Below, in pieces: positions 1 to 64,000 of a stretch of DNA of 64,000 bases (positions are counted from its first letter, which is position 1; each line of letters starts with the position of its first letter). This DNA comes from Hanstruepera neustonica. GTDB lineage: Bacteria > Bacteroidota > Bacteroidia > Flavobacteriales > Flavobacteriaceae. Under the pieces are notes generated by a model. That model worked only from the letters and a program-made list of their open reading frames with translations, did not search any database and had not been told where the DNA came from. The stretch is from positions 186,001 through 250,000 of the forward strand of contig NZ_POWF01000003.1 in NCBI RefSeq assembly GCF_002895005.1, written 5' to 3'. Position numbers and translations under genes: made by a program.

Positions 1-264
1 TTTGAAGAATTTAAAGGAACTGGTAATATGGAACTTCAATTGGACAGAAAGATATCCAATCGTCGTATTTTCCCTGCTATCGATTTAACATCTTCAAGTA
101 CGCGTCGTGATGATTTACTATTGGATGAGAATACGATTCAACGTATGTGGGTTATGAGAAAATATCTGGCCGACATGAATCCTGTGGAAGCCATGGAATT
201 TATAAATGATCGTGTGAAACAAACAAGAAATAACGAAGAGTTCTTGATTTCCATGAATGGTTAA
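1..264 (+). CDS. rho: Transcription termination factor Rho, C-terminal fragment
   Basis: The reading frame is open from the first base, so the gene is cut by the window edge and only the last 87 residues are present. They show the highly conserved end of the hexameric RNA-dependent ATPase: LQLDRKISNRRIFPAID, then STRRDDLLL (the segment around the arginine finger and R-loop), then a helical tail. Rho binds nascent untranslated RNA, translocates on it and releases RNA polymerase. The stop codon is followed after about 28 bases by a strong intrinsic terminator. The identification rests on direct recognition of the conserved tail; the N-terminal part, which in Bacteroidota often carries a long insertion, is outside the window. 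Confidence 0.96.
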   Translation, partial: FEEFKGTGNMELQLDRKISNRRIFPAIDLTSSSTRRDDLLLDENTIQRMWVMRKYLADMNPVEAMEFINDRVKQTRNNEEFLISMNG

Positions 265-292
265 ATAAATTTCATTTATCATATAAATATAA

Positions 293-323
293 ATGCCTTG
301 AAAATTTTCAAGGCATTTTTTTT
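293..323 (+). terminator. Intrinsic terminator after rho
   Basis: A perfect 24-base palindrome with arms ATGCCTTGAAAA and TTTTCAAGGCAT runs directly into eight or more T residues. It lies just after the rho stop codon and before the convergent rpsT gene. Confidence 0.85.
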
Positions 324-344
324 AACCATTTAAATTAATTCCAT

Positions 345-374
345 AAAAAAAGCCCTTCGTCATAGAAGAGCTTT
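345..374 (-). terminator. Intrinsic terminator after rpsT
   Basis: Read on the minus strand, AAAGCTCTTC pairs with GAAGGGCTTT around a short loop, followed by a run of T (A345-A351 on the plus strand). The arms are imperfect, with mismatches near the base. It lies about 20 bases after the rpsT stop codon. Confidence 0.65.
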
Positions 375-396
375 AAACTTTATCTAATTTCACTTT

Positions 397-648
397 TTAC
401 AAAGACGCTACGTGCTTGGCTAAACCAGACTTCAGGTTAGCAGCTTTGTTATTGTGAATAATGTTCTTTTTTGCTAATTTATCAATCATAGAAGATACAG
501 AAACCAATAATTCTTCAGCCTCTTTCTTATCACTCATGTCACGCAATTTTTTGATTGCATTACGAGTTGTTTTGTGCTTATATCTGTTTCTTAAGCGTTT
601 CGCTTCGTTACTTCTAATTCTCTTTAACGCTGACTTATGATTTGCCAT
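397..648 (-). CDS. rpsT: 30S ribosomal protein S20
   Basis: This 83-residue, strongly basic, helical protein begins MANHKSALKRIRSNEAKR, the standard start of bacterial S20, and has the usual length of about 85 residues. S20 binds 16S rRNA early in assembly of the small subunit body. The gene starts only 23 bases after the 3' end of the tRNA-Glu gene on the same strand and has no convincing promoter of its own, so it is probably made from a tRNA-mRNA cotranscript initiated at the promoter near 761-791. An intrinsic terminator follows. Confidence 0.97.
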   Translation of the reverse strand: MANHKSALKRIRSNEAKRLRNRYKHKTTRNAIKKLRDMSDKKEAEELLVSVSSMIDKLAKKNIIHNNKAANLKSGLAKHVASL

Positions 649-671
649 TTGTTCTTTTATTATTAAAATTG

Positions 672-743
672 TAGCCCGTAGGGGAATCGAACCCCTCTTA
701 CCAGGATGAAAACCTGGCGTCCTAGCCGATAGACGAACGGGCC
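672..743 (-). tRNA. tRNA-Glu (anticodon UUC)
   Basis: On the minus strand a 72-nucleotide cloverleaf is visible. The acceptor stem is GGCCCGT with ACGGGCT (one G-U pair at the top), the anticodon stem CCAGG/CCTGG encloses TTTTCAT with anticodon TTC, and the T arm is GGGG-TTCGATT-CCCC. The CCA end is not encoded and must be added after transcription. It lies between a strong promoter and rpsT. Confidence 0.95.
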
Positions 744-760
744 ATTTGGTTTCAAGTGCG

Positions 761-791
761 CAAATATAAATTTAAAAACTTACACTTGCAA
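761..791 (-). promoter_or_regulatory. Promoter of the tRNA-Glu/rpsT unit
   Basis: On the minus strand TTG (791-789), 20 bases, then TATATTTG (768-761) matches the Bacteroidota consensus TTG-N17-23-TAnnTTTG exactly. The -7 box ends 17 bases before the mature tRNA 5' end. Confidence 0.8.
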
Positions 792-892
792 TACTTTTCA
801 AATAACTCTCAATGTTTCCATTGCGGATGCAAAAATACAACTATTTTTAAATGTTGCAATAACTTAATAATCTTTTTTTGAAAAAAAACAAT

Positions 893-2371
893 TTAGTACG
901 CTTTTGCAAATAAAACACGCTGTTTTGAAGGGTTACCCGAATAAACGCAAGTACCTTTTTCTTCTTTTGAATCTATTGGAATACATCGAATAGTCGCTTT
1001 AGTCAACTCTTTTATCTTCAATTCTGTCTCTTCAGTACCATCCCAATGAGCTGAAATAAAACCACCTTTTGATTCCAAAACTTGCTTAAAAGTATCAAAA
1101 TCATCAACTTCAGTGATATGATTATCTCTAAATTGAAGTGCTTTTGAGTATAACGAATTTTGAATTTCCTCCATCAACGCAACTACCTTTGATGTTAAAT
1201 TATCAACAGATATTACCTCTTTGGTCAATGTATCTCTCCTGGCCAATTCAACTGTGCCATTCTCCAAATCTTTTGGCCCAATAGATATCCTTAATGGAAC
1301 TCCTTGTAATTCATGCTGTGCAAATTTAGCACCAGGACGTAACGTATTACGATCATCATACTTGACAGAAATGCCTTTAGAGCGTAATTCATCCATGATG
1401 ATATTTACCAATTTAGAAATAGCTTCTAACTGCTCTTCAGATTTATAAATAGGCACAATAACAACTTGGTTAGGTGCTAAACTTGGAGGTAAAACCAACC
1501 CGTTATCATCACTATGAGTCATAATCAAAGCACCCATTAATCTCGTAGATACACCCCAAGAAGTTGCCCAAACATAATCCTGCTTACCGTCTTTATTGGC
1601 AAACTTGACATCAAAAGCTTTTGCAAAATTCTGTCCTAAAAAATGTGAGGTACCAGCTTGAAGGGCCTTGCCATCTTGCATTAAAGCCTCTATACAATAG
1701 GTTTCTACAGCTCCCGCAAAACGTTCACTTTCGGTTTTAATTCCTTTTATAACAGGTATTGCCATAAAGTTCTCTACAAAAGTGGCGTAGACATTATTCA
1801 TCAGTTCAGCCTCTTTGATCGCTTCAGTTTCTGTAGCATGAGCCGTATGTCCTTCTTGCCATAAAAATTCTGCCGTTCTCAAAAACAACCTTGTTCGCAT
1901 TTCCCATCGCACCACATTTGCCCATTGGTTTACCAATATTGGTAAGTCGCGGTACGATTGAATCCACCCTTTATAAGTATTCCAAATTATAGCTTCACTG
2001 GTTGGCCTCACCACAAGTTCCTCTTCTAATTTCGCTTCAGGATCAACTCGCAATTTCCCCTTATTATCAGGGTCATTTTGAAGTCGATAATGGGTGACAA
2101 TAGCACATTCTTTAGCAAAACCTTCAGCATTTTTTTCTTCAGCCTCAAACAAACTTTTAGGAACAAAAAGCGGAAAATAAGCATTTTGATGACCAGTTTC
2201 TTTAAACATCCTATCTAATTCTGCTTGAATTTTCTCCCAAATCGCAAATCCATAAGGCTTTATAACCATACAACCACGTACAGCCGAATTCTCTGCCATA
2301 TCAGCCTTAACAACTAATTCGTTGTACCATTTTGAATAATCATCTGCTCTACTAGTAAGTTTTTTGCTCAT
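893..2371 (-). CDS. proS: Prolyl-tRNA synthetase, archaeal/eukaryal-type
   Basis: This class II aminoacyl-tRNA synthetase charges tRNA-Pro with proline. At 492 residues, without an editing insertion, and ending in a C-terminal tyrosine (LFAKAY), it belongs to the short eukaryote/archaeon-like ProS form common in Bacteroidota. Class II motif 2 is seen around [11 protein letters not shown] and motif 3 around [15 protein letters not shown]; the anticodon-binding domain follows ([14 protein letters not shown] onward). I chose ATG at 2371 ([11 protein letters not shown]) rather than the in-frame TTG six bases upstream. A promoter with both boxes lies 55-82 bases upstream. The next gene upstream is divergent. 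Confidence 0.96.
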
Positions 2372-2425
2372 ATACAAGGTTTTGGCATAAATATTGTGAC
2401 TATGTTAAATATAAAAATAGTTCAG

Positions 2426-2453
2426 CAAAACTAACTATTTTTGAAATGTCCAA
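2426..2453 (-). promoter_or_regulatory. Promoter of proS
   Basis: On the minus strand TTG (2453-2451), 17 bases, then TAGTTTTG (2433-2426) matches the Bacteroidota promoter consensus. On the plus strand a TATTTTTG box at 2436-2443 overlaps the same stretch and may be the -7 element of the divergent lipoprotein gene, although no TTG stands at a suitable distance for it. Confidence 0.7.
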
Positions 2454-2471
2454 CAATTAAAATTGCTAGTT

Positions 2472-3503
2472 ATGCCTATTAAAAATTACTTTTTTTCGAA
2501 AACTTCAATACTGATAATAAGTGCGCTACTTGCATTAACATCTTGTGGTACTTATCAGAATGTACCTGACAATGATGGAATATATGGATCAACCCAAGTC
2601 CCTGTTGATAATCAAGACGCTGTGGTTGTTTATGACAACCAAAATGCGAGCAATACCTATTACAAGAATTATTTCAAAGAAAAAGCAGACGAATATGATA
2701 TTTACACGCAAGATGAGGTGTTTACAGATGTAGATGACTATTCAAGTGACTATAGAGAAGAGTCGGATTCTACTCAAGTAGAATACAATCAATATGCTGG
2801 CTGGGGGCAAGAAAACACTGATGTTTCCATTAATGTCTATTCAGGAGGTTTTAATTACGGCTGGGGTTGGAACACTGGCTGGGGTTGGAACGCTGGCTGG
2901 GGATGGGGATATCCATATTATGGCTGGGGTTGGAACGCTGGCTGGGGCTGGAACGCTGGCTGGGGCTGGAATGCCGGCTGGGGCTGGAATGCTGGCTGGG
3001 GTTGGGGTTATCCTGGTTATGGATGGGCCTATTACCCACCTTATTATGGTGCTGGTTTTTATAACCCATATTATTACAGGAATAGTATTTCATATACCAA
3101 CGGCAGAAGAGGTACTGCATATATGGGTAGATCAAACAGATATGGTTTGAATAGCAATTCATATTTAAGTCGCTACAATACTGGCAGACGAATTAATACT
3201 GATTATAGCTCTGGTAGACCAAGATCTAATTACAATTCTGAAGGCAAACCAAGAGTTCGCAATACAACAAGACCACGAACAAATTACAATTCTGAAGGTA
3301 AAACAAGAACAAGAACCACTACACAACCTAGAACAAGAAACCGTTCCAATACGACACCTAGAGTTAGAACAAACAGACCAACAACACGAAGTTATAATAA
3401 CAGTTCTACACCTAGCAGAAGTTATTCCTCACCTTCAAGAGGTAGTTCATCTATGGGCGGCGGAAGAAGTTCAGGTGGCGGCGGAAGAAGAGGTGGTTTT
3501 TAA
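2472..3503 (+). CDS. Lipoprotein with Gly-Trp-Asn-Ala repeats, function unknown
   Basis: I do not recognise a named function. Starting at ATG 2472, the 343-residue product has a lipoprotein signal (LTSC, cysteine 25), an acidic Asp/Tyr/Gln-rich stretch up to about residue 120, then a block of tandem GWGWNA units interrupted by GYPYYG-type aromatic segments (about 129-190). A tail rich in Arg, Thr, Asn and Ser follows and ends in a Gly/Arg motif (GGGGRRGGF). The composition suggests a disordered, surface-exposed, aromatic-rich protein. An in-frame TTG nine bases upstream is a less likely start. The downstream outer-membrane protein gene begins after 18 bases on the same strand, so the two are probably cotranscribed. 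Confidence 0.8.
   Translation: MPIKNYFFSKTSILIISALLALTSCGTYQNVPDNDGIYGSTQVPVDNQDAVVVYDNQNASNTYYKNYFKEKADEYDIYTQDEVFTDVDDYSSDYREESDSTQVEYNQYAGWGQENTDVSINVYSGGFNYGWGWNTGWGWNAGWGWGYPYYGWGWNAGWGWNAGWGWNAGWGWNAGWGWGYPGYGWAYYPPYYGAGFYNPYYYRNSISYTNGRRGTAYMGRSNRYGLNSNSYLSRYNTGRRINTDYSSGRPRSNYNSEGKPRVRNTTRPRTNYNSEGKTRTRTTTQPRTRNRSNTTPRVRTNRPTTRSYNNSSTPSRSYSSPSRGSSSMGGGRSSGGGGRRGGF
2859..3012 (+). repeat. 18-bp tandem repeat array coding for GWGWNA
   Basis: Units close to GGCTGGGGCTGGAACGCT are repeated inside the lipoprotein gene, with two units replaced by segments coding for Gly-Tyr-Pro. The array is G-rich on the plus strand (many GGGG runs), unlike the surrounding A+T-rich DNA. It has no stops in other frames, which creates spurious open frames on both strands. 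Confidence 0.85.
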
Positions 3504-3521
3504 AAAAAAATAAAATTGTAT

Positions 3522-5045
3522 ATGAAAAATAAAATTTTGTTGGCCGTATTTACTCTAATGGTAAGTATAGTCAATGCTCAAGACTTGACTGATGCGTTAA
3601 GGTATTCAGAAGACAATATTCAAGGAACAGCCAGATTTAGAGGTTTAAGTGGTGCCTTTGGTGCTTTAGGAGGTGATATGAGTGCCGTTGGAATAAATCC
3701 AGCAGGATCTGCAGTTTTTAATTCCAGTCACATCTCGTTATCATTATCAAATTTACAAACCAAAAATGAGACACAGTTCTACAATGGATTTGAAAAATCT
3801 AAAAACCGTAATATTGATTTAAATCAAACGGGAGCTGCATTTGTATTCAATAATAGAAATACCAATTCTTCCTGGAAAAAATTTGCTTTAAGCGTTGCTT
3901 ATGACAAAATTCAGGATTACGACAATGACTGGTATGCTATTGGAACCAATACCAATAATTCCATTGACACTTACTTTTTGCATTACGCCAATGGCAGGCG
4001 TCTTGATGAAATATCAGCATTACCAGGAGAAACCTACACTCAAGCCTATTCTGAAATTGGTAGTATTTATGGTTATGGTAACCAACAAGCTTTTTTAGGT
4101 TATGAATCTTACATCCTTGAACCTGTTGACAATACGGACAACAATACATCCTACACATCAAATATAGCCTCAGGAGACTACTATCAAGATTATAGTTACG
4201 CATCAACAGGTTATAATGGTAAATTTACTGTCAATGCAGCTACTCAATTTGGAGATAGAGTTTATTTAGGTTTAAATTTAAATTCTCATTTTATCAATTT
4301 TGAAAGATCAACTTTTCTTTATGAAAGCAATAATAATCAAGGTTCACTTGTTAACGAGGTTAGGTTTGAAAACAATTTATTTACTGTAGGTTCTGGCTTT
4401 TCTTTTCAGTTAGGCACCATAGTCAAAATTACAGAACAACTACGGGCAGGTTTTACTTTCAATTCGCCAACTTGGTTTAACATTTCTGAAGAATCTTCTC
4501 AATACTTAAGAACTATTGTTGATGATAATGGTACCAATGCTTCAGTTACTATAGATCCTCGGGTCATAAATATATATCCAACTTACAGATTGCAAACTCC
4601 CGGAAGAGTTACTGGAAGTTTAGCTTATGTGTTTGGAAAATATGGGTTGATTAGTTTCGACTATTCCTTGAAAGATTATAGTAATTCTAAATTTAGACCA
4701 ACTTCAGATAATTACTTTAGACAACAGAACAACATTATTAGTAATAATCTAACTACTGCCTCTACTTACCGTATAGGTGGTGAAGCCAAAATTAACCAAT
4801 TTAGCTTAAGAGGTGGTTATCGTTTTGAAGAGAGTCCTTATGAGAATGGCACTACAGTTGGAGACTTATCAGGATATTCTTTTGGTGTTGGTTATAATTT
4901 TGGTAATGTCATTAAATTAGATGTTACTTTTGACCAAACCAATCAATCAAACCTAACATCATTATATAATGTTGGTTTAACCGATGTAGCCAACATTGAT
5001 GCTAAAAATTCTACTTTAACGTTTACGTTAAGCTTTAATATGTAA
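3522..5045 (+). CDS. FadL/OmpP1-like outer-membrane beta-barrel protein
   Basis: This 507-residue protein has a Sec signal peptide cleaved after about NAQ, then DALRYSEDN and the typical N-terminal signature of FadL/OmpP1-type transporters in Bacteroidota (ARFRGLSGAFGALGGD, GINPAGSAVF). These are often labelled hemin receptors, but the family is better regarded as a hydrophobic-substrate channel of unknown specificity. The rest alternates short amphipathic strands and ends in an aromatic-hydrophobic C-terminus (TFTLSFNM) typical of outer-membrane barrels. Start ATG 3522 is preferred over TTG 3516. It follows the repeat lipoprotein closely and ends at a strong bidirectional terminator. The substrate cannot be told from sequence. 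Confidence 0.82.
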   Translation: MKNKILLAVFTLMVSIVNAQDLTDALRYSEDNIQGTARFRGLSGAFGALGGDMSAVGINPAGSAVFNSSHISLSLSNLQTKNETQFYNGFEKSKNRNIDLNQTGAAFVFNNRNTNSSWKKFALSVAYDKIQDYDNDWYAIGTNTNNSIDTYFLHYANGRRLDEISALPGETYTQAYSEIGSIYGYGNQQAFLGYESYILEPVDNTDNNTSYTSNIASGDYYQDYSYASTGYNGKFTVNAATQFGDRVYLGLNLNSHFINFERSTFLYESNNNQGSLVNEVRFENNLFTVGSGFSFQLGTIVKITEQLRAGFTFNSPTWFNISEESSQYLRTIVDDNGTNASVTIDPRVINIYPTYRLQTPGRVTGSLAYVFGKYGLISFDYSLKDYSNSKFRPTSDNYFRQQNNIISNNLTTASTYRIGGEAKINQFSLRGGYRFEESPYENGTTVGDLSGYSFGVGYNFGNVIKLDVTFDQTNQSNLTSLYNVGLTDVANIDAKNSTLTFTLSFNM

Positions 5046-5067
5046 TACTTATATATTTATTTTAGAT

Positions 5068-5106
5068 AAAAAAGGGGAGCAAACGTAAAGTTTGCTCCCC
5101 TTTTTT
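5068..5106. terminator. Bidirectional intrinsic terminator
   Basis: A long hairpin (AAAAGGGGAGCAAAC / GTTTGCTCCCCTTTT, loop about 5 bases) has A runs on its left and T runs on its right. It can stop the plus-strand barrel gene and the minus-strand giant gene, which converge here. Confidence 0.92.
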
Positions 5107-5122
5107 ATACTTACCTTTATCT

Positions 5123-8100
5123 CTATCTCTTCAATGTAAAATGTGCTTGGAATTGTTTAGCAGCATCATTCGATGGCTCTCTATAATCCACTGTAAACCA
5201 ATAATCACTAGAAGGTAATGGGTAACCATTTAATGTTCCATCCCAACCTGGGCTGGAAGGACTCAACTGTTTTAACAGTTTGCCATATCTGTCAAAGATG
5301 TAGATCTTGGCATCCATCTGTGAACTGATTCCTGATATCTGCCAAGTGTCATTATCGCCATCGTTGTTTGGTGTAAAGAACAGTGGGTAGTCCATAACCA
5401 AAACCGTATCGCTTCCAATACCACAACCGTAAATATCTCTAACCTGTATGAAGTGTTCCCCTGGAGTAACGTTGGTAAAGGTATAGGTATTGTCGTTTGG
5501 CTCGTTGCTCACCCATGGCCCATTATCAATACTAAACTCATAAGATGCCGCTCCATCACCCGAGGCAATCACTTGAATAACATTGTCATCGGCAAAGGCT
5601 TCAGTTACAACCGTTGCATCTACAATTGGCGGTGAACTTTCTTCAACGTTAACTGATATAACATTGAAACATTGGGTATCTATATTCGTTATGGTAACAA
5701 TATGTGCCCCAGCCTGAACAGCTGTATAGCTCGAATCAATACTGACGATAACACCATTCGGGTCTTCCCATTCAAAAGTATAGTCCGTGGCACTCAATCC
5801 CGTGTCAATGGTTGGTGATCCAACAACTTCGGTGCCATTGGTATTGACACAAATTGTATATAAATCATCTGGCGTAAACATCGGAATTGGATTAACTATT
5901 AAATCAAAAGTTATGATTGTATAACATCCAGTGCCATCATCAGATGCATTGTTTGGATCTCCTGTATTGGTTACACGCACATAAATGGTTTGAGGTGTTG
6001 CAATATTGGTGTAAGCTGTTTCGTTTGAAATAGGGTTCTCCCCTGATTCTGCATCGGCCATCGATTCATGGTATGTTACCGTTTCATCAAAATCGTTCAA
6101 CATTAATCCTTCGTTGAGGGTCAAATCAAACTCTTCCTGTAAATCACCTGGATTGTTGTCATCACAAGTAATCATATCAGGCAATACATCATTGGGCGTC
6201 GGCAACGTATTGACCACTAATGTCAAAGTGGTCATGGATGAACAATTTCCGCCACTGGTTGTTTCGGTAACCGTCACAAAGATGGTCTGTGGGTTGTGTG
6301 GCAATCCGCCTATCGATGTATTTTGATAGGATTCATAATTGGCTATTGGATTGCTTGGAATATCGGCCATTGTTTCAAAATAATCAACACTCAATGTCAC
6401 ATCACCACCTGTATAAGCATCATTTTGAGATGTTAGATCAAAAATGGCATAACCATCATTATCGTTCGTGTCATCACATACTTCAAAGATGCCATCTTGT
6501 GCTTCAGCCGGTATAACTGGCAATGGGTTAACCATTAAATCAAATTGCCCAACTTTTATACATCCGTTTAATCCTTCCAACCTGACATAAATAGTTGTAT
6601 TTCCAGATACGTAGTCAGATAGTTGCGGTTCCATTATAGGATTCAATCCTGGAGATGCTTCAGCATCTGCTAATGTCTCATGGTAGGTCAATATAAAGTC
6701 TGCCGGGTTTTGTGTACCGTAAATGGTAGCGTCCATGATTGTTAAATCAAATGAGGCTGTTCCATCAAAATCATCATCACATATCACATACGGATCAATG
6801 GATGTCGGTATTTCTGGTGTCGGCTCTACTATCAACTGCAACTGCACAATGGTCGGGCAATCATCATTATCTCCATAATCAACTCGTACATAGATTATTT
6901 GTCCTGCCACATTCGATAAGGTATCTCCCTGTGGATTCACATCATCTTGTGCATTTTGAAGGGTTAAATGGAAAGATACATCTAGTGTCGCATCACTAGC
7001 CAGAATTTCATCTCTGGTAGTTGATAGGTCAAAGTCACCCAAATTATCATTGTCGGGATCACAATATGTCAATGGTGTCAATGGATTGACATCGGGTCCA
7101 TTGGTTACATTTAAAACCAATGTCGTGGTTGTGAAACACCCTGTATTGGAATCTTCAACTCTAATGTATACTACTTCACCATCGGTTCCTATATAGGCAT
7201 CATCTGAAGGTGAAACTTCTGGAGAACCAGATTCGGCTGCAACCAAGCTGTTGTAGTAGGTAACAACATAATCTGAATTACCAGCAGCTATTTCATCGTT
7301 TTTAATGGTTAAATCCAGTTCGGTCATGCCATCACTGACATCATCATCGCAAACTACCAATGGCGTTGGGTCCACTATTGAAGGTATCGGTAACACAGTA
7401 ACGTCTTGCGTCGAACTACCACTACAAGCTCCTGTAATTTCATATTGAACGGTATAGGTAACACCTGGTGTTCCACCAGTTACTAAACCCGTAGCTGAAT
7501 CTATCGATACTGGTGCACCTGGATCCGGATTTAAGGTGAATGTTCCACCAACATCACCTGTTATGGTAGCTGTTCCACCATCGCAAGTTGCCGTTATTGT
7601 GAAGTCAGTATTCGCTTCAGTAAGAACAGTCACATCTTGAGTAGTACTCGCAGGACAACTACCAGATGTTGTATATTCTATCGTATAAGTGACTCCGCCT
7701 GTACCACCAGTCACCTCCCCTGTAGTCGAGTTTATCGATACTGGTGCCCCTGGATCTGGATTCAATGTAAAGGTTCCTCCTGTATCTCCGTTGATGGTAG
7801 CCGTACCGCCATCACAAGTCGCCGTCATCGTAAAGCTTGGGTCGTCCTCTGGTAAGACCGTTACCGTCTGGGTATCACTGTCTGGACAGACTCCTGCTGT
7901 TGTATATTCTACTGTGTAGGTAACTCCTGGTGTTCCACCGGTTACCACACCCGTAGCTGGGTCTATCGACACTGGTGCACCTGGATCTGGGTTTAACGTA
8001 AATGTTCCGCCAGCTGTACCACTGACTGTGGCAGTACCGCCATCACAAGTCGCGGTCATCGTAAAGCTTGGGTCGTCCTCTGGCAAGACCGTTACCGTCT

Positions 8101-11100
8101 GGGTATCGCTGTCTGGACAGACTCCCGCTGTTGTATATTCTACTGTATAAGTAACTCCTGGTGTACCACCCGTTACCACACCCGTAGCCGGGTCTATCGA
8201 TACTGGTGCACCTGGGTCTGGGTTTAACGTAAAGGTTCCGCCTGCATCACCATTGATGGTAGCTGTTCCACCATCACAGGTAGCTGTCATCGTAAAGCTT
8301 GGGTCGTCCTCTGGTAAGACCGTTACCGTCTGGGTATCACTGTCTGGACAGACTCCTGCTGTTGTATATTCTACTGTATAGGTAACTCCTGGTGTACCAC
8401 CCGTTACCACACCCGTAGCCGGGTCTATAGATACTGGTGCACCTGGGTCTGGGTTTAACGTAAAGGTTCCGCCTGCATCACCATTGATGGTTGCTATTCC
8501 GCCATCACAGGTCGCTGTCATCGTAAAGCTTGGATCGTCCTCTGGCAATACCGTTACAGTCTGGGTATCGCTGTCTGGGCAGACTCCCGCTGTTGTATAT
8601 TCTACTGTATAAGTAACTCCTGGTGTACCACCCGTTACCACACCCGTAGCTGGGTCTATCGATACTGGTGCGCCTGGATCTGGATTCAATGTAAACGTTC
8701 CGCCTGCATCACCGTTGATGGTTGCTGTTCCTCCATCACAGGTCGCTGTCATCGTAAAGCTTGGATTGTCCTCTGGTAAGACTGTTACCGTCTGGGTATC
8801 GCTGTCCCCACAAGTTCCTGCTATTGTATATTCTACTGTGTAGGTAACTCCTGGTGTTCCACCGGTTACCACTCCCGTAGCTGGGTCTATCGACACTGGT
8901 GCGCCTGGGTCGGGGTTCAATGTAAAGGTTCCGCCTGCATCACCGTTGATGGTTGCTGTTCCGCCATCACAGGTCGCTGTCATGGTAAAACTAGCATCTG
9001 CGGCCGTAAGTACTGTAAATGATTGCGTGTCATTTGCAGGACAAGCACCACCAATTGTGTAATCTACCGTATAAGTAACTCCTGGTGTTCCACCGGTTAC
9101 CACTCCTGTAGCCGGGTCTATCGATACTGGTGCGCCTGGGTCGGGGTTCAATGTAAAGGTTCCGCCGGTATCTCCGTTGATGGTTGCAGTTGCTCCATCA
9201 CAGGTTGGCGTCATCGTGAAATCAGCATTGCCTTCCGTTAATACAGTAACCGTCTGGGTATCGCTGTCTGGGCAGACTCCCGCTGTTGTATATTCTACTG
9301 TATAAGTAACTCCTGGTGTTCCTCCTGTTACCACACCCGTTGCCGGGTCTATAGATACTGGTGCGCCTGGATCTGGGTTCAATGTAAAGGTTCCGCCTGC
9401 ATCACCCGTTATGGTAGCTGTTCCGCCATCACAGGTCGCTGTCATCGTAAAGCTTGGGTCGTCCTCTGGTAAGACTGTTACCGTCTGGGTATCGCTGTCT
9501 GGGCAGACTCCCGCTGTTGTATATTCTACTGTATAAGTAACTCCTGGTGTTCCTCCTGTTACCACACCCGTTGCCGGGTCTATAGATACTGGTGCGCCTG
9601 GATCTGGGTTCAATGTAAAGGTTCCGCCTGCATCACCCGTTATGGTAGCTGTTCCGCCATCACAAGTCGCTGTCATCGTAAAGCTTGGATCGTCCTCTGG
9701 TAAGACTGTTACCGTCTGGGTATCGCTGTCCCCACAAGTTCCTGCTATTGTATATTCTACTGTGTAGGTAACTCCTGGTGTTCCACCGGTTACCACTCCC
9801 GTGGCTGGGTCTATCGACACTGGTGCGCCTGGATCTGGATTCAATGTAAAGGTTCCGCCTGCATCACCGTTGATGGTTGCTGTTCCGCCATCACAGGTCG
9901 CTGTCATGGTAAAACTAGCATCTGCGGCCGTAAGTACTGTAAATGATTGCGTGTCATTCGCAGGACAAGCACCACCAATTGTGTAATCTACCGTATAAGT
10001 AACTCCTGGTGTTCCACCGGTTACCACACCCGTAGCTGGGTCTATCGATACTGGTGCGCCTGGGTCGGGGTTCAATGTAAAGGTTCCGCCTGTATCTCCG
10101 TTGATGGTTGCAATTGCTCCATCACAGGTTGGTGTCATCGTGAAATCAGCATTGCCTCCTCCTGTGCTTACAGATACTGTTACGGTATCTGAATCTGTAA
10201 AAGTACTACCGTCACAATTTGTGTATTCTACCTCAACGGTGAATGTTTCATCAGCAGTTGGACAAACGTTAACTGTATCCGAATTTCCAATTGGGCTACC
10301 ACCCCCATCATACCATGTTATATCATAGTTCGGGGTGCCATTAGGCGTAAATCGCCAAGCTTCAATACTAGCAGACCAATTGCCTGTATTTCTTCCTGGT
10401 GGTGTATAAGCTATCGTACCAGCAGGATTTTGAATTCCGATTACCGCATTTCCATTATTCCAAGTTAAACATGTTGGTTTGTCTAAAATATATACTTCAA
10501 TAGTGTTTGTACCTTCATACAACACTATCTGTTGAAACGTTTTTAAATTATTACATGAAAATTGCGCTACATTAAAATAGCTAACCACAAAGGTTCTACA
10601 AGGTGCTGTACCCTTTACCTCCCATCCAATTTCATGAGTTCCATTACTGGCAGCTGGGTCAATATCGTGAACGGCACCAAAGATATTTACATCTGCCAAT
10701 GTCGCGTTTGTATTATTTGGTATAGTCTGACTGAAAGCCCACCCATTAAAAGTATTGGCATTACTTACATCAAAACTTATACCCCCATTAGCTCCAACAA
10801 TTAATTGATTATAATTATTATTAAAAAAGCAAAATTCAAAAGGTAAATTAACAACACCACTCCAAATATCATCTATATTCACAAAAAGTGGATTTGCTAA
10901 TCCATTAAAATTTGAAGGTGGGTTGAACGGGATTGATGACACTGCATAGCTATTTGTTTCACCTGTTTCCAGATAGGTAGCCGTTAAATCTACACAGGCA
11001 GCATCGTCACAATCTATAACCTGATTAGGACCTGCCTGAACGTTTGGACAGCCTGGCCCTTGAGCATAGATAGAATGGGCAATAACAATTAAAAATAGCG

Positions 11101-11116
11101 TAATTAACTTTTTCAT
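5123..11116 (-). CDS. Giant secreted repeat protein with type IX gliding-type (type B) sorting domain
   Basis: The 1997-residue product has a Sec signal peptide (cleavage near IYAQ). An N-terminal region of about 300 residues resembles those of other flavobacterial secreted proteins. From about residue 322 come twelve near-identical modules of 77 residues, each containing FTMTATCDGGTATI, NPDPGAPVSID and TGGTPGVTYTV with two cysteines. Five modules of about 90 residues follow, each starting near a CDDD/CDxDxDG acidic motif followed by FDLT and ending in a VRVE-type strand, then an Ig-like segment. The last 85 residues (FFTPNNDGDNDTW, YIFDRYGKLL, WDGTLNGYPLPSSDYWF) form the gliding-motility/type B sorting domain, so the protein should cross the outer membrane by type IX secretion. 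An adhesin-like role is inference. The terminator at 5068-5106 follows. Confidence 0.93.
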   Translation of the reverse strand: MKKLITLFLIVIAHSIYAQGPGCPNVQAGPNQVIDCDDAACVDLTATYLETGETNSYAVSSIPFNPPSNFNGLANPLFVNIDDIWSGVVNLPFEFCFFNNNYNQLIVGANGGISFDVSNANTFNGWAFSQTIPNNTNATLADVNIFGAVHDIDPAASNGTHEIGWEVKGTAPCRTFVVSYFNVAQFSCNNLKTFQQIVLYEGTNTIEVYILDKPTCLTWNNGNAVIGIQNPAGTIAYTPPGRNTGNWSASIEAWRFTPNGTPNYDITWYDGGGSPIGNSDTVNVCPTADETFTVEVEYTNCDGSTFTDSDTVTVSVSTGGGNADFTMTPTCDGAIATINGDTGGTFTLNPDPGAPVSIDPATGVVTGGTPGVTYTVDYTIGGACPANDTQSFTVLTAADASFTMTATCDGGTATINGDAGGTFTLNPDPGAPVSIDPATGVVTGGTPGVTYTVEYTIAGTCGDSDTQTVTVLPEDDPSFTMTATCDGGTATITGDAGGTFTLNPDPGAPVSIDPATGVVTGGTPGVTYTVEYTTAGVCPDSDTQTVTVLPEDDPSFTMTATCDGGTATITGDAGGTFTLNPDPGAPVSIDPATGVVTGGTPGVTYTVEYTTAGVCPDSDTQTVTVLTEGNADFTMTPTCDGATATINGDTGGTFTLNPDPGAPVSIDPATGVVTGGTPGVTYTVDYTIGGACPANDTQSFTVLTAADASFTMTATCDGGTATINGDAGGTFTLNPDPGAPVSIDPATGVVTGGTPGVTYTVEYTIAGTCGDSDTQTVTVLPEDNPSFTMTATCDGGTATINGDAGGTFTLNPDPGAPVSIDPATGVVTGGTPGVTYTVEYTTAGVCPDSDTQTVTVLPEDDPSFTMTATCDGGIATINGDAGGTFTLNPDPGAPVSIDPATGVVTGGTPGVTYTVEYTTAGVCPDSDTQTVTVLPEDDPSFTMTATCDGGTATINGDAGGTFTLNPDPGAPVSIDPATGVVTGGTPGVTYTVEYTTAGVCPDSDTQTVTVLPEDDPSFTMTATCDGGTATVSGTAGGTFTLNPDPGAPVSIDPATGVVTGGTPGVTYTVEYTTAGVCPDSDTQTVTVLPEDDPSFTMTATCDGGTATINGDTGGTFTLNPDPGAPVSINSTTGEVTGGTGGVTYTIEYTTSGSCPASTTQDVTVLTEANTDFTITATCDGGTATITGDVGGTFTLNPDPGAPVSIDSATGLVTGGTPGVTYTVQYEITGACSGSSTQDVTVLPIPSIVDPTPLVVCDDDVSDGMTELDLTIKNDEIAAGNSDYVVTYYNSLVAAESGSPEVSPSDDAYIGTDGEVVYIRVEDSNTGCFTTTTLVLNVTNGPDVNPLTPLTYCDPDNDNLGDFDLSTTRDEILASDATLDVSFHLTLQNAQDDVNPQGDTLSNVAGQIIYVRVDYGDNDDCPTIVQLQLIVEPTPEIPTSIDPYVICDDDFDGTASFDLTIMDATIYGTQNPADFILTYHETLADAEASPGLNPIMEPQLSDYVSGNTTIYVRLEGLNGCIKVGQFDLMVNPLPVIPAEAQDGIFEVCDDTNDNDGYAIFDLTSQNDAYTGGDVTLSVDYFETMADIPSNPIANYESYQNTSIGGLPHNPQTIFVTVTETTSGGNCSSMTTLTLVVNTLPTPNDVLPDMITCDDNNPGDLQEEFDLTLNEGLMLNDFDETVTYHESMADAESGENPISNETAYTNIATPQTIYVRVTNTGDPNNASDDGTGCYTIITFDLIVNPIPMFTPDDLYTICVNTNGTEVVGSPTIDTGLSATDYTFEWEDPNGVIVSIDSSYTAVQAGAHIVTITNIDTQCFNVISVNVEESSPPIVDATVVTEAFADDNVIQVIASGDGAASYEFSIDNGPWVSNEPNDNTYTFTNVTPGEHFIQVRDIYGCGIGSDTVLVMDYPLFFTPNNDGDNDTWQISGISSQMDAKIYIFDRYGKLLKQLSPSSPGWDGTLNGYPLPSSDYWFTVDYREPSNDAAKQFQAHFTLKR
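7386..10153 (-). repeat. Twelve tandem 231-bp coding repeats with a 924-bp higher-order period
   Basis: The array inside the giant gene has a period of exactly 231 bp (77 codons). Modules fall into variants by their end: GGACPAND, AGTCGDSD or AGVCPDSD. The order A-B-C-C of modules 1-4 recurs in modules 5-8, and equivalent sequence recurs 924 bp (4 x 231) apart, for example around 9023 and 9947. This points to duplication of a four-module block. Modules 11 and 12, nearest the C-terminus, are the most diverged. Confidence 0.92.
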
Positions 11117-11264
11117 TGAAAGAGGGTATTTTAATTTTTTAAAAGATAGACAGGGGTACGAAAACTATAATTTTAGCAATATAGCTATAAGCGACGAAAA
11201 ATAAGAAAAAAATAGAAAAAAGCCCTTAAAAATTCGGTGAAATTAATTGTTTGTTAATAACATA

Positions 11265-11293
11265 TTTTGAAAAAATGGAAATGCTTATCTTTG
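11265..11293 (+). promoter_or_regulatory. Probable promoter of folE
   Basis: TTTTG at 11265-11269 and TATCTTTG at 11286-11293 match the -33 and -7 elements. The spacer after TTG is 16 bases, one short of the usual range. The folE start codon is 28 bases downstream. Confidence 0.6.
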
Positions 11294-11321
11294 CAGATTA
11301 AAACCCTTATATTTCTATTAC

Positions 11322-11999
11322 ATGAAATTTAATACTGATATAGAAGATTTTGATGCTATGGGCAATGACCATATTGGTACTTCTGCCAACACACCACTAC
11401 GCAAAGATGCCTTTAAACTGAATCAAGACGAAAAAATTGAAATTATCAAAGATGATGTTAGGCGTATCATGGAAACTTTAGGCCTTGATTTGACAGATGA
11501 TAGTCTTAAAGGAACCCCTAACAGAGTTGCGAAGATGTTTGTGAAGGAACTTTTTGGCGGCCTGGATCCAGCCAAAAAACCAAGCGCTTCAACCTTTGAA
11601 AACAAATACAAGTATGGCGAAATGTTGGTTGAAAAAAATATCACGGTCTATTCAACCTGCGAACACCACTTATTGCCTATTGTTGGAAAAGCACATGTTG
11701 CTTATATTTCCAATGGTACCGTTGTTGGTTTATCCAAAATGAATCGTATTGTTGATTATTATGCCAAGCGACCTCAAGTACAGGAACGATTGACCATTCA
11801 AATAGTTAAAGAACTGCAAGAAGTTTTGGGAACAGAAGATGTTGCCTGTGTTATTGATGCCAAGCATTTATGCGTTAATTCCAGAGGCATTAGAGATACC
11901 GAGAGCAGCACAGTCACATCTGAATTTGGTGGCAAATTCAAAGAAAAGGCTACTCGCAGAGAATTTCTTGACTACATAAAACTTGACACTTCGTTTTAA
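11322..11999 (+). CDS. folE: GTP cyclohydrolase I
   Basis: This enzyme converts GTP to 7,8-dihydroneopterin triphosphate, the entry to tetrahydrofolate and to 7-deazaguanine (queuosine) biosynthesis. It has 225 residues, close to the 222 of the E. coli protein. The zinc-site motif is visible as STCEHHLLPI, with the second cysteine in KHLCVNSRGI; the conserved tail RDTESSTVTSEFGG follows. The first 45 residues are a poorly conserved extension. The gene starts a plus-strand series folE-cysS-yidD-lgt-DUF192 with short gaps. The other folate and deazaguanine genes in this window, folD and queE, are distant and not linked. Confidence 0.96.
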   Translation: MKFNTDIEDFDAMGNDHIGTSANTPLRKDAFKLNQDEKIEIIKDDVRRIMETLGLDLTDDSLKGTPNRVAKMFVKELFGGLDPAKKPSASTFENKYKYGEMLVEKNITVYSTCEHHLLPIVGKAHVAYISNGTVVGLSKMNRIVDYYAKRPQVQERLTIQIVKELQEVLGTEDVACVIDAKHLCVNSRGIRDTESSTVTSEFGGKFKEKATRREFLDYIKLDTSF

Positions 12000-12018
12000 T
12001 TAAACCTAACCTAATTTC

Positions 12019-13500
12019 ATGCAATTATTTGACCAACAGCAAATTAAAGTTTACAACACTTTAAGCGGCGAAAAAGAAATATTCAAACCCATTAATGATG
12101 GACATGTTGGCATGTATGTCTGTGGACCTACAGTATACAGCAATGTCCATCTAGGCAACGTTAGAACCTTCATGTCTTTTGATATGATATTTCGCTATTT
12201 TAAGCATTTAGGTTATAAAGTTCGATATGTCAGAAATATTACGGACGCTGGTCATTTGGAGAATGACGCTGATGTTGGAGAAGATCGTATTGCTAAAAAA
12301 GCGCGATTGGAGGAAATTGAACCTATGGAAGTTGTACAACGCTACACTGTTGACTTTCACAATATCTTAAACAAATTCAATTTTTTACCACCAAGCATTG
12401 AACCGACAGCTACCGGTCATATTATCGAACAAATAGAAATTATCAGGAAAATTATTGATAATGATTTGGCCTACGTTGTAAATGGCTCTGTTTATTTTGA
12501 CGTTTTAAAATATAATGAAACCAAACCTTACGGTATTTTGAGCAAGCGTAATGTTGAAGATCTCATTCATAACACTCGGACTTTAGATGGTCAAAGTGAC
12601 AAAAAAAATCCTCAAGATTTTGCCCTTTGGAAAAAAGCCGAACCACAACACATCATGCGTTGGCCGTCTCCTTGGAGTGATGGTTTTCCAGGATGGCATC
12701 TAGAATGTACCGCTATGAGTACAAAATATTTAGGCGAGCATTTTGATATTCACGGCGGTGGAATGGATTTAAAATTTCCGCATCATGAGTGTGAAATTGC
12801 CCAAGCTGAAGCAACCAACAACGTTGCTCCTGTTAACTATTGGATGCATGCTAATATGCTGATTATGAACGGTAAAAAAATGGCCAAGTCAACCGGGAAT
12901 TACATTTTACCTAATGAAATTTTCACAGGAGACAATCCTCATATCACCAAAGCTTATTCTCCTAGTGTTGCGCGTTTTTTCATGCTTCAAGCACACTACA
13001 GAAGTGTATTAGATTTCACCAATGATGGTTTATTGGCTAGTGAAAAAGGATTTTTCAGACTAATGGATGCCATCAATTTACTGGACGTTTTAAAAACTAG
13101 CGAAAAATCAAGTTTTAATATATCCGAATGGAAACAAAAATGTTATGACGCTATGAATGATGATTTCAATACGCCCATTGTCATAGCAAACTTGTTTGAA
13201 GCGGTAAAATATATTAATCAGATTAAAGATGGATCTGCAAGTATAACACATAGTGATCTAGCTGAATTAAAAGACTCTATGCATGCATTTGTATTTGATA
13301 TTTTAGGCTTGGAAAATGCTACAAAATCTAATACGGATTCTGACAAGCTTTCAGGAGCTGTAGAAATTTTAATTCAATTGAGGCAAGAAGCCCGCGCCAA
13401 TAAAGATTTCGCATTATCAGATAAAATTCGTGATGAATTGGCTGAAGCTGGTATTCAATTAAACGACAGTAGGGATGGTACCACTTTTTCGACTAATTAG
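12019..13500 (+). CDS. cysS: Cysteinyl-tRNA synthetase
   Basis: This 493-residue class I synthetase charges tRNA-Cys. The N-terminal zinc ligand and signature appear in [18 protein letters not shown], where HLGN is the HIGH motif. Further zinc ligands lie in WHLECTAMS and [10 protein letters not shown], the histidine-rich loop [13 protein letters not shown] is typical of CysRS, and KMAKSTGN is the KMSKS motif. The C-terminal helical DALR-type region is present, so the protein is complete. It begins 19 bases after folE and is followed by yidD with two bases between. Confidence 0.97.
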
Positions 13501-13502
13501 TC

Positions 13503-13724
13503 ATGAAAAAAATACTGATTGCACCTCTACTATTTCTAATAAAAGTCTATCAAATTTTTATATCTCCTCTGACACCTGCTGCTTGTAGATATCAGCCTAC
13601 TTGTTCCCACTATTCAAAGGAAGCCTTGGAGAAATATGGTTTATGGAAAGGTGGTAAATTAGCCATAAAAAGGATTTTTAGTTGTCATCCTTGGGGTGGT
13701 TCAGGTTATGACCCAGTTCCTTAA
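13503..13724 (+). CDS. yidD: Membrane protein insertion efficiency factor YidD
   Basis: This 73-residue protein has an N-terminal amphipathic/hydrophobic helix ([18 protein letters not shown]) and the YidD signature [14 protein letters not shown], ending in the conserved [13 protein letters not shown]. YidD is a small inner-membrane-associated factor that assists YidC-dependent insertion. It normally sits in the rnpA-yidD-yidC cluster near the replication origin; here it follows cysS by two bases and precedes lgt, a separate arrangement. The length is normal for the family. Confidence 0.95.
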
Positions 13725-13799
13725 AATATCATGTCTTTCATTTCATTGCTTTCGTATCCGTTTTCAATTATATATATTTACTACATCAATTAAAAACCT

Positions 13800-14726
13800 A
13801 TGTATTTACTGAAATTTGATTGGAATCCTATTACAGGTATAGATATTGTTGGAAATTTTAAATTACATTTCTACAGTATGATGTGGATTGTTGCCTTTCT
13901 TTTAGGATGGTATATCATGAAACGCATTTTTACTAAAGAAAAGGTAAATTTAGAATATTTGGATCCGCTTTTCATTTATACTGTTTTAGCAACCATGCTA
14001 GGGGCGCGTTTGGGACACGTATTATTTTATCAATCTGAATTGATATCAGAAGATTTCTTCAGTATTTTTCTCCCATTTAGATTTAAAGGCGGGTTTGAAT
14101 TCACTGGATTTCAAGGACTTGCCAGTCATGGTGCTGCGATTGGCATCATAATCGGTATGTATTTATACAGACGTAAATACAAGTATAAATCCTTGATGTG
14201 GATACTAGACCGTGTTGTCATTTCGGTGGCTTCAGGTGCTGTTTTTATAAGAATAGGAAACTTTATTAACTCTGAAATCATTGGTAAGGTTACTGATTCA
14301 TCTTTTGGAGTACGTTTTATTCAAGAAGAATATACGAAGAACGAGGCCATTCAGCTTACAGGCATTCAAAGTCCGCAAGAAGCTTACAACGCTATTGCAA
14401 GCAATCCTCAATTTCAAAATCTTTTGGAGGCCGTACCCTACAGGCATCCTGCACAGTTGTACGAATCATTTTGCTACATTTTTGTTTTTCTAATTTTATG
14501 GTACGTTTACAATAAAACTAAAAAATCAGAACAAGCTGGATTTTTGTTTGGTCTGTTCTTAATAATGCTTTGGACCATTCGGTTTTTTGTGGAGTTTGTC
14601 AAAGAACCTCAAGGTGACGAATATATTACTATGTTAGGTTTAAACACAGGCCAGATGTTAAGTATTCCGTTTATTTTAATCGGACTTTATTTTATGTTTC
14701 TTTTTAAACCAAAATCTGCTCAATAA
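13800..14726 (+). CDS. lgt: Prolipoprotein diacylglyceryl transferase
   Basis: Lgt transfers diacylglycerol from phosphatidylglycerol to the lipobox cysteine of prolipoproteins, the first step of lipoprotein maturation. The 308-residue product is polytopic with about seven membrane segments. Family signatures are visible: ASHGAAIGI, RIGNFINSEIIG (the Lgt signature with the essential arginine and asparagine) and YRHPAQLYES. It starts 75 bases after yidD and ends seven bases before the DUF192 gene. Many lipoproteins in this window would be substrates. Confidence 0.96.
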   Translation: MYLLKFDWNPITGIDIVGNFKLHFYSMMWIVAFLLGWYIMKRIFTKEKVNLEYLDPLFIYTVLATMLGARLGHVLFYQSELISEDFFSIFLPFRFKGGFEFTGFQGLASHGAAIGIIIGMYLYRRKYKYKSLMWILDRVVISVASGAVFIRIGNFINSEIIGKVTDSSFGVRFIQEEYTKNEAIQLTGIQSPQEAYNAIASNPQFQNLLEAVPYRHPAQLYESFCYIFVFLILWYVYNKTKKSEQAGFLFGLFLIMLWTIRFFVEFVKEPQGDEYITMLGLNTGQMLSIPFILIGLYFMFLFKPKSAQ

Positions 14727-14733
14727 TTGTTTT

Positions 14734-15228
14734 ATGATTCGGCAATATTTTAGAATAGCAATATTATCTAGTTCTATTATTTTAACATCTGTTACTTCAT
14801 GCAAGGATGAACCTAAAACAGTAAGCCAAAAGAAAGTTACTTTTAAAAAAGAAGGTGAGCTGCAAATACTTAAAGCTTCTAATGATTCCTTAATCAAAAT
14901 TCTAGATATCGAGATTGCTGATAATGAGTTTGAAACACAGACAGGCTTAATGTATCGGGAATCCATGAATGAAAATCATGGGATGTTATTTGTTTTTGAT
15001 GATTCCAGGCCACGTTCATTTTATATGAAAAACACACGTTTCCCATTGGATATTATCTATTTAGATGATAAAAAAACCATAGTTAGTTTTCAGGAAAATG
15101 CCCAACCCCTGAACGAAAATTCCCTTCCTTCAAATGCACCAGCGAAATATGTGTTGGAAGTCAATGCTGGTTTGGTAAAACAATGGAATTTACAAGTGGG
15201 AGATAAAATAACTTATACCAAACAATAA
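14734..15228 (+). CDS. DUF192 family lipoprotein
   Basis: The 164-residue product has a lipoprotein-type signal (SVTSCKDE, cysteine about residue 23) followed by a DUF192 domain: TQTGLMYRESM, GMLFVFDDSRPRSFYMKNT, PLDIIYLD, and the end YVLEVNAGLVKQWNLQVGD. DUF192 proteins form a small beta-barrel-like fold; their biochemical function is unknown. It starts seven bases after lgt, so it is probably in the same transcript. A strong terminator follows. Confidence 0.88.
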   Translation: MIRQYFRIAILSSSIILTSVTSCKDEPKTVSQKKVTFKKEGELQILKASNDSLIKILDIEIADNEFETQTGLMYRESMNENHGMLFVFDDSRPRSFYMKNTRFPLDIIYLDDKKTIVSFQENAQPLNENSLPSNAPAKYVLEVNAGLVKQWNLQVGDKITYTKQ

Positions 15229-15245
15229 TCTAAAAACTGAATTTA

Positions 15246-15285
15246 ACAAAAAAGCCTTTTTGAAGATTCAAAAAGGCTTTTTTGT
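15246..15285. terminator. Bidirectional intrinsic terminator
   Basis: The hairpin AAAAAGCCTTTTTGAA / TTCAAAAAGGCTTTTT has A-rich left and T-rich right flanks. It separates the plus-strand lgt/DUF192 unit from the convergent secDF gene. Confidence 0.92.
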
Positions 15286-15303
15286 TTTAATTAGAATTTG
15301 GAA

Positions 15304-18285
15304 TTACGCTTTTGCTTCATCCAAATCCTCTTCTTTTACTTTATTTTTTAGAGCTTCTTTAGCATCACCTTTCTTAACTGAATCATACATTAGAGGTGTT
15401 GCTATAAATAATGATGAGTAGGTACCTACGATCACACCAACAATCAATGCAAACATGAACCCTCTTATGGAATCACCTCCAAAAATGAAGATGGCTAACA
15501 ATACCACTAACGTAGTTAAAGACGTATTCAATGTTCTACTTAACGTACTGCTCAAAGATACATTAATAACTTTATTAAATGGCCATGATGTATGCTCATT
15601 AAAGAATTCACGAATTCTATCAAATACAACAACCGTATCATTTAACGAGTAACCAATTACCGTTAATATGGCGGCAATAAATGCCTGGTCAATTTCCATA
15701 CTGAAAGGCATGTACTTGTAAGTCAATGAGAATACCCCTAAAACAATCAAAACATCATGGAAAACAGCGGCAACCGCACCCAGTGAGAATTGCCATCTTT
15801 TAAATCTGAATAAGATATATAAGAACACAACAATCAACGACCCTAAAATAGCCCAGAATGATGCCTGTTTGATATCATCAGCAATCGTAGGACTCACCTT
15901 ATAATACTTCATCAAACCAACTGTTTTATGAGCATCATCTTTAATAAAATCGTCGTAAGAAATACCATTCAAATAAGGCTGAAGTTCATTATATAACATT
16001 GTTCTAATTTCTTCATCAACAGCATTATCAGTCTCGTTTACCTTGAACTTCGTTGTGATTTTCAACTGATTGGCACTACCAAATGTTTTAGCCTCTGCAC
16101 TACCAAAAGCATCCATCAATTCAGATGATATTTCATTGGCACTGACATCTTGGTCAAAACGCACTTGATAGGTACGACCTCCAACAAAGTCAACACCTTG
16201 GTCCAATCCATTTGTAAATAACGATCCTAGACTTATTAAGATTAATGCACCTGATATGATATAAGCTGCTTTACGTTTTCTCAAGAAATTAATATCAATA
16301 TTTCTAAATAGGTTTTTGGTTATTGCTGTGCTAAAGTCAAGGCTTCCACCTCTTTCAGTATACCAATCAACCAATAAACGCGTGATGAAAATAGCCGTAA
16401 ATAAGGATGTACCAATACCTATTAATAACGTCGTGGCAAAACCTTTGATTGGTCCCGTTCCAAAAATAAACAATATCAATGCGGTTAAACCTGTCGTGAT
16501 ATTGGCATCTAAAATTGAAGACAGTGCATTACTAAAACCATCGGCAATAGATTCCTTCATACCTTTTCCTTTTGCTAATTCCTCTCGAATACGCTCAAAG
16601 ATCAGTACGTTAGCATCCACCGACATACCTATGGTTAAAACAATACCCGCAATACCTGGCAAGGTTAATACAGCTCCAAGGCCTGACAACACGCCAAAAA
16701 TTAATACGATGTTAAATAACATGGCAATATCAGCAAATAAACCAGCCTTGCCATAGTAAAGGAACATCCAAACCAATACCAAGCCTAATGCAATTAAAAA
16801 CGACATTTTACCACTATCAATGGCCTCTTGCCCTAATGATGGACCAACAACTTCACCTTGAATAATATCAGCTGAAGCTGGTAACTTACCAGCACGCAAT
16901 ACGTTGGCTAAATCGGTTGCTTCATTTAAAGTGAAATTTCCAGAAATAGATGAGTTACCACCTGAAATAGGTCCGGTAGTTACACCAGGTGCTGAATACA
17001 CCACATTATCTAAAGCAATGGCTATTTGTGTTCCTTGAGTATAGGCACGACCTGTCATTTCCTCCCAAATCTTCGCACCTTTAGCATTCATTTGCATAGA
17101 AACCGTTGGTTTTCCAACAGCATCATAGTCTTGTCTAGCATCAGTTACCACTGCACCACTTAATGGTGGTACATTATCTCGGTTACCAATTAAAGCATAT
17201 AAATCGACTACTTCACTATCCTTTGCTGGTTTGCCAAATACAAATTTTACATTACGTTGTTCAGCAGGTAACAAAGCTCTTACTTGCGGCATATTCAAAT
17301 ACTCCGTGACTTTGTCCTTATCCTTAATATTAACAACCGCTAAAACTGCAGGATTAGGTGATTGAAATAATAAATCTCTTAAAGGATTCACTTCAACTGC
17401 TGTTGAATCTGGATCTGACCCTAATAAGTCAGCAATAGCATCGTCTTCAGTAGCCTCTTCAGCTTCTTGATCTGTAGCTTCGGTTTCTGAATCAACCTTT
17501 GGAGCTTCCATATCCTTTAGCAAGTTGTTGGCTTCAACTAAAAACGGACCAAACAAATCACGCTTGTAAACATCCCAAAACTCCAATTGAGCAGTACTTT
17601 GTAATAACTTAATAGCACGTTCTTTGTCTTTAACACCTGGCAATTCAACCAAAATACGTCCTGAACTACCTAAACGTTGGATACTTGGTGATGTGACACC
17701 AAACTCATCAATACGCTTACGCAATACTTCGAAAGCCGAAACGATTGACTCATCAATTTTACGTCTGATAATAGGCTTCACATCATCATCAGTCATAGAA
17801 CCTTCAATTTCACCGTCTAAAGCACGGGTATAGAAAATATTTGGAGATGCTAATTTAGTATCACCCTTAATAGCATCAAAGGCTATGAAAAAGTCTTCAA
17901 CAAAATCATTTTGGCTGTTCTTCTGAAGTTCTGAAGCATCGTCTAGCGCTTTATTAAAAACTGGATCTTTACTATAGTTAGCAAGACCTTTTAAGATATC
18001 CTTTACAGATACTTGAAGAATAACACTAACACCACCTTTTAGGTCAAGACCTAAATTCATGGCATTTTCCTTCACTTCATTATAGGTATAGTTAGCAATA
18101 CCTAAATTAAATACATCTTCATTTGATAAAGAGTCTAGATACTTGCGCTCTTTAACTTCATCACCGTTAGAAACTGCCACAGCAGTATCTTCAATGCTAT
18201 TTGCCTTAAATGTGAATGACAATTGGTAGATACTAACCAAACCAAACAACACCGCAAATAGTTTTACTAATCCTTTATTTTGCAT
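15304..18285 (-). CDS. secDF: Protein translocase subunits SecD and SecF fused
   Basis: SecDF uses the proton motive force to pull exported proteins from the SecYEG channel on the periplasmic side. The 993-residue length and a single open frame show the fused form usual in Bacteroidota. The SecD half has an N-terminal membrane helix, GLDLKGGVSVILQV, the periplasmic P1 region with RKRIDEFGVTSPSI, and membrane helices around VGPSLGQEAI, GIVLTIGMSVDANVLIFERIREE. The SecF half begins near residue 660 and has GVDFVGGRTYQVRF and GYSLNDTVVVFDRIREFF. An acidic segment (about residues 255-290) interrupts the periplasmic part. A promoter with both boxes lies 39-69 bases upstream. The C-terminus is charged. 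Confidence 0.97.
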   Translation of the reverse strand: MQNKGLVKLFAVLFGLVSIYQLSFTFKANSIEDTAVAVSNGDEVKERKYLDSLSNEDVFNLGIANYTYNEVKENAMNLGLDLKGGVSVILQVSVKDILKGLANYSKDPVFNKALDDASELQKNSQNDFVEDFFIAFDAIKGDTKLASPNIFYTRALDGEIEGSMTDDDVKPIIRRKIDESIVSAFEVLRKRIDEFGVTSPSIQRLGSSGRILVELPGVKDKERAIKLLQSTAQLEFWDVYKRDLFGPFLVEANNLLKDMEAPKVDSETEATDQEAEEATEDDAIADLLGSDPDSTAVEVNPLRDLLFQSPNPAVLAVVNIKDKDKVTEYLNMPQVRALLPAEQRNVKFVFGKPAKDSEVVDLYALIGNRDNVPPLSGAVVTDARQDYDAVGKPTVSMQMNAKGAKIWEEMTGRAYTQGTQIAIALDNVVYSAPGVTTGPISGGNSSISGNFTLNEATDLANVLRAGKLPASADIIQGEVVGPSLGQEAIDSGKMSFLIALGLVLVWMFLYYGKAGLFADIAMLFNIVLIFGVLSGLGAVLTLPGIAGIVLTIGMSVDANVLIFERIREELAKGKGMKESIADGFSNALSSILDANITTGLTALILFIFGTGPIKGFATTLLIGIGTSLFTAIFITRLLVDWYTERGGSLDFSTAITKNLFRNIDINFLRKRKAAYIISGALILISLGSLFTNGLDQGVDFVGGRTYQVRFDQDVSANEISSELMDAFGSAEAKTFGSANQLKITTKFKVNETDNAVDEEIRTMLYNELQPYLNGISYDDFIKDDAHKTVGLMKYYKVSPTIADDIKQASFWAILGSLIVVFLYILFRFKRWQFSLGAVAAVFHDVLIVLGVFSLTYKYMPFSMEIDQAFIAAILTVIGYSLNDTVVVFDRIREFFNEHTSWPFNKVINVSLSSTLSRTLNTSLTTLVVLLAIFIFGGDSIRGFMFALIVGVIVGTYSSLFIATPLMYDSVKKGDAKEALKNKVKEEDLDEAKA

Positions 18286-18323
18286 TGTATAAATATTTTA
18301 GGGTCAAATTTTTTAAAACCGAG

Positions 18324-18354
18324 CAAATATAGAATTTACTACAAAATCTGACAA
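18324..18354 (-). promoter_or_regulatory. Promoter of secDF
   Basis: On the minus strand TTG (18354-18352), 20 bases, then TATATTTG (18331-18324): an exact consensus match, with the same spacer length as the tRNA-Glu promoter. Confidence 0.8.
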
Positions 18355-18379
18355 TTAATTCTTTTAAATAAAATAGTTG

Positions 18380-18410
18380 TAAAAAGTCTTCATGGTATCT
18401 AACGAAGACT
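18380..18410 (-). terminator. Weak intrinsic terminator before secDF
   Basis: On the minus strand AGTCTTC, a 12-base loop and GAAGACT are followed by a T run. It lies 63 bases past the stop of the 208-residue secreted orphan and upstream of the secDF promoter, which suggests the two genes are transcribed separately. Confidence 0.55.
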
Positions 18411-18472
18411 AATTAAAATAATCATTTTCACGTCATGATCATTTTTAAGATTTTTTGAAAAGGGAAGATTAA

Positions 18473-19099
18473 TTATGAATTCCCAAAATGAGCGGGTCCT
18501 GCTCTAACTTCTGGAAAAACATAAGATGGGTTACTGATTGTATTTTCAACATAACACCATATCCTAAAGGCAACTTTTTGGTTATCACAATCATTATTGA
18601 GATGTGTTCCAATGAAAGCAAACCAGGAATTTGGATCAAAATATCGGTCTATTTTAGATTTTTTGACCAGAACACAGTTGTCCAAACCAGAATTGGATTG
18701 ATGCGTGTTTTGTATTTCATAGATATCTAAATCAAAATCAACCTCGTTGGAATTTGATGAATGATCACTATCAGTTTTATTAGTTTTAAATGCGAAATCA
18801 AGACTTAATTTCATTTCATTAAAAACCACCTCTTTTACACTAGCAATATCTGCCTTGCTGTAATAGGTGATTTTTAATTTCTCATCATCTTGATTAGTGA
18901 TTTTAATATTTTCAACACCTAACTCCTGTAACTTGCTTTTTACAATTTGAATAGTGCTTTGAGCCTCACTCGATGAAGGCCGGACATCATTGAAATGAAA
19001 AACAATTTCCTGATTGGCTTTGTGAGTTTGCTGTTGGCTAACAACACCCAAACAAGTCAAAATCAGGATTAAAATACCAATATGTATTTTCTTTCTCAT
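18473..19099 (-). CDS. Secreted orphan protein with a SecD-P1-like segment
   Basis: No family is recognised with confidence. The 208-residue product has a hydrophobic signal sequence (ILILILTCLGVVSQ). Residues about 30-100 contain IQIVKSKLQELGVENIKI, followed by strands and KADIASVKEVV, which resembles the pattern of the SecD periplasmic domain (VLRKRIDEFGVTSPSI ... VKDKERAIKLL) encoded just downstream. The C-terminal half has cysteines (DNCVLV, NDCDNQ, RIWCYVEN) that could form disulfides. The similarity is by eye only. It lies on the same strand as secDF, 187 bases before it. Confidence 0.7.
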   Translation of the reverse strand: MRKKIHIGILILILTCLGVVSQQQTHKANQEIVFHFNDVRPSSSEAQSTIQIVKSKLQELGVENIKITNQDDEKLKITYYSKADIASVKEVVFNEMKLSLDFAFKTNKTDSDHSSNSNEVDFDLDIYEIQNTHQSNSGLDNCVLVKKSKIDRYFDPNSWFAFIGTHLNNDCDNQKVAFRIWCYVENTISNPSYVFPEVRAGPAHFGNS

Positions 19100-19110
19100 G
19101 CGCCAAATAT

Positions 19111-19142
19111 AAAAAAATAAAGACTGTATTGCTACAGTCTTT
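19111..19142 (-). terminator. Intrinsic terminator after the DUF4412 gene
   Basis: The inverted repeat AAAGACTGTA / TACAGTCTTT with a four-base loop is followed on the minus strand by a T run. It lies between the DUF4412 gene and the next gene on the same strand. Confidence 0.8.
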
Positions 19143-19194
19143 ATATATAATGCATAATTTTACGGGATTAGGTGTAAATATGAGTTACTTCATC

Positions 19195-19857
19195 TTAAAA
19201 ACCCATTAACTTATCGGTTTTTTCATAACCTTCTTCAGGAGTCATTTCAAATTTTTCATCAGAAACGGTTTCCTTTTTAATCTCTGTCACTTCGTGGGTA
19301 ATTTTAATATTCATGCCCATTTGCGACATGGTCATTTCCATATATAGCGGAAAACCTTCCACTTTAGTACCCATTTGAACTGCTTGATTGGAAATGGCTG
19401 AAATTTTATCAGTCACAAACATATCCATTTTCACTTCAGCTCCATCTTTAGACACAGTCAAATTGTATTCTTGACATTCATAGCCTAAAACAGTTTTAGT
19501 TTCATCTCCCTTTTCAATAGTAACATCTTTCATGTCTTCCTCTCCTGGCTCCATACTTTTTGTCATGTATTTTTTGCCAACCATTTGATTATCCATCATA
19601 ATCAACATTTCTTTAGTGTCGGCATTCATGATAGTTATGGAATTCCCTGACATTAAATTAAAAGTTTCAGAACGTGTTTTATTATCTTTAAAGTAAGTGG
19701 TTGTCAACACTTCACCTATCATTGCTAACTGTGCTTGCATTTGTTCATTGTCACTAGACATGGTTTGCTTTGATTTTGCTATACCTTCAGTTATTGCTTC
19801 TTGAGCAAATGATGACAAACTTAATACACATACTAAAACAAAAAGTATTTTTTTCAT
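19195..19857 (-). CDS. DUF4412 domain secreted protein
   Basis: The 220-residue product has a Sec signal peptide (LSLSSFAQ) and the features of DUF4412 proteins: a methionine-rich body, a strand pattern with YFKDNKTRSE, a central TVLGYECQEYNL (a modified-residue-like turn with one cysteine) and a C-terminal KFEMTPEEGYEK. These are exported proteins of unknown function, common in Bacteroidota. Methionine content is high (MEMTMSQMGMNIK). It lies 78 bases after mdh on the same strand but has its own terminator. Confidence 0.75.
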   Translation of the reverse strand: MKKILFVLVCVLSLSSFAQEAITEGIAKSKQTMSSDNEQMQAQLAMIGEVLTTTYFKDNKTRSETFNLMSGNSITIMNADTKEMLIMMDNQMVGKKYMTKSMEPGEEDMKDVTIEKGDETKTVLGYECQEYNLTVSKDGAEVKMDMFVTDKISAISNQAVQMGTKVEGFPLYMEMTMSQMGMNIKITHEVTEIKKETVSDEKFEMTPEEGYEKTDKLMGF

Positions 19858-19935
19858 TTGATTTATTTTTAAAATTTATTGAATAGTTGAAGTTGTTTTA
19901 GTGTTAGTATCACAACTTACATTTTTGTTACTTAA

Positions 19936-20862
19936 TTATAGTTCTAAAAGTCCGTTAGTTTTTCTAACACCTTCGGCACTGGTTTGTAAATGCTCTTTTT
20001 CAGCATCGCTTAAATCAATTTCAACAACCCTCTCGATACCATTCTTTCCTAAAATTACTGGTGCTCCGATACAAATATCATCTAAACCGTATTCGCCCTC
20101 TAACAATGTAGAGCAAGGGAACAATTTCTTTTGGTCACAAGCTATAGCCTGTACCAAGCCACTAACAGCAGCCCCTGGCGCATACCATGCTGATGTTCCC
20201 AATAATTTTGTTAAGGTAGCTCCACCAACTTTGGTATCTTCTTTAACTTGATTCAATCTATCTTCAGATAAAAATTCTGACACTAAAACACTATTCCTTG
20301 TTGCTAAACGCGTTAAAGGCACCATTCCAACATCACTGTGGCCGCCAATTACCATGCCATCCACATCACTGATTGGTGCACCTAAAGCTTCGGCTAAACG
20401 ATATTTAAAACGTGCTGAATCTAAAGCTCCACCCATTCCAATGATTCTATGCTTTGGTAAATTGGTTGTTTTATGAACTAAATAAGTCATAGTATCCATA
20501 GGGTTACTTACTACAATAATGATTGTATTTGGAGAGTGCTCAATTAAACTTGATGATACTGATTTTACAATTCCAGCATTAATACCGATAAGCTCCTCAC
20601 GTGTCATACCAGGTTTTCTCGGGATACCAGAAGTAATAACACAAATGTCACTATTAGCAGTTGCTGAATAATCATTTGTAATTCCTGTAATTTTTGTATC
20701 AAATCCGTTTAAGGAAGCGGTTTGCATTAAATCCATCGCTTTACCTTCAGCAAAGCCTTCTTTAATGTCCAGTAACACAACTTCACTGGCAAAATTTTTG
20801 ATGGCAATATATTCTGCACAACTAGCACCAACTGCTCCTGCTCCAACTACTGTAACTTTCAT
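19936..20862 (-). CDS. mdh: Malate dehydrogenase (LDH-like type)
   Basis: It interconverts malate and oxaloacetate with NAD in the citric acid cycle. The 308-residue protein has an N-terminal Rossmann fold (VTVVGAGAVGASCAEY), the substrate-binding arginine loop SGIPRKPGMTREEL, NPMDTMTYL, and the catalytic histidine in IGGHSDVGMVPL. Its short length and these motifs place it with the lactate-dehydrogenase-like MDH group found in Bacteroidota. A TACATTTG box on the minus strand at 20907-20900, 38 bases before the start, could be its -7 element, although no TTG stands at the right distance. Confidence 0.96.
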   Translation of the reverse strand: MKVTVVGAGAVGASCAEYIAIKNFASEVVLLDIKEGFAEGKAMDLMQTASLNGFDTKITGITNDYSATANSDICVITSGIPRKPGMTREELIGINAGIVKSVSSSLIEHSPNTIIIVVSNPMDTMTYLVHKTTNLPKHRIIGMGGALDSARFKYRLAEALGAPISDVDGMVIGGHSDVGMVPLTRLATRNSVLVSEFLSEDRLNQVKEDTKVGGATLTKLLGTSAWYAPGAAVSGLVQAIACDQKKLFPCSTLLEGEYGLDDICIGAPVILGKNGIERVVEIDLSDAEKEHLQTSAEGVRKTNGLLEL

Positions 20863-20938
20863 GATAATTTATATGTTTTTTGTTATTTATATTTTTTTGC
20901 AAATGTATGAATTTGAATACGATTAAGGGATTGAAACT

Positions 20939-24196
<3,258 letters not shown>

Positions 24197-24910
24197 TCAT
24201 GATTGACTACTTTTGGATTTTAATATAGATTTTGATTTAATTAAATAATTCACAAAGACTAAAGTGAAGATAGATGGCAATAATCCTTTAGATAGATTAA
24301 AGATTACCCAATTCCAGTCCTGTAAAGATGTTTTTGACATCTCCACAAAAACTAACTCTCCATAAGGATACGACTCATAAAAGAACGTCATTAAAAAGTT
24401 ATAACCCAAGTGAATGCCCAAACCTAACATAATTGATTTTGTTTTATAAAACGCATAGGCCCATACATAGCCTGTAAATCCTGTTACCAATATCACATAT
24501 ACGATTGGTATTACTCCCTCACTCATCATACCATAGGAGAATACGTGATAAACACCAAAACACAATGCTGATAGCAGAATAGCCTTTTTTGACCCAATTC
24601 TTCGAATCAACACATACAAAATTGCGCCTCGAAAGACTAAATCTTCAGTTAAAGCCGATCTTATATGATAAATGAAAGATTGGAAGATTAAACTGTAATC
24701 AATAGTCTCCTTTTGTTTCCACTTTACATTTAAAATATAGGTTTCTGCAGCAACCATTAAGAGACACAGAAACATCATAAATACAAGCCCAATAAAGAAT
24801 TGAAGGATTCTATTTGGGTAAGGAATGACACCCAAAACATCAATATTTTTTTTCTCAATAAAGCGCAGAACCGCCCATGAGATTACTAGTATTATCAATA
24901 ATCCTAACAT
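24197..24910 (-). CDS. CPBP family intramembrane glutamic endopeptidase
   Basis: This polytopic membrane protein of 237 residues carries the CPBP/Abi (CAAX-like) signatures: LTEDLVFRG (the EExxxR motif as E-D-L-V-F-R), FGVYHV (FxxxH) and GLGIHLGYN (HxxxN). Members are glutamate-type intramembrane proteases; in bacteria some act in bacteriocin immunity or signalling, others are unknown. It starts 23 bases after the XRE-DUF4870 gene on the same strand, so the pair is probably one operon under that regulator. The substrate is unknown. Confidence 0.85.
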   Translation of the reverse strand: MLGLLIILVISWAVLRFIEKKNIDVLGVIPYPNRILQFFIGLVFMMFLCLLMVAAETYILNVKWKQKETIDYSLIFQSFIYHIRSALTEDLVFRGAILYVLIRRIGSKKAILLSALCFGVYHVFSYGMMSEGVIPIVYVILVTGFTGYVWAYAFYKTKSIMLGLGIHLGYNFLMTFFYESYPYGELVFVEMSKTSLQDWNWVIFNLSKGLLPSIFTLVFVNYLIKSKSILKSKSSQS

Positions 24911-24933
24911 TTTATATAAGTTTTAAATTAAGG

Positions 24934-25503
24934 TTATACCTCTTTTGGTTTCAAAAAAGGGATTGAAAATGGATACTTAAAAGTTCCTGTTTGAAGTGAT
25001 CTTGAGATATTATATATAGTTGTGATAATACCAAAAAGCACAATCGTTCCAGAAATGAAAAAATTATAACCTGGAATAATAAAAAAGGACAGTAATGACA
25101 AAAAGAAGAATAAGGTAATTGTCCCATGAAAATTTACAACAGCTCTACCATGTGCATCATACACCTTATTGTCTTCAGCTTTATGAATCCAAAGAAAAAG
25201 TGGAAACAAAATACTCCCAAATGGAATAATTAACCCTAGAAAAGGAGAACCGTGAAGCATCAACATCCATTTACGTTGTATGACTTCCTCTTTTGGGTCT
25301 TCAAGAATTAGTAATTCATCAATCTCTATTTCAAGACCTGCAGCCAACAGTTTTACTGTTTGAAGATGCGGTTGTACATCACCTTTTTCTATACGCTGAA
25401 TGGTCCTAACCGTAACAGTAGTTTTATCAGAAAGTTGCTCTTGCGTATATCCTTTTAGCTTTCGCTGATAGGTTAAATTTTCGCTTAAAGAATTTTTATT
25501 CAT
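24934..25503 (-). CDS. XRE-type regulator fused to a DUF4870-like membrane domain
   Basis: Residues about 6-62 form a helix-turn-helix of the XRE/Cro type (LTYQRKLKGYTQEQLSDKT, TIQRIEKGDVQPHLQTV). From about residue 82 the protein becomes hydrophobic with three to four membrane segments and the DUF4870 pattern (HGSPFLG, HAEDNKVYDAHGRAVVNF-like region, GYNFFISGTIV). Such fusions place a DNA-binding domain at the membrane, so a membrane signal may control it. It precedes a CPBP protease gene by 23 bases. A perfect 14-base palindrome and a TAGATTTG box lie just upstream, consistent with autoregulation. Confidence 0.85.
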   Translation of the reverse strand: MNKNSLSENLTYQRKLKGYTQEQLSDKTTVTVRTIQRIEKGDVQPHLQTVKLLAAGLEIEIDELLILEDPKEEVIQRKWMLMLHGSPFLGLIIPFGSILFPLFLWIHKAEDNKVYDAHGRAVVNFHGTITLFFFLSLLSFFIIPGYNFFISGTIVLFGIITTIYNISRSLQTGTFKYPFSIPFLKPKEV

Positions 25504-25522
25504 TTTGATTATTTTTCTGATA

Positions 25523-25568
25523 CAAATCTACTGTAAGCAGTTGGTTTTTAATACGACATTTAAATGTC
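25523..25568 (-). promoter_or_regulatory. Putative promoter and operator of the XRE/CPBP operon
   Basis: On the minus strand TAGATTTG (25530-25523) fits the -7 element. The perfect palindrome GACATTTAAATGTC (25555-25568) covers the region where the -33 element should be. Further TGTCA copies lie at 25576-25580 and near 25627. This is the expected position for repressor autoregulation, but that is inferred from sequence only. The rest of the gap up to 25756 shows nothing else. Confidence 0.5.
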
Positions 25569-25756
25569 ACCTAGCTGTCATTTGCAAGTATCATAAGGGT
25601 TTAGAAGGCGCAAACATGGTTATTTGTCATTTCTGTCGTTAAAATTGATATCTCTAAAGGTTTTGATAATAGCGCGAATATTTTACCTAATTTATGCTTT
25701 AACATTTTTAAGTTTTGTTTTCCATTAGTAGAGATTTGCGAAAATAGTGGAAGAAT

Positions 25757-26512
25757 TTAATCATTTGTTTTCTTTAGCTCAATTTCGTTATTAAACCTAT
25801 TTAACAGGGCTACAGCCCTATTGAGGTCTGCCTCAAAAACAGCTTTTATACTATTTAAAGCACCTATTCTAAATCGTACAGCATTTCGAAAAAATACATT
25901 ATCACCATATTCAACAGGTGGTAAACGCTGAATATCCTCATTTAAAAAACTCCCTTTTGGCGCAAAAAAAGAAAGGTCATCAAACTCAAAAAATTTTGGT
26001 GCTAAAATCCCTCTATTATAGCTCTGAAATCCCTCAACCCAATTTTGGTTTACATTTTCAAATGTTTTATAATATGCTTGTAAAGAATCTACAAGGGTTC
26101 TATTCTTTATTAAACCAAGTTTACCAGTAGACTTTAAATTTTCCCAAGTAGTTGTCTCCAAATTCGTACCAACAACACTCAATAAAGGCCCTGATAATTC
26201 AACTGAAAAATTATACAAAGTTTCATCTTTCATTTCCCGCTCAATGACTTTTAAATCATCTAAAAACGATTGAATTCTTGATATGCTGTTTTTTAAGTTT
26301 GTGGTATCAGTTTTAAGATTTTCTTGTAATTTTTCTAAAACAAAATATTCCTCTTTAGAGTCTTTATGATTTTGATTCCATGTATTAATTTGCAAAGCAA
26401 TCAATATTCCAATTACCACAAGAATAATCTCACCAATAGCGTATTTAAAGTATTTAGAAGTTTTGCCTTCATTAAGAAGGTTTTGACGGATTTGTCTGAA
26501 GAACTTAATCAT
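25757..26512 (-). CDS. DUF6090 family membrane protein
   Basis: The 251-residue product has the hallmark start of DUF6090 proteins: a basic N-terminus (MIKFFRQIRQNLL), YAIGEIILVVIGILIALQIN as a single membrane helix (about 24-44), NTWNQNHKD just after it, then a long helical domain predicted outside or in the periplasm. Function is unknown. It follows asnB on the minus strand but is separated from it by an intrinsic terminator. Confidence 0.82.
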   Translation of the reverse strand: MIKFFRQIRQNLLNEGKTSKYFKYAIGEIILVVIGILIALQINTWNQNHKDSKEEYFVLEKLQENLKTDTTNLKNSISRIQSFLDDLKVIEREMKDETLYNFSVELSGPLLSVVGTNLETTTWENLKSTGKLGLIKNRTLVDSLQAYYKTFENVNQNWVEGFQSYNRGILAPKFFEFDDLSFFAPKGSFLNEDIQRLPPVEYGDNVFFRNAVRFRIGALNSIKAVFEADLNRAVALLNRFNNEIELKKTND

Positions 26513-26555
26513 TTAATTTAGTTGGTTAATGCCTAAAGATAACTAATTTATATAA

Positions 26556-26585
26556 TAAAAAAAGCCAGCTTTTAAACTGGCTTTC
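26556..26585 (-). terminator. Intrinsic terminator after asnB
   Basis: The inverted repeat AAAGCCAGC / CTGGCTTT (loop TTTTAAA-like) is followed on the minus strand by a run of T. It lies 22 bases past the asnB stop codon. Confidence 0.85.
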
Positions 26586-26606
26586 AATTATTTAAAACAA
26601 TTTAAA

Positions 26607-28268
26607 CTAATAGGCATCTGTATGTACTTTCGCTACTGCTCTTCCACTAGGGTCATTCATGTTTTTAAATGCTTCATCCCACTCCAAAGCAATTTTTGTA
26701 CTACAAGCTACGCTTGGTTCTTGAGGTACAGATTTTGCAGCAGCATCACTTGGGAAATGTTCTTCAAAAATAGAGCGATAATAAAACTCTTCTTTGTTTT
26801 GTGGTGTTTGTATAGGGAATCTAAAATGAGCATTTTTCATTTGCTCATCAGTAATTTCGTTATTTACTAGCTCCTTCAAGGTATCAATCCAACTATAACC
26901 TACACCATCACTGAATTGTTCTTTTTGCCTCCAAGCCACGCTTTCTGGTAGCATATCTTCAAAGGCTTTCCTGATGACCCATTTTTCCATACGTTCACCA
27001 TTTATCATTTTGTCTTCAGGATTAATACGCATGGCCACATCCATAAATTCCTTATCCAAAAAAGGTACGCGACCTTCAATTCCCCAAGCTGCTAGACTTT
27101 TATTAGCTCTTAAACAATCGTATTGATGTAGTTTACTTAATTTTCTAACGGTTTCTTCATGAAATTCTTTGGCATTAGGAGCCTTATGGAAATATAAATA
27201 ACCGCCAAACAATTCATCTGCACCTTCACCAGAAAGCACCATTTTAATACCCATAGATTTTATTACACGAGCCATCAAGTACATTGGTGTACTAGCTCTA
27301 ACTGTTGTAATATCATACGTTTCCAAATTATAAATAACATCACGAATAGCGTCTAATCCTTCTTGAATGGTAAATTTAATTTCGTGGTGAACCGTTCCAA
27401 TATGCTCGGCCACCTTTCGTGCCGCAGCCAAATCTGGTGAGCCTTCTAACCCAACAGAAAAAGAATGCAATTGTGGCCACCAAGCAGCTTGTGTATCATC
27501 CGATTCGATTCGTTTTTCAGCATACTTTTTGGCAATTGCCGAAGTTACTGACGAGTCTAAACCACCCGATAGTAAAACGCCATAAGGCACATCACTCATC
27601 AGTTGTCTGTGAACCGCATCTTCCAAGGCTTTTTTGATATCTTCAATTTTGGTTTTATTTTCTTTTACAGCTTGATATTCCATCCAATCACGTTGATACC
27701 ATTTTACAAACTCACCGTCCTTACTTGATAAGTAATGGCCTGGCGGAAAGAGCTCAATTTTAGTACATGTCCCTTCTAATGCCTTTAATTCTGATGCTAC
27801 ATAAAAAGTTCCGTTTTGATCCCACCCAATGTATAATGGTATGATTCCCATGTGATCTCGCGCAATAAAATATTCATCTTTTTCAACATCATATAAGGTA
27901 AAAGCAAAAATACCATTGAGCTCATCAACAAATTTAGTTCCCTTCTCCTGATATAATGCTAAAATGACTTCACAGTCACTTTGTGTTTGAAAATTATAAT
28001 CAGGAAACTGTTTGCGCAATGCTCTATGATTATAAATTTCGCCGTTAGCTGCCAATACAAACCGTTTGTCTTCTGAAAACAAAGGTTGCTTTCCAGAAGT
28101 CGGATCAACAATTGCCAAACGTTCATGAGCCATCACAGCTTTATCATTATCAAAAATACCACTCCAGTCTGGTCCACGATGACGAATGGTTTTTGCCATC
28201 TCCAAAATTTGAGGCCTTAACTCATCAGATTTTTGCTTTAAATCAAAAGCACAAACAATTCCACACAT
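26607..28268 (-). CDS. asnB: Asparagine synthase B (glutamine-hydrolysing)
   Basis: It makes asparagine from aspartate, ATP and glutamine. The 553-residue protein keeps the catalytic cysteine directly after the initiator methionine (MCGIVCAFD), the class II glutaminase domain (RHRGPDWSG, NGEIYNHRALR), and the synthetase domain with the ATP-pyrophosphatase loop LLSGGLDSSVTSAIA and VLSGEGADELFGGY. The length matches E. coli AsnB (554). It lies alone between two terminators. Its upstream region (28269-28434) is very A+T-rich and holds an imperfect palindrome. Confidence 0.97.
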   Translation of the reverse strand: MCGIVCAFDLKQKSDELRPQILEMAKTIRHRGPDWSGIFDNDKAVMAHERLAIVDPTSGKQPLFSEDKRFVLAANGEIYNHRALRKQFPDYNFQTQSDCEVILALYQEKGTKFVDELNGIFAFTLYDVEKDEYFIARDHMGIIPLYIGWDQNGTFYVASELKALEGTCTKIELFPPGHYLSSKDGEFVKWYQRDWMEYQAVKENKTKIEDIKKALEDAVHRQLMSDVPYGVLLSGGLDSSVTSAIAKKYAEKRIESDDTQAAWWPQLHSFSVGLEGSPDLAAARKVAEHIGTVHHEIKFTIQEGLDAIRDVIYNLETYDITTVRASTPMYLMARVIKSMGIKMVLSGEGADELFGGYLYFHKAPNAKEFHEETVRKLSKLHQYDCLRANKSLAAWGIEGRVPFLDKEFMDVAMRINPEDKMINGERMEKWVIRKAFEDMLPESVAWRQKEQFSDGVGYSWIDTLKELVNNEITDEQMKNAHFRFPIQTPQNKEEFYYRSIFEEHFPSDAAAKSVPQEPSVACSTKIALEWDEAFKNMNDPSGRAVAKVHTDAY

Positions 28269-28332
28269 AATTCAATTTTAAAAATTCTAATTCATCACAA
28301 AAATGAATGTTAAATTAAAAAATAAAAACTAT

Positions 28333-28354
28333 AATTGTTATTTTAATTACAATT
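28333..28354 (-). promoter_or_regulatory. Possible operator upstream of asnB
   Basis: A 22-base near-palindrome (AATTGTtATTTT / complementary AATTGTaATTAA) is centred about 75 bases upstream of the asnB start within an extremely A+T-rich gap. A regulator site, for example of Lrp/AsnC type, is possible, but no factor can be assigned from sequence. Confidence 0.3.
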
Positions 28355-28434
28355 AATAACTAAAATATAGTATTATATTAATTTTTGTAATTAAAAAATA
28401 ATTGGAATATAAAATTGCTTTGAAAAAGCAATCA

Positions 28435-28472
28435 AACAAAAAAGCGTCTTGAACCGCAAGACGCTTTTTTTT
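28435..28472. terminator. Intrinsic terminator at the end of queE
   Basis: The hairpin GCGTCTTG / CAAGACGC with a five-base loop has A runs to the left and T runs to the right, so it could work on both strands. It begins at the queE stop codon. Confidence 0.85.
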
Positions 28473-29103
28473 AAGGTATATTTAAATATTTATGGGTTTG
28501 TAAAGAAACTTTCCATTTAGGATTAGCCATAACATAATCCACTATTTCAGGAACCACCTTATCACGTTTACTCCATTCGGGCTGCAAAAATAATTTGCAA
28601 TGACTATTCACTTTAGCTGCTTGTTCTTCAGCAAACTTAAAATCGCTTTTATTATAAATAATCATTTTAAGTTCATGGGCTTTAGTATAAATTTCTTCTG
28701 TGGGTAATTTTAACTTTTTCGGAGACAAACAAATCCAATCCCATGTACCTGTTAACTTGTATGCACCAGAAGTTTCTATATGGGTTTGGACACCTTTTGC
28801 CTTTAATTGATTTGTTAATTCAGTCATATCCCAAGTTAAGGGTTCGCCACCAGTCACCACTATCGTGTCGCTGTATTTTACAGCATTCTCGACAATTTTA
28901 TGTGTTTCAGTTGGTGGGTGTAATTCAGCCAACCAACTTTCTTTCACATCACACCAGTGACAACCTACATCGCAGCCACCGATTCTCACAAAATAAGCAG
29001 CCGTACCTTTGTGATAACCTTCACCTTGAATGGTATAAAATTCTTCCATTAAAGGCAATAATAACCCTTTGTCTATCAGCTCTTGTCTTTCGCTTCTTGT
29101 CAT
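28471..29103 (-). CDS. queE: 7-carboxy-7-deazaguanine synthase
   Basis: QueE is a radical-SAM enzyme that converts 6-carboxytetrahydropterin to 7-carboxy-7-deazaguanine in queuosine biosynthesis. The product has 210 residues from ATG 29103 (MTRSERQELID). It shows LPLMEEFYTIQGEGYHKGT, the cluster motif CDVGCHWC (Cx3Cx2C) and VVTGGEPL. The frame remains open to 29301, but that extension has no family similarity and would run into the divergent ATPase gene, so the internal start is preferred. The adjacent genes are not queuosine genes. Confidence 0.94.
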   Translation of the reverse strand: MTRSERQELIDKGLLLPLMEEFYTIQGEGYHKGTAAYFVRIGGCDVGCHWCDVKESWLAELHPPTETHKIVENAVKYSDTIVVTGGEPLTWDMTELTNQLKAKGVQTHIETSGAYKLTGTWDWICLSPKKLKLPTEEIYTKAHELKMIIYNKSDFKFAEEQAAKVNSHCKLFLQPEWSKRDKVVPEIVDYVMANPKWKVSLQTHKYLNIP

Positions 29104-29206
29104 AGCCCACAAAGATAACTCTCTGATTTTAGTTTCCTGTAAAATTGTTGAAAAGATTTTCAAGGGTATTGCACCAAGATTAGTATTTTTATGAAAATTT
29201 TTGAAA

Positions 29207-30739
29207 ATGAGCAGACAGGAAGCATTTTTTAAGCACATAACTGAAGGTAATACGAATAAAGGCGAATATATAACATTAGGCTCTGCCATGTTAGATGGCA
29301 AAACCGTTAAAAATGCTTATGTGAATGTTCCGTTAAAAACCATGAACAGACATGGTTTAATAGCTGGTGCAACTGGTACAGGAAAGACAAAAACACTACA
29401 AGTGTTGGCAGAAAATTTAAGTGAGAAAGGGGTTCCTGTATTACTTATGGACATTAAGGGTGATTTAAGTGGTTTGGCTAAACCCAGTCCCGGACATCCA
29501 AAAATAGATGAACGTCATGAAGCCATTGGCTTACCGTTTGAACCTAAATCATTCCCTGTTGAAATTTTAACCTTATCAGAACAAAATGGTGTGAGATTAC
29601 GAGCAACCATTAGCGAGTTTGGTCCCGTATTAATATCCAGAATCTTGGATGTCACTGAAACTCAAGCAGGCATTATTTCCGTTATTTTTAAATATTGCGA
29701 CGATAACAAATTGCCACTTTTAGACCTAAAGGACTTTAAGAAAATATTGCAATATGCAACAAGCGAAGGAAAAGAAGAGTTTGAAGAAGCTTATGGTCGA
29801 ATTTCAACAGCCTCAACGGGTGCTATCTTGAGAAAAATAGTTGAAATCGAGCAGCAAGGTGGTGAATTGTTTTTTGGTGAAAAATCATTTGAAGTTGATG
29901 ATTTATTGCGAGTTGATGACAATGGTAGAGGCTACATCAATATTATTCGCTTAACGGATATTCAAGATAAGCCCAAATTGTTTTCGACATTTATGTTGAG
30001 TTTGTTGGCCGAAATTTATTCCACCTTTCCAGAACAAGGGGATACTGGCAGACCTGAACTCATCATGTTCATAGATGAAGCCCATTTAATTTTCAATGAA
30101 GCTTCCAAAGCACTTTTGAGCCAAATTGAAAGTATCGTCAAGTTAATTCGTAGTAAAGGTGTTGGCCTATATTTTGTGACACAAAACCCTACAGATGTTC
30201 CTGAAGCCGTTTTGAGTCAATTGGGTCTCAAAGTACAACATGCACTTCGCGCATTTACAGCCAAAGACCGAAAAGCCATCAAACTAACAGCTCAAAATTA
30301 TCCAGACACCGAATACTATGATACTGCCGATGTTTTAACATCATTGGGCACTGGAGAAGCTTTGGTTTCTGCCCTCAACGAAAAAGGTAGACCAACGCCT
30401 TTAGCAGCAACCATGATGCGTGCACCAATGAGTCGTATGGACATTTTAACCGATACCGAGTTAAGCAATTTGCTATCTGATTCTAAACTCGTAAAAAAAT
30501 ATAATGAAAAAATTGATAGGGAAAGTGCTTATGAAATGCTCAATAAAAAAATAGAACTTGCCGAAAAAGAAGAACAACTTGAAAAAGCGAAACAAGAAAA
30601 AGCAGCCCTGGAAAAGGCCAAAAGCAAGAGTTCTTCATCCAGAAAAAGCACACGCATGAACCCAATAGTCAAAGTGCTAACCAGTGCTACTTTTATACGA
30701 AGTGTATTTGGTATTTTGACAAAAGTGATGAAAAAATAA
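29207..30739 (+). CDS. HerA-like ATPase, DUF853/YjgR family
   Basis: The 510-residue product has a Walker A motif GATGTGKTKT (about residue 55), a Walker B ELIMFIDEAHLIF, and the DUF853 pattern (LLMDIKGDLSGLAKP, SIVKLIRSKGVGLYFVTQNPTDVPEAVLSQLG). YjgR-type proteins are hexameric P-loop ATPases related to the HerA/FtsK helicase group; their physiological role is unknown. The C-terminal 90 residues form a charged coiled coil (Glu/Lys-rich) ending in a short hydrophobic/basic tail. ATG 29207 is chosen over TTG 29201. It starts a plus-strand series with very short gaps. Confidence 0.9.
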   Translation: MSRQEAFFKHITEGNTNKGEYITLGSAMLDGKTVKNAYVNVPLKTMNRHGLIAGATGTGKTKTLQVLAENLSEKGVPVLLMDIKGDLSGLAKPSPGHPKIDERHEAIGLPFEPKSFPVEILTLSEQNGVRLRATISEFGPVLISRILDVTETQAGIISVIFKYCDDNKLPLLDLKDFKKILQYATSEGKEEFEEAYGRISTASTGAILRKIVEIEQQGGELFFGEKSFEVDDLLRVDDNGRGYINIIRLTDIQDKPKLFSTFMLSLLAEIYSTFPEQGDTGRPELIMFIDEAHLIFNEASKALLSQIESIVKLIRSKGVGLYFVTQNPTDVPEAVLSQLGLKVQHALRAFTAKDRKAIKLTAQNYPDTEYYDTADVLTSLGTGEALVSALNEKGRPTPLAATMMRAPMSRMDILTDTELSNLLSDSKLVKKYNEKIDRESAYEMLNKKIELAEKEEQLEKAKQEKAALEKAKSKSSSSRKSTRMNPIVKVLTSATFIRSVFGILTKVMKK

Positions 30740-30760
30740 TTTTTAAAACAAATCGAATTA

Positions 30761-31309
30761 ATGAACAAGCATTTATTTATCTTGATTATTGCTATAGTCT
30801 TATCTAGTTGTGCAAAAAAACAAGATCCATTTTTAATCAGTAAAAAAAGCATAGGTCTCTTGACCGATTCAACCCAAGTACAAGAACTAAAAACCATTTA
30901 CAAAAACGACTCATTGGTTTACGTCAAGGACTCTAATGAGTTTGTTGATGACGGTCGTGATATAGAAATATTTGATACTTCTGGTAAACCTTTATTGGTA
31001 TTAACACCAAATAAAGCTTCAGACTCAACCGCAACCATAGAAACCGTCAAAATCATGGATTCTCGTTTCAAAACAGCCAAAGGCCTATCAATCTCTAGTA
31101 GCTTTGGAGATATTGAAAAAAACTACAAAATTTCAAGTATTCAGAATACTTTTAAAAATATCGTTGTTTTTGTGAATGAAATCGACGCCTTCTTTACTAT
31201 TGATAAAAAAGAACTCCCTGCTGAATTACAATTTAATTTAGACGCCAAAATTGAGGCCGTTCAAATACCCAACAAAGCTAAAATCAAGTATTTTATGATA
31301 GGCTGGTAA
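30761..31309 (+). CDS. Lipoprotein of unknown function
   Basis: The 182-residue product has a lipobox (IVLSSCAKK, cysteine about 17). No family is recognised. The body contains an Asp/Ser-rich part (KDSNEFVDDGRDIEIFD), then KGLSISSSFGDIEKNYKISSI, a pattern seen in flavobacterial proteins with a small beta/alpha repeat, and ends IKYFMIGW. It lies 21 bases after the HerA-like ATPase gene and 13 before the YitT gene, so it is probably part of their transcript. Confidence 0.75.
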   Translation: MNKHLFILIIAIVLSSCAKKQDPFLISKKSIGLLTDSTQVQELKTIYKNDSLVYVKDSNEFVDDGRDIEIFDTSGKPLLVLTPNKASDSTATIETVKIMDSRFKTAKGLSISSSFGDIEKNYKISSIQNTFKNIVVFVNEIDAFFTIDKKELPAELQFNLDAKIEAVQIPNKAKIKYFMIGW

Positions 31310-31322
31310 AAGTGACCTCAAT

Positions 31323-32297
31323 ATGAAATCATCAATAGTATCTAAATTACTTGGCTTTATTGCTAAAAAAAAGCTCGAGGCTAAAACGGCTTCTAAAGAA
31401 ATCTCCAATAAGCAGATTGTTCCGCTTGTCAGAAATTTACGTGTGGAGTTAGATCATGCAATAAAAGAGTATATCTTTATAATCATAGGTGTTTTTGCTG
31501 CTGGTTTTGGTCTGAAAGGATTTTTGCTTCCCAATAGGTTTATTGATGGTGGTGCCACTGGTATTTCCTTACTACTAGAAAATATAACGAACATTGAATT
31601 GGGCATTCTATTGATTTTAGTCAATATCCCTTTTCTAATTCTGGGCGCCAGAACCTTTAATCTGAAATTTGCTATCAAGAGTATTGTTGCTATTACTTTT
31701 TTGGCGGTGGTTGTTCATTTTGTCGAATATCCAACTATAACCGAAGACAAACTGCTCATTGCTGTATTTGGAGGTTTCTTTCTCGGTTTAGGAATAGGTA
31801 TGGCTATGCGAGGTGGCAGTGTTATTGATGGCACCGAAGTTTTAGCTATTTATTTAAGTAGAAAGCTATCCATAACCATTGGAGATGTTTTACTACTCAT
31901 CAATATCCTTATATTTTCATTTGGAGCCTATATTCTATCAATTGAAACCGCACTTTATGCCATTCTTACTTATCTTGCAGCAGCCAAAACAGTGGACTTT
32001 GTTGTGGATGGTGTTGAAGAATATGTTGGTGTTACTATCATATCCAATAAACACGAAGAATTACGCGTTATGATTATTGATAAATTGAGACGTGCCTGTA
32101 CAATTTATGCAGGAAAAGGCGGCTATGGTACTAGTGGAAAAAGTTACGACAAAGACATTATATATACGGTTGTAACACGATTGGAATTAGCCAAATTACA
32201 TACTGAAATTGATAAAATCGACAAAAAAGCATTTATCATAATGGGGTTGGTAAAAGACCTTCGTGGTGGTATGATTAAAAGAAAACCATTAAAATAA
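31323..32297 (+). CDS. YitT family membrane protein with DUF2179 domain
   Basis: The 324-residue product has a charged N-terminal 50 residues, then five or so membrane helices (YIFIIIGVFAAGFGLKGFL, GILLILVNIPFLILGA, FGGFFLGLGIGMAMRGG) and the YitT signature with DGGATGISLLLENIT. A C-terminal soluble DUF2179 domain follows (VTIISNKHEELRVMI, GGYGTSGKSYDKDIIYTVV). Function is unknown; transport has been suggested for the family. It is preceded and followed by short gaps (13 and 4 bases). Confidence 0.9.
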   Translation: MKSSIVSKLLGFIAKKKLEAKTASKEISNKQIVPLVRNLRVELDHAIKEYIFIIIGVFAAGFGLKGFLLPNRFIDGGATGISLLLENITNIELGILLILVNIPFLILGARTFNLKFAIKSIVAITFLAVVVHFVEYPTITEDKLLIAVFGGFFLGLGIGMAMRGGSVIDGTEVLAIYLSRKLSITIGDVLLLINILIFSFGAYILSIETALYAILTYLAAAKTVDFVVDGVEEYVGVTIISNKHEELRVMIIDKLRRACTIYAGKGGYGTSGKSYDKDIIYTVVTRLELAKLHTEIDKIDKKAFIIMGLVKDLRGGMIKRKPLK

Positions 32298-32301
32298 ACG
32301 A

Positions 32302-32667
32302 ATGAAAAAGTATATCCTTCAAGATAATCCTTTTGTGGTTCCGACTACTGACGGCAAAGTAATTAAAGAACATTTTGGTTTAGCTTCTGCAGGTAATTCA
32401 GATATCAGTATTGCTCATATGATAGCTCCTGCTGGTTGGAGCGAACCATTCCAAACTCCGGAGTTTGATGAATACACTTTTATAATTAAAGGCAGAAAGC
32501 AATTTAATATTGATGGTGATATTGTTGTTTTAAAGGCAGGCCAATCCATCAAAATAGAAAAAAATGTTCGTGTACAATACTCAAACCCTTTTACAGAAGC
32601 TTGCGAATATATAGCCATCTGTAATCCTGCGTTTTCAATGGATTTAGTAAATAGAGAAAATTCATGA
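32302..32667 (+). CDS. Cupin domain protein
   Basis: This 121-residue single-domain protein shows a cupin barrel: SIAHMIAPAGWSEPFQTPEFDEYTFIIKG for motif 1 and LKAGQSIKIEKNVRVQYSN for motif 2. Motif 1 lacks the usual two histidines but keeps the conserved glutamate and glycine, so metal binding is uncertain. It starts four bases after the YitT gene, and its stop codon overlaps the start of the hydrolase gene (ATGA). Confidence 0.82.
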   Translation: MKKYILQDNPFVVPTTDGKVIKEHFGLASAGNSDISIAHMIAPAGWSEPFQTPEFDEYTFIIKGRKQFNIDGDIVVLKAGQSIKIEKNVRVQYSNPFTEACEYIAICNPAFSMDLVNRENS

Positions 32668-33488
32668 TTATTATTCAGAAATTTATTGGTCTATTTATTA
32701 ACCTTATCAGTTTAGTTTCTCGCCAACTTGCTGCCCGATTAGGCTTGTTTTTATTCACTAAACCTTTCAAAGGTCGCATTAATGAAAAACAATCTGATTT
32801 TTTAGGTACGTCTTTCCGTGAGGAATTAAAAGTTAATGATATTTCGGTGATGACCTATCGTTGGTTGGGTCAAGGTAAAACGGTTCTATTAGCTCATGGA
32901 TGGGAAAGCAATGCGGCGAGATGGCAATATTTAATTGAGCCCTTAAAGAAATTACAATATAATATTGTTGCTTTGGATGCACCTGCCCATGGCCGATCGG
33001 GAAGTAAACGCTTTAATGCCTTGTTATATGCACAATTCATTCAGCAAGTGGCTAAAAAATTCAATCCTGATATTATTATTGGCCACTCTGTGGGAGGCAT
33101 GGCAACAGCCTTTTCAGATGTCAATCATGACAATTCCAAACTAAAAAAACTGATTTTAATTGGAGCACCTTCAGAATTCACCGATGTTTTAAATCGCTAT
33201 TTTAAAATGATGGGATACACCAAACGCACTCAAAATGCCATTGTCGACCTGATAAAAAAGCGTTTTAAAATAGATTCCATTTCATTTTCAACAGCCAAGC
33301 AATTGGCACAATTGAATGTTGAGGGTCTAATAATTCATGATGAGAAAGATGCCATCATCCCTTATTCTGATGCCGTATTAATTAATCAAAGTTTCAAAAA
33401 CAGTAGATTAATAACCACATCCGGTATGGGACATTCCATGGCTCACGAAAGTATCTCACATCATATTTATGAGTTTTTGGAAGGTTAA
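32664..33488 (+). CDS. Alpha/beta-hydrolase fold protein
   Basis: The 274-residue product has an N-terminal hydrophobic segment that may anchor it, then the hydrolase core: [14 protein letters not shown] (oxyanion loop), [14 protein letters not shown], the nucleophile elbow [10 protein letters not shown], and a late aspartate/histidine pair in [12 protein letters not shown] and [10 protein letters not shown]. Substrate unknown; esterase or lipase-like activity is the simplest guess. It begins inside the stop codon of the cupin gene, so the two are coupled. Confidence 0.88.
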
Positions 33489-33490
33489 GC

Positions 33491-33498
33491 TATCTTTG
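33491..33498 (+). promoter_or_regulatory. TATCTTTG box just before the pseudouridine synthase gene
   Basis: A perfect -7 consensus element ends four bases before the ATG at 33503, so transcription from it would begin at or very near the start codon. No TTG stands at the proper distance. Confidence 0.35.
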
Positions 33499-33502
33499 CC
33501 AT

Positions 33503-34264
33503 ATGGATCAAAATTTAACGCGACTCAACAAATATTTAAGCGAAGCTGGCTATTGCTCTCGCCGCGAAGCCGATAAACTCATAGATGCTGGTCGGGTAAC
33601 CATTAATGGCATCGTACCTGAAATGGGAACTAAAGTAGCGCCAGGCGATATTGTTCAGGTTGACGGAAAAAACATTAAGAATTCCAAAGAAGACTTTGTA
33701 TATCTGGCCTTCAACAAACCTGTTGGTATTGTTTGTACTACTGATACTCGGGTTGAAAAAGATAACATCATTGACTTTATTAATTATCCTAAACGTATTT
33801 TCCCAATTGGGCGATTGGACAAACCCAGTGAAGGATTAATATTCCTAACCGATGACGGCGACATTGTCAATAAAATATTGCGAGCTAGTAATAACCATGA
33901 AAAGGAATATATAGTCACCGTAAATAAACCTATCTCGCAGACCTTTATAAAACGTATGTCTGATGGCATTCCCATTTTGGACACAGTTACTAAAAAATGC
34001 TACGTTGAAAAATTAGATAGTCATACATTTAAAATCATTTTAACCCAGGGTCTTAATAGACAAATCAGACGTATGTGTGAATATCTTGATTATGAGGTCA
34101 AAACCTTAAAACGGGTTAGAATTATGAATATCACTTTGGATGTTCCCGTCGGGGAATACCGAGAATTTACTCAAAAAGAAATCACAGAACTTAACAAATT
34201 GTTGGAAGATTCTTCTAAAACGTTTATTCCAAAAACACAACGCAGACGCAACAATTCAAATTGA
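33503..34264 (+). CDS. rluF: 23S rRNA pseudouridine synthase, RluF type
   Basis: It isomerises a specific uridine of 23S rRNA (position 2604 in E. coli for RluF). The 253-residue protein has an N-terminal S4 RNA-binding domain ([22 protein letters not shown]), then the RsuA-family catalytic domain: [12 protein letters not shown], the catalytic aspartate in [32 protein letters not shown], and [18 protein letters not shown]. The match to RluF ([33 protein letters not shown]) is closer than to RluB or RsuA. It follows the hydrolase gene by 14 bases. Confidence 0.9.
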
Positions 34265-34337
34265 GCAATTGTTAATTTAATACTAATTGGCAATTTTCTT
34301 CAAAGTAAGAGTGGTAACTTTAGAAAAAGCTATCACT

Positions 34338-34904
34338 ATGAAAACCATTATTCTTATACTGTTAATTGTTCCTTTTCATACCTTTTCACAATATGAATAT
34401 GCACCCAATGAAGAATTCCCATATGGCAGACCAAACCCAAACGCACCACAGCAAATAACAGACTTTGATCAACTAATTGGAAGTTGCAATTGTACTTCTA
34501 CAACAAGAAATCAGGATAATTCTTGGACAGAACCTGAAAACATGATTTGGACCTGGAAATACATTATGAATGGCATGGCTGTTCAGGATGAAACCTTAAA
34601 GTCTGATGGGTCGCATTCAGGGAGCATCCGTCAGTTTATAGGAGACAGTAGTCGCTGGTACGTACATTATTATTCATCCAAAACCCGTTCTACTAAATTG
34701 CCTACCTGGGAAGGCAACAAAAAGGAGAATGGTAATATCGTATTATATCGCGACCAAGCAGCACCGAATGGCACCGAAGGATTCTTCCGTTTGACCTTTT
34801 ACGATATTAACAAATCCGGATATAAATGGATCGGCGAATGGGTTGACAGAACAGAAACTGTTGTATTTCCCACATGGAAAATAGACTGCAAGCGAGAGAA
34901 ATAA
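34338..34904 (+). CDS. Secreted protein of unknown function, possibly DUF1579-like
   Basis: From ATG 34338 the product has 188 residues with a Sec signal peptide (ILILLIVPFHTFSQ). The body (FDQLIGSCNCTS, WTEPENMIWTWKYIMNGMAVQDE, RQFIGDSSRWYVHYYSS, FRLTFYDINKSGYKWIGEW) has the repeated short strands of lipocalin-like DUF1579 proteins, but the assignment is by pattern only. An in-frame start 51 bases upstream would hide the signal peptide and is rejected. It converges with folD, 11 bases apart, without a clear terminator. Confidence 0.7.
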   Translation: MKTIILILLIVPFHTFSQYEYAPNEEFPYGRPNPNAPQQITDFDQLIGSCNCTSTTRNQDNSWTEPENMIWTWKYIMNGMAVQDETLKSDGSHSGSIRQFIGDSSRWYVHYYSSKTRSTKLPTWEGNKKENGNIVLYRDQAAPNGTEGFFRLTFYDINKSGYKWIGEWVDRTETVVFPTWKIDCKREK

Positions 34905-34915
34905 TCTTCTGGCGA

Positions 34916-35794
34916 CTATTGATTGTGAATGTCTCGAGCCAACAAGGTGTTTTTCAATAACATGGCTATGGTCATTGGTCCCACACCTCCTGGAACAGGT
35001 GTAATGTAACTGGCTTTTTTACTAACATTTTCAAAGTCCACATCACCCGTGATTACATACCCTTTTGGAGATGAGTCATCCTGAACACGCGTAATTCCCA
35101 CGTCAATAATCACGACATCATCTTTCACCATTTCGGCTTTCAGGAATCCAGGAACTCCTAAAGCCGTAATGATAATATCTGCTTGAGAGGTGATTTGTGT
35201 AATGTTTTTTGTGTGACTGTGAGTTAGCGTCACTGTTGAATTACCCGGAAATCCTTTTCTTCCCATTAAAATACTCATTGGTCTACCCACAATATGACTT
35301 CTACCAATCACAACCGTATGCTTTCCTTTGGTTTCGACATTGTAACGATCCAATAGTTCCAAAATTCCAAACGGAGTTGCAGGAATAAATGTGGACATAT
35401 CCAATGCCATTTTACCAAAGTTTTCTGGATGAAATCCGTCCACATCTTTAGTCGGGTCTACCGCCATTAACACTTTTTGTGTATTAATTTGAGGCGGTAA
35501 AGGCAATTGGATTATGAAGCCATCAATATCTGGATTTTCGTTTAATTCTTCAATTTTATCCAACAATTCAATCTCGCTTGTGGTATTAGACATACGAATC
35601 ATAGTAGACTCAAAACCCACGCGTTCGCAAGCCCTTACCTTACTTCCAACATAGGTTAAACTAGCACCATCATTTCCCACAATTACCGCAGCTAAATGAG
35701 GCACCTTCTCCCCTTTTGCCTTCATTTTTTTTACCTCTTCGGTAATTTCATCCTTGATATCATTGCTGATTTTTTTTCCGTCTAAAATGGTCAT
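34916..35794 (-). CDS. folD: Methylenetetrahydrofolate dehydrogenase / methenyltetrahydrofolate cyclohydrolase
   Basis: This bifunctional NADP-dependent enzyme interconverts 5,10-methylene- and 10-formyl-tetrahydrofolate. The 292-residue protein has the catalytic lysine region TYVGSKVRACERVGF, FIIQLPLPPQI, DVDGFHPENFGKM, and the nucleotide-binding GRSHIVGRPMSILM, ending with TPVGGVGPMTIAMLL in the form TPVPGGVGPMTIAML. Length is normal. It lies 45 bases after ffh on the same strand, but an intrinsic terminator stands between them. Confidence 0.96.
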   Translation of the reverse strand: MTILDGKKISNDIKDEITEEVKKMKAKGEKVPHLAAVIVGNDGASLTYVGSKVRACERVGFESTMIRMSNTTSEIELLDKIEELNENPDIDGFIIQLPLPPQINTQKVLMAVDPTKDVDGFHPENFGKMALDMSTFIPATPFGILELLDRYNVETKGKHTVVIGRSHIVGRPMSILMGRKGFPGNSTVTLTHSHTKNITQITSQADIIITALGVPGFLKAEMVKDDVVIIDVGITRVQDDSSPKGYVITGDVDFENVSKKASYITPVPGGVGPMTIAMLLKNTLLARDIHNQ

Positions 35795-35822
35795 CTGTTA
35801 AATTGAATTATTGGTTTATTAT

Positions 35823-35854
35823 AAATAAAAAAACATGAGTTACCTCATGTTTTT
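35823..35854 (-). terminator. Intrinsic terminator overlapping the end of ffh
   Basis: On the minus strand AAAAACATGAG, a four-base loop and CTCATGTTTTT are followed by a T-rich tract. The upstream arm is made of the last ffh codons (Lys-Asn-Met-Arg), and the loop contains the stop codon. Confidence 0.75.
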
Positions 35855-37168
35855 CATAGCTTGCATCATACGTTTACCGCCACCGCCTTGCATCATTTTC
35901 ATCATTTTGCTCATCTGGTCAAATTGTTTCAAAAGCTGATTGACCTCTTGCACTGAAGTACCAGAACCTTTCCCGATACGTTTCTTTCTACTGGAATTGA
36001 TAATTGATGGATTGGCACGTTCTTTCGGCGTCATCGAGTGAATGATTGCCTCAATACCCTTGAAAGCATCATCGTCAATATCAATATTTTTCATCATTTT
36101 CCCAGCTCCAGGTATCATGCCAATTAAATCTTTCATGTTACCCATTTTCTTGATTTGCTGAATCTGTTTTAAAAAATCATCAAATCCAAACTGGTTTTTA
36201 GCAATTTTCTTTTGAATTTTTCGAGCTTCCTCTTCATCGTACTGTTCTTGTGCTCTTTCAACTAAAGACACCACATCACCCATTCCCAAAATACGATCCG
36301 CCATACGCGATGGATAGAATACATCTATGGCTTCCATCTTCTCGCCTGTACCAATAAACTTAATTGGTTTATTGACCACAGATTTAATGGAAATAGCCGC
36401 ACCACCACGAGTATCACCATCTAACTTGGTTAAGATAACACCATCAAAATTTAATACGTCATTAAACGCTTTTGCGGTATTAACAGCATCCTGACCCGTC
36501 ATGGAATCCACAACAAACAAGGTTTCTTGAGGCTGAATAGCTTTATGAATGTTAGATATCTCGGACATCATGGCTTCATCAACTGCCAAACGTCCGGCTG
36601 TATCTATTATAACCACATTATGACCATTGGCTTTTGCATGAGCAATACCCGCTTGTGCAATGGCAACAGGGTCTTGATTACCTTTATCGCTGAAAACCTC
36701 AACATTTATTTGCTCTCCAACAACATGCAACTGATCAATCGCCGCTGGACGATATACGTCACAGGCAACCAATAATGGCTTTTTTGTTTTTTTGTTCTTT
36801 AAGTAATTAGCGAGTTTACCAGAAAAAGTAGTTTTACCAGACCCTTGCAAACCAGACATTAAAATAATACTTGGGTTTCCAGATAGGTTTATCCCTTCGG
36901 CATCGCCACCCATTAATTCAGTTAATTCATCTTTTACGATTTTAACCATTAACTGACCTGGTTGTAGGGTTGTCAGTACATTTTGACCTAGCGCTTTTTC
37001 CTTAACCGTATTGGTAAACTCTTTGGCAATTTTAAAGTTAACATCGGCATCTAAAAGCGCTCTTCTAACCTCCTTAAGCGTCTCGGCTACGTTTACCTCG
37101 GTAATACTGCCATGACCTTTTAAGACGTGTAACGCTTTATCTAACTTTTCACTTAAATTATTAAACAT
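35840..37168 (-). CDS. ffh: Signal recognition particle protein Ffh
   Basis: Ffh binds signal sequences and 4.5S RNA and delivers ribosomes to the membrane. The 442-residue protein has the N domain, the GTPase domain (SGLQGSGKTTFSGKL, IIDTAGRLAVDE, ILTKLDGDTRGGAAISI, FIGTGEKMEAIDVF) and the methionine-rich M domain (IGMIPGAGKMMKN, QMSKMMKMMQGGGGKRMMQ). All GTPase motifs are intact. The stop codon lies inside the loop of its terminator. Confidence 0.97.
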   Translation of the reverse strand: MFNNLSEKLDKALHVLKGHGSITEVNVAETLKEVRRALLDADVNFKIAKEFTNTVKEKALGQNVLTTLQPGQLMVKIVKDELTELMGGDAEGINLSGNPSIILMSGLQGSGKTTFSGKLANYLKNKKTKKPLLVACDVYRPAAIDQLHVVGEQINVEVFSDKGNQDPVAIAQAGIAHAKANGHNVVIIDTAGRLAVDEAMMSEISNIHKAIQPQETLFVVDSMTGQDAVNTAKAFNDVLNFDGVILTKLDGDTRGGAAISIKSVVNKPIKFIGTGEKMEAIDVFYPSRMADRILGMGDVVSLVERAQEQYDEEEARKIQKKIAKNQFGFDDFLKQIQQIKKMGNMKDLIGMIPGAGKMMKNIDIDDDAFKGIEAIIHSMTPKERANPSIINSSRKKRIGKGSGTSVQEVNQLLKQFDQMSKMMKMMQGGGGKRMMQAMKNMR

Positions 37169-37244
37169 AGAATTCTTGAAATTTTAAGAAATGCAAATTT
37201 AAGTATTTGTCCTGTATTTATAAAGTTTCCTTTTATTAAAAAGA

Positions 37245-37281
37245 AAATAAAAAAAGCAACTCGCTTTGAGTTGCCTTTTCT
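37245..37281 (-). terminator. Intrinsic terminator after the metalloprotease gene
   Basis: GGCAACTC / GAGTTGC around a five-base loop, followed on the minus strand by TTTTTTT, stands six bases after the stop codon of the metalloprotease gene. Confidence 0.85.
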
Positions 37282-37286
37282 TTTTA

Positions 37287-38066
37287 TTATCTACCGCCAT
37301 TAGCCTGAAGGTCTGCCAAACAGGCATTATCAAGTTCAGGTACAGTTCCACCAGAGAGCATATTTAAAATGCCTTCACCTGTTTCGGCAGCCCAATACAT
37401 TAAGCAATTTTCATCATCACAATGTTTTGGGTGCGCTAAATCTTCATGAGGGGATTGTAGTGGCGTACCTAAATTGGTTAATCCTAATAAGTGTCCAAAC
37501 TCATGCTCTATGACCGTGGATTCTAAAACACTTCGGCTTGGCTCCAAAGCACTATCACTGTAATTATGGATATCTTCTTCAAAAATTACGAATGATGTAT
37601 TTCTATAGGCCGTACCCAAAACCACCCCTGAAGAACTGCTACTAGAAGAAGGTGCATCAGCAAAAAATATCCAAACTGCTATTTGGTCTCCAAAATTGTA
37701 TTTTGTTCTGTTTGCGGCTTCGATGCTGGAAATATCATCTATGGAATAAGAACTTAATCCTAGAGAAGGGATTGCGCGAGTTTCTATTGTGATACCATTA
37801 GGCTTGAATGTTCTATCTTCTAAAAATGCTAACAAGTGGTTTTTAGCTAATTCTGTTGGTTCATAACCTTCTACATAAGCCATTTCAATAACCATACTTG
37901 TAAAGTTATTTGCAGACAACAAATCATTAGATGAGGACCCAGTACTCTGAAAGTTTGCAACATTAACACCATTTGAATAGTTTGAACTTGCATCATCTTT
38001 AGAGCATGACATCATTAAAACTAATAGTACTAGAATGCGCGTTATTCTCATTTTCATCATAATCAT
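37287..38066 (-). CDS. Lipoprotein zinc metalloprotease
   Basis: The 259-residue product (several in-frame ATGs; MKMRITRIL at 38057 is a plausible alternative start) has a lipobox (LMMSCSKDD). Its zinc-binding motif VIEHEFGHLLGLTNLG contains HEFGH, followed by candidate third ligands in LAHPKHCDDENCLMYW. This is the zincin family annotated as membrane metalloprotease in flavobacteria, distantly like matrix-type metallopeptidases. A low-complexity serine stretch occurs mid-protein (PSSSSSSSGVV). Substrate unknown. The gene is alone between terminators on the minus strand, next to the surface-signalling locus. Confidence 0.83.
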   Translation of the reverse strand: MIMMKMRITRILVLLVLMMSCSKDDASSNYSNGVNVANFQSTGSSSNDLLSANNFTSMVIEMAYVEGYEPTELAKNHLLAFLEDRTFKPNGITIETRAIPSLGLSSYSIDDISSIEAANRTKYNFGDQIAVWIFFADAPSSSSSSSGVVLGTAYRNTSFVIFEEDIHNYSDSALEPSRSVLESTVIEHEFGHLLGLTNLGTPLQSPHEDLAHPKHCDDENCLMYWAAETGEGILNMLSGGTVPELDNACLADLQANGGR

Positions 38067-38116
38067 ATCTTTTTGTAGTTATACAATTTATATACGAAAA
38101 TTTTTACAAGTTGGAT

Positions 38117-38148
38117 TAAAAAAAAGGCCACCATAGCGGTAGCCTCTC
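38117..38148 (-). terminator. Intrinsic terminator after the large lipoprotein gene
   Basis: On the minus strand GAGGCTACC and GGTGGCC pair (one G-T) around GCTAT, followed by eight T. It is 28 bases past the stop codon of the 779-residue lipoprotein gene. Confidence 0.82.
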
Positions 38149-38175
38149 TTAATCAACTATTTATTAACCTATTAA

Positions 38176-40515
38176 TTATTCCAAACATTGGAAACAATCC
38201 GCTTCTAAATTGTATAAGTCGCCTACTTCATTATCACTTAAGGTACGTTTATACACTCGTAAATCATCTAAATGTCCTTGAAAACCTTCTCCAATGAGAT
38301 ATTCAGAAGTTGGGTCAGATCCAATGGTAAGATTTGAATTTTCTACAACATTTCTCAATGCACCATCTCTGTAAAGTCTCACGGTGTTATTAGAGTCAAC
38401 AGTTACCGTTAGGTGATGCCAATCTGTATTATCCCAAGTAACATCAACCTCTTGATTCCAGTCATTATCCCATAATGTTGTACCTAAATTATCCCCAAAT
38501 AATGGTGTATTTAAGTCATAAACACCTAGGTTGAAACCAACAGTTGCATTACCCGGTTTTCTAAAAAATATTTCTAAATCACCAGCTACTGTATTTTGCA
38601 TTTTAAACCAAACACTTATTGAAAAACTATCGCCTTGTACAATTTGATTTTCGGCTGTGACTGGAATAGAAATATTATCATTTCCTGTGAATCCAATCGC
38701 ACAAGTAGTGTTTCCGGCTCTGTCAGTTACAAAATCATTGGTGATATTTTGTACAACATCGCCAGTAATTAAATCTTGAGCCTCACCCCCAAATGGTATG
38801 TAAATAACCAAATCATTGGTCAATACACCCGGATTGTCACAATTAGAACAATCCTGTTCCATAACCATGGTACTGTTACTGTTTACAGCTTGCATCACCA
38901 ATCTATCATCACGACAATCCACAATAACCCAGCTACCAGTTATAGCTTGAATATCAGGTCCAGCTACATTGCTAAATTCAACTATGGTACCTGCACCTGT
39001 TTGTGAAGTAGACCACATGGATACTATGGTCAATCCATTACCAGTTATAACAACAGTACCATCAGCGTTAAAGTCTAAATCATATACTGCTAAATCATTG
39101 CTGTTATCAAAATCAACAACATTCCATATACATTCTACCAAATAAGCATCCACTTCTTGTTCAGGACACGAACTACTGCAATCTTCAACAACAAGTTCTA
39201 TGGTAAACACTTCAAAATCACCATTGAGTGCTTCAATTCTTAAGTAAACCGTTTGCGGATTTGTCGTATTTACAAAAGCATTTGGTTCCGCTATGGGATT
39301 TACATCAGCTTCCGCATTGGTTTGAGATATATGAAAAGACGGTGTGAAGTCAACATCACAAATAACATTACCAAGTACCAGTGTTTCCAATTCAAAAGTT
39401 GCAAATCCGTCATTGTCAAAATCACAAGCTGTTACTGTGGTGTTGCCAAAGCAATCGAATGGTGTTTCATTACCTGAACAATCTTGCTCCAATTCTAGTG
39501 TAATAGTATTATCTCCTTCTCCTTGGGTAAATACTATTCTATCTCTTTCACAGCCTAATAAAGACCATTCACCATTTAATAGGTTAAACGTTTCTAGCCC
39601 AGCAATAGTTAATATATATCCTGAATTTGACTCTGTTAGAACCCATGAAGCTACTTCTGTTACAGCTGGCGTACCATTTACTATAACTTCACCATTTGAA
39701 TTGAAGTTCAAATAATTTTCATCGATGGCATCTCCCGCAACATTAAATGTATAGCCTACCATATCACACTCTACTAAATGTGCTTCCAATTCAGCAAGAT
39801 TCATTCCGCAATCCACTATAATATCATCCTCACAATTCTCATTAGCGGCATTAATGGCCTCTTCCAACTCTTGATTACCATTCACTTCAACGGTATCCCC
39901 ATTTGCATAAACAAGCGTCACTGGAAAATTTAAACTAGCCAATACAGCACCTTGATTATCGGTTTCCAATCCTTCCAAAAAGACATACAATTCATAGTCA
40001 TTATTAATTTCAACGGTATCAATAATTTGGAAATTCGTATTATAAATTGAGAAAATTATCGGATAAACAAAATCCACACATTCAATTACCTCTTCATTTA
40101 CTACACAGCTTTCAATAAAAGCATCCAGTTCCTCAAGTGTTTCAATAGTTATTTCGGTATAATCATTTAATATAATCGTAATAGGAAACAAAAACTCAAT
40201 AGTATCCTCATTAGTATTATTTTCATCAAAAATGGCTTCAATCAAACTAAAATCATCTATCGATTCAATAGTCAATGTAATACCATTAGCTATAATGGTT
40301 ACTGGCAAATTCACCGAAAAACAATCACTACCATCCATGATATTATCAATCGTTCCATCATTGGCAGCCGTATGTCGCATTAAATTGGCCAAAGTAGAAT
40401 TTGGTGCGATCGTTTCTTCTTGATTTGGAGGTGTTTCTTCGTTGGCTTCTTCCTGACATGATACGCCAACAAATAAAAGCATAAGCAGCAAGAAAAGTGA
40501 TAATCTAAATTTCAT
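38176..40515 (-). CDS. Modular surface lipoprotein with C-terminal LamG domain
   Basis: No named function. The 779-residue product has a lipobox (VGVSCQEE, cysteine 20). In order it carries four N-terminal repeats of the type FPVTIxxxNG...ELxxxI (about 65-225), a first lipocalin-like module (LVECDMVGYTFNV...CERDRIVF, about 235-345), an acidic CDFDNDG module (about 355-445) also seen in the giant secreted protein, and a second lipocalin-like module (ECIWNVVDFDNSND...CRDDRLVM, about 450-555). A LamG/concanavalin-like domain follows (SISVWFKMQ, WHHLTVTVDSNNTVRLYRDG, HLDDLRVYKRTLS). Such domains usually bind carbohydrate or protein. It is divergent from the ECF sigma gene and has the GGTAGGA/CTGTTATAT element in its promoter region. 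Confidence 0.85.
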   Translation of the reverse strand: MKFRLSLFLLLMLLFVGVSCQEEANEETPPNQEETIAPNSTLANLMRHTAANDGTIDNIMDGSDCFSVNLPVTIIANGITLTIESIDDFSLIEAIFDENNTNEDTIEFLFPITIILNDYTEITIETLEELDAFIESCVVNEEVIECVDFVYPIIFSIYNTNFQIIDTVEINNDYELYVFLEGLETDNQGAVLASLNFPVTLVYANGDTVEVNGNQELEEAINAANENCEDDIIVDCGMNLAELEAHLVECDMVGYTFNVAGDAIDENYLNFNSNGEVIVNGTPAVTEVASWVLTESNSGYILTIAGLETFNLLNGEWSLLGCERDRIVFTQGEGDNTITLELEQDCSGNETPFDCFGNTTVTACDFDNDGFATFELETLVLGNVICDVDFTPSFHISQTNAEADVNPIAEPNAFVNTTNPQTVYLRIEALNGDFEVFTIELVVEDCSSSCPEQEVDAYLVECIWNVVDFDNSNDLAVYDLDFNADGTVVITGNGLTIVSMWSTSQTGAGTIVEFSNVAGPDIQAITGSWVIVDCRDDRLVMQAVNSNSTMVMEQDCSNCDNPGVLTNDLVIYIPFGGEAQDLITGDVVQNITNDFVTDRAGNTTCAIGFTGNDNISIPVTAENQIVQGDSFSISVWFKMQNTVAGDLEIFFRKPGNATVGFNLGVYDLNTPLFGDNLGTTLWDNDWNQEVDVTWDNTDWHHLTVTVDSNNTVRLYRDGALRNVVENSNLTIGSDPTSEYLIGEGFQGHLDDLRVYKRTLSDNEVGDLYNLEADCFQCLE

Positions 40516-40541
40516 AACGTGAATTTTATTGGTTATTTACA

Positions 40542-40572
40542 ATATAACAGCTCAATTTAAAAATGTCCTACC
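40542..40572 (-). promoter_or_regulatory. Putative ECF-sigma promoter of the large lipoprotein gene
   Basis: On the minus strand GGTAGGA (40572-40566), 15 bases, then CTGTTATAT (40550-40542). The last base is 27 bases before the ATG. The same two boxes with the same 15-base spacer precede fecR at 41140-41170. Confidence 0.75.
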
Positions 40573-40615
40573 CTGAATTTCTTTTTTTATACATTTACGA
40601 GCATAAAATTTAAAA

Positions 40616-41131
40616 ATGCCTAAAGATTTAAATGACCATATATGTGATGAAGCCCTGTTTTCAAAGGCATTTAATAGCTATGCAAAAGATTTACATGATT
40701 TTTTGTACTATAAATTTGGCAGCCATATAAATCCACAGGATAAAGTACAAGAAGCTTTTGTGAAACTCTGGCAAAAATGTCAAGATGTAGCACCATCTAA
40801 AGCCAAATCATTTTTATTTACGGTAGCCAATAATTTAACGCTGAATGATATTGCTCATCAAAAAGTAGTTTTAAAATTTCAGCAAACGAAACCCAAATCT
40901 TCAACCAATGAGAACCCGGAATTCATCATGGAAGAACACGAGTATAAAATAAAATTACAAAACGCTATTGCTAATTTGTCTGAAGCGCAACGTGTAGCTT
41001 TTTTGATGAATCGGATTGAAGGTAAAAAACTCAAGGAAATCGCAGACATTTTAAACATCTCTCAAAAAGCAGTAGAAAAGCGAATTTATGGTGCATTAAA
41101 ACAATTGCGTCAAGAAATTGATGGCATTTAA
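40616..41131 (+). CDS. ECF RNA polymerase sigma factor
   Basis: The 171-residue protein has sigma region 2 (YAKDLHDFLYYKFGSHINPQDKVQEAFVKLWQ region, split as helix and the DKVQEAFVKLW core) and region 4 with the helix-turn-helix LKEIADILNISQKAVEKRIYGAL. It lacks a C-terminal extension. It is the Bacteroidota type that pairs with FecR anti-sigma factors. The fecR gene follows after 56 bases, in which the shared promoter-like element is found. The sigma gene itself lacks that element and may be expressed by the housekeeping sigma factor: TACATTTA at 40590-40597 is one base off the -7 consensus. Confidence 0.93.
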   Translation: MPKDLNDHICDEALFSKAFNSYAKDLHDFLYYKFGSHINPQDKVQEAFVKLWQKCQDVAPSKAKSFLFTVANNLTLNDIAHQKVVLKFQQTKPKSSTNENPEFIMEEHEYKIKLQNAIANLSEAQRVAFLMNRIEGKKLKEIADILNISQKAVEKRIYGALKQLRQEIDGI

Positions 41132-41139
41132 AATTTTGA

Positions 41140-41170
41140 GGTAGGAAAAATGAGGATGAACCTGTTATAT
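41140..41170 (+). promoter_or_regulatory. Putative ECF-sigma promoter of fecR and the TonB receptor
   Basis: GGTAGGA (41140-41146), 15 bases, then CTGTTATAT (41162-41170) lies in the gap between the sigma gene and fecR, 18 bases before the fecR start. It is identical in both boxes and spacer length to the element on the minus strand at 40542-40572. Confidence 0.75.
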
Positions 41171-41187
41171 AATTAAGTGACCCATTT

Positions 41188-42081
41188 ATGGATAGAGAAT
41201 ATTTAATAAAAAAATGGTTAGACCACGACTTAAACGCCGAGGAACTTCAGGCTTTTCAGGCTTTGGATGACTATCGTGAACTAACAAAACTATCAAATTC
41301 CCTGGAAGGTTTTAAGGCTCCGGATTTTGACAGTGAATCTGCATATTTAAATATTCAGGATAAAATTTCATTAGAAAAATCTAAAATATCTTGGTTTAAA
41401 CCATTTTTGCGCATAGCCTCCATTATTGCTGTGCTACTGGCTGTTTATTTCTACACGACCACATTAGACACAACAACCACTACATATTTTGCTGAAAAAA
41501 CGGAGATTTACCTACCTGACCAAAGCAAGGTTAGTTTGAATGCGCAATCGCAATTGACCTATAATAAACACGATTGGCAATCGAAACGTGATGTCAATTT
41601 GAATGGCGAAGCCTACTTTGATGTGGAAAAGGGTTCGGAATTCAATGTGATTACTGATAATGGTACCGTAACCGTGTTGGGAACAGAATTCAATGTTAAA
41701 AATAGACCAGGCTTTTTTGAAACCGTTTGCTATGAAGGTTCCGTCAAAGTCATTTCCAATAACCAAACTAAAATATTAAAACCTGGAGATCAGTTTTTAA
41801 TTATTGATGGGAATTATATTGCTCAAGAAAAAGAAAAAAACAATCAACCTAGTTGGTTACAAAATGAAAGTTATTTTAAGAGTATTCCTTACAAGTATGT
41901 GCTACGCGAGTTTGAAAGACAATATCATGTGACTTTCAATACAGAATCTATTGATACGGACAAGCTGTATACTGGTAGTTTTGTACATAACGATCAGGAA
42001 TTGGCCTTGAAAGCCATTACATTACCTCTAAATATTAACTTTACAATTAAAAATAGTGTGATTGTACTAAACCGTGAGTAG
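41188..42081 (+). CDS. FecR family anti-sigma factor
   Basis: The 297-residue single-pass membrane protein has a cytoplasmic N-terminus of about 70 residues (sigma-binding; LIKKWLDHDLNAEELQAF), one membrane helix (FLRIASIIAVLLAVYFY), and a periplasmic FecR domain (EIYLPDQSKVSLNAQSQLTYN, VLGTEFNVKNRPGFFETVCYEGSVKV). A C-terminal DUF4974-like domain follows (KSIPYKYVLREFERQYHVTF, LNINFTIKNSVIVLNRE). It would hold the adjacent ECF sigma factor until the TonB receptor signals. Its last codons overlap the receptor start. Confidence 0.93.
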   Translation: MDREYLIKKWLDHDLNAEELQAFQALDDYRELTKLSNSLEGFKAPDFDSESAYLNIQDKISLEKSKISWFKPFLRIASIIAVLLAVYFYTTTLDTTTTTYFAEKTEIYLPDQSKVSLNAQSQLTYNKHDWQSKRDVNLNGEAYFDVEKGSEFNVITDNGTVTVLGTEFNVKNRPGFFETVCYEGSVKVISNNQTKILKPGDQFLIIDGNYIAQEKEKNNQPSWLQNESYFKSIPYKYVLREFERQYHVTFNTESIDTDKLYTGSFVHNDQELALKAITLPLNINFTIKNSVIVLNRE

Positions 42082-44365
42082 CATAAAAATCAAAATTTTT
42101 AGCTGTTTGTTACTGCTATTTACTATTTCTGTTGGTGCCCAAAACTTAAGTAACGGCAAACAACCCCTATCCGATGCTCTTGAATTACTATCCGAGCAGT
42201 ATCAGATACGCTTTTCATATGCTGATGAGCATATTGCCGACAAGGTGATTACTTTACCCAAAGGCGAACAATCACTCAATACGATATTGACTTTCATACA
42301 ACGGGAAACCAATCTTGTATTCCAAGAAATTAGCCCCAATAATTATGTGATCATAAACGGTAATGCGCCTACCCAGTTTTTAGACGAAGTTCTCATAACC
42401 AAATACCTTACCGAAGGTATCTCATTACAAACAGATGGTACTTCAAAAATTAATCTAGATGAATTTGGCATCTTACCTGGACTAATCGAACCCGATGTTT
42501 TGCAAACCATACAGGCCTTACCAGGCATCATTAGTGTTGATGAACGCGTATCCAACCTTAATATTCGTGGTGGCACCAATGACCAAAATTTAATTCTCTG
42601 GGATGGTATCAAAATGTATCAATCAGGTCATTTTTTTGGATTGATTTCACCATTTAACCCAACATTGATTCATGATATTTCAATATCCAAAAATGGCAGT
42701 AGTGCGGAATATGGTGATGGCGTTTCAGGGATAATCAATATGCATACATCAGATAGTAATGCTAACAAAATAATTGGTGGATTGGGAAGCAACCTGATTG
42801 CTTATGATGGTTTCGCCAAAATACCTGTTACTGATAAAATTGGCATTCAGGTATCTGCCAGACGATCTCTCACCGATGTATTTAACACACCTACTTATGA
42901 CCAATATTTTGATCGAATTTTTCAAGATTCGGACCTAACACAACAGAATAATAATCAGGTCACTCAAGATGAGCGCTTTTATTTTTATGATGTGTCGTCA
43001 AAACTCACTTTTAAACTTTCAAAAAAAGACCTCATCACCGTTAGCGGATTAAAGATTTTTAATTCCTTAGACTATAGAGAAACAGCCACCGGAATAGCGA
43101 ACAAACAATCCTCAACGAGCAAGCTTATTCAGGAGAGTACAGCTTTAGGAATTGACTACAAGCGGCAATGGCATTCGAAGTTGCAAACCAGTTTTAAGAT
43201 TTCACTTTCTAATTACGATTTAAACTCAAGAAACAATGATATTGATAATAACCAACGGCTTATTCAGGAAAATGATGTTCGTGATAACCGGTTTGAATTG
43301 CAAGCCAATTATCAGATAAATCAAAACTTGAATTATTTGGGTGGTTACCAATATGCAGAAATTGGCATGAGTAATCTGGAAGATGTGAACAATCCGGAAT
43401 ACAGACGTTACATAAAGGATGTTTTAAGGTCGCATGGTCTTTTTAATGAAGTAAGTTTTAAATCCAATTCAGGAAAAACACATGCCAGATTAGGTATTAG
43501 AGCCAATTATTTTGAGAAGTTTTCTGATTTCTTTTTAGAACCACGCTTGGTGATCAATCAAAAAATAGCCAATGACTTCCGATTAGAGCTATTGGCTGAG
43601 CTAAAAAGCCAAACAGCTTCTCAAATCATTGATTTACAAGATGACTTTTTAGGTGTCGAAAAAAGACGCTGGATACTGGCAAACAATGATGATATCCCCA
43701 TCATTCAAAGTCAGCAGGTATCATTAGGAACCCATTACCAAAAGAAGAAACTCCTTATTAGTTTGGAAGGCTACATCAAACACGTGGATGGCATTACAAC
43801 CCGAAGCCAAGGATTCCAAAATCAGTACCAATATACCAATGCCATTGGTTCTTATAGTGTAACGGGTTTAGATTTTTTAATCAATCAGCAATTTGACAAT
43901 TGGAGCACTTGGTTAAGCTATTCATTGAGTAAAAACAATTACACCTTTGATGATTTAAACAATGGAAATCAATTTCCAAACAATATAAACATTAGACATC
44001 AGGTGACTTTTGCTGGAACATACAGTATCAACAATTTAAAACTGGCACTGGGTTTCAATTGGCGTTCTGGCAGACCCACGACTTATTATAATGTTTCCAA
44101 TCCTGTTTCGGGAAATGACATCAATTATTTAGAACCTAACAGCAACAATCTATCGTCTTACTTTAGAGCAGATTGCTCGGCTACCTATAAAATTAATATT
44201 GCCAAAAACTGGCATGCCCACATTGGTGCTTCCCTTTGGAATATCTTCAACACCAAAAACACCATTAATCGCTACTACCGATTAACAGATTCAAACACCA
44301 TTTCCGAAATCAATACAGAATCTTTGGGCATGACACCCAACGTGACGTTTAGGGTGAGTTTTTAA
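42074..44365 (+). CDS. TonB-dependent receptor with N-terminal signalling (STN) domain
   Basis: The 763-residue protein starts at GTG 42074, overlapping fecR by eight bases. A signal peptide (LLLFTISVGAQ) is followed by a secretin/TonB short N-terminal domain (ALELLSEQYQIRFSYADE... to NNYVIING, about 30-92), which in transducing receptors contacts FecR. The plug domain comes directly (EPDVLQTIQALPGI, NIRGGTNDQNLILWDGIKMY, EYGDGVSGIINM) without the carboxypeptidase-like domain frequent in Bacteroidota. A beta-barrel follows with a terminal strand ending VTFRVSF. No SusD partner is adjacent. The ligand is unknown; sigma/FecR coupling implies that it regulates its own locus. Confidence 0.93.
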   Translation: MSSIKIKIFSCLLLLFTISVGAQNLSNGKQPLSDALELLSEQYQIRFSYADEHIADKVITLPKGEQSLNTILTFIQRETNLVFQEISPNNYVIINGNAPTQFLDEVLITKYLTEGISLQTDGTSKINLDEFGILPGLIEPDVLQTIQALPGIISVDERVSNLNIRGGTNDQNLILWDGIKMYQSGHFFGLISPFNPTLIHDISISKNGSSAEYGDGVSGIINMHTSDSNANKIIGGLGSNLIAYDGFAKIPVTDKIGIQVSARRSLTDVFNTPTYDQYFDRIFQDSDLTQQNNNQVTQDERFYFYDVSSKLTFKLSKKDLITVSGLKIFNSLDYRETATGIANKQSSTSKLIQESTALGIDYKRQWHSKLQTSFKISLSNYDLNSRNNDIDNNQRLIQENDVRDNRFELQANYQINQNLNYLGGYQYAEIGMSNLEDVNNPEYRRYIKDVLRSHGLFNEVSFKSNSGKTHARLGIRANYFEKFSDFFLEPRLVINQKIANDFRLELLAELKSQTASQIIDLQDDFLGVEKRRWILANNDDIPIIQSQQVSLGTHYQKKKLLISLEGYIKHVDGITTRSQGFQNQYQYTNAIGSYSVTGLDFLINQQFDNWSTWLSYSLSKNNYTFDDLNNGNQFPNNINIRHQVTFAGTYSINNLKLALGFNWRSGRPTTYYNVSNPVSGNDINYLEPNSNNLSSYFRADCSATYKINIAKNWHAHIGASLWNIFNTKNTINRYYRLTDSNTISEINTESLGMTPNVTFRVSF

Positions 44366-44369
44366 AAGA

Positions 44370-44867
44370 TTATATTTTTTCGAATATCAGTTCGTCTGTA
44401 CCACCATTACCACCACTCACACTTTTCAATTCGATTCGTGTATCGTTGTAGGCTTCCACATCCCAATCATCAGAAAGTTCTTCATAATTTGGAGGCGATG
44501 CAAAATTGAGATTAAAATTCACACCATCATTATCACTATTGTTGTTCACTAACCATGTTCCGTTGTGGGTGTCAATACCATCTGTTGCCGCTACACTGCC
44601 CTGCGAATTAAACATAAAGGCAAAACCCGTATAATTATTAGTTTCCTCATGGTCTGTATCAAAATAAAAAACGACACGCCAGGAACCTTGCTGCATTAAA
44701 GCATTAACCTGTTGTACCTGCAAAGACACATTATTACCACCACCATTGCCACCTCCATTTCCACCTCCAACAGTGGTATTGCTATTATCGTTTGAACTGG
44801 AACAAGCCCCTAAAACAAATAACAGAGACAATGCTAAAACTTTTGTACTAGAGATTAACGTTTTCAT
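44370..44867 (-). CDS. Small lipoprotein with a lipocalin-like module
   Basis: The 165-residue product has a lipobox (LLFVLGACSSS), a Gly/Asn linker (GGGNGGGNGGGNN) and a single beta-rich module: QGSWRVVFYFDTDHEETNNYTG, FMFNSQGSVAATDG, GTWLVNNNSDNDG, and TRIELKSV. The same order of motifs (WxVxxFxD, LdFNxxGxV, G-x-Wxxx, DRIxL) occurs twice in the 779-residue lipoprotein on the other side of the sigma/FecR/receptor genes. It converges with the receptor gene, four bases apart. I did not find the GGTAGGA/CTGTTATAT element upstream of it (44868-45000). Function unknown. Confidence 0.8.
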   Translation of the reverse strand: MKTLISSTKVLALSLLFVLGACSSSNDNSNTTVGGGNGGGNGGGNNVSLQVQQVNALMQQGSWRVVFYFDTDHEETNNYTGFAFMFNSQGSVAATDGIDTHNGTWLVNNNSDNDGVNFNLNFASPPNYEELSDDWDVEAYNDTRIELKSVSGGNGGTDELIFEKI

Positions 44868-45063
44868 AATTTTAATTTTTTATAAAATTATACAAATTTT
44901 CGAGACTCAAATGACCATATAAAATTAATTGACCAAAAATTACATGTAAGTATGTATTGAATTTGTTAAATTAAAAACCTAATTTAGTCTAATGGTGGAT
45001 AACAATCTTAAAACGGCTTCAATTCCTTAACATTGTAAATCTTTTGAAAAGTAAATTACTAAA

Positions 45064-45450
45064 ATGAATTTCAGTAGATTAATTATATTATTAATTCTCC
45101 TTAAATCCTTTAATCTTTCTGCTCAAAAAAAGTTAGAAATTGGACAGCATGTCTACAAGGACAAACTAACCTACATCTCCTTAAGTTCAAATAATGAATT
45201 TGAGTATCTGAAGTATTACAATTGGTCACCTTTGACCATTGAGGAAAAACAAATAGAAGAAAAAGACAAAAACGAAACATGTGGAACTATTGGTTATGTT
45301 TCAGGAGCAAAAGGAAAGGGAAAATATGAAATAAAAAATGGAAAACTGATTTTAAGATTTTCAGAATTTGATAGGTATATGGATAATAAAACTGACTACA
45401 ACGAGGAAACTAAAACAATGGAATTTGTCGTTTCTGAATTTATAAGATAA
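45064..45450 (+). CDS. Small secreted protein of unknown function
   Basis: The 128-residue product has a Sec signal peptide (IILLILLKSFNLSAQ) and a mature part of about 105 residues rich in Lys, Glu and Tyr with a single cysteine (NETCGTIGYVSG). A motif GKGKYEIKNGKLILRFSEFD suggests a small beta-sandwich like other flavobacterial secreted orphans. No family recognised. The gene stands alone. The 149 bases after it, to argS, hold no gene and no clear terminator. Confidence 0.6.
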   Translation: MNFSRLIILLILLKSFNLSAQKKLEIGQHVYKDKLTYISLSSNNEFEYLKYYNWSPLTIEEKQIEEKDKNETCGTIGYVSGAKGKGKYEIKNGKLILRFSEFDRYMDNKTDYNEETKTMEFVVSEFIR

Positions 45451-45599
45451 AAAACATTCTACATGAACGATCTGAAACCATTACTTACTGAATGTTGAGC
45501 CAAAAACTATTCCCTTTAGTTTGACTCGATTTCTACTCTGAAAGCTCAATTAGTTTCTCCAAAATTGAGTCATACATAATCCAATAAGCTAAACATAAC

Positions 45600-47378
45600 C
45601 TACATCCTATCCGGGACCTGAATACCTAATAGCGCAAAAGCTTGCTTAATGGTTCTTCCAACAACTTGAGACAATTGAACTCTAAATACTTTATCAGTGT
45701 CATTGTCTGCTCCTAAAATCGATACGTTTTGGTAAAACGAGTTGAACTCTTTAACCAGGTCATAGGTATAATTAGCAATCAAAGCCGGACTATAATTAGC
45801 TGCTGCTTGTTGCACAATTTCTGGGAATAACTGCACCTGCTTAATAAGTTCACGTTCTTTATCATGCAAATTTTCAGGAGTTACTTGACTGCTGTAATCA
45901 AAATTGGCTTTTCTTAAAATCGCCTGAATTCGTGCATAGGTATATTGAATAAATGGCCCTGTATTACCTTGAAAATCGACAGACTCTTTAGGATCAAACA
46001 AAATACGCTTTCGTGGGTCAACCTTTAAAATATAGTATTTCAATGCACCCAAACCAATGGTATGATACAAGTCTTGTTTATCAGCATCAGAATATCCATC
46101 CAGTTTACCTAACTCCTTGGAAATATCTTCGGCAGTTTGTTCCATTTCCACCATTAAGTCATCAGCATCAACAACGGTTCCTTCACGGCTTTTCATTTTT
46201 CCGCTAGGTAAATCAACCATACCATAACTCAAATGATACAGGTTTTCAGCCCATTCAAAGCCTAATTTTTTGATAATTAAAAACAAGACTTTAAAATGAT
46301 ATTCCTGCTCATTACCCACTGTATAAACCATGCCACCAACATCTGGATAATCTTTAACTCGCTGAATAGCTGTTCCAATATCTTGAGTCATGTAAACCGC
46401 CGTGCCATCAGCACGTTGCACGATCTTTTCATCCAGACCGTCTTCAGTCAAATCACACCAAACTGAACCGTCATCTTTTTTATAAAAAACACCCGATTTC
46501 AGTCCTTCTGCTACAAACTCCTTACCCAACAAATAGGTTTCGCTTTCGTAGTACAGTTTATCAAAGTCAACACCCAGATTATTATACGTTATATTAAACC
46601 CATCATAAACCCAACCGTTCATGGTTTCCCAAAGTTTCACAACCTCGGCATCACCAGCCTCCCATTGACGAAGCATATCTTGGGCTTCCAATAAAATAGT
46701 TGCTTCTTTTTTAGCTTCTTCTTCAGTTTTACCTTGAGCAATTAAATCCGTTATCTCTTTTTTATATTCTTGGTCAAACTTCACATAGTAGTTCCCAACC
46801 AACTTATCGCCTTTTAAACCTGTGCTTTCGGGTGTTTCACCATTCCCAAAGCGTTGCCATGCCAACATACTCTTGCAAATATGAATGCCTCGGTCATTGA
46901 TAATTTGAGTTTTATAAACCTTTTTACCTGAAGCCTTTAAAATTTCGGACACACTATAACCCAACAGATTATTACGTATATGTCCTAAATGCAATGGCTT
47001 GTTGGTATTGGGTGATGAATACTCCACCATAATTGCCTTATCATTAGGATTTGGCTTCACAATACCAAATTCAGAATCTTTAAATATATCATGGAAACTA
47101 TCCAAGAAATAACCGTCCTGAATCTCAATATTCAAAAATCCTTTGACCACGTTGAAGCCTTTAACCAAATCAACATGTTCGGTTAGATGTTCACCTATTT
47201 TTTCACCTATTTGAACAGGATTACCTTTAACCTCACGCAGCATTGAAAATACAACAACAGTAATGTCACCTGGAAACTCCCTACGTGTTGCCTGAAATTC
47301 AACCGTAGACAATTCTACATTATAGATATCTTTTACTGCTTGTTTTACTGACTCTAAAAGCGTTTCCTGAAGATTCAT
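45600..47378 (-). CDS. argS: Arginyl-tRNA synthetase
   Basis: This class I synthetase charges tRNA-Arg. The 592-residue protein has the N-terminal additional domain, the HIGH-type motif SSPNTNKPLHLGHIRNNLLG, YTVGNEQEYHFKVLF, the loop GKMKSREGTVV in place of KMSKS, and the C-terminal DALR anticodon-binding domain (QYTYARIQAILRKA, ending FALLGIQVPDRM). A TATCTTTG box on the minus strand (47405-47398) lies 20 bases before the start and is probably its -7 element. Confidence 0.97.
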   Translation of the reverse strand: MNLQETLLESVKQAVKDIYNVELSTVEFQATRREFPGDITVVVFSMLREVKGNPVQIGEKIGEHLTEHVDLVKGFNVVKGFLNIEIQDGYFLDSFHDIFKDSEFGIVKPNPNDKAIMVEYSSPNTNKPLHLGHIRNNLLGYSVSEILKASGKKVYKTQIINDRGIHICKSMLAWQRFGNGETPESTGLKGDKLVGNYYVKFDQEYKKEITDLIAQGKTEEEAKKEATILLEAQDMLRQWEAGDAEVVKLWETMNGWVYDGFNITYNNLGVDFDKLYYESETYLLGKEFVAEGLKSGVFYKKDDGSVWCDLTEDGLDEKIVQRADGTAVYMTQDIGTAIQRVKDYPDVGGMVYTVGNEQEYHFKVLFLIIKKLGFEWAENLYHLSYGMVDLPSGKMKSREGTVVDADDLMVEMEQTAEDISKELGKLDGYSDADKQDLYHTIGLGALKYYILKVDPRKRILFDPKESVDFQGNTGPFIQYTYARIQAILRKANFDYSSQVTPENLHDKERELIKQVQLFPEIVQQAAANYSPALIANYTYDLVKEFNSFYQNVSILGADNDTDKVFRVQLSQVVGRTIKQAFALLGIQVPDRM

Positions 47379-47397
47379 TTTTGTTTTTTTAAGACTG

Positions 47398-47405
47398 CAA
47401 AGATA
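47398..47405 (-). promoter_or_regulatory. -7 box of argS
   Basis: TATCTTTG on the minus strand, 20 bases upstream of the argS start, matches TAnnTTTG. A -33 TTG is not evident. Confidence 0.5.
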
Positions 47406-47443
47406 AGACTTTTCCTAAAGAGAAACCTGTAATTAAGGAACAT

Positions 47444-47473
47444 AAAAAAGTCTGTCGAAATAACCGACAGACT
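47444..47473 (-). terminator. Intrinsic terminator after the small membrane protein gene
   Basis: GTCTGTCG / CGACAGAC with a seven-base loop is followed on the minus strand by six T. It lies 26 bases past the stop codon of the 66-residue protein. Confidence 0.85.
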
Positions 47474-47498
47474 CATAAATTACATATAATTGAATTCA

Positions 47499-47699
47499 CT
47501 ATTTTTTTCTTCCCAAAAAGCTCAAGGCTATGGATGCCAATCCCAAAGCTATGGTCACATAAGAGTTATCATTGTCTTGAGCTTCGATACTTAAGTCGCC
47601 AATACCTATAGAGGCCTCCGGTGCTACTAGCGTGTAAATTCCGTATCCAACTATTATGATTCCAACTATCAGCAAGATTTTTTTAATTGTATTGTTCAT
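47499..47699 (-). CDS. Small two-helix membrane protein of unknown function
   Basis: The 66-residue product has a basic start (MNNTIKK), a first membrane helix (ILLIVGIIIVGYGIYTLV), a short acidic linker (IEAQDNDNS) and a second helix (VTIALGLASIALSFLG) ending in RKK. This hairpin layout, with basic ends on both sides, suggests an inner-membrane hairpin. It has its own terminator, which supports a real gene. No family is recognised. Confidence 0.7.
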   Translation of the reverse strand: MNNTIKKILLIVGIIIVGYGIYTLVAPEASIGIGDLSIEAQDNDNSYVTIALGLASIALSFLGRKK

Positions 47700-48082
47700 A
47701 TTTTATAAGTTTTATTTTACTGAAGATACGCAAAATCTCTAATAAAATTATAGTGCTCAAAATCAATTAATTACAGATTCAGAATTTAGAATTTTTAAAA
47801 CGTGCATTTCATCGACAAAAGTGTTGTTTTTCCGAGTTATTTGCCGTTAATCGAGTAGTCCTTTTTTTACAAAAATTTGGCACGCCATTTCAACTAATTT
47901 TTTGGTATTAAAACCCAAAAATTAGCTTTTTGTGAGGGTTTTGTTAATTTTTGTTATGTAATGCTATTAATCCCCAAATTAATGGACTTTCTTAAACTAA
48001 CTAACATATCACAAGCTTGTAGGATATGCATGTTTTCACTTCGATGGAAGACAGGTGTTGATGACTGCTGTGTTTTTACTGT
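47700..48082 (+). other. Gene-free leader region upstream of the TPR histidine kinase
   Basis: These 383 bases hold no gene. A hairpin with arms CTAATTTTTTGG (47894-47905) and CCCAAAAATTAG (47914-47925) is followed by CTTTTT, like a terminator or attenuator on the plus strand. Upstream of it is a denser, non-A+T stretch (47800-47860) with an imperfect dyad (TCATCGAC ... GTTAATCGA) followed by seven T. A third G/C-richer stretch (48030-48075) precedes the kinase gene. No clear promoter was seen. Confidence 0.4.
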
Positions 48083-50152
48083 ATGAAGAATTTAATTACT
48101 ATAATTATTTTCCTATCTGTTTTTACTGGTTTTTCTCAAACCATGGAACAGGACAGTCTTACTATTCAGTTAGCTTTTCAAAAATCTGATACCTCTAAAG
48201 TCAAAACATCCTTACGACTTGTCAAGGTGCTTTATAATCAAGGTGATTATAGCAAAGCATTGCAATATATTGCACAAAGTGAGAAGTTATCCAATGATTT
48301 AAATTACGAAAAAGGTATAGCCGAAATAACCTATTACAAGGCCTTGATTTACGCCAAAAAGAATGACTACATCAATGCCATTGCCAATTATGCCAAATCC
48401 AAAGAGTTATTCTTGGCACAACAAGACACCCTCAACGTTGCTAAAGTCAATAACAGTATTGGTTTAATAGAAATTGAACGCGGTAATTATGCTAAAGGTT
48501 TAGAGTATTCCCTTTCTGCTATTGAAGAATTAGAAAAGCGTAATCTCAAAAGAGAACTCTGTTCAGCATATAAAAATTTAGCTACGGCTTACAATAAAAC
48601 AAATGATCGTACCAAATCAATTGAATTCAATTTAAAAAGACTTGAAGTTGAAAAAGATTTGAATAACGAAGCCGGTATCATCAATACGCATAAAGCATTA
48701 GCGGAATTGTATTCTCAAGAAAAGGAAAACCGCAAAGCCATAGAATATTACGAAAAAGTTCTGGATGCCATTGGTACTGAAAACGATTCTTTAAGAGGTG
48801 AAATTTTACCGCGTTTAGGTGGTGAATATTTATATTTTAAAGATTTTGAACAAGCTTCAGCCTACCTAATAGAAGGCTTACAACTTAATAGAAAAACCAA
48901 CAATCAATTGGGTCTTTTAATTTCGTTAAACAATTTAGGAAAACTGAACATTCAGGAAAGACGTGTAAAACTGGCCGATATTCGATTGAATGAAGCCGGA
49001 AATATCGCCGAATCAATTGATAACAAACCTGAATTACTGAAAAATTTAGCATTAAGAAGGCAATTAGATTCTACCAACAGAAACTTTGAACGGGCTTTTA
49101 AATGGCAACGTGATTATTACGAGTTGAAAAAAGAGCTTGATGATGAAAAAATCATAAAACCTTCGTATGCGTCTATTGATGAAGACGCCTTAAAAAGTCT
49201 CACTCAATCTAACACGAATACCAATTTAGCACTTGTTGAGGAACACAAAAAAGAGAATCTGGCCAATGAGAAAAAACTTAAAGATCTCAAATTATTAGTT
49301 TATGCTCTGGTTGCATTGACTGCAATTGTTATTGTATTTTTTATTTTAACCTATGTCAAACGAAACAGCAATCTGCAATACACTCGTGAACTGGAAGACA
49401 AAAATAAAAAAATTGAATTACAGAACGAGGCTATTTTAGAACAAACCAAGCATTTGGAGGACATTAATAAGGTTAAAGACAAATTATTTTCTATTGTATC
49501 CCATGACTTAAAAGATTCCTTATCGTCCATTAAAGGGTTTATCGATTTATTAAAAGATGATCAATTATCACAAAGTGAATTCAACAGCTTGATTCCAGAA
49601 TTAAGTGAAAATGCCAACAACGCATCCATGTTGTTATTCAACTTATTAAACTGGTCAAAATCTCAAATGCAATCTTTAGAGTCTAATCCATCATTATTTG
49701 ATATTCAAGAAGTTTTTGAAGAAAAAGTTCAGTTGTTGGAGCAAAAAATGGACAAGAAAGGCATCCTATTAAGAAATAAAACCCTTCGCGATTTTGTTTA
49801 TGCGGACAGAAGCATGATTGAAATTGTTATTCAAAACCTATTGACCAACGCTATTAAGTTTAGCAAAGAAGGTGATACCATTACTATTTCAAATCATATT
49901 AGCAGTGGTAAATCAATCATTAGTATTTCAGATACAGGAGTTGGTATTTCACCAGAAAATCAGAAAAAATTATTCAAAAGCAGCACGTTTACCACTATCG
50001 GTACTGGAAACGAAAAAGGTACCGGTCTTGGTTTGAGTATCTGTAAAGAGCTTGTGGATTTAAATCACGGAAAAATTTGGGTAGAAAGTGACCTAAACAA
50101 GGGCAGTACTTTCTATGTCGAGCTTCCTAAATCAAATCCTCAAAATACCTAA
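48083..50152 (+). CDS. TPR-containing membrane sensor histidine kinase
   Basis: The 689-residue product has a Sec signal peptide (IIIFLSVFTGFSQ), a periplasmic domain of tetratricopeptide repeats (about 25-340; for example GDYSKALQYIAQSEKL, GNYAKGLEYSLSAI, ENRKAIEYYEKVL), one membrane helix (about 404-424, LLVYALVALTAIVIVFFIL) and a short coiled coil. The kinase core follows: H box FSIVSHDLKDSLSSI (histidine about 474), N box NLLTNAIKFS, G1 DTGVGIS, G2 GTGLGLSICKEL. All catalytic motifs are intact. No response regulator gene is adjacent, so it is an orphan kinase. It ends one base before the convergent CtlX-like gene. Confidence 0.93.
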   Translation: MKNLITIIIFLSVFTGFSQTMEQDSLTIQLAFQKSDTSKVKTSLRLVKVLYNQGDYSKALQYIAQSEKLSNDLNYEKGIAEITYYKALIYAKKNDYINAIANYAKSKELFLAQQDTLNVAKVNNSIGLIEIERGNYAKGLEYSLSAIEELEKRNLKRELCSAYKNLATAYNKTNDRTKSIEFNLKRLEVEKDLNNEAGIINTHKALAELYSQEKENRKAIEYYEKVLDAIGTENDSLRGEILPRLGGEYLYFKDFEQASAYLIEGLQLNRKTNNQLGLLISLNNLGKLNIQERRVKLADIRLNEAGNIAESIDNKPELLKNLALRRQLDSTNRNFERAFKWQRDYYELKKELDDEKIIKPSYASIDEDALKSLTQSNTNTNLALVEEHKKENLANEKKLKDLKLLVYALVALTAIVIVFFILTYVKRNSNLQYTRELEDKNKKIELQNEAILEQTKHLEDINKVKDKLFSIVSHDLKDSLSSIKGFIDLLKDDQLSQSEFNSLIPELSENANNASMLLFNLLNWSKSQMQSLESNPSLFDIQEVFEEKVQLLEQKMDKKGILLRNKTLRDFVYADRSMIEIVIQNLLTNAIKFSKEGDTITISNHISSGKSIISISDTGVGISPENQKKLFKSSTFTTIGTGNEKGTGLGLSICKELVDLNHGKIWVESDLNKGSTFYVELPKSNPQNT

Positions 50153-51085
50153 TCAGGCTTTAGGCAAAAACACTTCTGCCATCATACATCGGGCACTGCC
50201 GCCACCACAGGTTTCAATGGTTTCAAGAGAGCTGTAAACAATTGGGCAGAATTTTTCTATTTCAGCTATTTGAGATTTCGTTAAACTATTATATGCCGAT
50301 TCACTCATTACTAAATAACGCTGATTCAAATGCCCTTGCACCTGTAACATATTACCTGCAAATTGATGCATTTGCGATTCAGTAATGGCAATAATGGCTT
50401 TGCCATCTTCCTTTAGGCTTTTAACAACTTGTTTTCGTTCTTTTTTATCATCAATACTATCCAAACATATGACCGCAAACTTTTCAGCCAAACACATCAT
50501 GACATTAGTATGATATATTGGTAGCCGCTTACCATCTACCGTTTGATTGGCAGTAAACACAATGGGTGAATATTCAAAATCCTCACAAAATTCAATGAAT
50601 AAATCTTCATCTGCTCTTGGTGACAATGCGCAGTAAGCCTTATGGTTTATTCTGTCCAACAGCAAACTTCCAGTTCCCTCCAAAAAAATCCCCTCGTCTT
50701 CAGCACTGGTATAATCAATGATATTTTCAATTTTAAATCCTTCTTGCTCCAATCTAATAAACACCTCATCCCGTCTCTCTTTTCGTCTATTTTCAGCAAA
50801 CATAGGGTATAGCGCTACGTCACCATTTTCATGAAAACTCACCCAATTATTAGGGAAAATGGAATCAGGTGTATCCATTAATTTATCATCATTTTCAACA
50901 ATCACATGAACTCCCACAGCAAGCAATTTATCAACAAAGGCATCAAATTCTTCTTGGGCCTTTTTATTAATTTCAGCATTTTTGATATTTAAATCTTCCT
51001 GAAAATAATTATTAACGGCAGTTTGTTCATTCATCCTGAAGTTAACTGGACGAATCATTAAAATGGTATTTGTTGTTTGATGCAT
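50153..51085 (-). CDS. CtlX-like amidinohydrolase (citrulline/arginine-related)
   Basis: The 310-residue protein belongs to the guanidino-group-modifying superfamily (arginine deiminase, dimethylarginine hydrolase). Visible motifs are MIRPVNFRMNEQTAVNN, TPDSIFPNNWVSFHENG, LEGTGSLLLDR, the histidine in PIYHTNVMMC and the C-terminal catalytic cysteine in ETCGGGSARCMMAEVF. Members of this type are often annotated as CtlX, citrulline utilisation hydrolase; activity here is not proven. The gene stands alone, convergent with the histidine kinase gene. Confidence 0.85.
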   Translation of the reverse strand: MHQTTNTILMIRPVNFRMNEQTAVNNYFQEDLNIKNAEINKKAQEEFDAFVDKLLAVGVHVIVENDDKLMDTPDSIFPNNWVSFHENGDVALYPMFAENRRKERRDEVFIRLEQEGFKIENIIDYTSAEDEGIFLEGTGSLLLDRINHKAYCALSPRADEDLFIEFCEDFEYSPIVFTANQTVDGKRLPIYHTNVMMCLAEKFAVICLDSIDDKKERKQVVKSLKEDGKAIIAITESQMHQFAGNMLQVQGHLNQRYLVMSESAYNSLTKSQIAEIEKFCPIVYSSLETIETCGGGSARCMMAEVFLPKA

Positions 51086-51178
51086 AGTTGTCTAAAATTA
51101 TGCAAAATTACTTTTTTTTAAAATGAAAATCACTGGTACAAAACAATAAAATTGCTAAATTGAGATAAATTACTTTTG

Positions 51179-51688
51179 ATGAAACATCTATTCATTATCA
51201 TACTAATTCCTATATGTTTCTGGTCTTGTGAAAAAGACAAGGAAATTAGTTCCATAAACCCTGTAAACTGGGAGAAACGACGTGTTACAGCACCTATTAA
51301 TGATAGTTTAAAAAATGGACAAAGCTATTTGCCCGTTTATTCAGAAATCTATAGTGAATCCGAACATCTAACTGTTAATCTTACTGCTACTGTAAGCTTA
51401 AGAAACATCAATCCACACGAATCCATTTATCTTAAAAAGGCTTCATATTACGATACCAAAGGAAACCTCATCCGTACATATTTTGACTTTCCCATTGACA
51501 TCAAACCATTAGAAACCATAGAAATTGTAATTGATGAAAGAGATACAACGGGTGGCCCTGGTGCTAATTTTGTGTTTGATTGGGCCACTAAAGCAGACTT
51601 ACATGAACCGTTTTTTGAAGCTGTCATGATTTCAACCATCGGCCAATTGGGTATTTCATTCACAACTCAAGGTATTGCCATAAACTAA
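51179..51688 (+). CDS. DUF3124 lipoprotein
   Basis: From ATG 51179 the 169-residue product has a lipobox (CFWSCEKD) and a DUF3124 body: GQSYLPVYSEIYSESEHLTVN, TVSLRNINPHESIYLKKASYYD, PLETIEIVIDERDTTGGPGANFVFDW. The family is of unknown function, with an immunoglobulin-like beta pattern. A TACTTTTG sequence directly abuts the start codon and is not accepted as a promoter. The next gene follows after 14 bases on the same strand. Confidence 0.83.
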   Translation: MKHLFIIILIPICFWSCEKDKEISSINPVNWEKRRVTAPINDSLKNGQSYLPVYSEIYSESEHLTVNLTATVSLRNINPHESIYLKKASYYDTKGNLIRTYFDFPIDIKPLETIEIVIDERDTTGGPGANFVFDWATKADLHEPFFEAVMISTIGQLGISFTTQGIAIN

Positions 51689-51702
51689 TCTTTTATCCAA
51701 TA

Positions 51703-52401
51703 ATGAAAAAAGAACAAATTAATGATATTATTGGTTGGGATATTGTGAACTGGTCCAAAAGCTTTGATTTTTGGAATAAACATTTAGATGTTAAGGACAA
51801 AGGCTATAAATGCCTTGAATTAGGTGCCAGACAAGGAGGTCTATCGCTTTGGTTGGCTTTAAATAATAACCAAGTCATTTGTTCTGATGTGAGTTACACC
51901 GACCAGCAACATGAATTGGATAAAACAATTGCGCTACATCAAAAACACGGATGTGATCAACATATTCGCTACGAAGCCATAGACGCTTCTAACATACCGT
52001 ATGAAAATCATTTTGATTTGGTCGTATTTAAATCGGTTTTAGGTGGTGTTAGCATAGACACAGGCAAACGTTTGGAACAACAAACAATCGATTCAATCTA
52101 TAAAAGCTTAAAACCAGGTGGACGTGTTGTTTTTATTGAAAACCTTGAAGGTTCATTTTTACATATGTATGCTCGCAAAAAATTTGTGGGCTGGGGAAGC
52201 AAATGGTATTATATGAAGTTAAAGGCCTTGGTCAACTTATTTGATTCATATAAAAGTCTAAAATACCATACGGTCGGATTCTTTGGGGCTTTTGGAAAAT
52301 CTGAAAAACAACGTCAAATTCTTGGTCATTTCGACACCCTAATTGAAAGGATGGTACCAAAAGACAATCGCTACATCATGATTGGCATAGCAGAAAAATG
52401 A
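51703..52401 (+). CDS. SAM-dependent methyltransferase
   Basis: This class I methyltransferase has 232 residues. Motif I is seen as CLELGARQGGLSLWLAL, the acidic end of strand 2 as VICSDVSYTD, motif II/III as YEAIDASNIPYENHFDLVVFKSVLGG, and SLKPGGRVVFIENLEG follows, with a C-terminal helical/aromatic part (HMYARKKFVGWGSKWYYMKLK). Substrate unknown; the fold resembles enzymes acting on small molecules or lipids. It starts 14 bases after the DUF3124 gene and converges with the SDR gene. Confidence 0.88.
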   Translation: MKKEQINDIIGWDIVNWSKSFDFWNKHLDVKDKGYKCLELGARQGGLSLWLALNNNQVICSDVSYTDQQHELDKTIALHQKHGCDQHIRYEAIDASNIPYENHFDLVVFKSVLGGVSIDTGKRLEQQTIDSIYKSLKPGGRVVFIENLEGSFLHMYARKKFVGWGSKWYYMKLKALVNLFDSYKSLKYHTVGFFGAFGKSEKQRQILGHFDTLIERMVPKDNRYIMIGIAEK

Positions 52402-52402
52402 A

Positions 52403-53086
52403 TTAAGGTGTCGAATTGGAAACCTGAAGTGTTTTGCCATTGAAGAATTTATGCCCATTCAATACAAAATCTGATATATAGTTCGCCATTTCTAAAGCAG
52501 TTGTCGGTGCTTGATAACCTGGAAAGGCCTCTTCCAACATTTCCGTTTGAACAGCACCCAAAGCTAACGCATTAAATGATATCCCTGAATCTTTATATTC
52601 CTCGGCCAATAATTCTGTTAATGTAATGACAGCGCCTTTACTGGAACTGTAAGCCGCTAATCCAGGAAACTTGACACTGCCCTGAATGCCACCCATAGAA
52701 CTTATGGTTACAACATGACCTCTATCCTTCATAAATGGTAAAACCGTCCGAATCATTTCTGAAACACCAAAAACATTAGTACGATATACCATTTCAAAAT
52801 CCGTTATAGAGGTTTCTAAAAAAGGTTTGTTGAGTAATAATCCCGCATTGTTGACCAATGCATCCACATGTCCCCATTCATGGCTTATAAATTCCGAAAC
52901 CTTTTGATAATCATTTTGATTACATAAATCAAAAGCTATGGATGTGATGTTCTCAAAATGCAAGTTGTTGACTGGCTGTGCATTTCTTGAAAGTGCTAAA
53001 ACATGATATCCCTGCTTGGCAAATAAGTGTACCAACTCAAATCCAATTCCTCTGCTTGTACCAGTTACAATTATATTTTTACTCAT
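52403..53086 (-). CDS. Short-chain dehydrogenase/reductase
   Basis: The 227-residue protein has the SDR Rossmann motif TGTSRGIGFELVH, NNAGLL, the catalytic serine region TISSMGG and the YxxxK motif AAYSSSKGAVITL. Length and motifs fit the classical SDR group. Substrate unknown. Its start codon overlaps the end of the M28 peptidase gene within ATGAGTAA, so translation is probably coupled. Confidence 0.93.
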   Translation of the reverse strand: MSKNIIVTGTSRGIGFELVHLFAKQGYHVLALSRNAQPVNNLHFENITSIAFDLCNQNDYQKVSEFISHEWGHVDALVNNAGLLLNKPFLETSITDFEMVYRTNVFGVSEMIRTVLPFMKDRGHVVTISSMGGIQGSVKFPGLAAYSSSKGAVITLTELLAEEYKDSGISFNALALGAVQTEMLEEAFPGYQAPTTALEMANYISDFVLNGHKFFNGKTLQVSNSTP

Positions 53087-54083
53087 CTTTTAAAACAACT
53101 TCTTTAGTTTCTGCATTCATCATGCCTTCTATTGCTGGTAACATTTTAGCAACAAATGATGCCATGTGATCATAATCCATTTTATCTGGTTCATCATCAA
53201 CGTGATGGTAATAGTCAAAATTAGTGAAATCGAAAGTAGAAATGGCATGGGCCGGAATGTGTAAGGATTGATAAAATGGAAAATTATCGGACCTCATGAA
53301 TAAATTGAATTCTTTAGCTTGCTGAAAAAAACCAACAACTTCCTCTCCAGCATAACGGTTTAATGTTTCAGCAAAGTTAGACCGTTCGTAGCCACTCATA
53401 TAGGACATAGACATATCAGAAGATCTGGGCACACCTATCATTTCAAAATTAATCATGGTATAGGCATTAAAACCTTCATTTTTTAGGCGTTCGGCGAGGT
53501 GCGCTGAACCTTTCAACCCCATTTCTTCGGCAGCATACAAGGTTACCAAAATACTACGCTTGTTTGTTTTACTTTCTGCAAAATATCTAGCAAACTCCAT
53601 TGCAGCAATAGTTCCAGAAGCGTCATCATTGGCACCGTTAGCTATGTTATCACCGTTGACTTCTTTACCCAATCCAATATGATCATAATGCCCACCTAAA
53701 ATGATAAACTCGTTTTTAAGTTTAGGGTCATTCCCTTCAACCACACCAACAATATTGTAACCAATAATATCTTTTAATTTAAAGGTGTCACGATAACTTT
53801 CAAAGTAGGGCTGGATGTGATTCTTCCTTAAAAAATTTTCAATATAAACAGCTGCCAGCTCAATTCCTTCAGAGCCAGTTGCCCTTCCTCCCAACTCATC
53901 CGAAGCCAAATACTCCATGCTTTCTTGAATCGATTGTTTAATTTCAGCCTTGTTGGGCTCTACAACTTTTTTGCTTATAGTTTCTTGAACGGTATCTGTT
54001 TGCTGAATCTCTGGGTTTGTTGACTTGGTGGATTTACAACCAAATGCTAAAACCATGGCAAGGAGAATGATTATTTTTTTCAT
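53079..54083 (-). CDS. M28 family zinc aminopeptidase, lipoprotein
   Basis: The 334-residue product has a lipobox (VLAFGCKST). The M28 (PA-like, co-catalytic zinc) motifs are GGHYDHIGLG, NDDASGTIAAMEFA and YAAEEMGLKGSAHLAERL, followed by NFEMIGVP and HHVDDEPDKMDY for the last ligands. It should hydrolyse N-terminal residues or small peptides at the cell envelope. It overlaps the SDR gene by eight bases. A strong terminator upstream separates it from the pyruvate dehydrogenase genes. Confidence 0.94.
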   Translation of the reverse strand: MKKIIILLAMVLAFGCKSTKSTNPEIQQTDTVQETISKKVVEPNKAEIKQSIQESMEYLASDELGGRATGSEGIELAAVYIENFLRKNHIQPYFESYRDTFKLKDIIGYNIVGVVEGNDPKLKNEFIILGGHYDHIGLGKEVNGDNIANGANDDASGTIAAMEFARYFAESKTNKRSILVTLYAAEEMGLKGSAHLAERLKNEGFNAYTMINFEMIGVPRSSDMSMSYMSGYERSNFAETLNRYAGEEVVGFFQQAKEFNLFMRSDNFPFYQSLHIPAHAISTFDFTNFDYYHHVDDEPDKMDYDHMASFVAKMLPAIEGMMNAETKEVVLKDE

Positions 54084-54106
54084 CTATATTTTTTTAAAGT
54101 TTAAAG

Positions 54107-54142
54107 ATAAAAAATCCCACTTGAAATAATTCAAGTGGGATT
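54107..54142 (-). terminator. Intrinsic terminator after the pyruvate dehydrogenase genes
   Basis: AATCCCACTTGA / TCAAGTGGGATT with a six-base loop is followed on the minus strand by six T. It lies 25 bases past the E2 stop codon. Confidence 0.9.
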
Positions 54143-54166
54143 CGTATAATTTTCGGATAACTTCAC

Positions 54167-55813
54167 TTAAACCAACATGGTAATAGGGTTCTCGATATAA
54201 CCTTTCAAGGTCAATAAGAATTCAGCTCCTGTAGCCCCATCAACGGTTCTATGATCACATGCCATAGTAAGTTTCATGGTATGACCGACAACAATCTCAC
54301 CATTCTTAACAACCGGTTTTTCGACAATAGCTCCAACAGACAAAATCGCTGAATTTGGCTGATTAATAATGGATGTAAAGCTCTCAATACCAAACATACC
54401 TAAATTGGAAATAGTAAAGGTACTTCCTTCCATTTCTTGAGGTGTCAGTTTTTTATTTCTGGCTTTTACGGCGTAATCCTTGACAGCAGCTCCAATTTGT
54501 GGTAAACTCTGCTCATTTGCAAAACGCACAACAGGTACCACTAACCCATCTGGTACAGCAACAGCAACCCCAATGTGAACATGGTTATTTAATTGCATAC
54601 GATCATCAAACCATTGCGAATTAACCTGTGGATGCTTCTTAAGAGCTAAAGCACAAGCTTTTATAACAATATCGTTGAATGATATTTTGGTATCTGGAAT
54701 CGAATTGTATTGTTGACGGAACGCCATGGCATTTTCCATATCAAACTCCACATTCAAATAATAATGAGGTGCTGTGAATTTTGATTCGGCCAAACGTTTC
54801 GCAATGACCTTACGCATTTGTGAATGTTTCACTTTATCAAAATCCTCTTGACCCGTTGGTACAAATTTACCAACTGAAGCTGCAGATGAGGCAGCTGGGT
54901 TAAAGTTCTCTATATCTCGCTTGACTATACGACCATTTTCACCAGATCCGGCAACTTGTGATAAATTAATCCCGCGTTCTTCGGCCATTTTTTTAGCCAA
55001 AGGCGAAACAAACACTCTTCCATTAGTTACTGTTGGTTGCTTTTCTTCAGGCGCGTCAACTTTAGCTGGTGTTGATGTCGTTTCTTGTTTAGGCTCAACC
55101 TTTTTTGGTGCCTCCTCTTTTTTAGGTTCTGAAGATGTTCCTGCAGCTTTAAAGTTTTTAGCTACGTCAGAGACATCTGTTCCTGCAGGACCAATTATAG
55201 CCAAAAGGGCATCAACTTTAGCCGATTCTCCTTCCTGTAATCCAACATGTAAAAGCGTACCAGATTGAAATGATTCAAACTCCATTGTCGCTTTGTCCGT
55301 TTCTATTTCAGCCAAAATATCACCTTCTTCAACAGTATCACCTACTTTTTTCAACCAGGTAGCAACAGTTCCTTCTTCCATGGTATCACTCAAGCGTGGC
55401 ATGGTTACAACCGTAACACCTTCTGGTAAATCAACTGATTCACTACTTTGTGATTCTTTTGCGGAGTCCTCATCAGTACTCGAAGTTTCTTCTTTGTTTT
55501 CTACTTTTTTCGATTCTTTGTCTTCAGTTTTTTTCTCGGAGATTTGTCCGTTTAGCAAATCGGATATATCCTCTCCTTCATCACCAATAATAGCTAACAA
55601 TTCATCTACTTTAGTCGTTTCCCCTTCCTGAACACCAATATGCAATAAAGTGCCTTCATGGAAAGATTCAAACTCCATGGTGGCCTTATCGGTTTCTATT
55701 TCAGCCAGGATATCGCCTTCTTCAACCTTGTCACCCACTTTTTTCAACCAAGTAGCAACCGTTCCCTCTTCCATGGTATCACTCAAACGAGGCATGTTTA
55801 TAATCTCTGCCAT
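54167..55813 (-). CDS. pdhC: Pyruvate dehydrogenase E2 (dihydrolipoamide acetyltransferase), two lipoyl domains
   Basis: The E2 core of pyruvate dehydrogenase transfers the acetyl group to CoA. The 548-residue protein has two N-terminal lipoyl domains (about 1-80 and 135-215) with the lipoylated lysine in EIETDKATMEF of each, separated by acidic Glu/Ser/Lys linkers. A peripheral-subunit-binding domain follows (FVSPLAKKMAEERGINL, GSGENGRIVKRDI), then the acetyltransferase domain with the catalytic ACDHRTVDG near residue 520. The two lipoyl domains are very similar to each other. It starts three bases after the E1 alpha stop codon. The E1 beta and E3 genes are not here. Confidence 0.96.
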   Translation of the reverse strand: MAEIINMPRLSDTMEEGTVATWLKKVGDKVEEGDILAEIETDKATMEFESFHEGTLLHIGVQEGETTKVDELLAIIGDEGEDISDLLNGQISEKKTEDKESKKVENKEETSSTDEDSAKESQSSESVDLPEGVTVVTMPRLSDTMEEGTVATWLKKVGDTVEEGDILAEIETDKATMEFESFQSGTLLHVGLQEGESAKVDALLAIIGPAGTDVSDVAKNFKAAGTSSEPKKEEAPKKVEPKQETTSTPAKVDAPEEKQPTVTNGRVFVSPLAKKMAEERGINLSQVAGSGENGRIVKRDIENFNPAASSAASVGKFVPTGQEDFDKVKHSQMRKVIAKRLAESKFTAPHYYLNVEFDMENAMAFRQQYNSIPDTKISFNDIVIKACALALKKHPQVNSQWFDDRMQLNNHVHIGVAVAVPDGLVVPVVRFANEQSLPQIGAAVKDYAVKARNKKLTPQEMEGSTFTISNLGMFGIESFTSIINQPNSAILSVGAIVEKPVVKNGEIVVGHTMKLTMACDHRTVDGATGAEFLLTLKGYIENPITMLV

Positions 55814-55816
55814 AGC

Positions 55817-56815
55817 TTATAATTTATGTTGTAAAAATGGATAATCTTCCTGCTCATAAACAGTATCGTACATAACATTCTTTTCTGGCCAAGGTGATTC
55901 TTCAGCAAACTTTTCACATTCACTAACCAAATCTTTCACACGTTTATCAATTTTCTTAATATCGGCTTCAGTGGCATATTTCTTTTCAAGAATGATGTCT
56001 TTCACTTGCTCGATAGGATCTATTTTTTTGTACTCCTCTACTTCATCTTTAGTTCGGTAGTGTTGTGCATCACTCATAGAGTGACCACGATAACGATATG
56101 TTTTCATTTCCAAGAATGTTGGTCCATCACCTCTACGTGCTCTATCAATCGCTTCGTGCATGGCTTCCGCAACTTTTACCGGATTCATCCCATCAACAGG
56201 CCCACATGGCATTTCGTAACCTAAACCTAGCTTCCAAATATCTGTATGATTGGCCGTTCTTTCCACAGAAGTACCCATGGCATAACCATTATTTTCACAG
56301 ATAAATACAACCGGTAATTTCCAGTTCATTGCCATGTTAAAGGTTTCATGTAAAGATCCTTGTCTTACAGCACCATCGCCCATATAACATAAAGTTACAG
56401 CTCCTGTTTCGTTGTATTTATCTCCAAATGCCATACCTGCTCCCAAAGGAATTTGTCCACCAACAATACCGTGACCTCCATAGAAACCATGTTCCTTCGA
56501 GAATATGTGCATAGAACCACCTAATCCTTGAGATGTACCAGTAGCTTTACCATAAAGTTCTGCCATAACACGTTTTGGATCAACACCCATACCAATGGGT
56601 TGTACGTGATTTCTATATGCCGTGATCATTTTGTCTTTGGACAGGTCCATAGCGTGTAGCGCACCAGCCAAAACAGCTTCCTGACCATTATACAAGTGAA
56701 GAAAACCTCTCACTTTTTGTTGAATGTATACTGCAGCTAGTTTATCTTCAAACTTTCTCCAGAATAGCATGTCCTCATACCATTTCAGGTAAACTTCTTT
56801 CGTTATTTTTTGCAT
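55817..56815 (-). CDS. pdhA: Pyruvate dehydrogenase E1 component, alpha subunit
   Basis: E1 alpha binds thiamine diphosphate and, with E1 beta, decarboxylates pyruvate. The 332-residue protein has RGFLHLYNGQEAVLAG, GGSMHIFSKEHGFYGGHGIVGGQIP, and the thiamine-diphosphate motif CYMGDGAVRQGSLHETFNMA...ENNGYAMGTSVER, with the phosphorylation-loop-like YRYRGHSMSDAQHYRT. Length is normal. A TACTTTTG box on the minus strand (56851-56844) is the likely -7 element. It is followed by the E2 gene with three bases between; the E1 beta gene is not adjacent. Confidence 0.95.
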   Translation of the reverse strand: MQKITKEVYLKWYEDMLFWRKFEDKLAAVYIQQKVRGFLHLYNGQEAVLAGALHAMDLSKDKMITAYRNHVQPIGMGVDPKRVMAELYGKATGTSQGLGGSMHIFSKEHGFYGGHGIVGGQIPLGAGMAFGDKYNETGAVTLCYMGDGAVRQGSLHETFNMAMNWKLPVVFICENNGYAMGTSVERTANHTDIWKLGLGYEMPCGPVDGMNPVKVAEAMHEAIDRARRGDGPTFLEMKTYRYRGHSMSDAQHYRTKDEVEEYKKIDPIEQVKDIILEKKYATEADIKKIDKRVKDLVSECEKFAEESPWPEKNVMYDTVYEQEDYPFLQHKL

Positions 56816-56905
56816 TGATTACGTTAATTAAGTAAACGATTAACAAAAGTAACACTTTAGTTAGTAATGAAAAAACTGAAATTTGTAAAATTTGTTTCGA
56901 AAACG

Positions 56906-57388
56906 TTATAGAAAAGATTTATCAAAAACCAATGGTAATAAATTGGCCAAAGAATCAGACTTTACAACTTTTCCTGTTTCACCCATAAAGTAAATTTCAA
57001 TAGGAGCTTCTTGTTTAACCTCGTATTCAGCAATAGCTTGCCTGCAGGCTCCGCAAGGAGGAATTGGCGCAACAGTCTGCTTTTTTCTAGAGCCAGCAGT
57101 TAACGCCATGCGCATGATTTTGACATCTGGAAATTGAGATCCCGCATAATATATAGCGGTACGTTCGGCACAAAGACCTGACGGATAGGAGGCATTTTCC
57201 TGATTGTTCCCGGTAACAACCTCATCATTTTCCAGAAGCACTGCCGCACCCACGCTAAAATTAGAATAAGGTGCATAGGCCCTTTCCCTGGCCTTCATGG
57301 CCTCTTGCATTAAGGATTTCACATGTTCTGGAAGTTCATCAAAACTCTCATAGACCTGTAAAAATGACTCTATTTTGACTTCTTTCAT
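56906..57388 (-). CDS. cdd: Cytidine deaminase
   Basis: It deaminates cytidine and deoxycytidine to uridine and deoxyuridine in pyrimidine salvage. The 160-residue protein has the homotetrameric-type signature with zinc ligands: the CAERTAIYYA motif (cysteine and catalytic glutamate) and PIPPCGACRQAIAEY (two cysteines). PYSNFSVGAAVL and NASYPSGLCAERT are also typical. It is separated from porV upstream by a strong hairpin terminator and from pdhA by 90 bases. Confidence 0.95.
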   Translation of the reverse strand: MKEVKIESFLQVYESFDELPEHVKSLMQEAMKARERAYAPYSNFSVGAAVLLENDEVVTGNNQENASYPSGLCAERTAIYYAGSQFPDVKIMRMALTAGSRKKQTVAPIPPCGACRQAIAEYEVKQEAPIEIYFMGETGKVVKSDSLANLLPLVFDKSFL

Positions 57389-57427
57389 AGAAAAGTATAA
57401 TGACTAATTTAAGAAACAATTTTAGAC

Positions 57428-57458
57428 AAAAAAACTATTGCGAGTGCAATAGTTTTTG
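57428..57458 (-). terminator. Intrinsic terminator after porV
   Basis: AAAAACTATTGC / GCAATAGTTTTT with a four-base loop, followed by T runs on the minus strand, lies 22 bases past the porV stop codon. The plus-strand reading also has a T tract. Confidence 0.88.
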
Positions 57459-57479
57459 AGTTTTGTGTTTATATCATAT

Positions 57480-58718
57480 TTAGTATTCCTGATAAGCGCC
57501 TCTATCTATATTAAATGACAAGGAGAAACGCAAGGTATTTTCCAATGGGTTTTGGACTTTGGAAGCCGAAAACAAATAGGATAAATCAACACCAATGATA
57601 TTATACTTAAATCCTGCTCCAATAGCAAAAAACTGTCTCGCTCCCTTTTCTTCAGCTTCATTAAAATAGCCAGCGCGAACGGCAAATGCATCTTGATAGG
57701 AGTACTCCACACCCAATGCCCAAGTCCATTCCTTCATTTCTTCACTAAATCCGCCTGGTGCATCACCAAATGACTGGAACATTCCTTGAAAGAACCCTAC
57801 GTCAGGATCTTTACCTTCTATTATTACCGTTGGATTCACAACAGCTCCCAATTCATCCTCATCTGGGTCATATTGACCATTACCATTGGTATCTGTATAT
57901 TCATATTCAGTTCCATAAACTGGAGGTGTAGGCACCAATAATTTGGTTACTTCACCTGTAACGGAGATTTTATTAAAATCGTCTAATATAAAATCAAAAC
58001 CACCACCTAATCGTAAGGTTGTTGGCTGGAAGTTTTCTTGACCACCTTCATCATATTTAAATTTAGGCCCAATATTTTGGATTGCAAATCCCAAACGCGT
58101 TCTACCATTAAAGCTACTGTAAGCTTGTTCCTCACTTTGATAATAACCTGAAATATCTACGCCAAACGTGTTTGCTGCTATGGCTTCTGGGTCAACTGCA
58201 TCAATTTTTAAATCGGATCTTACATAACGCATGGTTACACCCATTGCAAATTGTTCGCTCAATTTAAGCGAATATGACGCATCCAATGCCATTTCATTTG
58301 GTTTTACTATAAGTGGTGTTGAATTTTCGTCTTGAACCAATTCTATTTCACCAAGTCCAAAGTACTTAAAACTAGCAGCAAAGGCACTTCGCTCATTGAT
58401 CCTGTTAAAATATGAAAGATAACCAAGAGAAATATCCTTAACTATCTTTGTGAGGTAGGGTGTATAACTAACACCAACACCTTGCTTGGTTTCCGAAAAC
58501 GCGTATTTTGAGGCATTCCATTGTTGCGAAAACACATCAACTGATGTGGCAACACCCATGTCACCCATAGAGGCTCCTCTGGCTTCCGGAGCTACCAATA
58601 AAAATGGTACACCAGTTGTTACAACTCGTGAATCAAAGTTATCAGGAATTACCACCGTTTGGGCATTCATATATGTTACAGTGAATAAGGCAATAAGTAT
58701 TAAAATTCGGTTTTTCAT
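57480..58718 (-). CDS. porV: Type IX secretion system outer membrane protein PorV
   Basis: PorV (LptO) is a FadL-like outer-membrane barrel that shuttles type IX substrates from the translocon to the PorU sortase. The 412-residue protein has a signal peptide (ALFTVTYMNAQ), the motif PFLLVAPEARGASMGDMGVATSVD with WNASKYAFSETK, and a calcium-type loop TDTNGNGQYDPDEDE within an extracellular segment. The last strand ends LRFSLSFNIDRG. It follows porU by 33 bases on the same strand, the usual order. The terminator at 57428-57458 ends the unit. Confidence 0.96.
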   Translation of the reverse strand: MKNRILILIALFTVTYMNAQTVVIPDNFDSRVVTTGVPFLLVAPEARGASMGDMGVATSVDVFSQQWNASKYAFSETKQGVGVSYTPYLTKIVKDISLGYLSYFNRINERSAFAASFKYFGLGEIELVQDENSTPLIVKPNEMALDASYSLKLSEQFAMGVTMRYVRSDLKIDAVDPEAIAANTFGVDISGYYQSEEQAYSSFNGRTRLGFAIQNIGPKFKYDEGGQENFQPTTLRLGGGFDFILDDFNKISVTGEVTKLLVPTPPVYGTEYEYTDTNGNGQYDPDEDELGAVVNPTVIIEGKDPDVGFFQGMFQSFGDAPGGFSEEMKEWTWALGVEYSYQDAFAVRAGYFNEAEEKGARQFFAIGAGFKYNIIGVDLSYLFSASKVQNPLENTLRFSLSFNIDRGAYQEY

Positions 58719-58751
58719 GTATTCAATTTATTTAACAAATATAATTTATTA

Positions 58752-61700
58752 TTATAGTATTACAAGTTTCTCTATTTTTTCAACAGTTTTGTTCATTAAT
58801 GGGGATCTCACAGTTAATTTATAAATATAGACCCCCTTACCTATTTTATCTCCAAAATCATCACGACCATCCCAAACAATATCTCGAGATAAGGCAGAAC
58901 CACCTTGACCACAGCATTCCGTGGTATTGGTTTGTCCATTAAGTGTTCTAACCAATTTACCTGAAACGGTAAATATCTGTACAGAAACGTCTAAAGGGTC
59001 CGAACTATTGTGATTAAACCAAAATTCTGTATAATTCACAAAAGGATTTGGATAATTTAACACATTATTTATAACCAATCCTTGATTTTCATCATACACC
59101 ACAAACTGGATTTCAGAAGTTGATGAATTATTATAAACATCCCAAGCTTTGAGTGTTAAGGTATGAAGACCTGGTTCTAAATCGCGAAGCGGATAGTTAG
59201 CAGAACCTCTTTGGTAATTATCCAATTCTGTTTCATAATAATCATTAAGAACATATTGATTGGTTTCATCACCATCAATGATAGCTACAATGTCGTGACC
59301 AATACCGTTTGCTGTATTAATACCGTTTTCATCTTCTAGTTTAACCAATAAGCTGGGTGATTCATTGGTGATGCCTCCTGACACAAAACTTTCATCATTC
59401 ATATATAAATTAATAACTGGACCCACATTATCCTCTGGGGCATCTGCGTTTAAACCACCTATAATAACATCTGTTATATTGGCTCCAGCTTGATCTTCCA
59501 ATGCATTGTCTCTTTTGGCATAAAAACTCACTTTACCATTTCCTTCAGGAATTTCAATATCCCTTGGTACAATAAATTCGAATTCAAATTGGCCGTTAGT
59601 AATTGTTGCCTGACCTCTAAATATGGCAGCTCCTAAAGTTTCAAAGTCCATAATAATACGCCCTCCAGCATCCGACGTATTATCATTTCCTAAAGTTTGC
59701 CGTTCAATATTTTTATCATAAACAACTACAGACAAAACACCATTATAATCAATGACAATTTCTCCTTGTAAATTGGTTACTTCACCGGACAACTTTGCCC
59801 GACTTAAAGCCTTTAAAACTTCATTGGACTGGTTAATAGGAACGTCGTTTATTTTAGTCAATCTGATGTTAGGTTTGGCAAAAGCCAATTTCATTGCAGG
59901 ATCGCCAATAAAAAACACCAATCGCTTTTGCCCTGCTGTTGTCACTAACGGATCAATTTTAGTAAGCCTTAAAGCTTCCGCCATTGTAGGATATTCGTAA
60001 TCTTCATAGTCATCATTGTCACTATAAGAAAACAAGTATTCGCTTAAGGTTTCATTGAAGTTTCGACCAACATTTACAAAAATTTGCCTAGTAGTAGTAA
60101 TCAAACCAATTGCACCGCCATCACTATTCCAATAGGTATATTCGCCAGCTGTTGGCCTCATTGGATTATCAAATCGTGTAAATTCACAGGTTACCGTAAC
60201 AAACAAATTTAACTTGCAAACATTATTAAGTTCTTGAGCATCAATTTTTTCAAATATACGTTCAGTTGCCAGGCCATCTTCTCCACCATGTCCAAAATAG
60301 TTTAATATCAGTGAGCCTTTTTCTATGGCATTATTAATAGCTGTGTTTACTCTGGGGTATCTATCTCCACCTGCAGAAGTCTCCTGCAAAAAAGCATCGC
60401 TATGAATCTTGATTGAATTTATGAATGGTTTTTCACTTGATACTTCATCAGCTATTCTATCTGTCGTTAATTGCAAATCTCGTTCCCAATCTTCATCTAC
60501 ATCATCTGAAACAACGACAAAATTATTACGCCAATTACCGTATGAAGCTTCTATGTAATAAGATTCAATCTTATCTACCATTTGCTTGGCCCTTTGAGGC
60601 GTTTCAGCTAGAATCCTACCAACAGCAATATCCAGTTTATTAAAGGTTTCCATACCTCCTTCATTTTCATCCATCATTCCGTAAAAATCATCAGAAACAA
60701 ATGAACCGGTTAACGTAAAACTATCATATGCATGCCATGAAGGCATATTATTGGTATTGACAGGTAGTCTGTTTTTATAATCATAGGATCCATCACCAAA
60801 CAAACATAAATATTTCAACCTTCTTTCGGGGCTACTGGCATTATCATAAATGTATTTAACTAAATTCCTTATAGCTCCAATATCTTGGTTGCCTGTGCTA
60901 AACTCATTATAAATTTGGTTTAAGCCAACCACCTTAACATTAAGTCCATACTGATTTCTATTGATTTGGGCTAAGCGCTCTGCTTGACTAAAAAAATTAG
61001 CAGGTGTCACGATTAAATAATCAATATCTTCAAAAACACCTTGTGCATTATTAAATATTGTTCCTTTTAAATTTTGGTTAAAAACAAATGGATTAGAAGT
61101 GGGTAATGGTTGATAATAATTTCCTGAACCAACAACTGCATATTTTTTTAATGTACCTAAAGGTGATGTAAAGCTGATGGTTGCATCAGAATTAGAATTC
61201 ACATAATTTCTAACATTATAAATATCGGTCACGTCCCATATTTCTGAAACTTGAGAGGTATTGGAAACATTGTATTGAGCGATTCCCGATGCTGAAGCCA
61301 CATCTAGATTATAAAAAGTGAATTGCTGCCCCGAATAAGTTAATGCTCTTGTGGCTTCTAAAGAAATATAATCTATAAAAGCCTCTGCAGATGGGTTGCC
61401 ATTATTATCAAACGCCAAATCAACTCTTATATTTTCTGAACCTACATTGATATCCCCTTCATAGTCAGCCCCACTACCTAGCGTATTTTCATTTATGGCA
61501 GGAATGGTTATGTTACTAATAGCATTACCATTAACGTTTATTTGCATGCTTGTTGGAATTTCAGAAATTCCAGCAACGAAAGCTTTAAATTTTACTGGCT
61601 CAGTTGTAATAATGTTAGGAAAATTGAATTCAAATGATTTATTGGTTTCCACATCAAATTTATCTCCAAACCAGCGTCTTCCAACACTTGCTACGTTATA

Positions 61701-62627
61701 TTCATCCAACTCGTGAAATTGGTAATTCTGGAAGGAATCTATTACCATGTCAATATTACCAGAGGGCTGAATAAACGGTTGAATACGTTTTCCATTCCCT
61801 GGACTTATATTAATATAGTAATTCGTTAAGTCCGTGTAACAATTAATATTAGTATTTCTTGAGACATCATAACCTTTAGGACCTTCTGCATAGAACAAAA
61901 TATAATCCTGATCATTAAAAAACCCATCCGTTTCACCAATTATACGAATCGCATTTTCCTGAATATCATAAGGATAGTTTTCTGAATTTTCATAAGGAAT
62001 CATTCTTCCACCATTACCATAAAGTTTGATACTTCTGGGGTCAACCGTGTTAAGATTAATTCCCAGTTGCTCCAAAAATGATTTAGACAATTTAAAAACA
62101 CCTGTTTTGTCAACCTGAAATCGGTACCAACTACCAGAACTTAAAACCGAGTTAGTTATAGTTCTTATATTAGAGCTTCTTTGGCCCAAACCAGAATTTC
62201 TGTAAGAAACCGTAAATGAGGTTATTTTTTTATAAACACCATTCTCTCTAATGATTGGGGAAACCTTTAAAAAAGCTGATTTTTTATCACGAGCAATTGA
62301 ATTATGTAATTCAAATTTTACCTGATTTGGAATAGTTGCCCGATTTAAGCCTGCCAAATCAGTATTTGAAATTGGAGCAGACGCTACGTTAGACAGGCTA
62401 ATAGAAGTTTCATCAACCAATTCTTGTATATCCCATTGAGCCACAAACCAAAGGCCTTCCGATGGATTGTAATAATAGTTTTCAGCACTAAAGCTAGGCA
62501 TTGATGTGACAAAAGACTCTGTACCGAATACCTTGGCATCTTCTCCCCAATTAATATTAAATGTTTTTTGCTGCGAAAAGGCAGCAAGCGTAGTAAAAAT
62601 GGTAAGCAGTACTAATTTCTTTTTCAT
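58752..62627 (-). CDS. porU: Type IX secretion system sortase PorU
   Basis: PorU is the C25-type protease that cleaves the C-terminal signals of type IX substrates at the cell surface. The 1291-residue protein has a signal peptide (LAAFSQQ), an N-terminal beta-rich region, and the gingipain-like catalytic domain with histidine in LNYFGHGGEDG (about residue 777) and cysteine in FVTVTCEFTRFDNP (about 812). Late Ig-like domains and a C-terminal sorting-type domain follow (NYPNPFVNYTEFWFNHN, WDGRDDFGDKIGKGVYIYKL). A TAAATTTG box lies upstream on the minus strand. It is divergent from gldJ; the synteny gldJ-porU-porV matches the Flavobacterium johnsoniae arrangement. Confidence 0.96.
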   Translation of the reverse strand: MKKKLVLLTIFTTLAAFSQQKTFNINWGEDAKVFGTESFVTSMPSFSAENYYYNPSEGLWFVAQWDIQELVDETSISLSNVASAPISNTDLAGLNRATIPNQVKFELHNSIARDKKSAFLKVSPIIRENGVYKKITSFTVSYRNSGLGQRSSNIRTITNSVLSSGSWYRFQVDKTGVFKLSKSFLEQLGINLNTVDPRSIKLYGNGGRMIPYENSENYPYDIQENAIRIIGETDGFFNDQDYILFYAEGPKGYDVSRNTNINCYTDLTNYYINISPGNGKRIQPFIQPSGNIDMVIDSFQNYQFHELDEYNVASVGRRWFGDKFDVETNKSFEFNFPNIITTEPVKFKAFVAGISEIPTSMQINVNGNAISNITIPAINENTLGSGADYEGDINVGSENIRVDLAFDNNGNPSAEAFIDYISLEATRALTYSGQQFTFYNLDVASASGIAQYNVSNTSQVSEIWDVTDIYNVRNYVNSNSDATISFTSPLGTLKKYAVVGSGNYYQPLPTSNPFVFNQNLKGTIFNNAQGVFEDIDYLIVTPANFFSQAERLAQINRNQYGLNVKVVGLNQIYNEFSTGNQDIGAIRNLVKYIYDNASSPERRLKYLCLFGDGSYDYKNRLPVNTNNMPSWHAYDSFTLTGSFVSDDFYGMMDENEGGMETFNKLDIAVGRILAETPQRAKQMVDKIESYYIEASYGNWRNNFVVVSDDVDEDWERDLQLTTDRIADEVSSEKPFINSIKIHSDAFLQETSAGGDRYPRVNTAINNAIEKGSLILNYFGHGGEDGLATERIFEKIDAQELNNVCKLNLFVTVTCEFTRFDNPMRPTAGEYTYWNSDGGAIGLITTTRQIFVNVGRNFNETLSEYLFSYSDNDDYEDYEYPTMAEALRLTKIDPLVTTAGQKRLVFFIGDPAMKLAFAKPNIRLTKINDVPINQSNEVLKALSRAKLSGEVTNLQGEIVIDYNGVLSVVVYDKNIERQTLGNDNTSDAGGRIIMDFETLGAAIFRGQATITNGQFEFEFIVPRDIEIPEGNGKVSFYAKRDNALEDQAGANITDVIIGGLNADAPEDNVGPVINLYMNDESFVSGGITNESPSLLVKLEDENGINTANGIGHDIVAIIDGDETNQYVLNDYYETELDNYQRGSANYPLRDLEPGLHTLTLKAWDVYNNSSTSEIQFVVYDENQGLVINNVLNYPNPFVNYTEFWFNHNSSDPLDVSVQIFTVSGKLVRTLNGQTNTTECCGQGGSALSRDIVWDGRDDFGDKIGKGVYIYKLTVRSPLMNKTVEKIEKLVIL

Positions 62628-62896
62628 TACACAAATAACGCTATTTACATAGTCTTATTATGAAAAAAAACACTTTTTTGAAAAACGAACCAAATTTACA
62701 ATAATAAAATAGAAAATCAGACGTTATATGACACTAAAACGACGATGAAATACACAAAAAACATCGTTGTAATGCATCATAAATAGGACGAAATGCACTT
62801 TTTTTTACTTAAAAATCAAAAATTTGCTTGTATTCTTAGGTATAATTCTTATATTGCGTCACCAAAAATATTAATGGCTTACTTAAAAGTATGGAT
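62628..62896. promoter_or_regulatory. Divergent porU-gldJ intergenic region
   Basis: On the minus strand TAAATTTG (62698-62691) fits a -7 element for porU, 64 bases upstream of its start. A dyad CGACGATG (62740-62747) / CATCGTTG (62762-62769) with a 14-base spacer could be an operator or hairpin between the two genes. No confident promoter is seen for gldJ. Confidence 0.5.
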
Positions 62897-64000
62897 ATGA
62901 AAAAAGTAATAACAGTCAAGATACTTCTTGTTTTAGCGGTATCGGTCACAATGGTTGGTTGTAAAAGATCATCCAGCTCTAACAGCTCCAGAGCTACTGG
63001 TTGGGACATAAATTCCAGAGACGGCGGTTTTCAATACAATACAAGTTATAAGGGACAGGAAGCTGCTCCTGGTCTTGTAATGGTTGAAGGCGGAACGTTT
63101 ACAATGGGTAAAGTTCAAGATGATGTTATGCATGATTGGAACAATACACCTAACCAACAACACGTTCAATCATTCTATATGGATGAAACGGAAGTTACCA
63201 ATCTTATGTATTTGGAATATTTAGATTGGATTAAGCGTGTTTATCCACCATCTGAAGATAATTTTAAAAAGATTTATGATGGTGCCCTTCCAGATACATT
63301 AGTTTGGAGGAATCGATTAGGTTATAATGAAGTTATGACTGAAAACTACTTGCGTCATCCAGGTTATCAAGAATACCCTGTTGTTGGTGTTAGTTGGATT
63401 CAGGCAGTTGAATTTGCAAACTGGCGTTCTGACCGTGTTAACGAAATGTATTTAGAAGATGCTGGGTATATTGCTAGAGATGCGAAATTAAATTCAGTTT
63501 CTTCTGATGCTACTTTCAGTACTGATACCTATATCAATGCTCCTTCAAAGGTTTATGGAGGTAATGATAGTATCACGAATCCTGCTAACACAAGAAGACG
63601 TGTTCAAACAACGGCTTCAGGTGATACCATTAATGTTCATGCTACCAGAGAAACTGGTATTATTTCACCTAAATATAGACTCCCAACAGAAGCTGAATGG
63701 GAATATGCTGCATTGGGCTTGACATCTATCAGAAACTACAACATCTACAGAGGTCGTAAAAAATATCCATGGGACGGTCAATACACACGTTCTGGAAAAC
63801 GTAAAGTTCGTGGCGACCAATTGGCTAACTTTAAACAAGGAAAAGGTGACTACGGTGGAATTGCTGGATGGTCTGACGATGGTGCTGATATTACCAATGC
63901 CGTAAAATCTTATGAGCCTAATGATTATGGTTTATATGATATGGCAGGAAACGTAGCTGAATGGGTTGCCGATGTGTATAGACCTATCGTTGATGATGAG
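62897..64000 (+). CDS. gldJ: Gliding motility lipoprotein GldJ, 5' part
   Basis: The frame is open to the window edge, giving the first 368 residues. The start is ATG 62897; an in-frame ATG at 62891 adds two residues. A lipobox (VTMVGCKRS, cysteine near 21) is followed by a formylglycine-enzyme/sulfatase-modifying-like domain: VEGGTFTMGKVQDD, YMDETEVTN, YPVVGVSWIQAVEFANW, YRLPTEAEWEYAAL and YDMAGNVAEWVADVY. GldJ is an essential component of gliding and type IX secretion and stabilises GldK, GldL, GldM and GldN. It sits divergent to porU as in other flavobacteria. Confidence 0.96.
   Translation, partial: MKKVITVKILLVLAVSVTMVGCKRSSSSNSSRATGWDINSRDGGFQYNTSYKGQEAAPGLVMVEGGTFTMGKVQDDVMHDWNNTPNQQHVQSFYMDETEVTNLMYLEYLDWIKRVYPPSEDNFKKIYDGALPDTLVWRNRLGYNEVMTENYLRHPGYQEYPVVGVSWIQAVEFANWRSDRVNEMYLEDAGYIARDAKLNSVSSDATFSTDTYINAPSKVYGGNDSITNPANTRRRVQTTASGDTINVHATRETGIISPKYRLPTEAEWEYAALGLTSIRNYNIYRGRKKYPWDGQYTRSGKRKVRGDQLANFKQGKGDYGGIAGWSDDGADITNAVKSYEPNDYGLYDMAGNVAEWVADVYRPIVDDE

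Follow-up and report, generated by a model that had tools for sequence, protein, structure and literature searches.

Predicted ECF sigma factor promoters before a FecR-receptor operon and a divergent lipoprotein gene in Hanstruepera neustonica and other Flavobacteriaceae

Two copies of a two-box element flank an ECF sigma factor gene of Hanstruepera neustonica, one facing fecR and the gene of a TonB-dependent receptor, the other facing the divergently oriented gene of a lipoprotein. Very likely, both are promoters used by RNA polymerase together with the product of this sigma factor gene. The first-pass annotation had already suggested that this sigma factor recognises them, and the suggestion is now supported by family-wide conservation of the element, its variation in step with the sigma factor and its co-occurrence with it. 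Beyond that annotation, the analysis refines the boxes and the spacer, documents recurrence throughout the family and a TCAGGA class in a paralogous system, and adds a conserved lipoprotein partner as well as a residue that is a candidate for specificity. ECF recognition sequences in flavobacteria are poorly known, and a defined promoter signature in which the spacer length is fixed can now be given.

Organisation of the locus

Three components of a FecI/FecR/FecA-type system, an ECF sigma factor, a FecR-domain regulator and a TonB-dependent receptor, are all present in one locus of the window (the whole stretch of 64,000 nucleotides analysed). The sigma factor (171 aa; 40616..41131, plus strand) contains Pfam Sigma70_r2 and Sigma70_r4_2 domains; its best NCBIfam match, TIGR02985 (RNA polymerase sigma-70 factor, Sig70_bacteroi1), scores 105.8 bits, under the cut-off of 126.4. 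It is followed on the same strand by a FecR-type sigma regulator (297 aa; 41188..42081), which matches Pfam FecR and FecR_C over the cut-off and is the first gene of the predicted target operon. The TonB-dependent receptor (763 aa; 42074..44365, plus strand) overlaps fecR by 8 bases and matches Pfam Plug and, at residues 29-93, FecR_C. The latter match is marginal (25.1 against a cut-off of 24.4), the stretch occupies the place expected of the signalling domain, and the Pfam search listed no STN match. A FecR-family search of the genome returned two FecR genes, one here and one at a paralogous locus.

Upstream, and divergent from the sigma factor gene, lies the gene of a 779-residue lipoprotein (38176..40515, minus strand), which we characterised by Pfam and by alignment with 20 relatives. 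About 30 bases past its stop codon there is a strong hairpin followed by T8 (within 38110..38160, minus strand; RNA fold of -20.8 kcal/mol, z -5.06). It was not among the listings of a simple terminator scan. The structure probably acts as a terminator, which would leave the lipoprotein gene monocistronic. Further on, a 259-residue lipoprotein-like protein (37287-38066, minus strand) gave a weak archaemetzincin-type match (19.6 bits against a cut-off of 145). At the other end of the locus, a convergent lipoprotein of 165 aa (44370..44867, minus strand) is homologous to repeated C-terminal modules in the divergent lipoprotein of one relative (L077; 44% identity, E 4e-30). No ECF element was found before its gene when the window was scanned.

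The two copies of the element

One copy (40542..40572, minus strand) is located in the 100-base gap between the divergent lipoprotein and sigma factor genes, and the other (41140..41170, plus strand) in the 56-base gap between the sigma factor gene and fecR. Both are predicted ECF promoters, of the lipoprotein gene and of the fecR-receptor operon respectively, on the strength of their exact sequence, conservation in orthologues and a motif found de novo. On the lipoprotein side the -35 box GTAGGA (40571-40566) and the -10 box TGTTATA (40549-40543) are separated by 16 bases; the same boxes and spacer recur on the fecR side (41141-41146 and 41163-41169). The longer string GGTAGGA-N15-CTGTTATAT, initially reported at 40572-40542 (minus) and 41140-41170 (plus), is exact in both places. 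Box and start codon are 26 bases apart for the lipoprotein gene (ATG at 40515) and 17 for fecR (ATG at 41188), where 27 and 18 had been noted, a matter of counting convention.

These two are the only exact copies of the string in the window, and a search of the whole genome (3,046,606 bases in 16 contigs) found no third. Near copies with up to three mismatches number 25 genome-wide against 27 for a reversed-pattern control and hence show no excess. When the gaps were shuffled with dinucleotides kept, the two longest exact runs on a single diagonal added up to at least 16 bases in 4 of 3000 shuffles. The similarity, described earlier as very unlikely by chance, is indeed rare, but at about 1 in 750 from two gaps the figure is milder than that wording implied. 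Judged from this genome alone, the element pair is suggestive and not overwhelming. In our reading the question of chance is settled by comparative evidence and not by local similarity.

Conservation in the genus and the family

In the four other genomes of the genus, where the receptor is 60-82% identical, the fecR-side copy is kept in all four; conservation at orthologous loci was the test set in the first-pass annotation. The divergent copy is exact in two of the four and has changed -10 bases, GGTAGGA-N15-TTGTTTTAT, in the other two.

Relatives of the sigma factor were collected from 59 loci in a species-level genome collection and from a sample of the family, in which 103 of 149 genera have a member (E up to 1e-25); 140 loci were fetched among at least 150 places listed. 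The 208 pooled loci gave 198 distinct sigma factors, 196 after two truncated sequences were dropped and 190 after removal of six distant ones. At two loci (L041 and L042) reading started one codon ahead of the ATG.

A template-free de novo motif search recovered the same two boxes independently in the fecR-side gap (194 loci) and the divergent gap (195 loci), with log-likelihoods of 1662 and 1805, respectively, compared with 154 and 207 for dinucleotide shuffles. Among strong sites (12 of 13 positions) at the 196 loci, the 16-base spacer is present in 137/140 on the fecR side and 132/139 on the divergent side, and the opposite-strand controls yielded just two and four sites, correspondingly. 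The element as first described had two boxes at fixed spacing, which hold; the leading G of GGTAGGA is just partly conserved across relatives. The refined element, as predicted from the boxes conserved in relatives, is GTAGGR-N16-TGTYNTA. The base preceding TGTY is C or T in 133/138 fecR-side and 111/115 divergent-side sites of the GTA type, and the spacer is far less conserved than the boxes. The -10 box lies a median of 18 bases from the fecR ATG (quartiles 17-20, range 3-93, n=171). Loci of the Aureibaculum type (L059, L060, L065, L067 and L068) have two tandem copies before fecR, about 75 bases apart.

No element was called on the fecR side of 16 and on the divergent side of 35 of the 190 loci. 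A phylum-wide draw found the sigma factor in 30 of 296 genomes, 26 of them within the family. Among the 30 best loci from this draw, some of which were already in the main set, the element was absent from 8/30 on each side and from 4/30 on both sides; the latter four comprise one locus of the family, one of the class and two of the phylum.

These data bear on the possibility that the two copies resemble one another by chance, or by common ancestry of homologous intergenic DNA. The resemblance is indeed matched by a few shuffles, as given above, yet the boxes are conserved where the spacer is much less so, the element is common to two gaps that flank different genes on opposite strands, and the opposite-strand controls are almost empty. 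Site enrichment, locus counts and the de novo motif already contradict this explanation, to which we give hardly any credence.

Link of the element to the sigma factor

Element calls were obtained on both sides of 149 of the 190 loci. The first three -35 bases are identical between the two copies in 132 of these; with near variants pooled (GTA with GTG; TCA with TAA and TCG) the copies agree in 142 and disagree in seven. The sixth -35 base also agrees, in 99 of the 103 loci with GTAGGA or GTAGGG on both sides.

The recognition helix of sigma region 4.2 reads the -35 box. Residue 155 in this helix is lysine in all 145 sigma factors with GTAGGR, tyrosine in all 30 with TCAGGA-type elements and histidine in all three with TTGGGA. 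The -35 core tracks this residue in 178/178 classified sigma factors, in a classification that favoured GTAGG and TCAGG whenever several candidates were present; 12 further sigma factors, whose element class could not be assigned, all have K155, as does the sigma factor of the window. Residue and -35 core each change just twice on the tree, so shared ancestry could still account for the association, which is consistent with a contact and no proof of one. Alignments with ECF sigma factors of known structure, three of which were displayed, have serine at the equivalent position in those three. We propose residue 155 as a candidate -35 specificity residue and offer a regulon prediction for a sigma factor clade found in 103 of 149 sampled genera. 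No single sigma factor residue emerged as a match for the change of the sixth -35 base (A to G): Y158 is found in 70/70 sigma factors with GTAGGA but also in 9/75 with GTAGGG, and an independent-pairs test for this base gave three supported pairs and no significance.

Element sites number 469 against 188 for the reversed control in the 103 genomes with the sigma factor, and 39 against 53 in the 46 genomes that lack it. The element adjoins the gene of the ECF sigma factor, its probable cognate, and is distributed together with it.

Another kind of regulator might in principle bind a conserved pair of boxes with constant spacing, and the elements would then be operators for a DNA-binding repressor or activator instead of promoters. 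We consider this very improbable: the boxes are not repeats of one another, the element is directional and stands at a short, nearly constant distance ahead of fecR, and it both co-occurs with the sigma factor and tracks its recognition helix. The sequences compared show directly how the elements are oriented, spaced and conserved, how they vary in step with one another and with the sigma factor, and that they occur together with it; a pair of ECF promoters is the reading that we pursue below.

Control of the sigma factor gene

The initial proposal that the sigma factor does not control its own gene fits the family-wide data. The strict element points toward the sigma factor gene in 0/190 loci and away from it in 127/190; with the looser 12-of-13 score, an element toward the sigma factor gene appears in 4/196 loci, one of them with a 16-base spacer. 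TAnnTTTG is present upstream of the sigma factor gene in 75 of 190 loci; the opposite strand has it in 13, and shuffled sequence in about 16. One report gives TAnnTTTG as the -7 box of housekeeping promoters in the phylum (PMC7366714). In the window, a possible housekeeping-type promoter region of the sigma factor gene, TTTTTTTATACATTTAC (40580..40600, plus strand), is TAnnTTTR-like, distinct from the ECF element and repeated in close relatives. Inspection by eye revealed regions of this kind in 8 of 10 loci displayed; the copy in the window ends in TTTA where the enriched box has TTTG.

The divergent lipoprotein family

The divergent lipoprotein comprises a conserved N-terminal core of about 235 residues, a variable C-terminal part and a C-terminal Laminin_G_3 domain. 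The alignment, made of 20 of 25 listed relatives and the window's own protein (21 sequences), shows the predicted lipidation cysteine and three more invariant cysteines in the core, with divergence behind it. No Pfam or NCBIfam model matched the core. Among 59 fetched stretches, homologues of the core were found in 42, of FecR in 56 and of the receptor in 51, counts in which the core may be anywhere in the stretch and some stretches stop too early to judge. Two stretches have their core match on the opposite strand.

The architecture varies among relatives. At the Aquimarina loci L056, L061, L063, L064 and L073 the divergent lipoprotein consists of the N-terminal core alone (about 225 residues), and a separate larger gene lies behind it on the same strand. 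Beside the divergent lipoprotein gene, the loci L043-L046 of the paralogous system have a small gene that looks like that of a lipoprotein. A lipoprotein family in which no Pfam or NCBIfam model matched the core is now tied, by prediction, to a surface-signalling circuit.

Extent of the regulon and a paralogous system

Control of fecR, the receptor and the divergent lipoprotein gene, as the first-pass annotation had it, is borne out as a prediction of two promoters and three genes. A genome-wide scan for further regulon members, a check which that annotation had also proposed, returned nothing convincing. The genome contains three exact matches to GTAGGR-N16-TGTYNTA, of which the third was rejected, being inside a coding frame; with up to one mismatch there are 36 matches (exact ones included) against 51 for the reversed control, i.e. 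no excess. The best reading is a narrow FecI-like regulon, predicted to comprise three genes in two transcripts here.

The regulon may differ in size in relatives. We fetched 20 remote GTAGGR sites from three of them (10 from G123, five from G040 and five from G063), and these were mixed, with several inside long open frames. In G040, four of the five fetched sites precede proteins with an exported-looking N-terminus, as judged by eye, suggesting a wider surface regulon in this relative. Exact sites of G040 precede a BspA-type leucine-rich-repeat protein, a lipoprotein, a lamin-tail/CotH protein and a small exported protein.

A paralogous sigma-FecR-receptor-lipoprotein system is encoded in the same genome (G000:C1:111500-121500) with the same layout, a TCAGGA -35 box, TGTT in the -10 box and identical spacing. 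Its sigma factor is 53% identical to that of the window, and among the congeners fetched the locus is present in three. TCAGGA-N16-TGTTNTA with up to one mismatch occurs 29 times in the genome against 17 for the reversed control. Six sites are exact: two at the paralogous locus, two within coding frames and two intergenic. One of the remote intergenic sites precedes a lipoprotein-like frame of 225 residues by 27 bases; the other lies upstream of a frame of 270 residues with a TTG start. The regulon of the paralogous sigma factor may be slightly wider.

Such a close paralogue, sharing the -10 box and the spacing, raises the question of whether the elements of the window, as promoters of the proposed class, depend chiefly on a different ECF sigma factor, for example this paralogue, or on more than one, with specificities that overlap. 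For F. psychrophilum, it has been suggested that ECF sigma factors are functionally redundant and that their regulons overlap in part (PMC9723704). We regard this as improbable here: the paralogue's own sites are TCAGGA and not GTAGGA, the two copies of a locus share their -35 type in the 142 of 149 cases reported above, and genomes that lack the sigma factor have no more element sites than the control. Recognition by the sigma factor encoded between the elements is the explanation that we retain.

Proposed circuit

In the circuit that we propose, the sigma factor gene would be expressed from a housekeeping-type promoter, and FecR in the inner membrane would restrain the sigma factor as long as no signal comes from the TonB-dependent receptor. 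The active sigma factor would then drive transcription of fecR and the receptor gene on one side and of the divergent lipoprotein gene on the other. As its predicted target operon includes fecR, a feedback loop would be closed through FecR. In this scheme, sigma factor binding and the points where transcription begins are inferred, and so are the signal and the direction in which FecR acts.

A more far-reaching reading, which we offer as speculation and think rather unlikely, is that these loci are family-wide insulated self-surveillance circuits. Each flavobacterial sigma factor of the clade would serve its own receptor/FecR operon together with its own modular surface lipoprotein, and the receptor would sense, instead of an iron carrier, the presence or assembly of the lipoprotein, or of matter bound to it. 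A one-residue switch in the recognition helix (K, Y or H at position 155, corresponding to GTA, TCA or TTG at -35) would separate the paralogous circuits of one cell.

Comparison with known systems

No description of GTAGGR-N16-TGTYNTA was found in the literature searched, which consisted of passages of article text and search listings. The one flavobacterial transcription-start study encountered, on F. psychrophilum, describes a single ECF-type motif (PMC9723704). This motif, SM6, is likewise an ECF-type promoter of the same family with a GT-containing -10 region; unlike the element described here, it carries a CGT box, and several genes of type IX secretion follow it (PMC9723704).

In B. thetaiotaomicron, the non-canonical promoter motif 2, with elements at -30 and -10, has been linked to the ECF sigma factors SigW-1 and SigH-1 in the accessible portions of two papers (PMC7366714, PMC12596196). 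The second of these notes TGTT close to -10 for a pair of promoters ascribed to SigW-1 and reports the SigW-1 motif as non-significant (PMC12596196, accessible text). As far as these portions go, motif 2 belongs to other sigma factors and other targets, and the comparison covers the -10 side.

The closest parallel in gene content is the FecI-FecR-FecA system of E. coli, which likewise combines an ECF sigma factor, a FecR-type regulator and a TonB-dependent receptor (PMC9249621, in part). The same source, in the part available, states that fecIR is not autoregulated in E. coli and that FecI serves one promoter (PMC9249621). Very few target promoters and a sigma factor gene without autoregulation would be common to E. 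coli Fec and the Hanstruepera system. The E. coli system is one of ferric citrate surface signalling; the likeness here is one of genes and sequence. In E. coli, according to the accessible text, fecIR forms one Fur-controlled unit, whereas here fecR is set apart from the sigma factor gene and stands, together with the receptor gene, behind a predicted sigma factor promoter. The Hanstruepera boxes, GTAGGR and TGTYNTA, differ from those of E. coli Fec, and, unlike that system, the one described here has a conserved second predicted target, the divergent lipoprotein gene.
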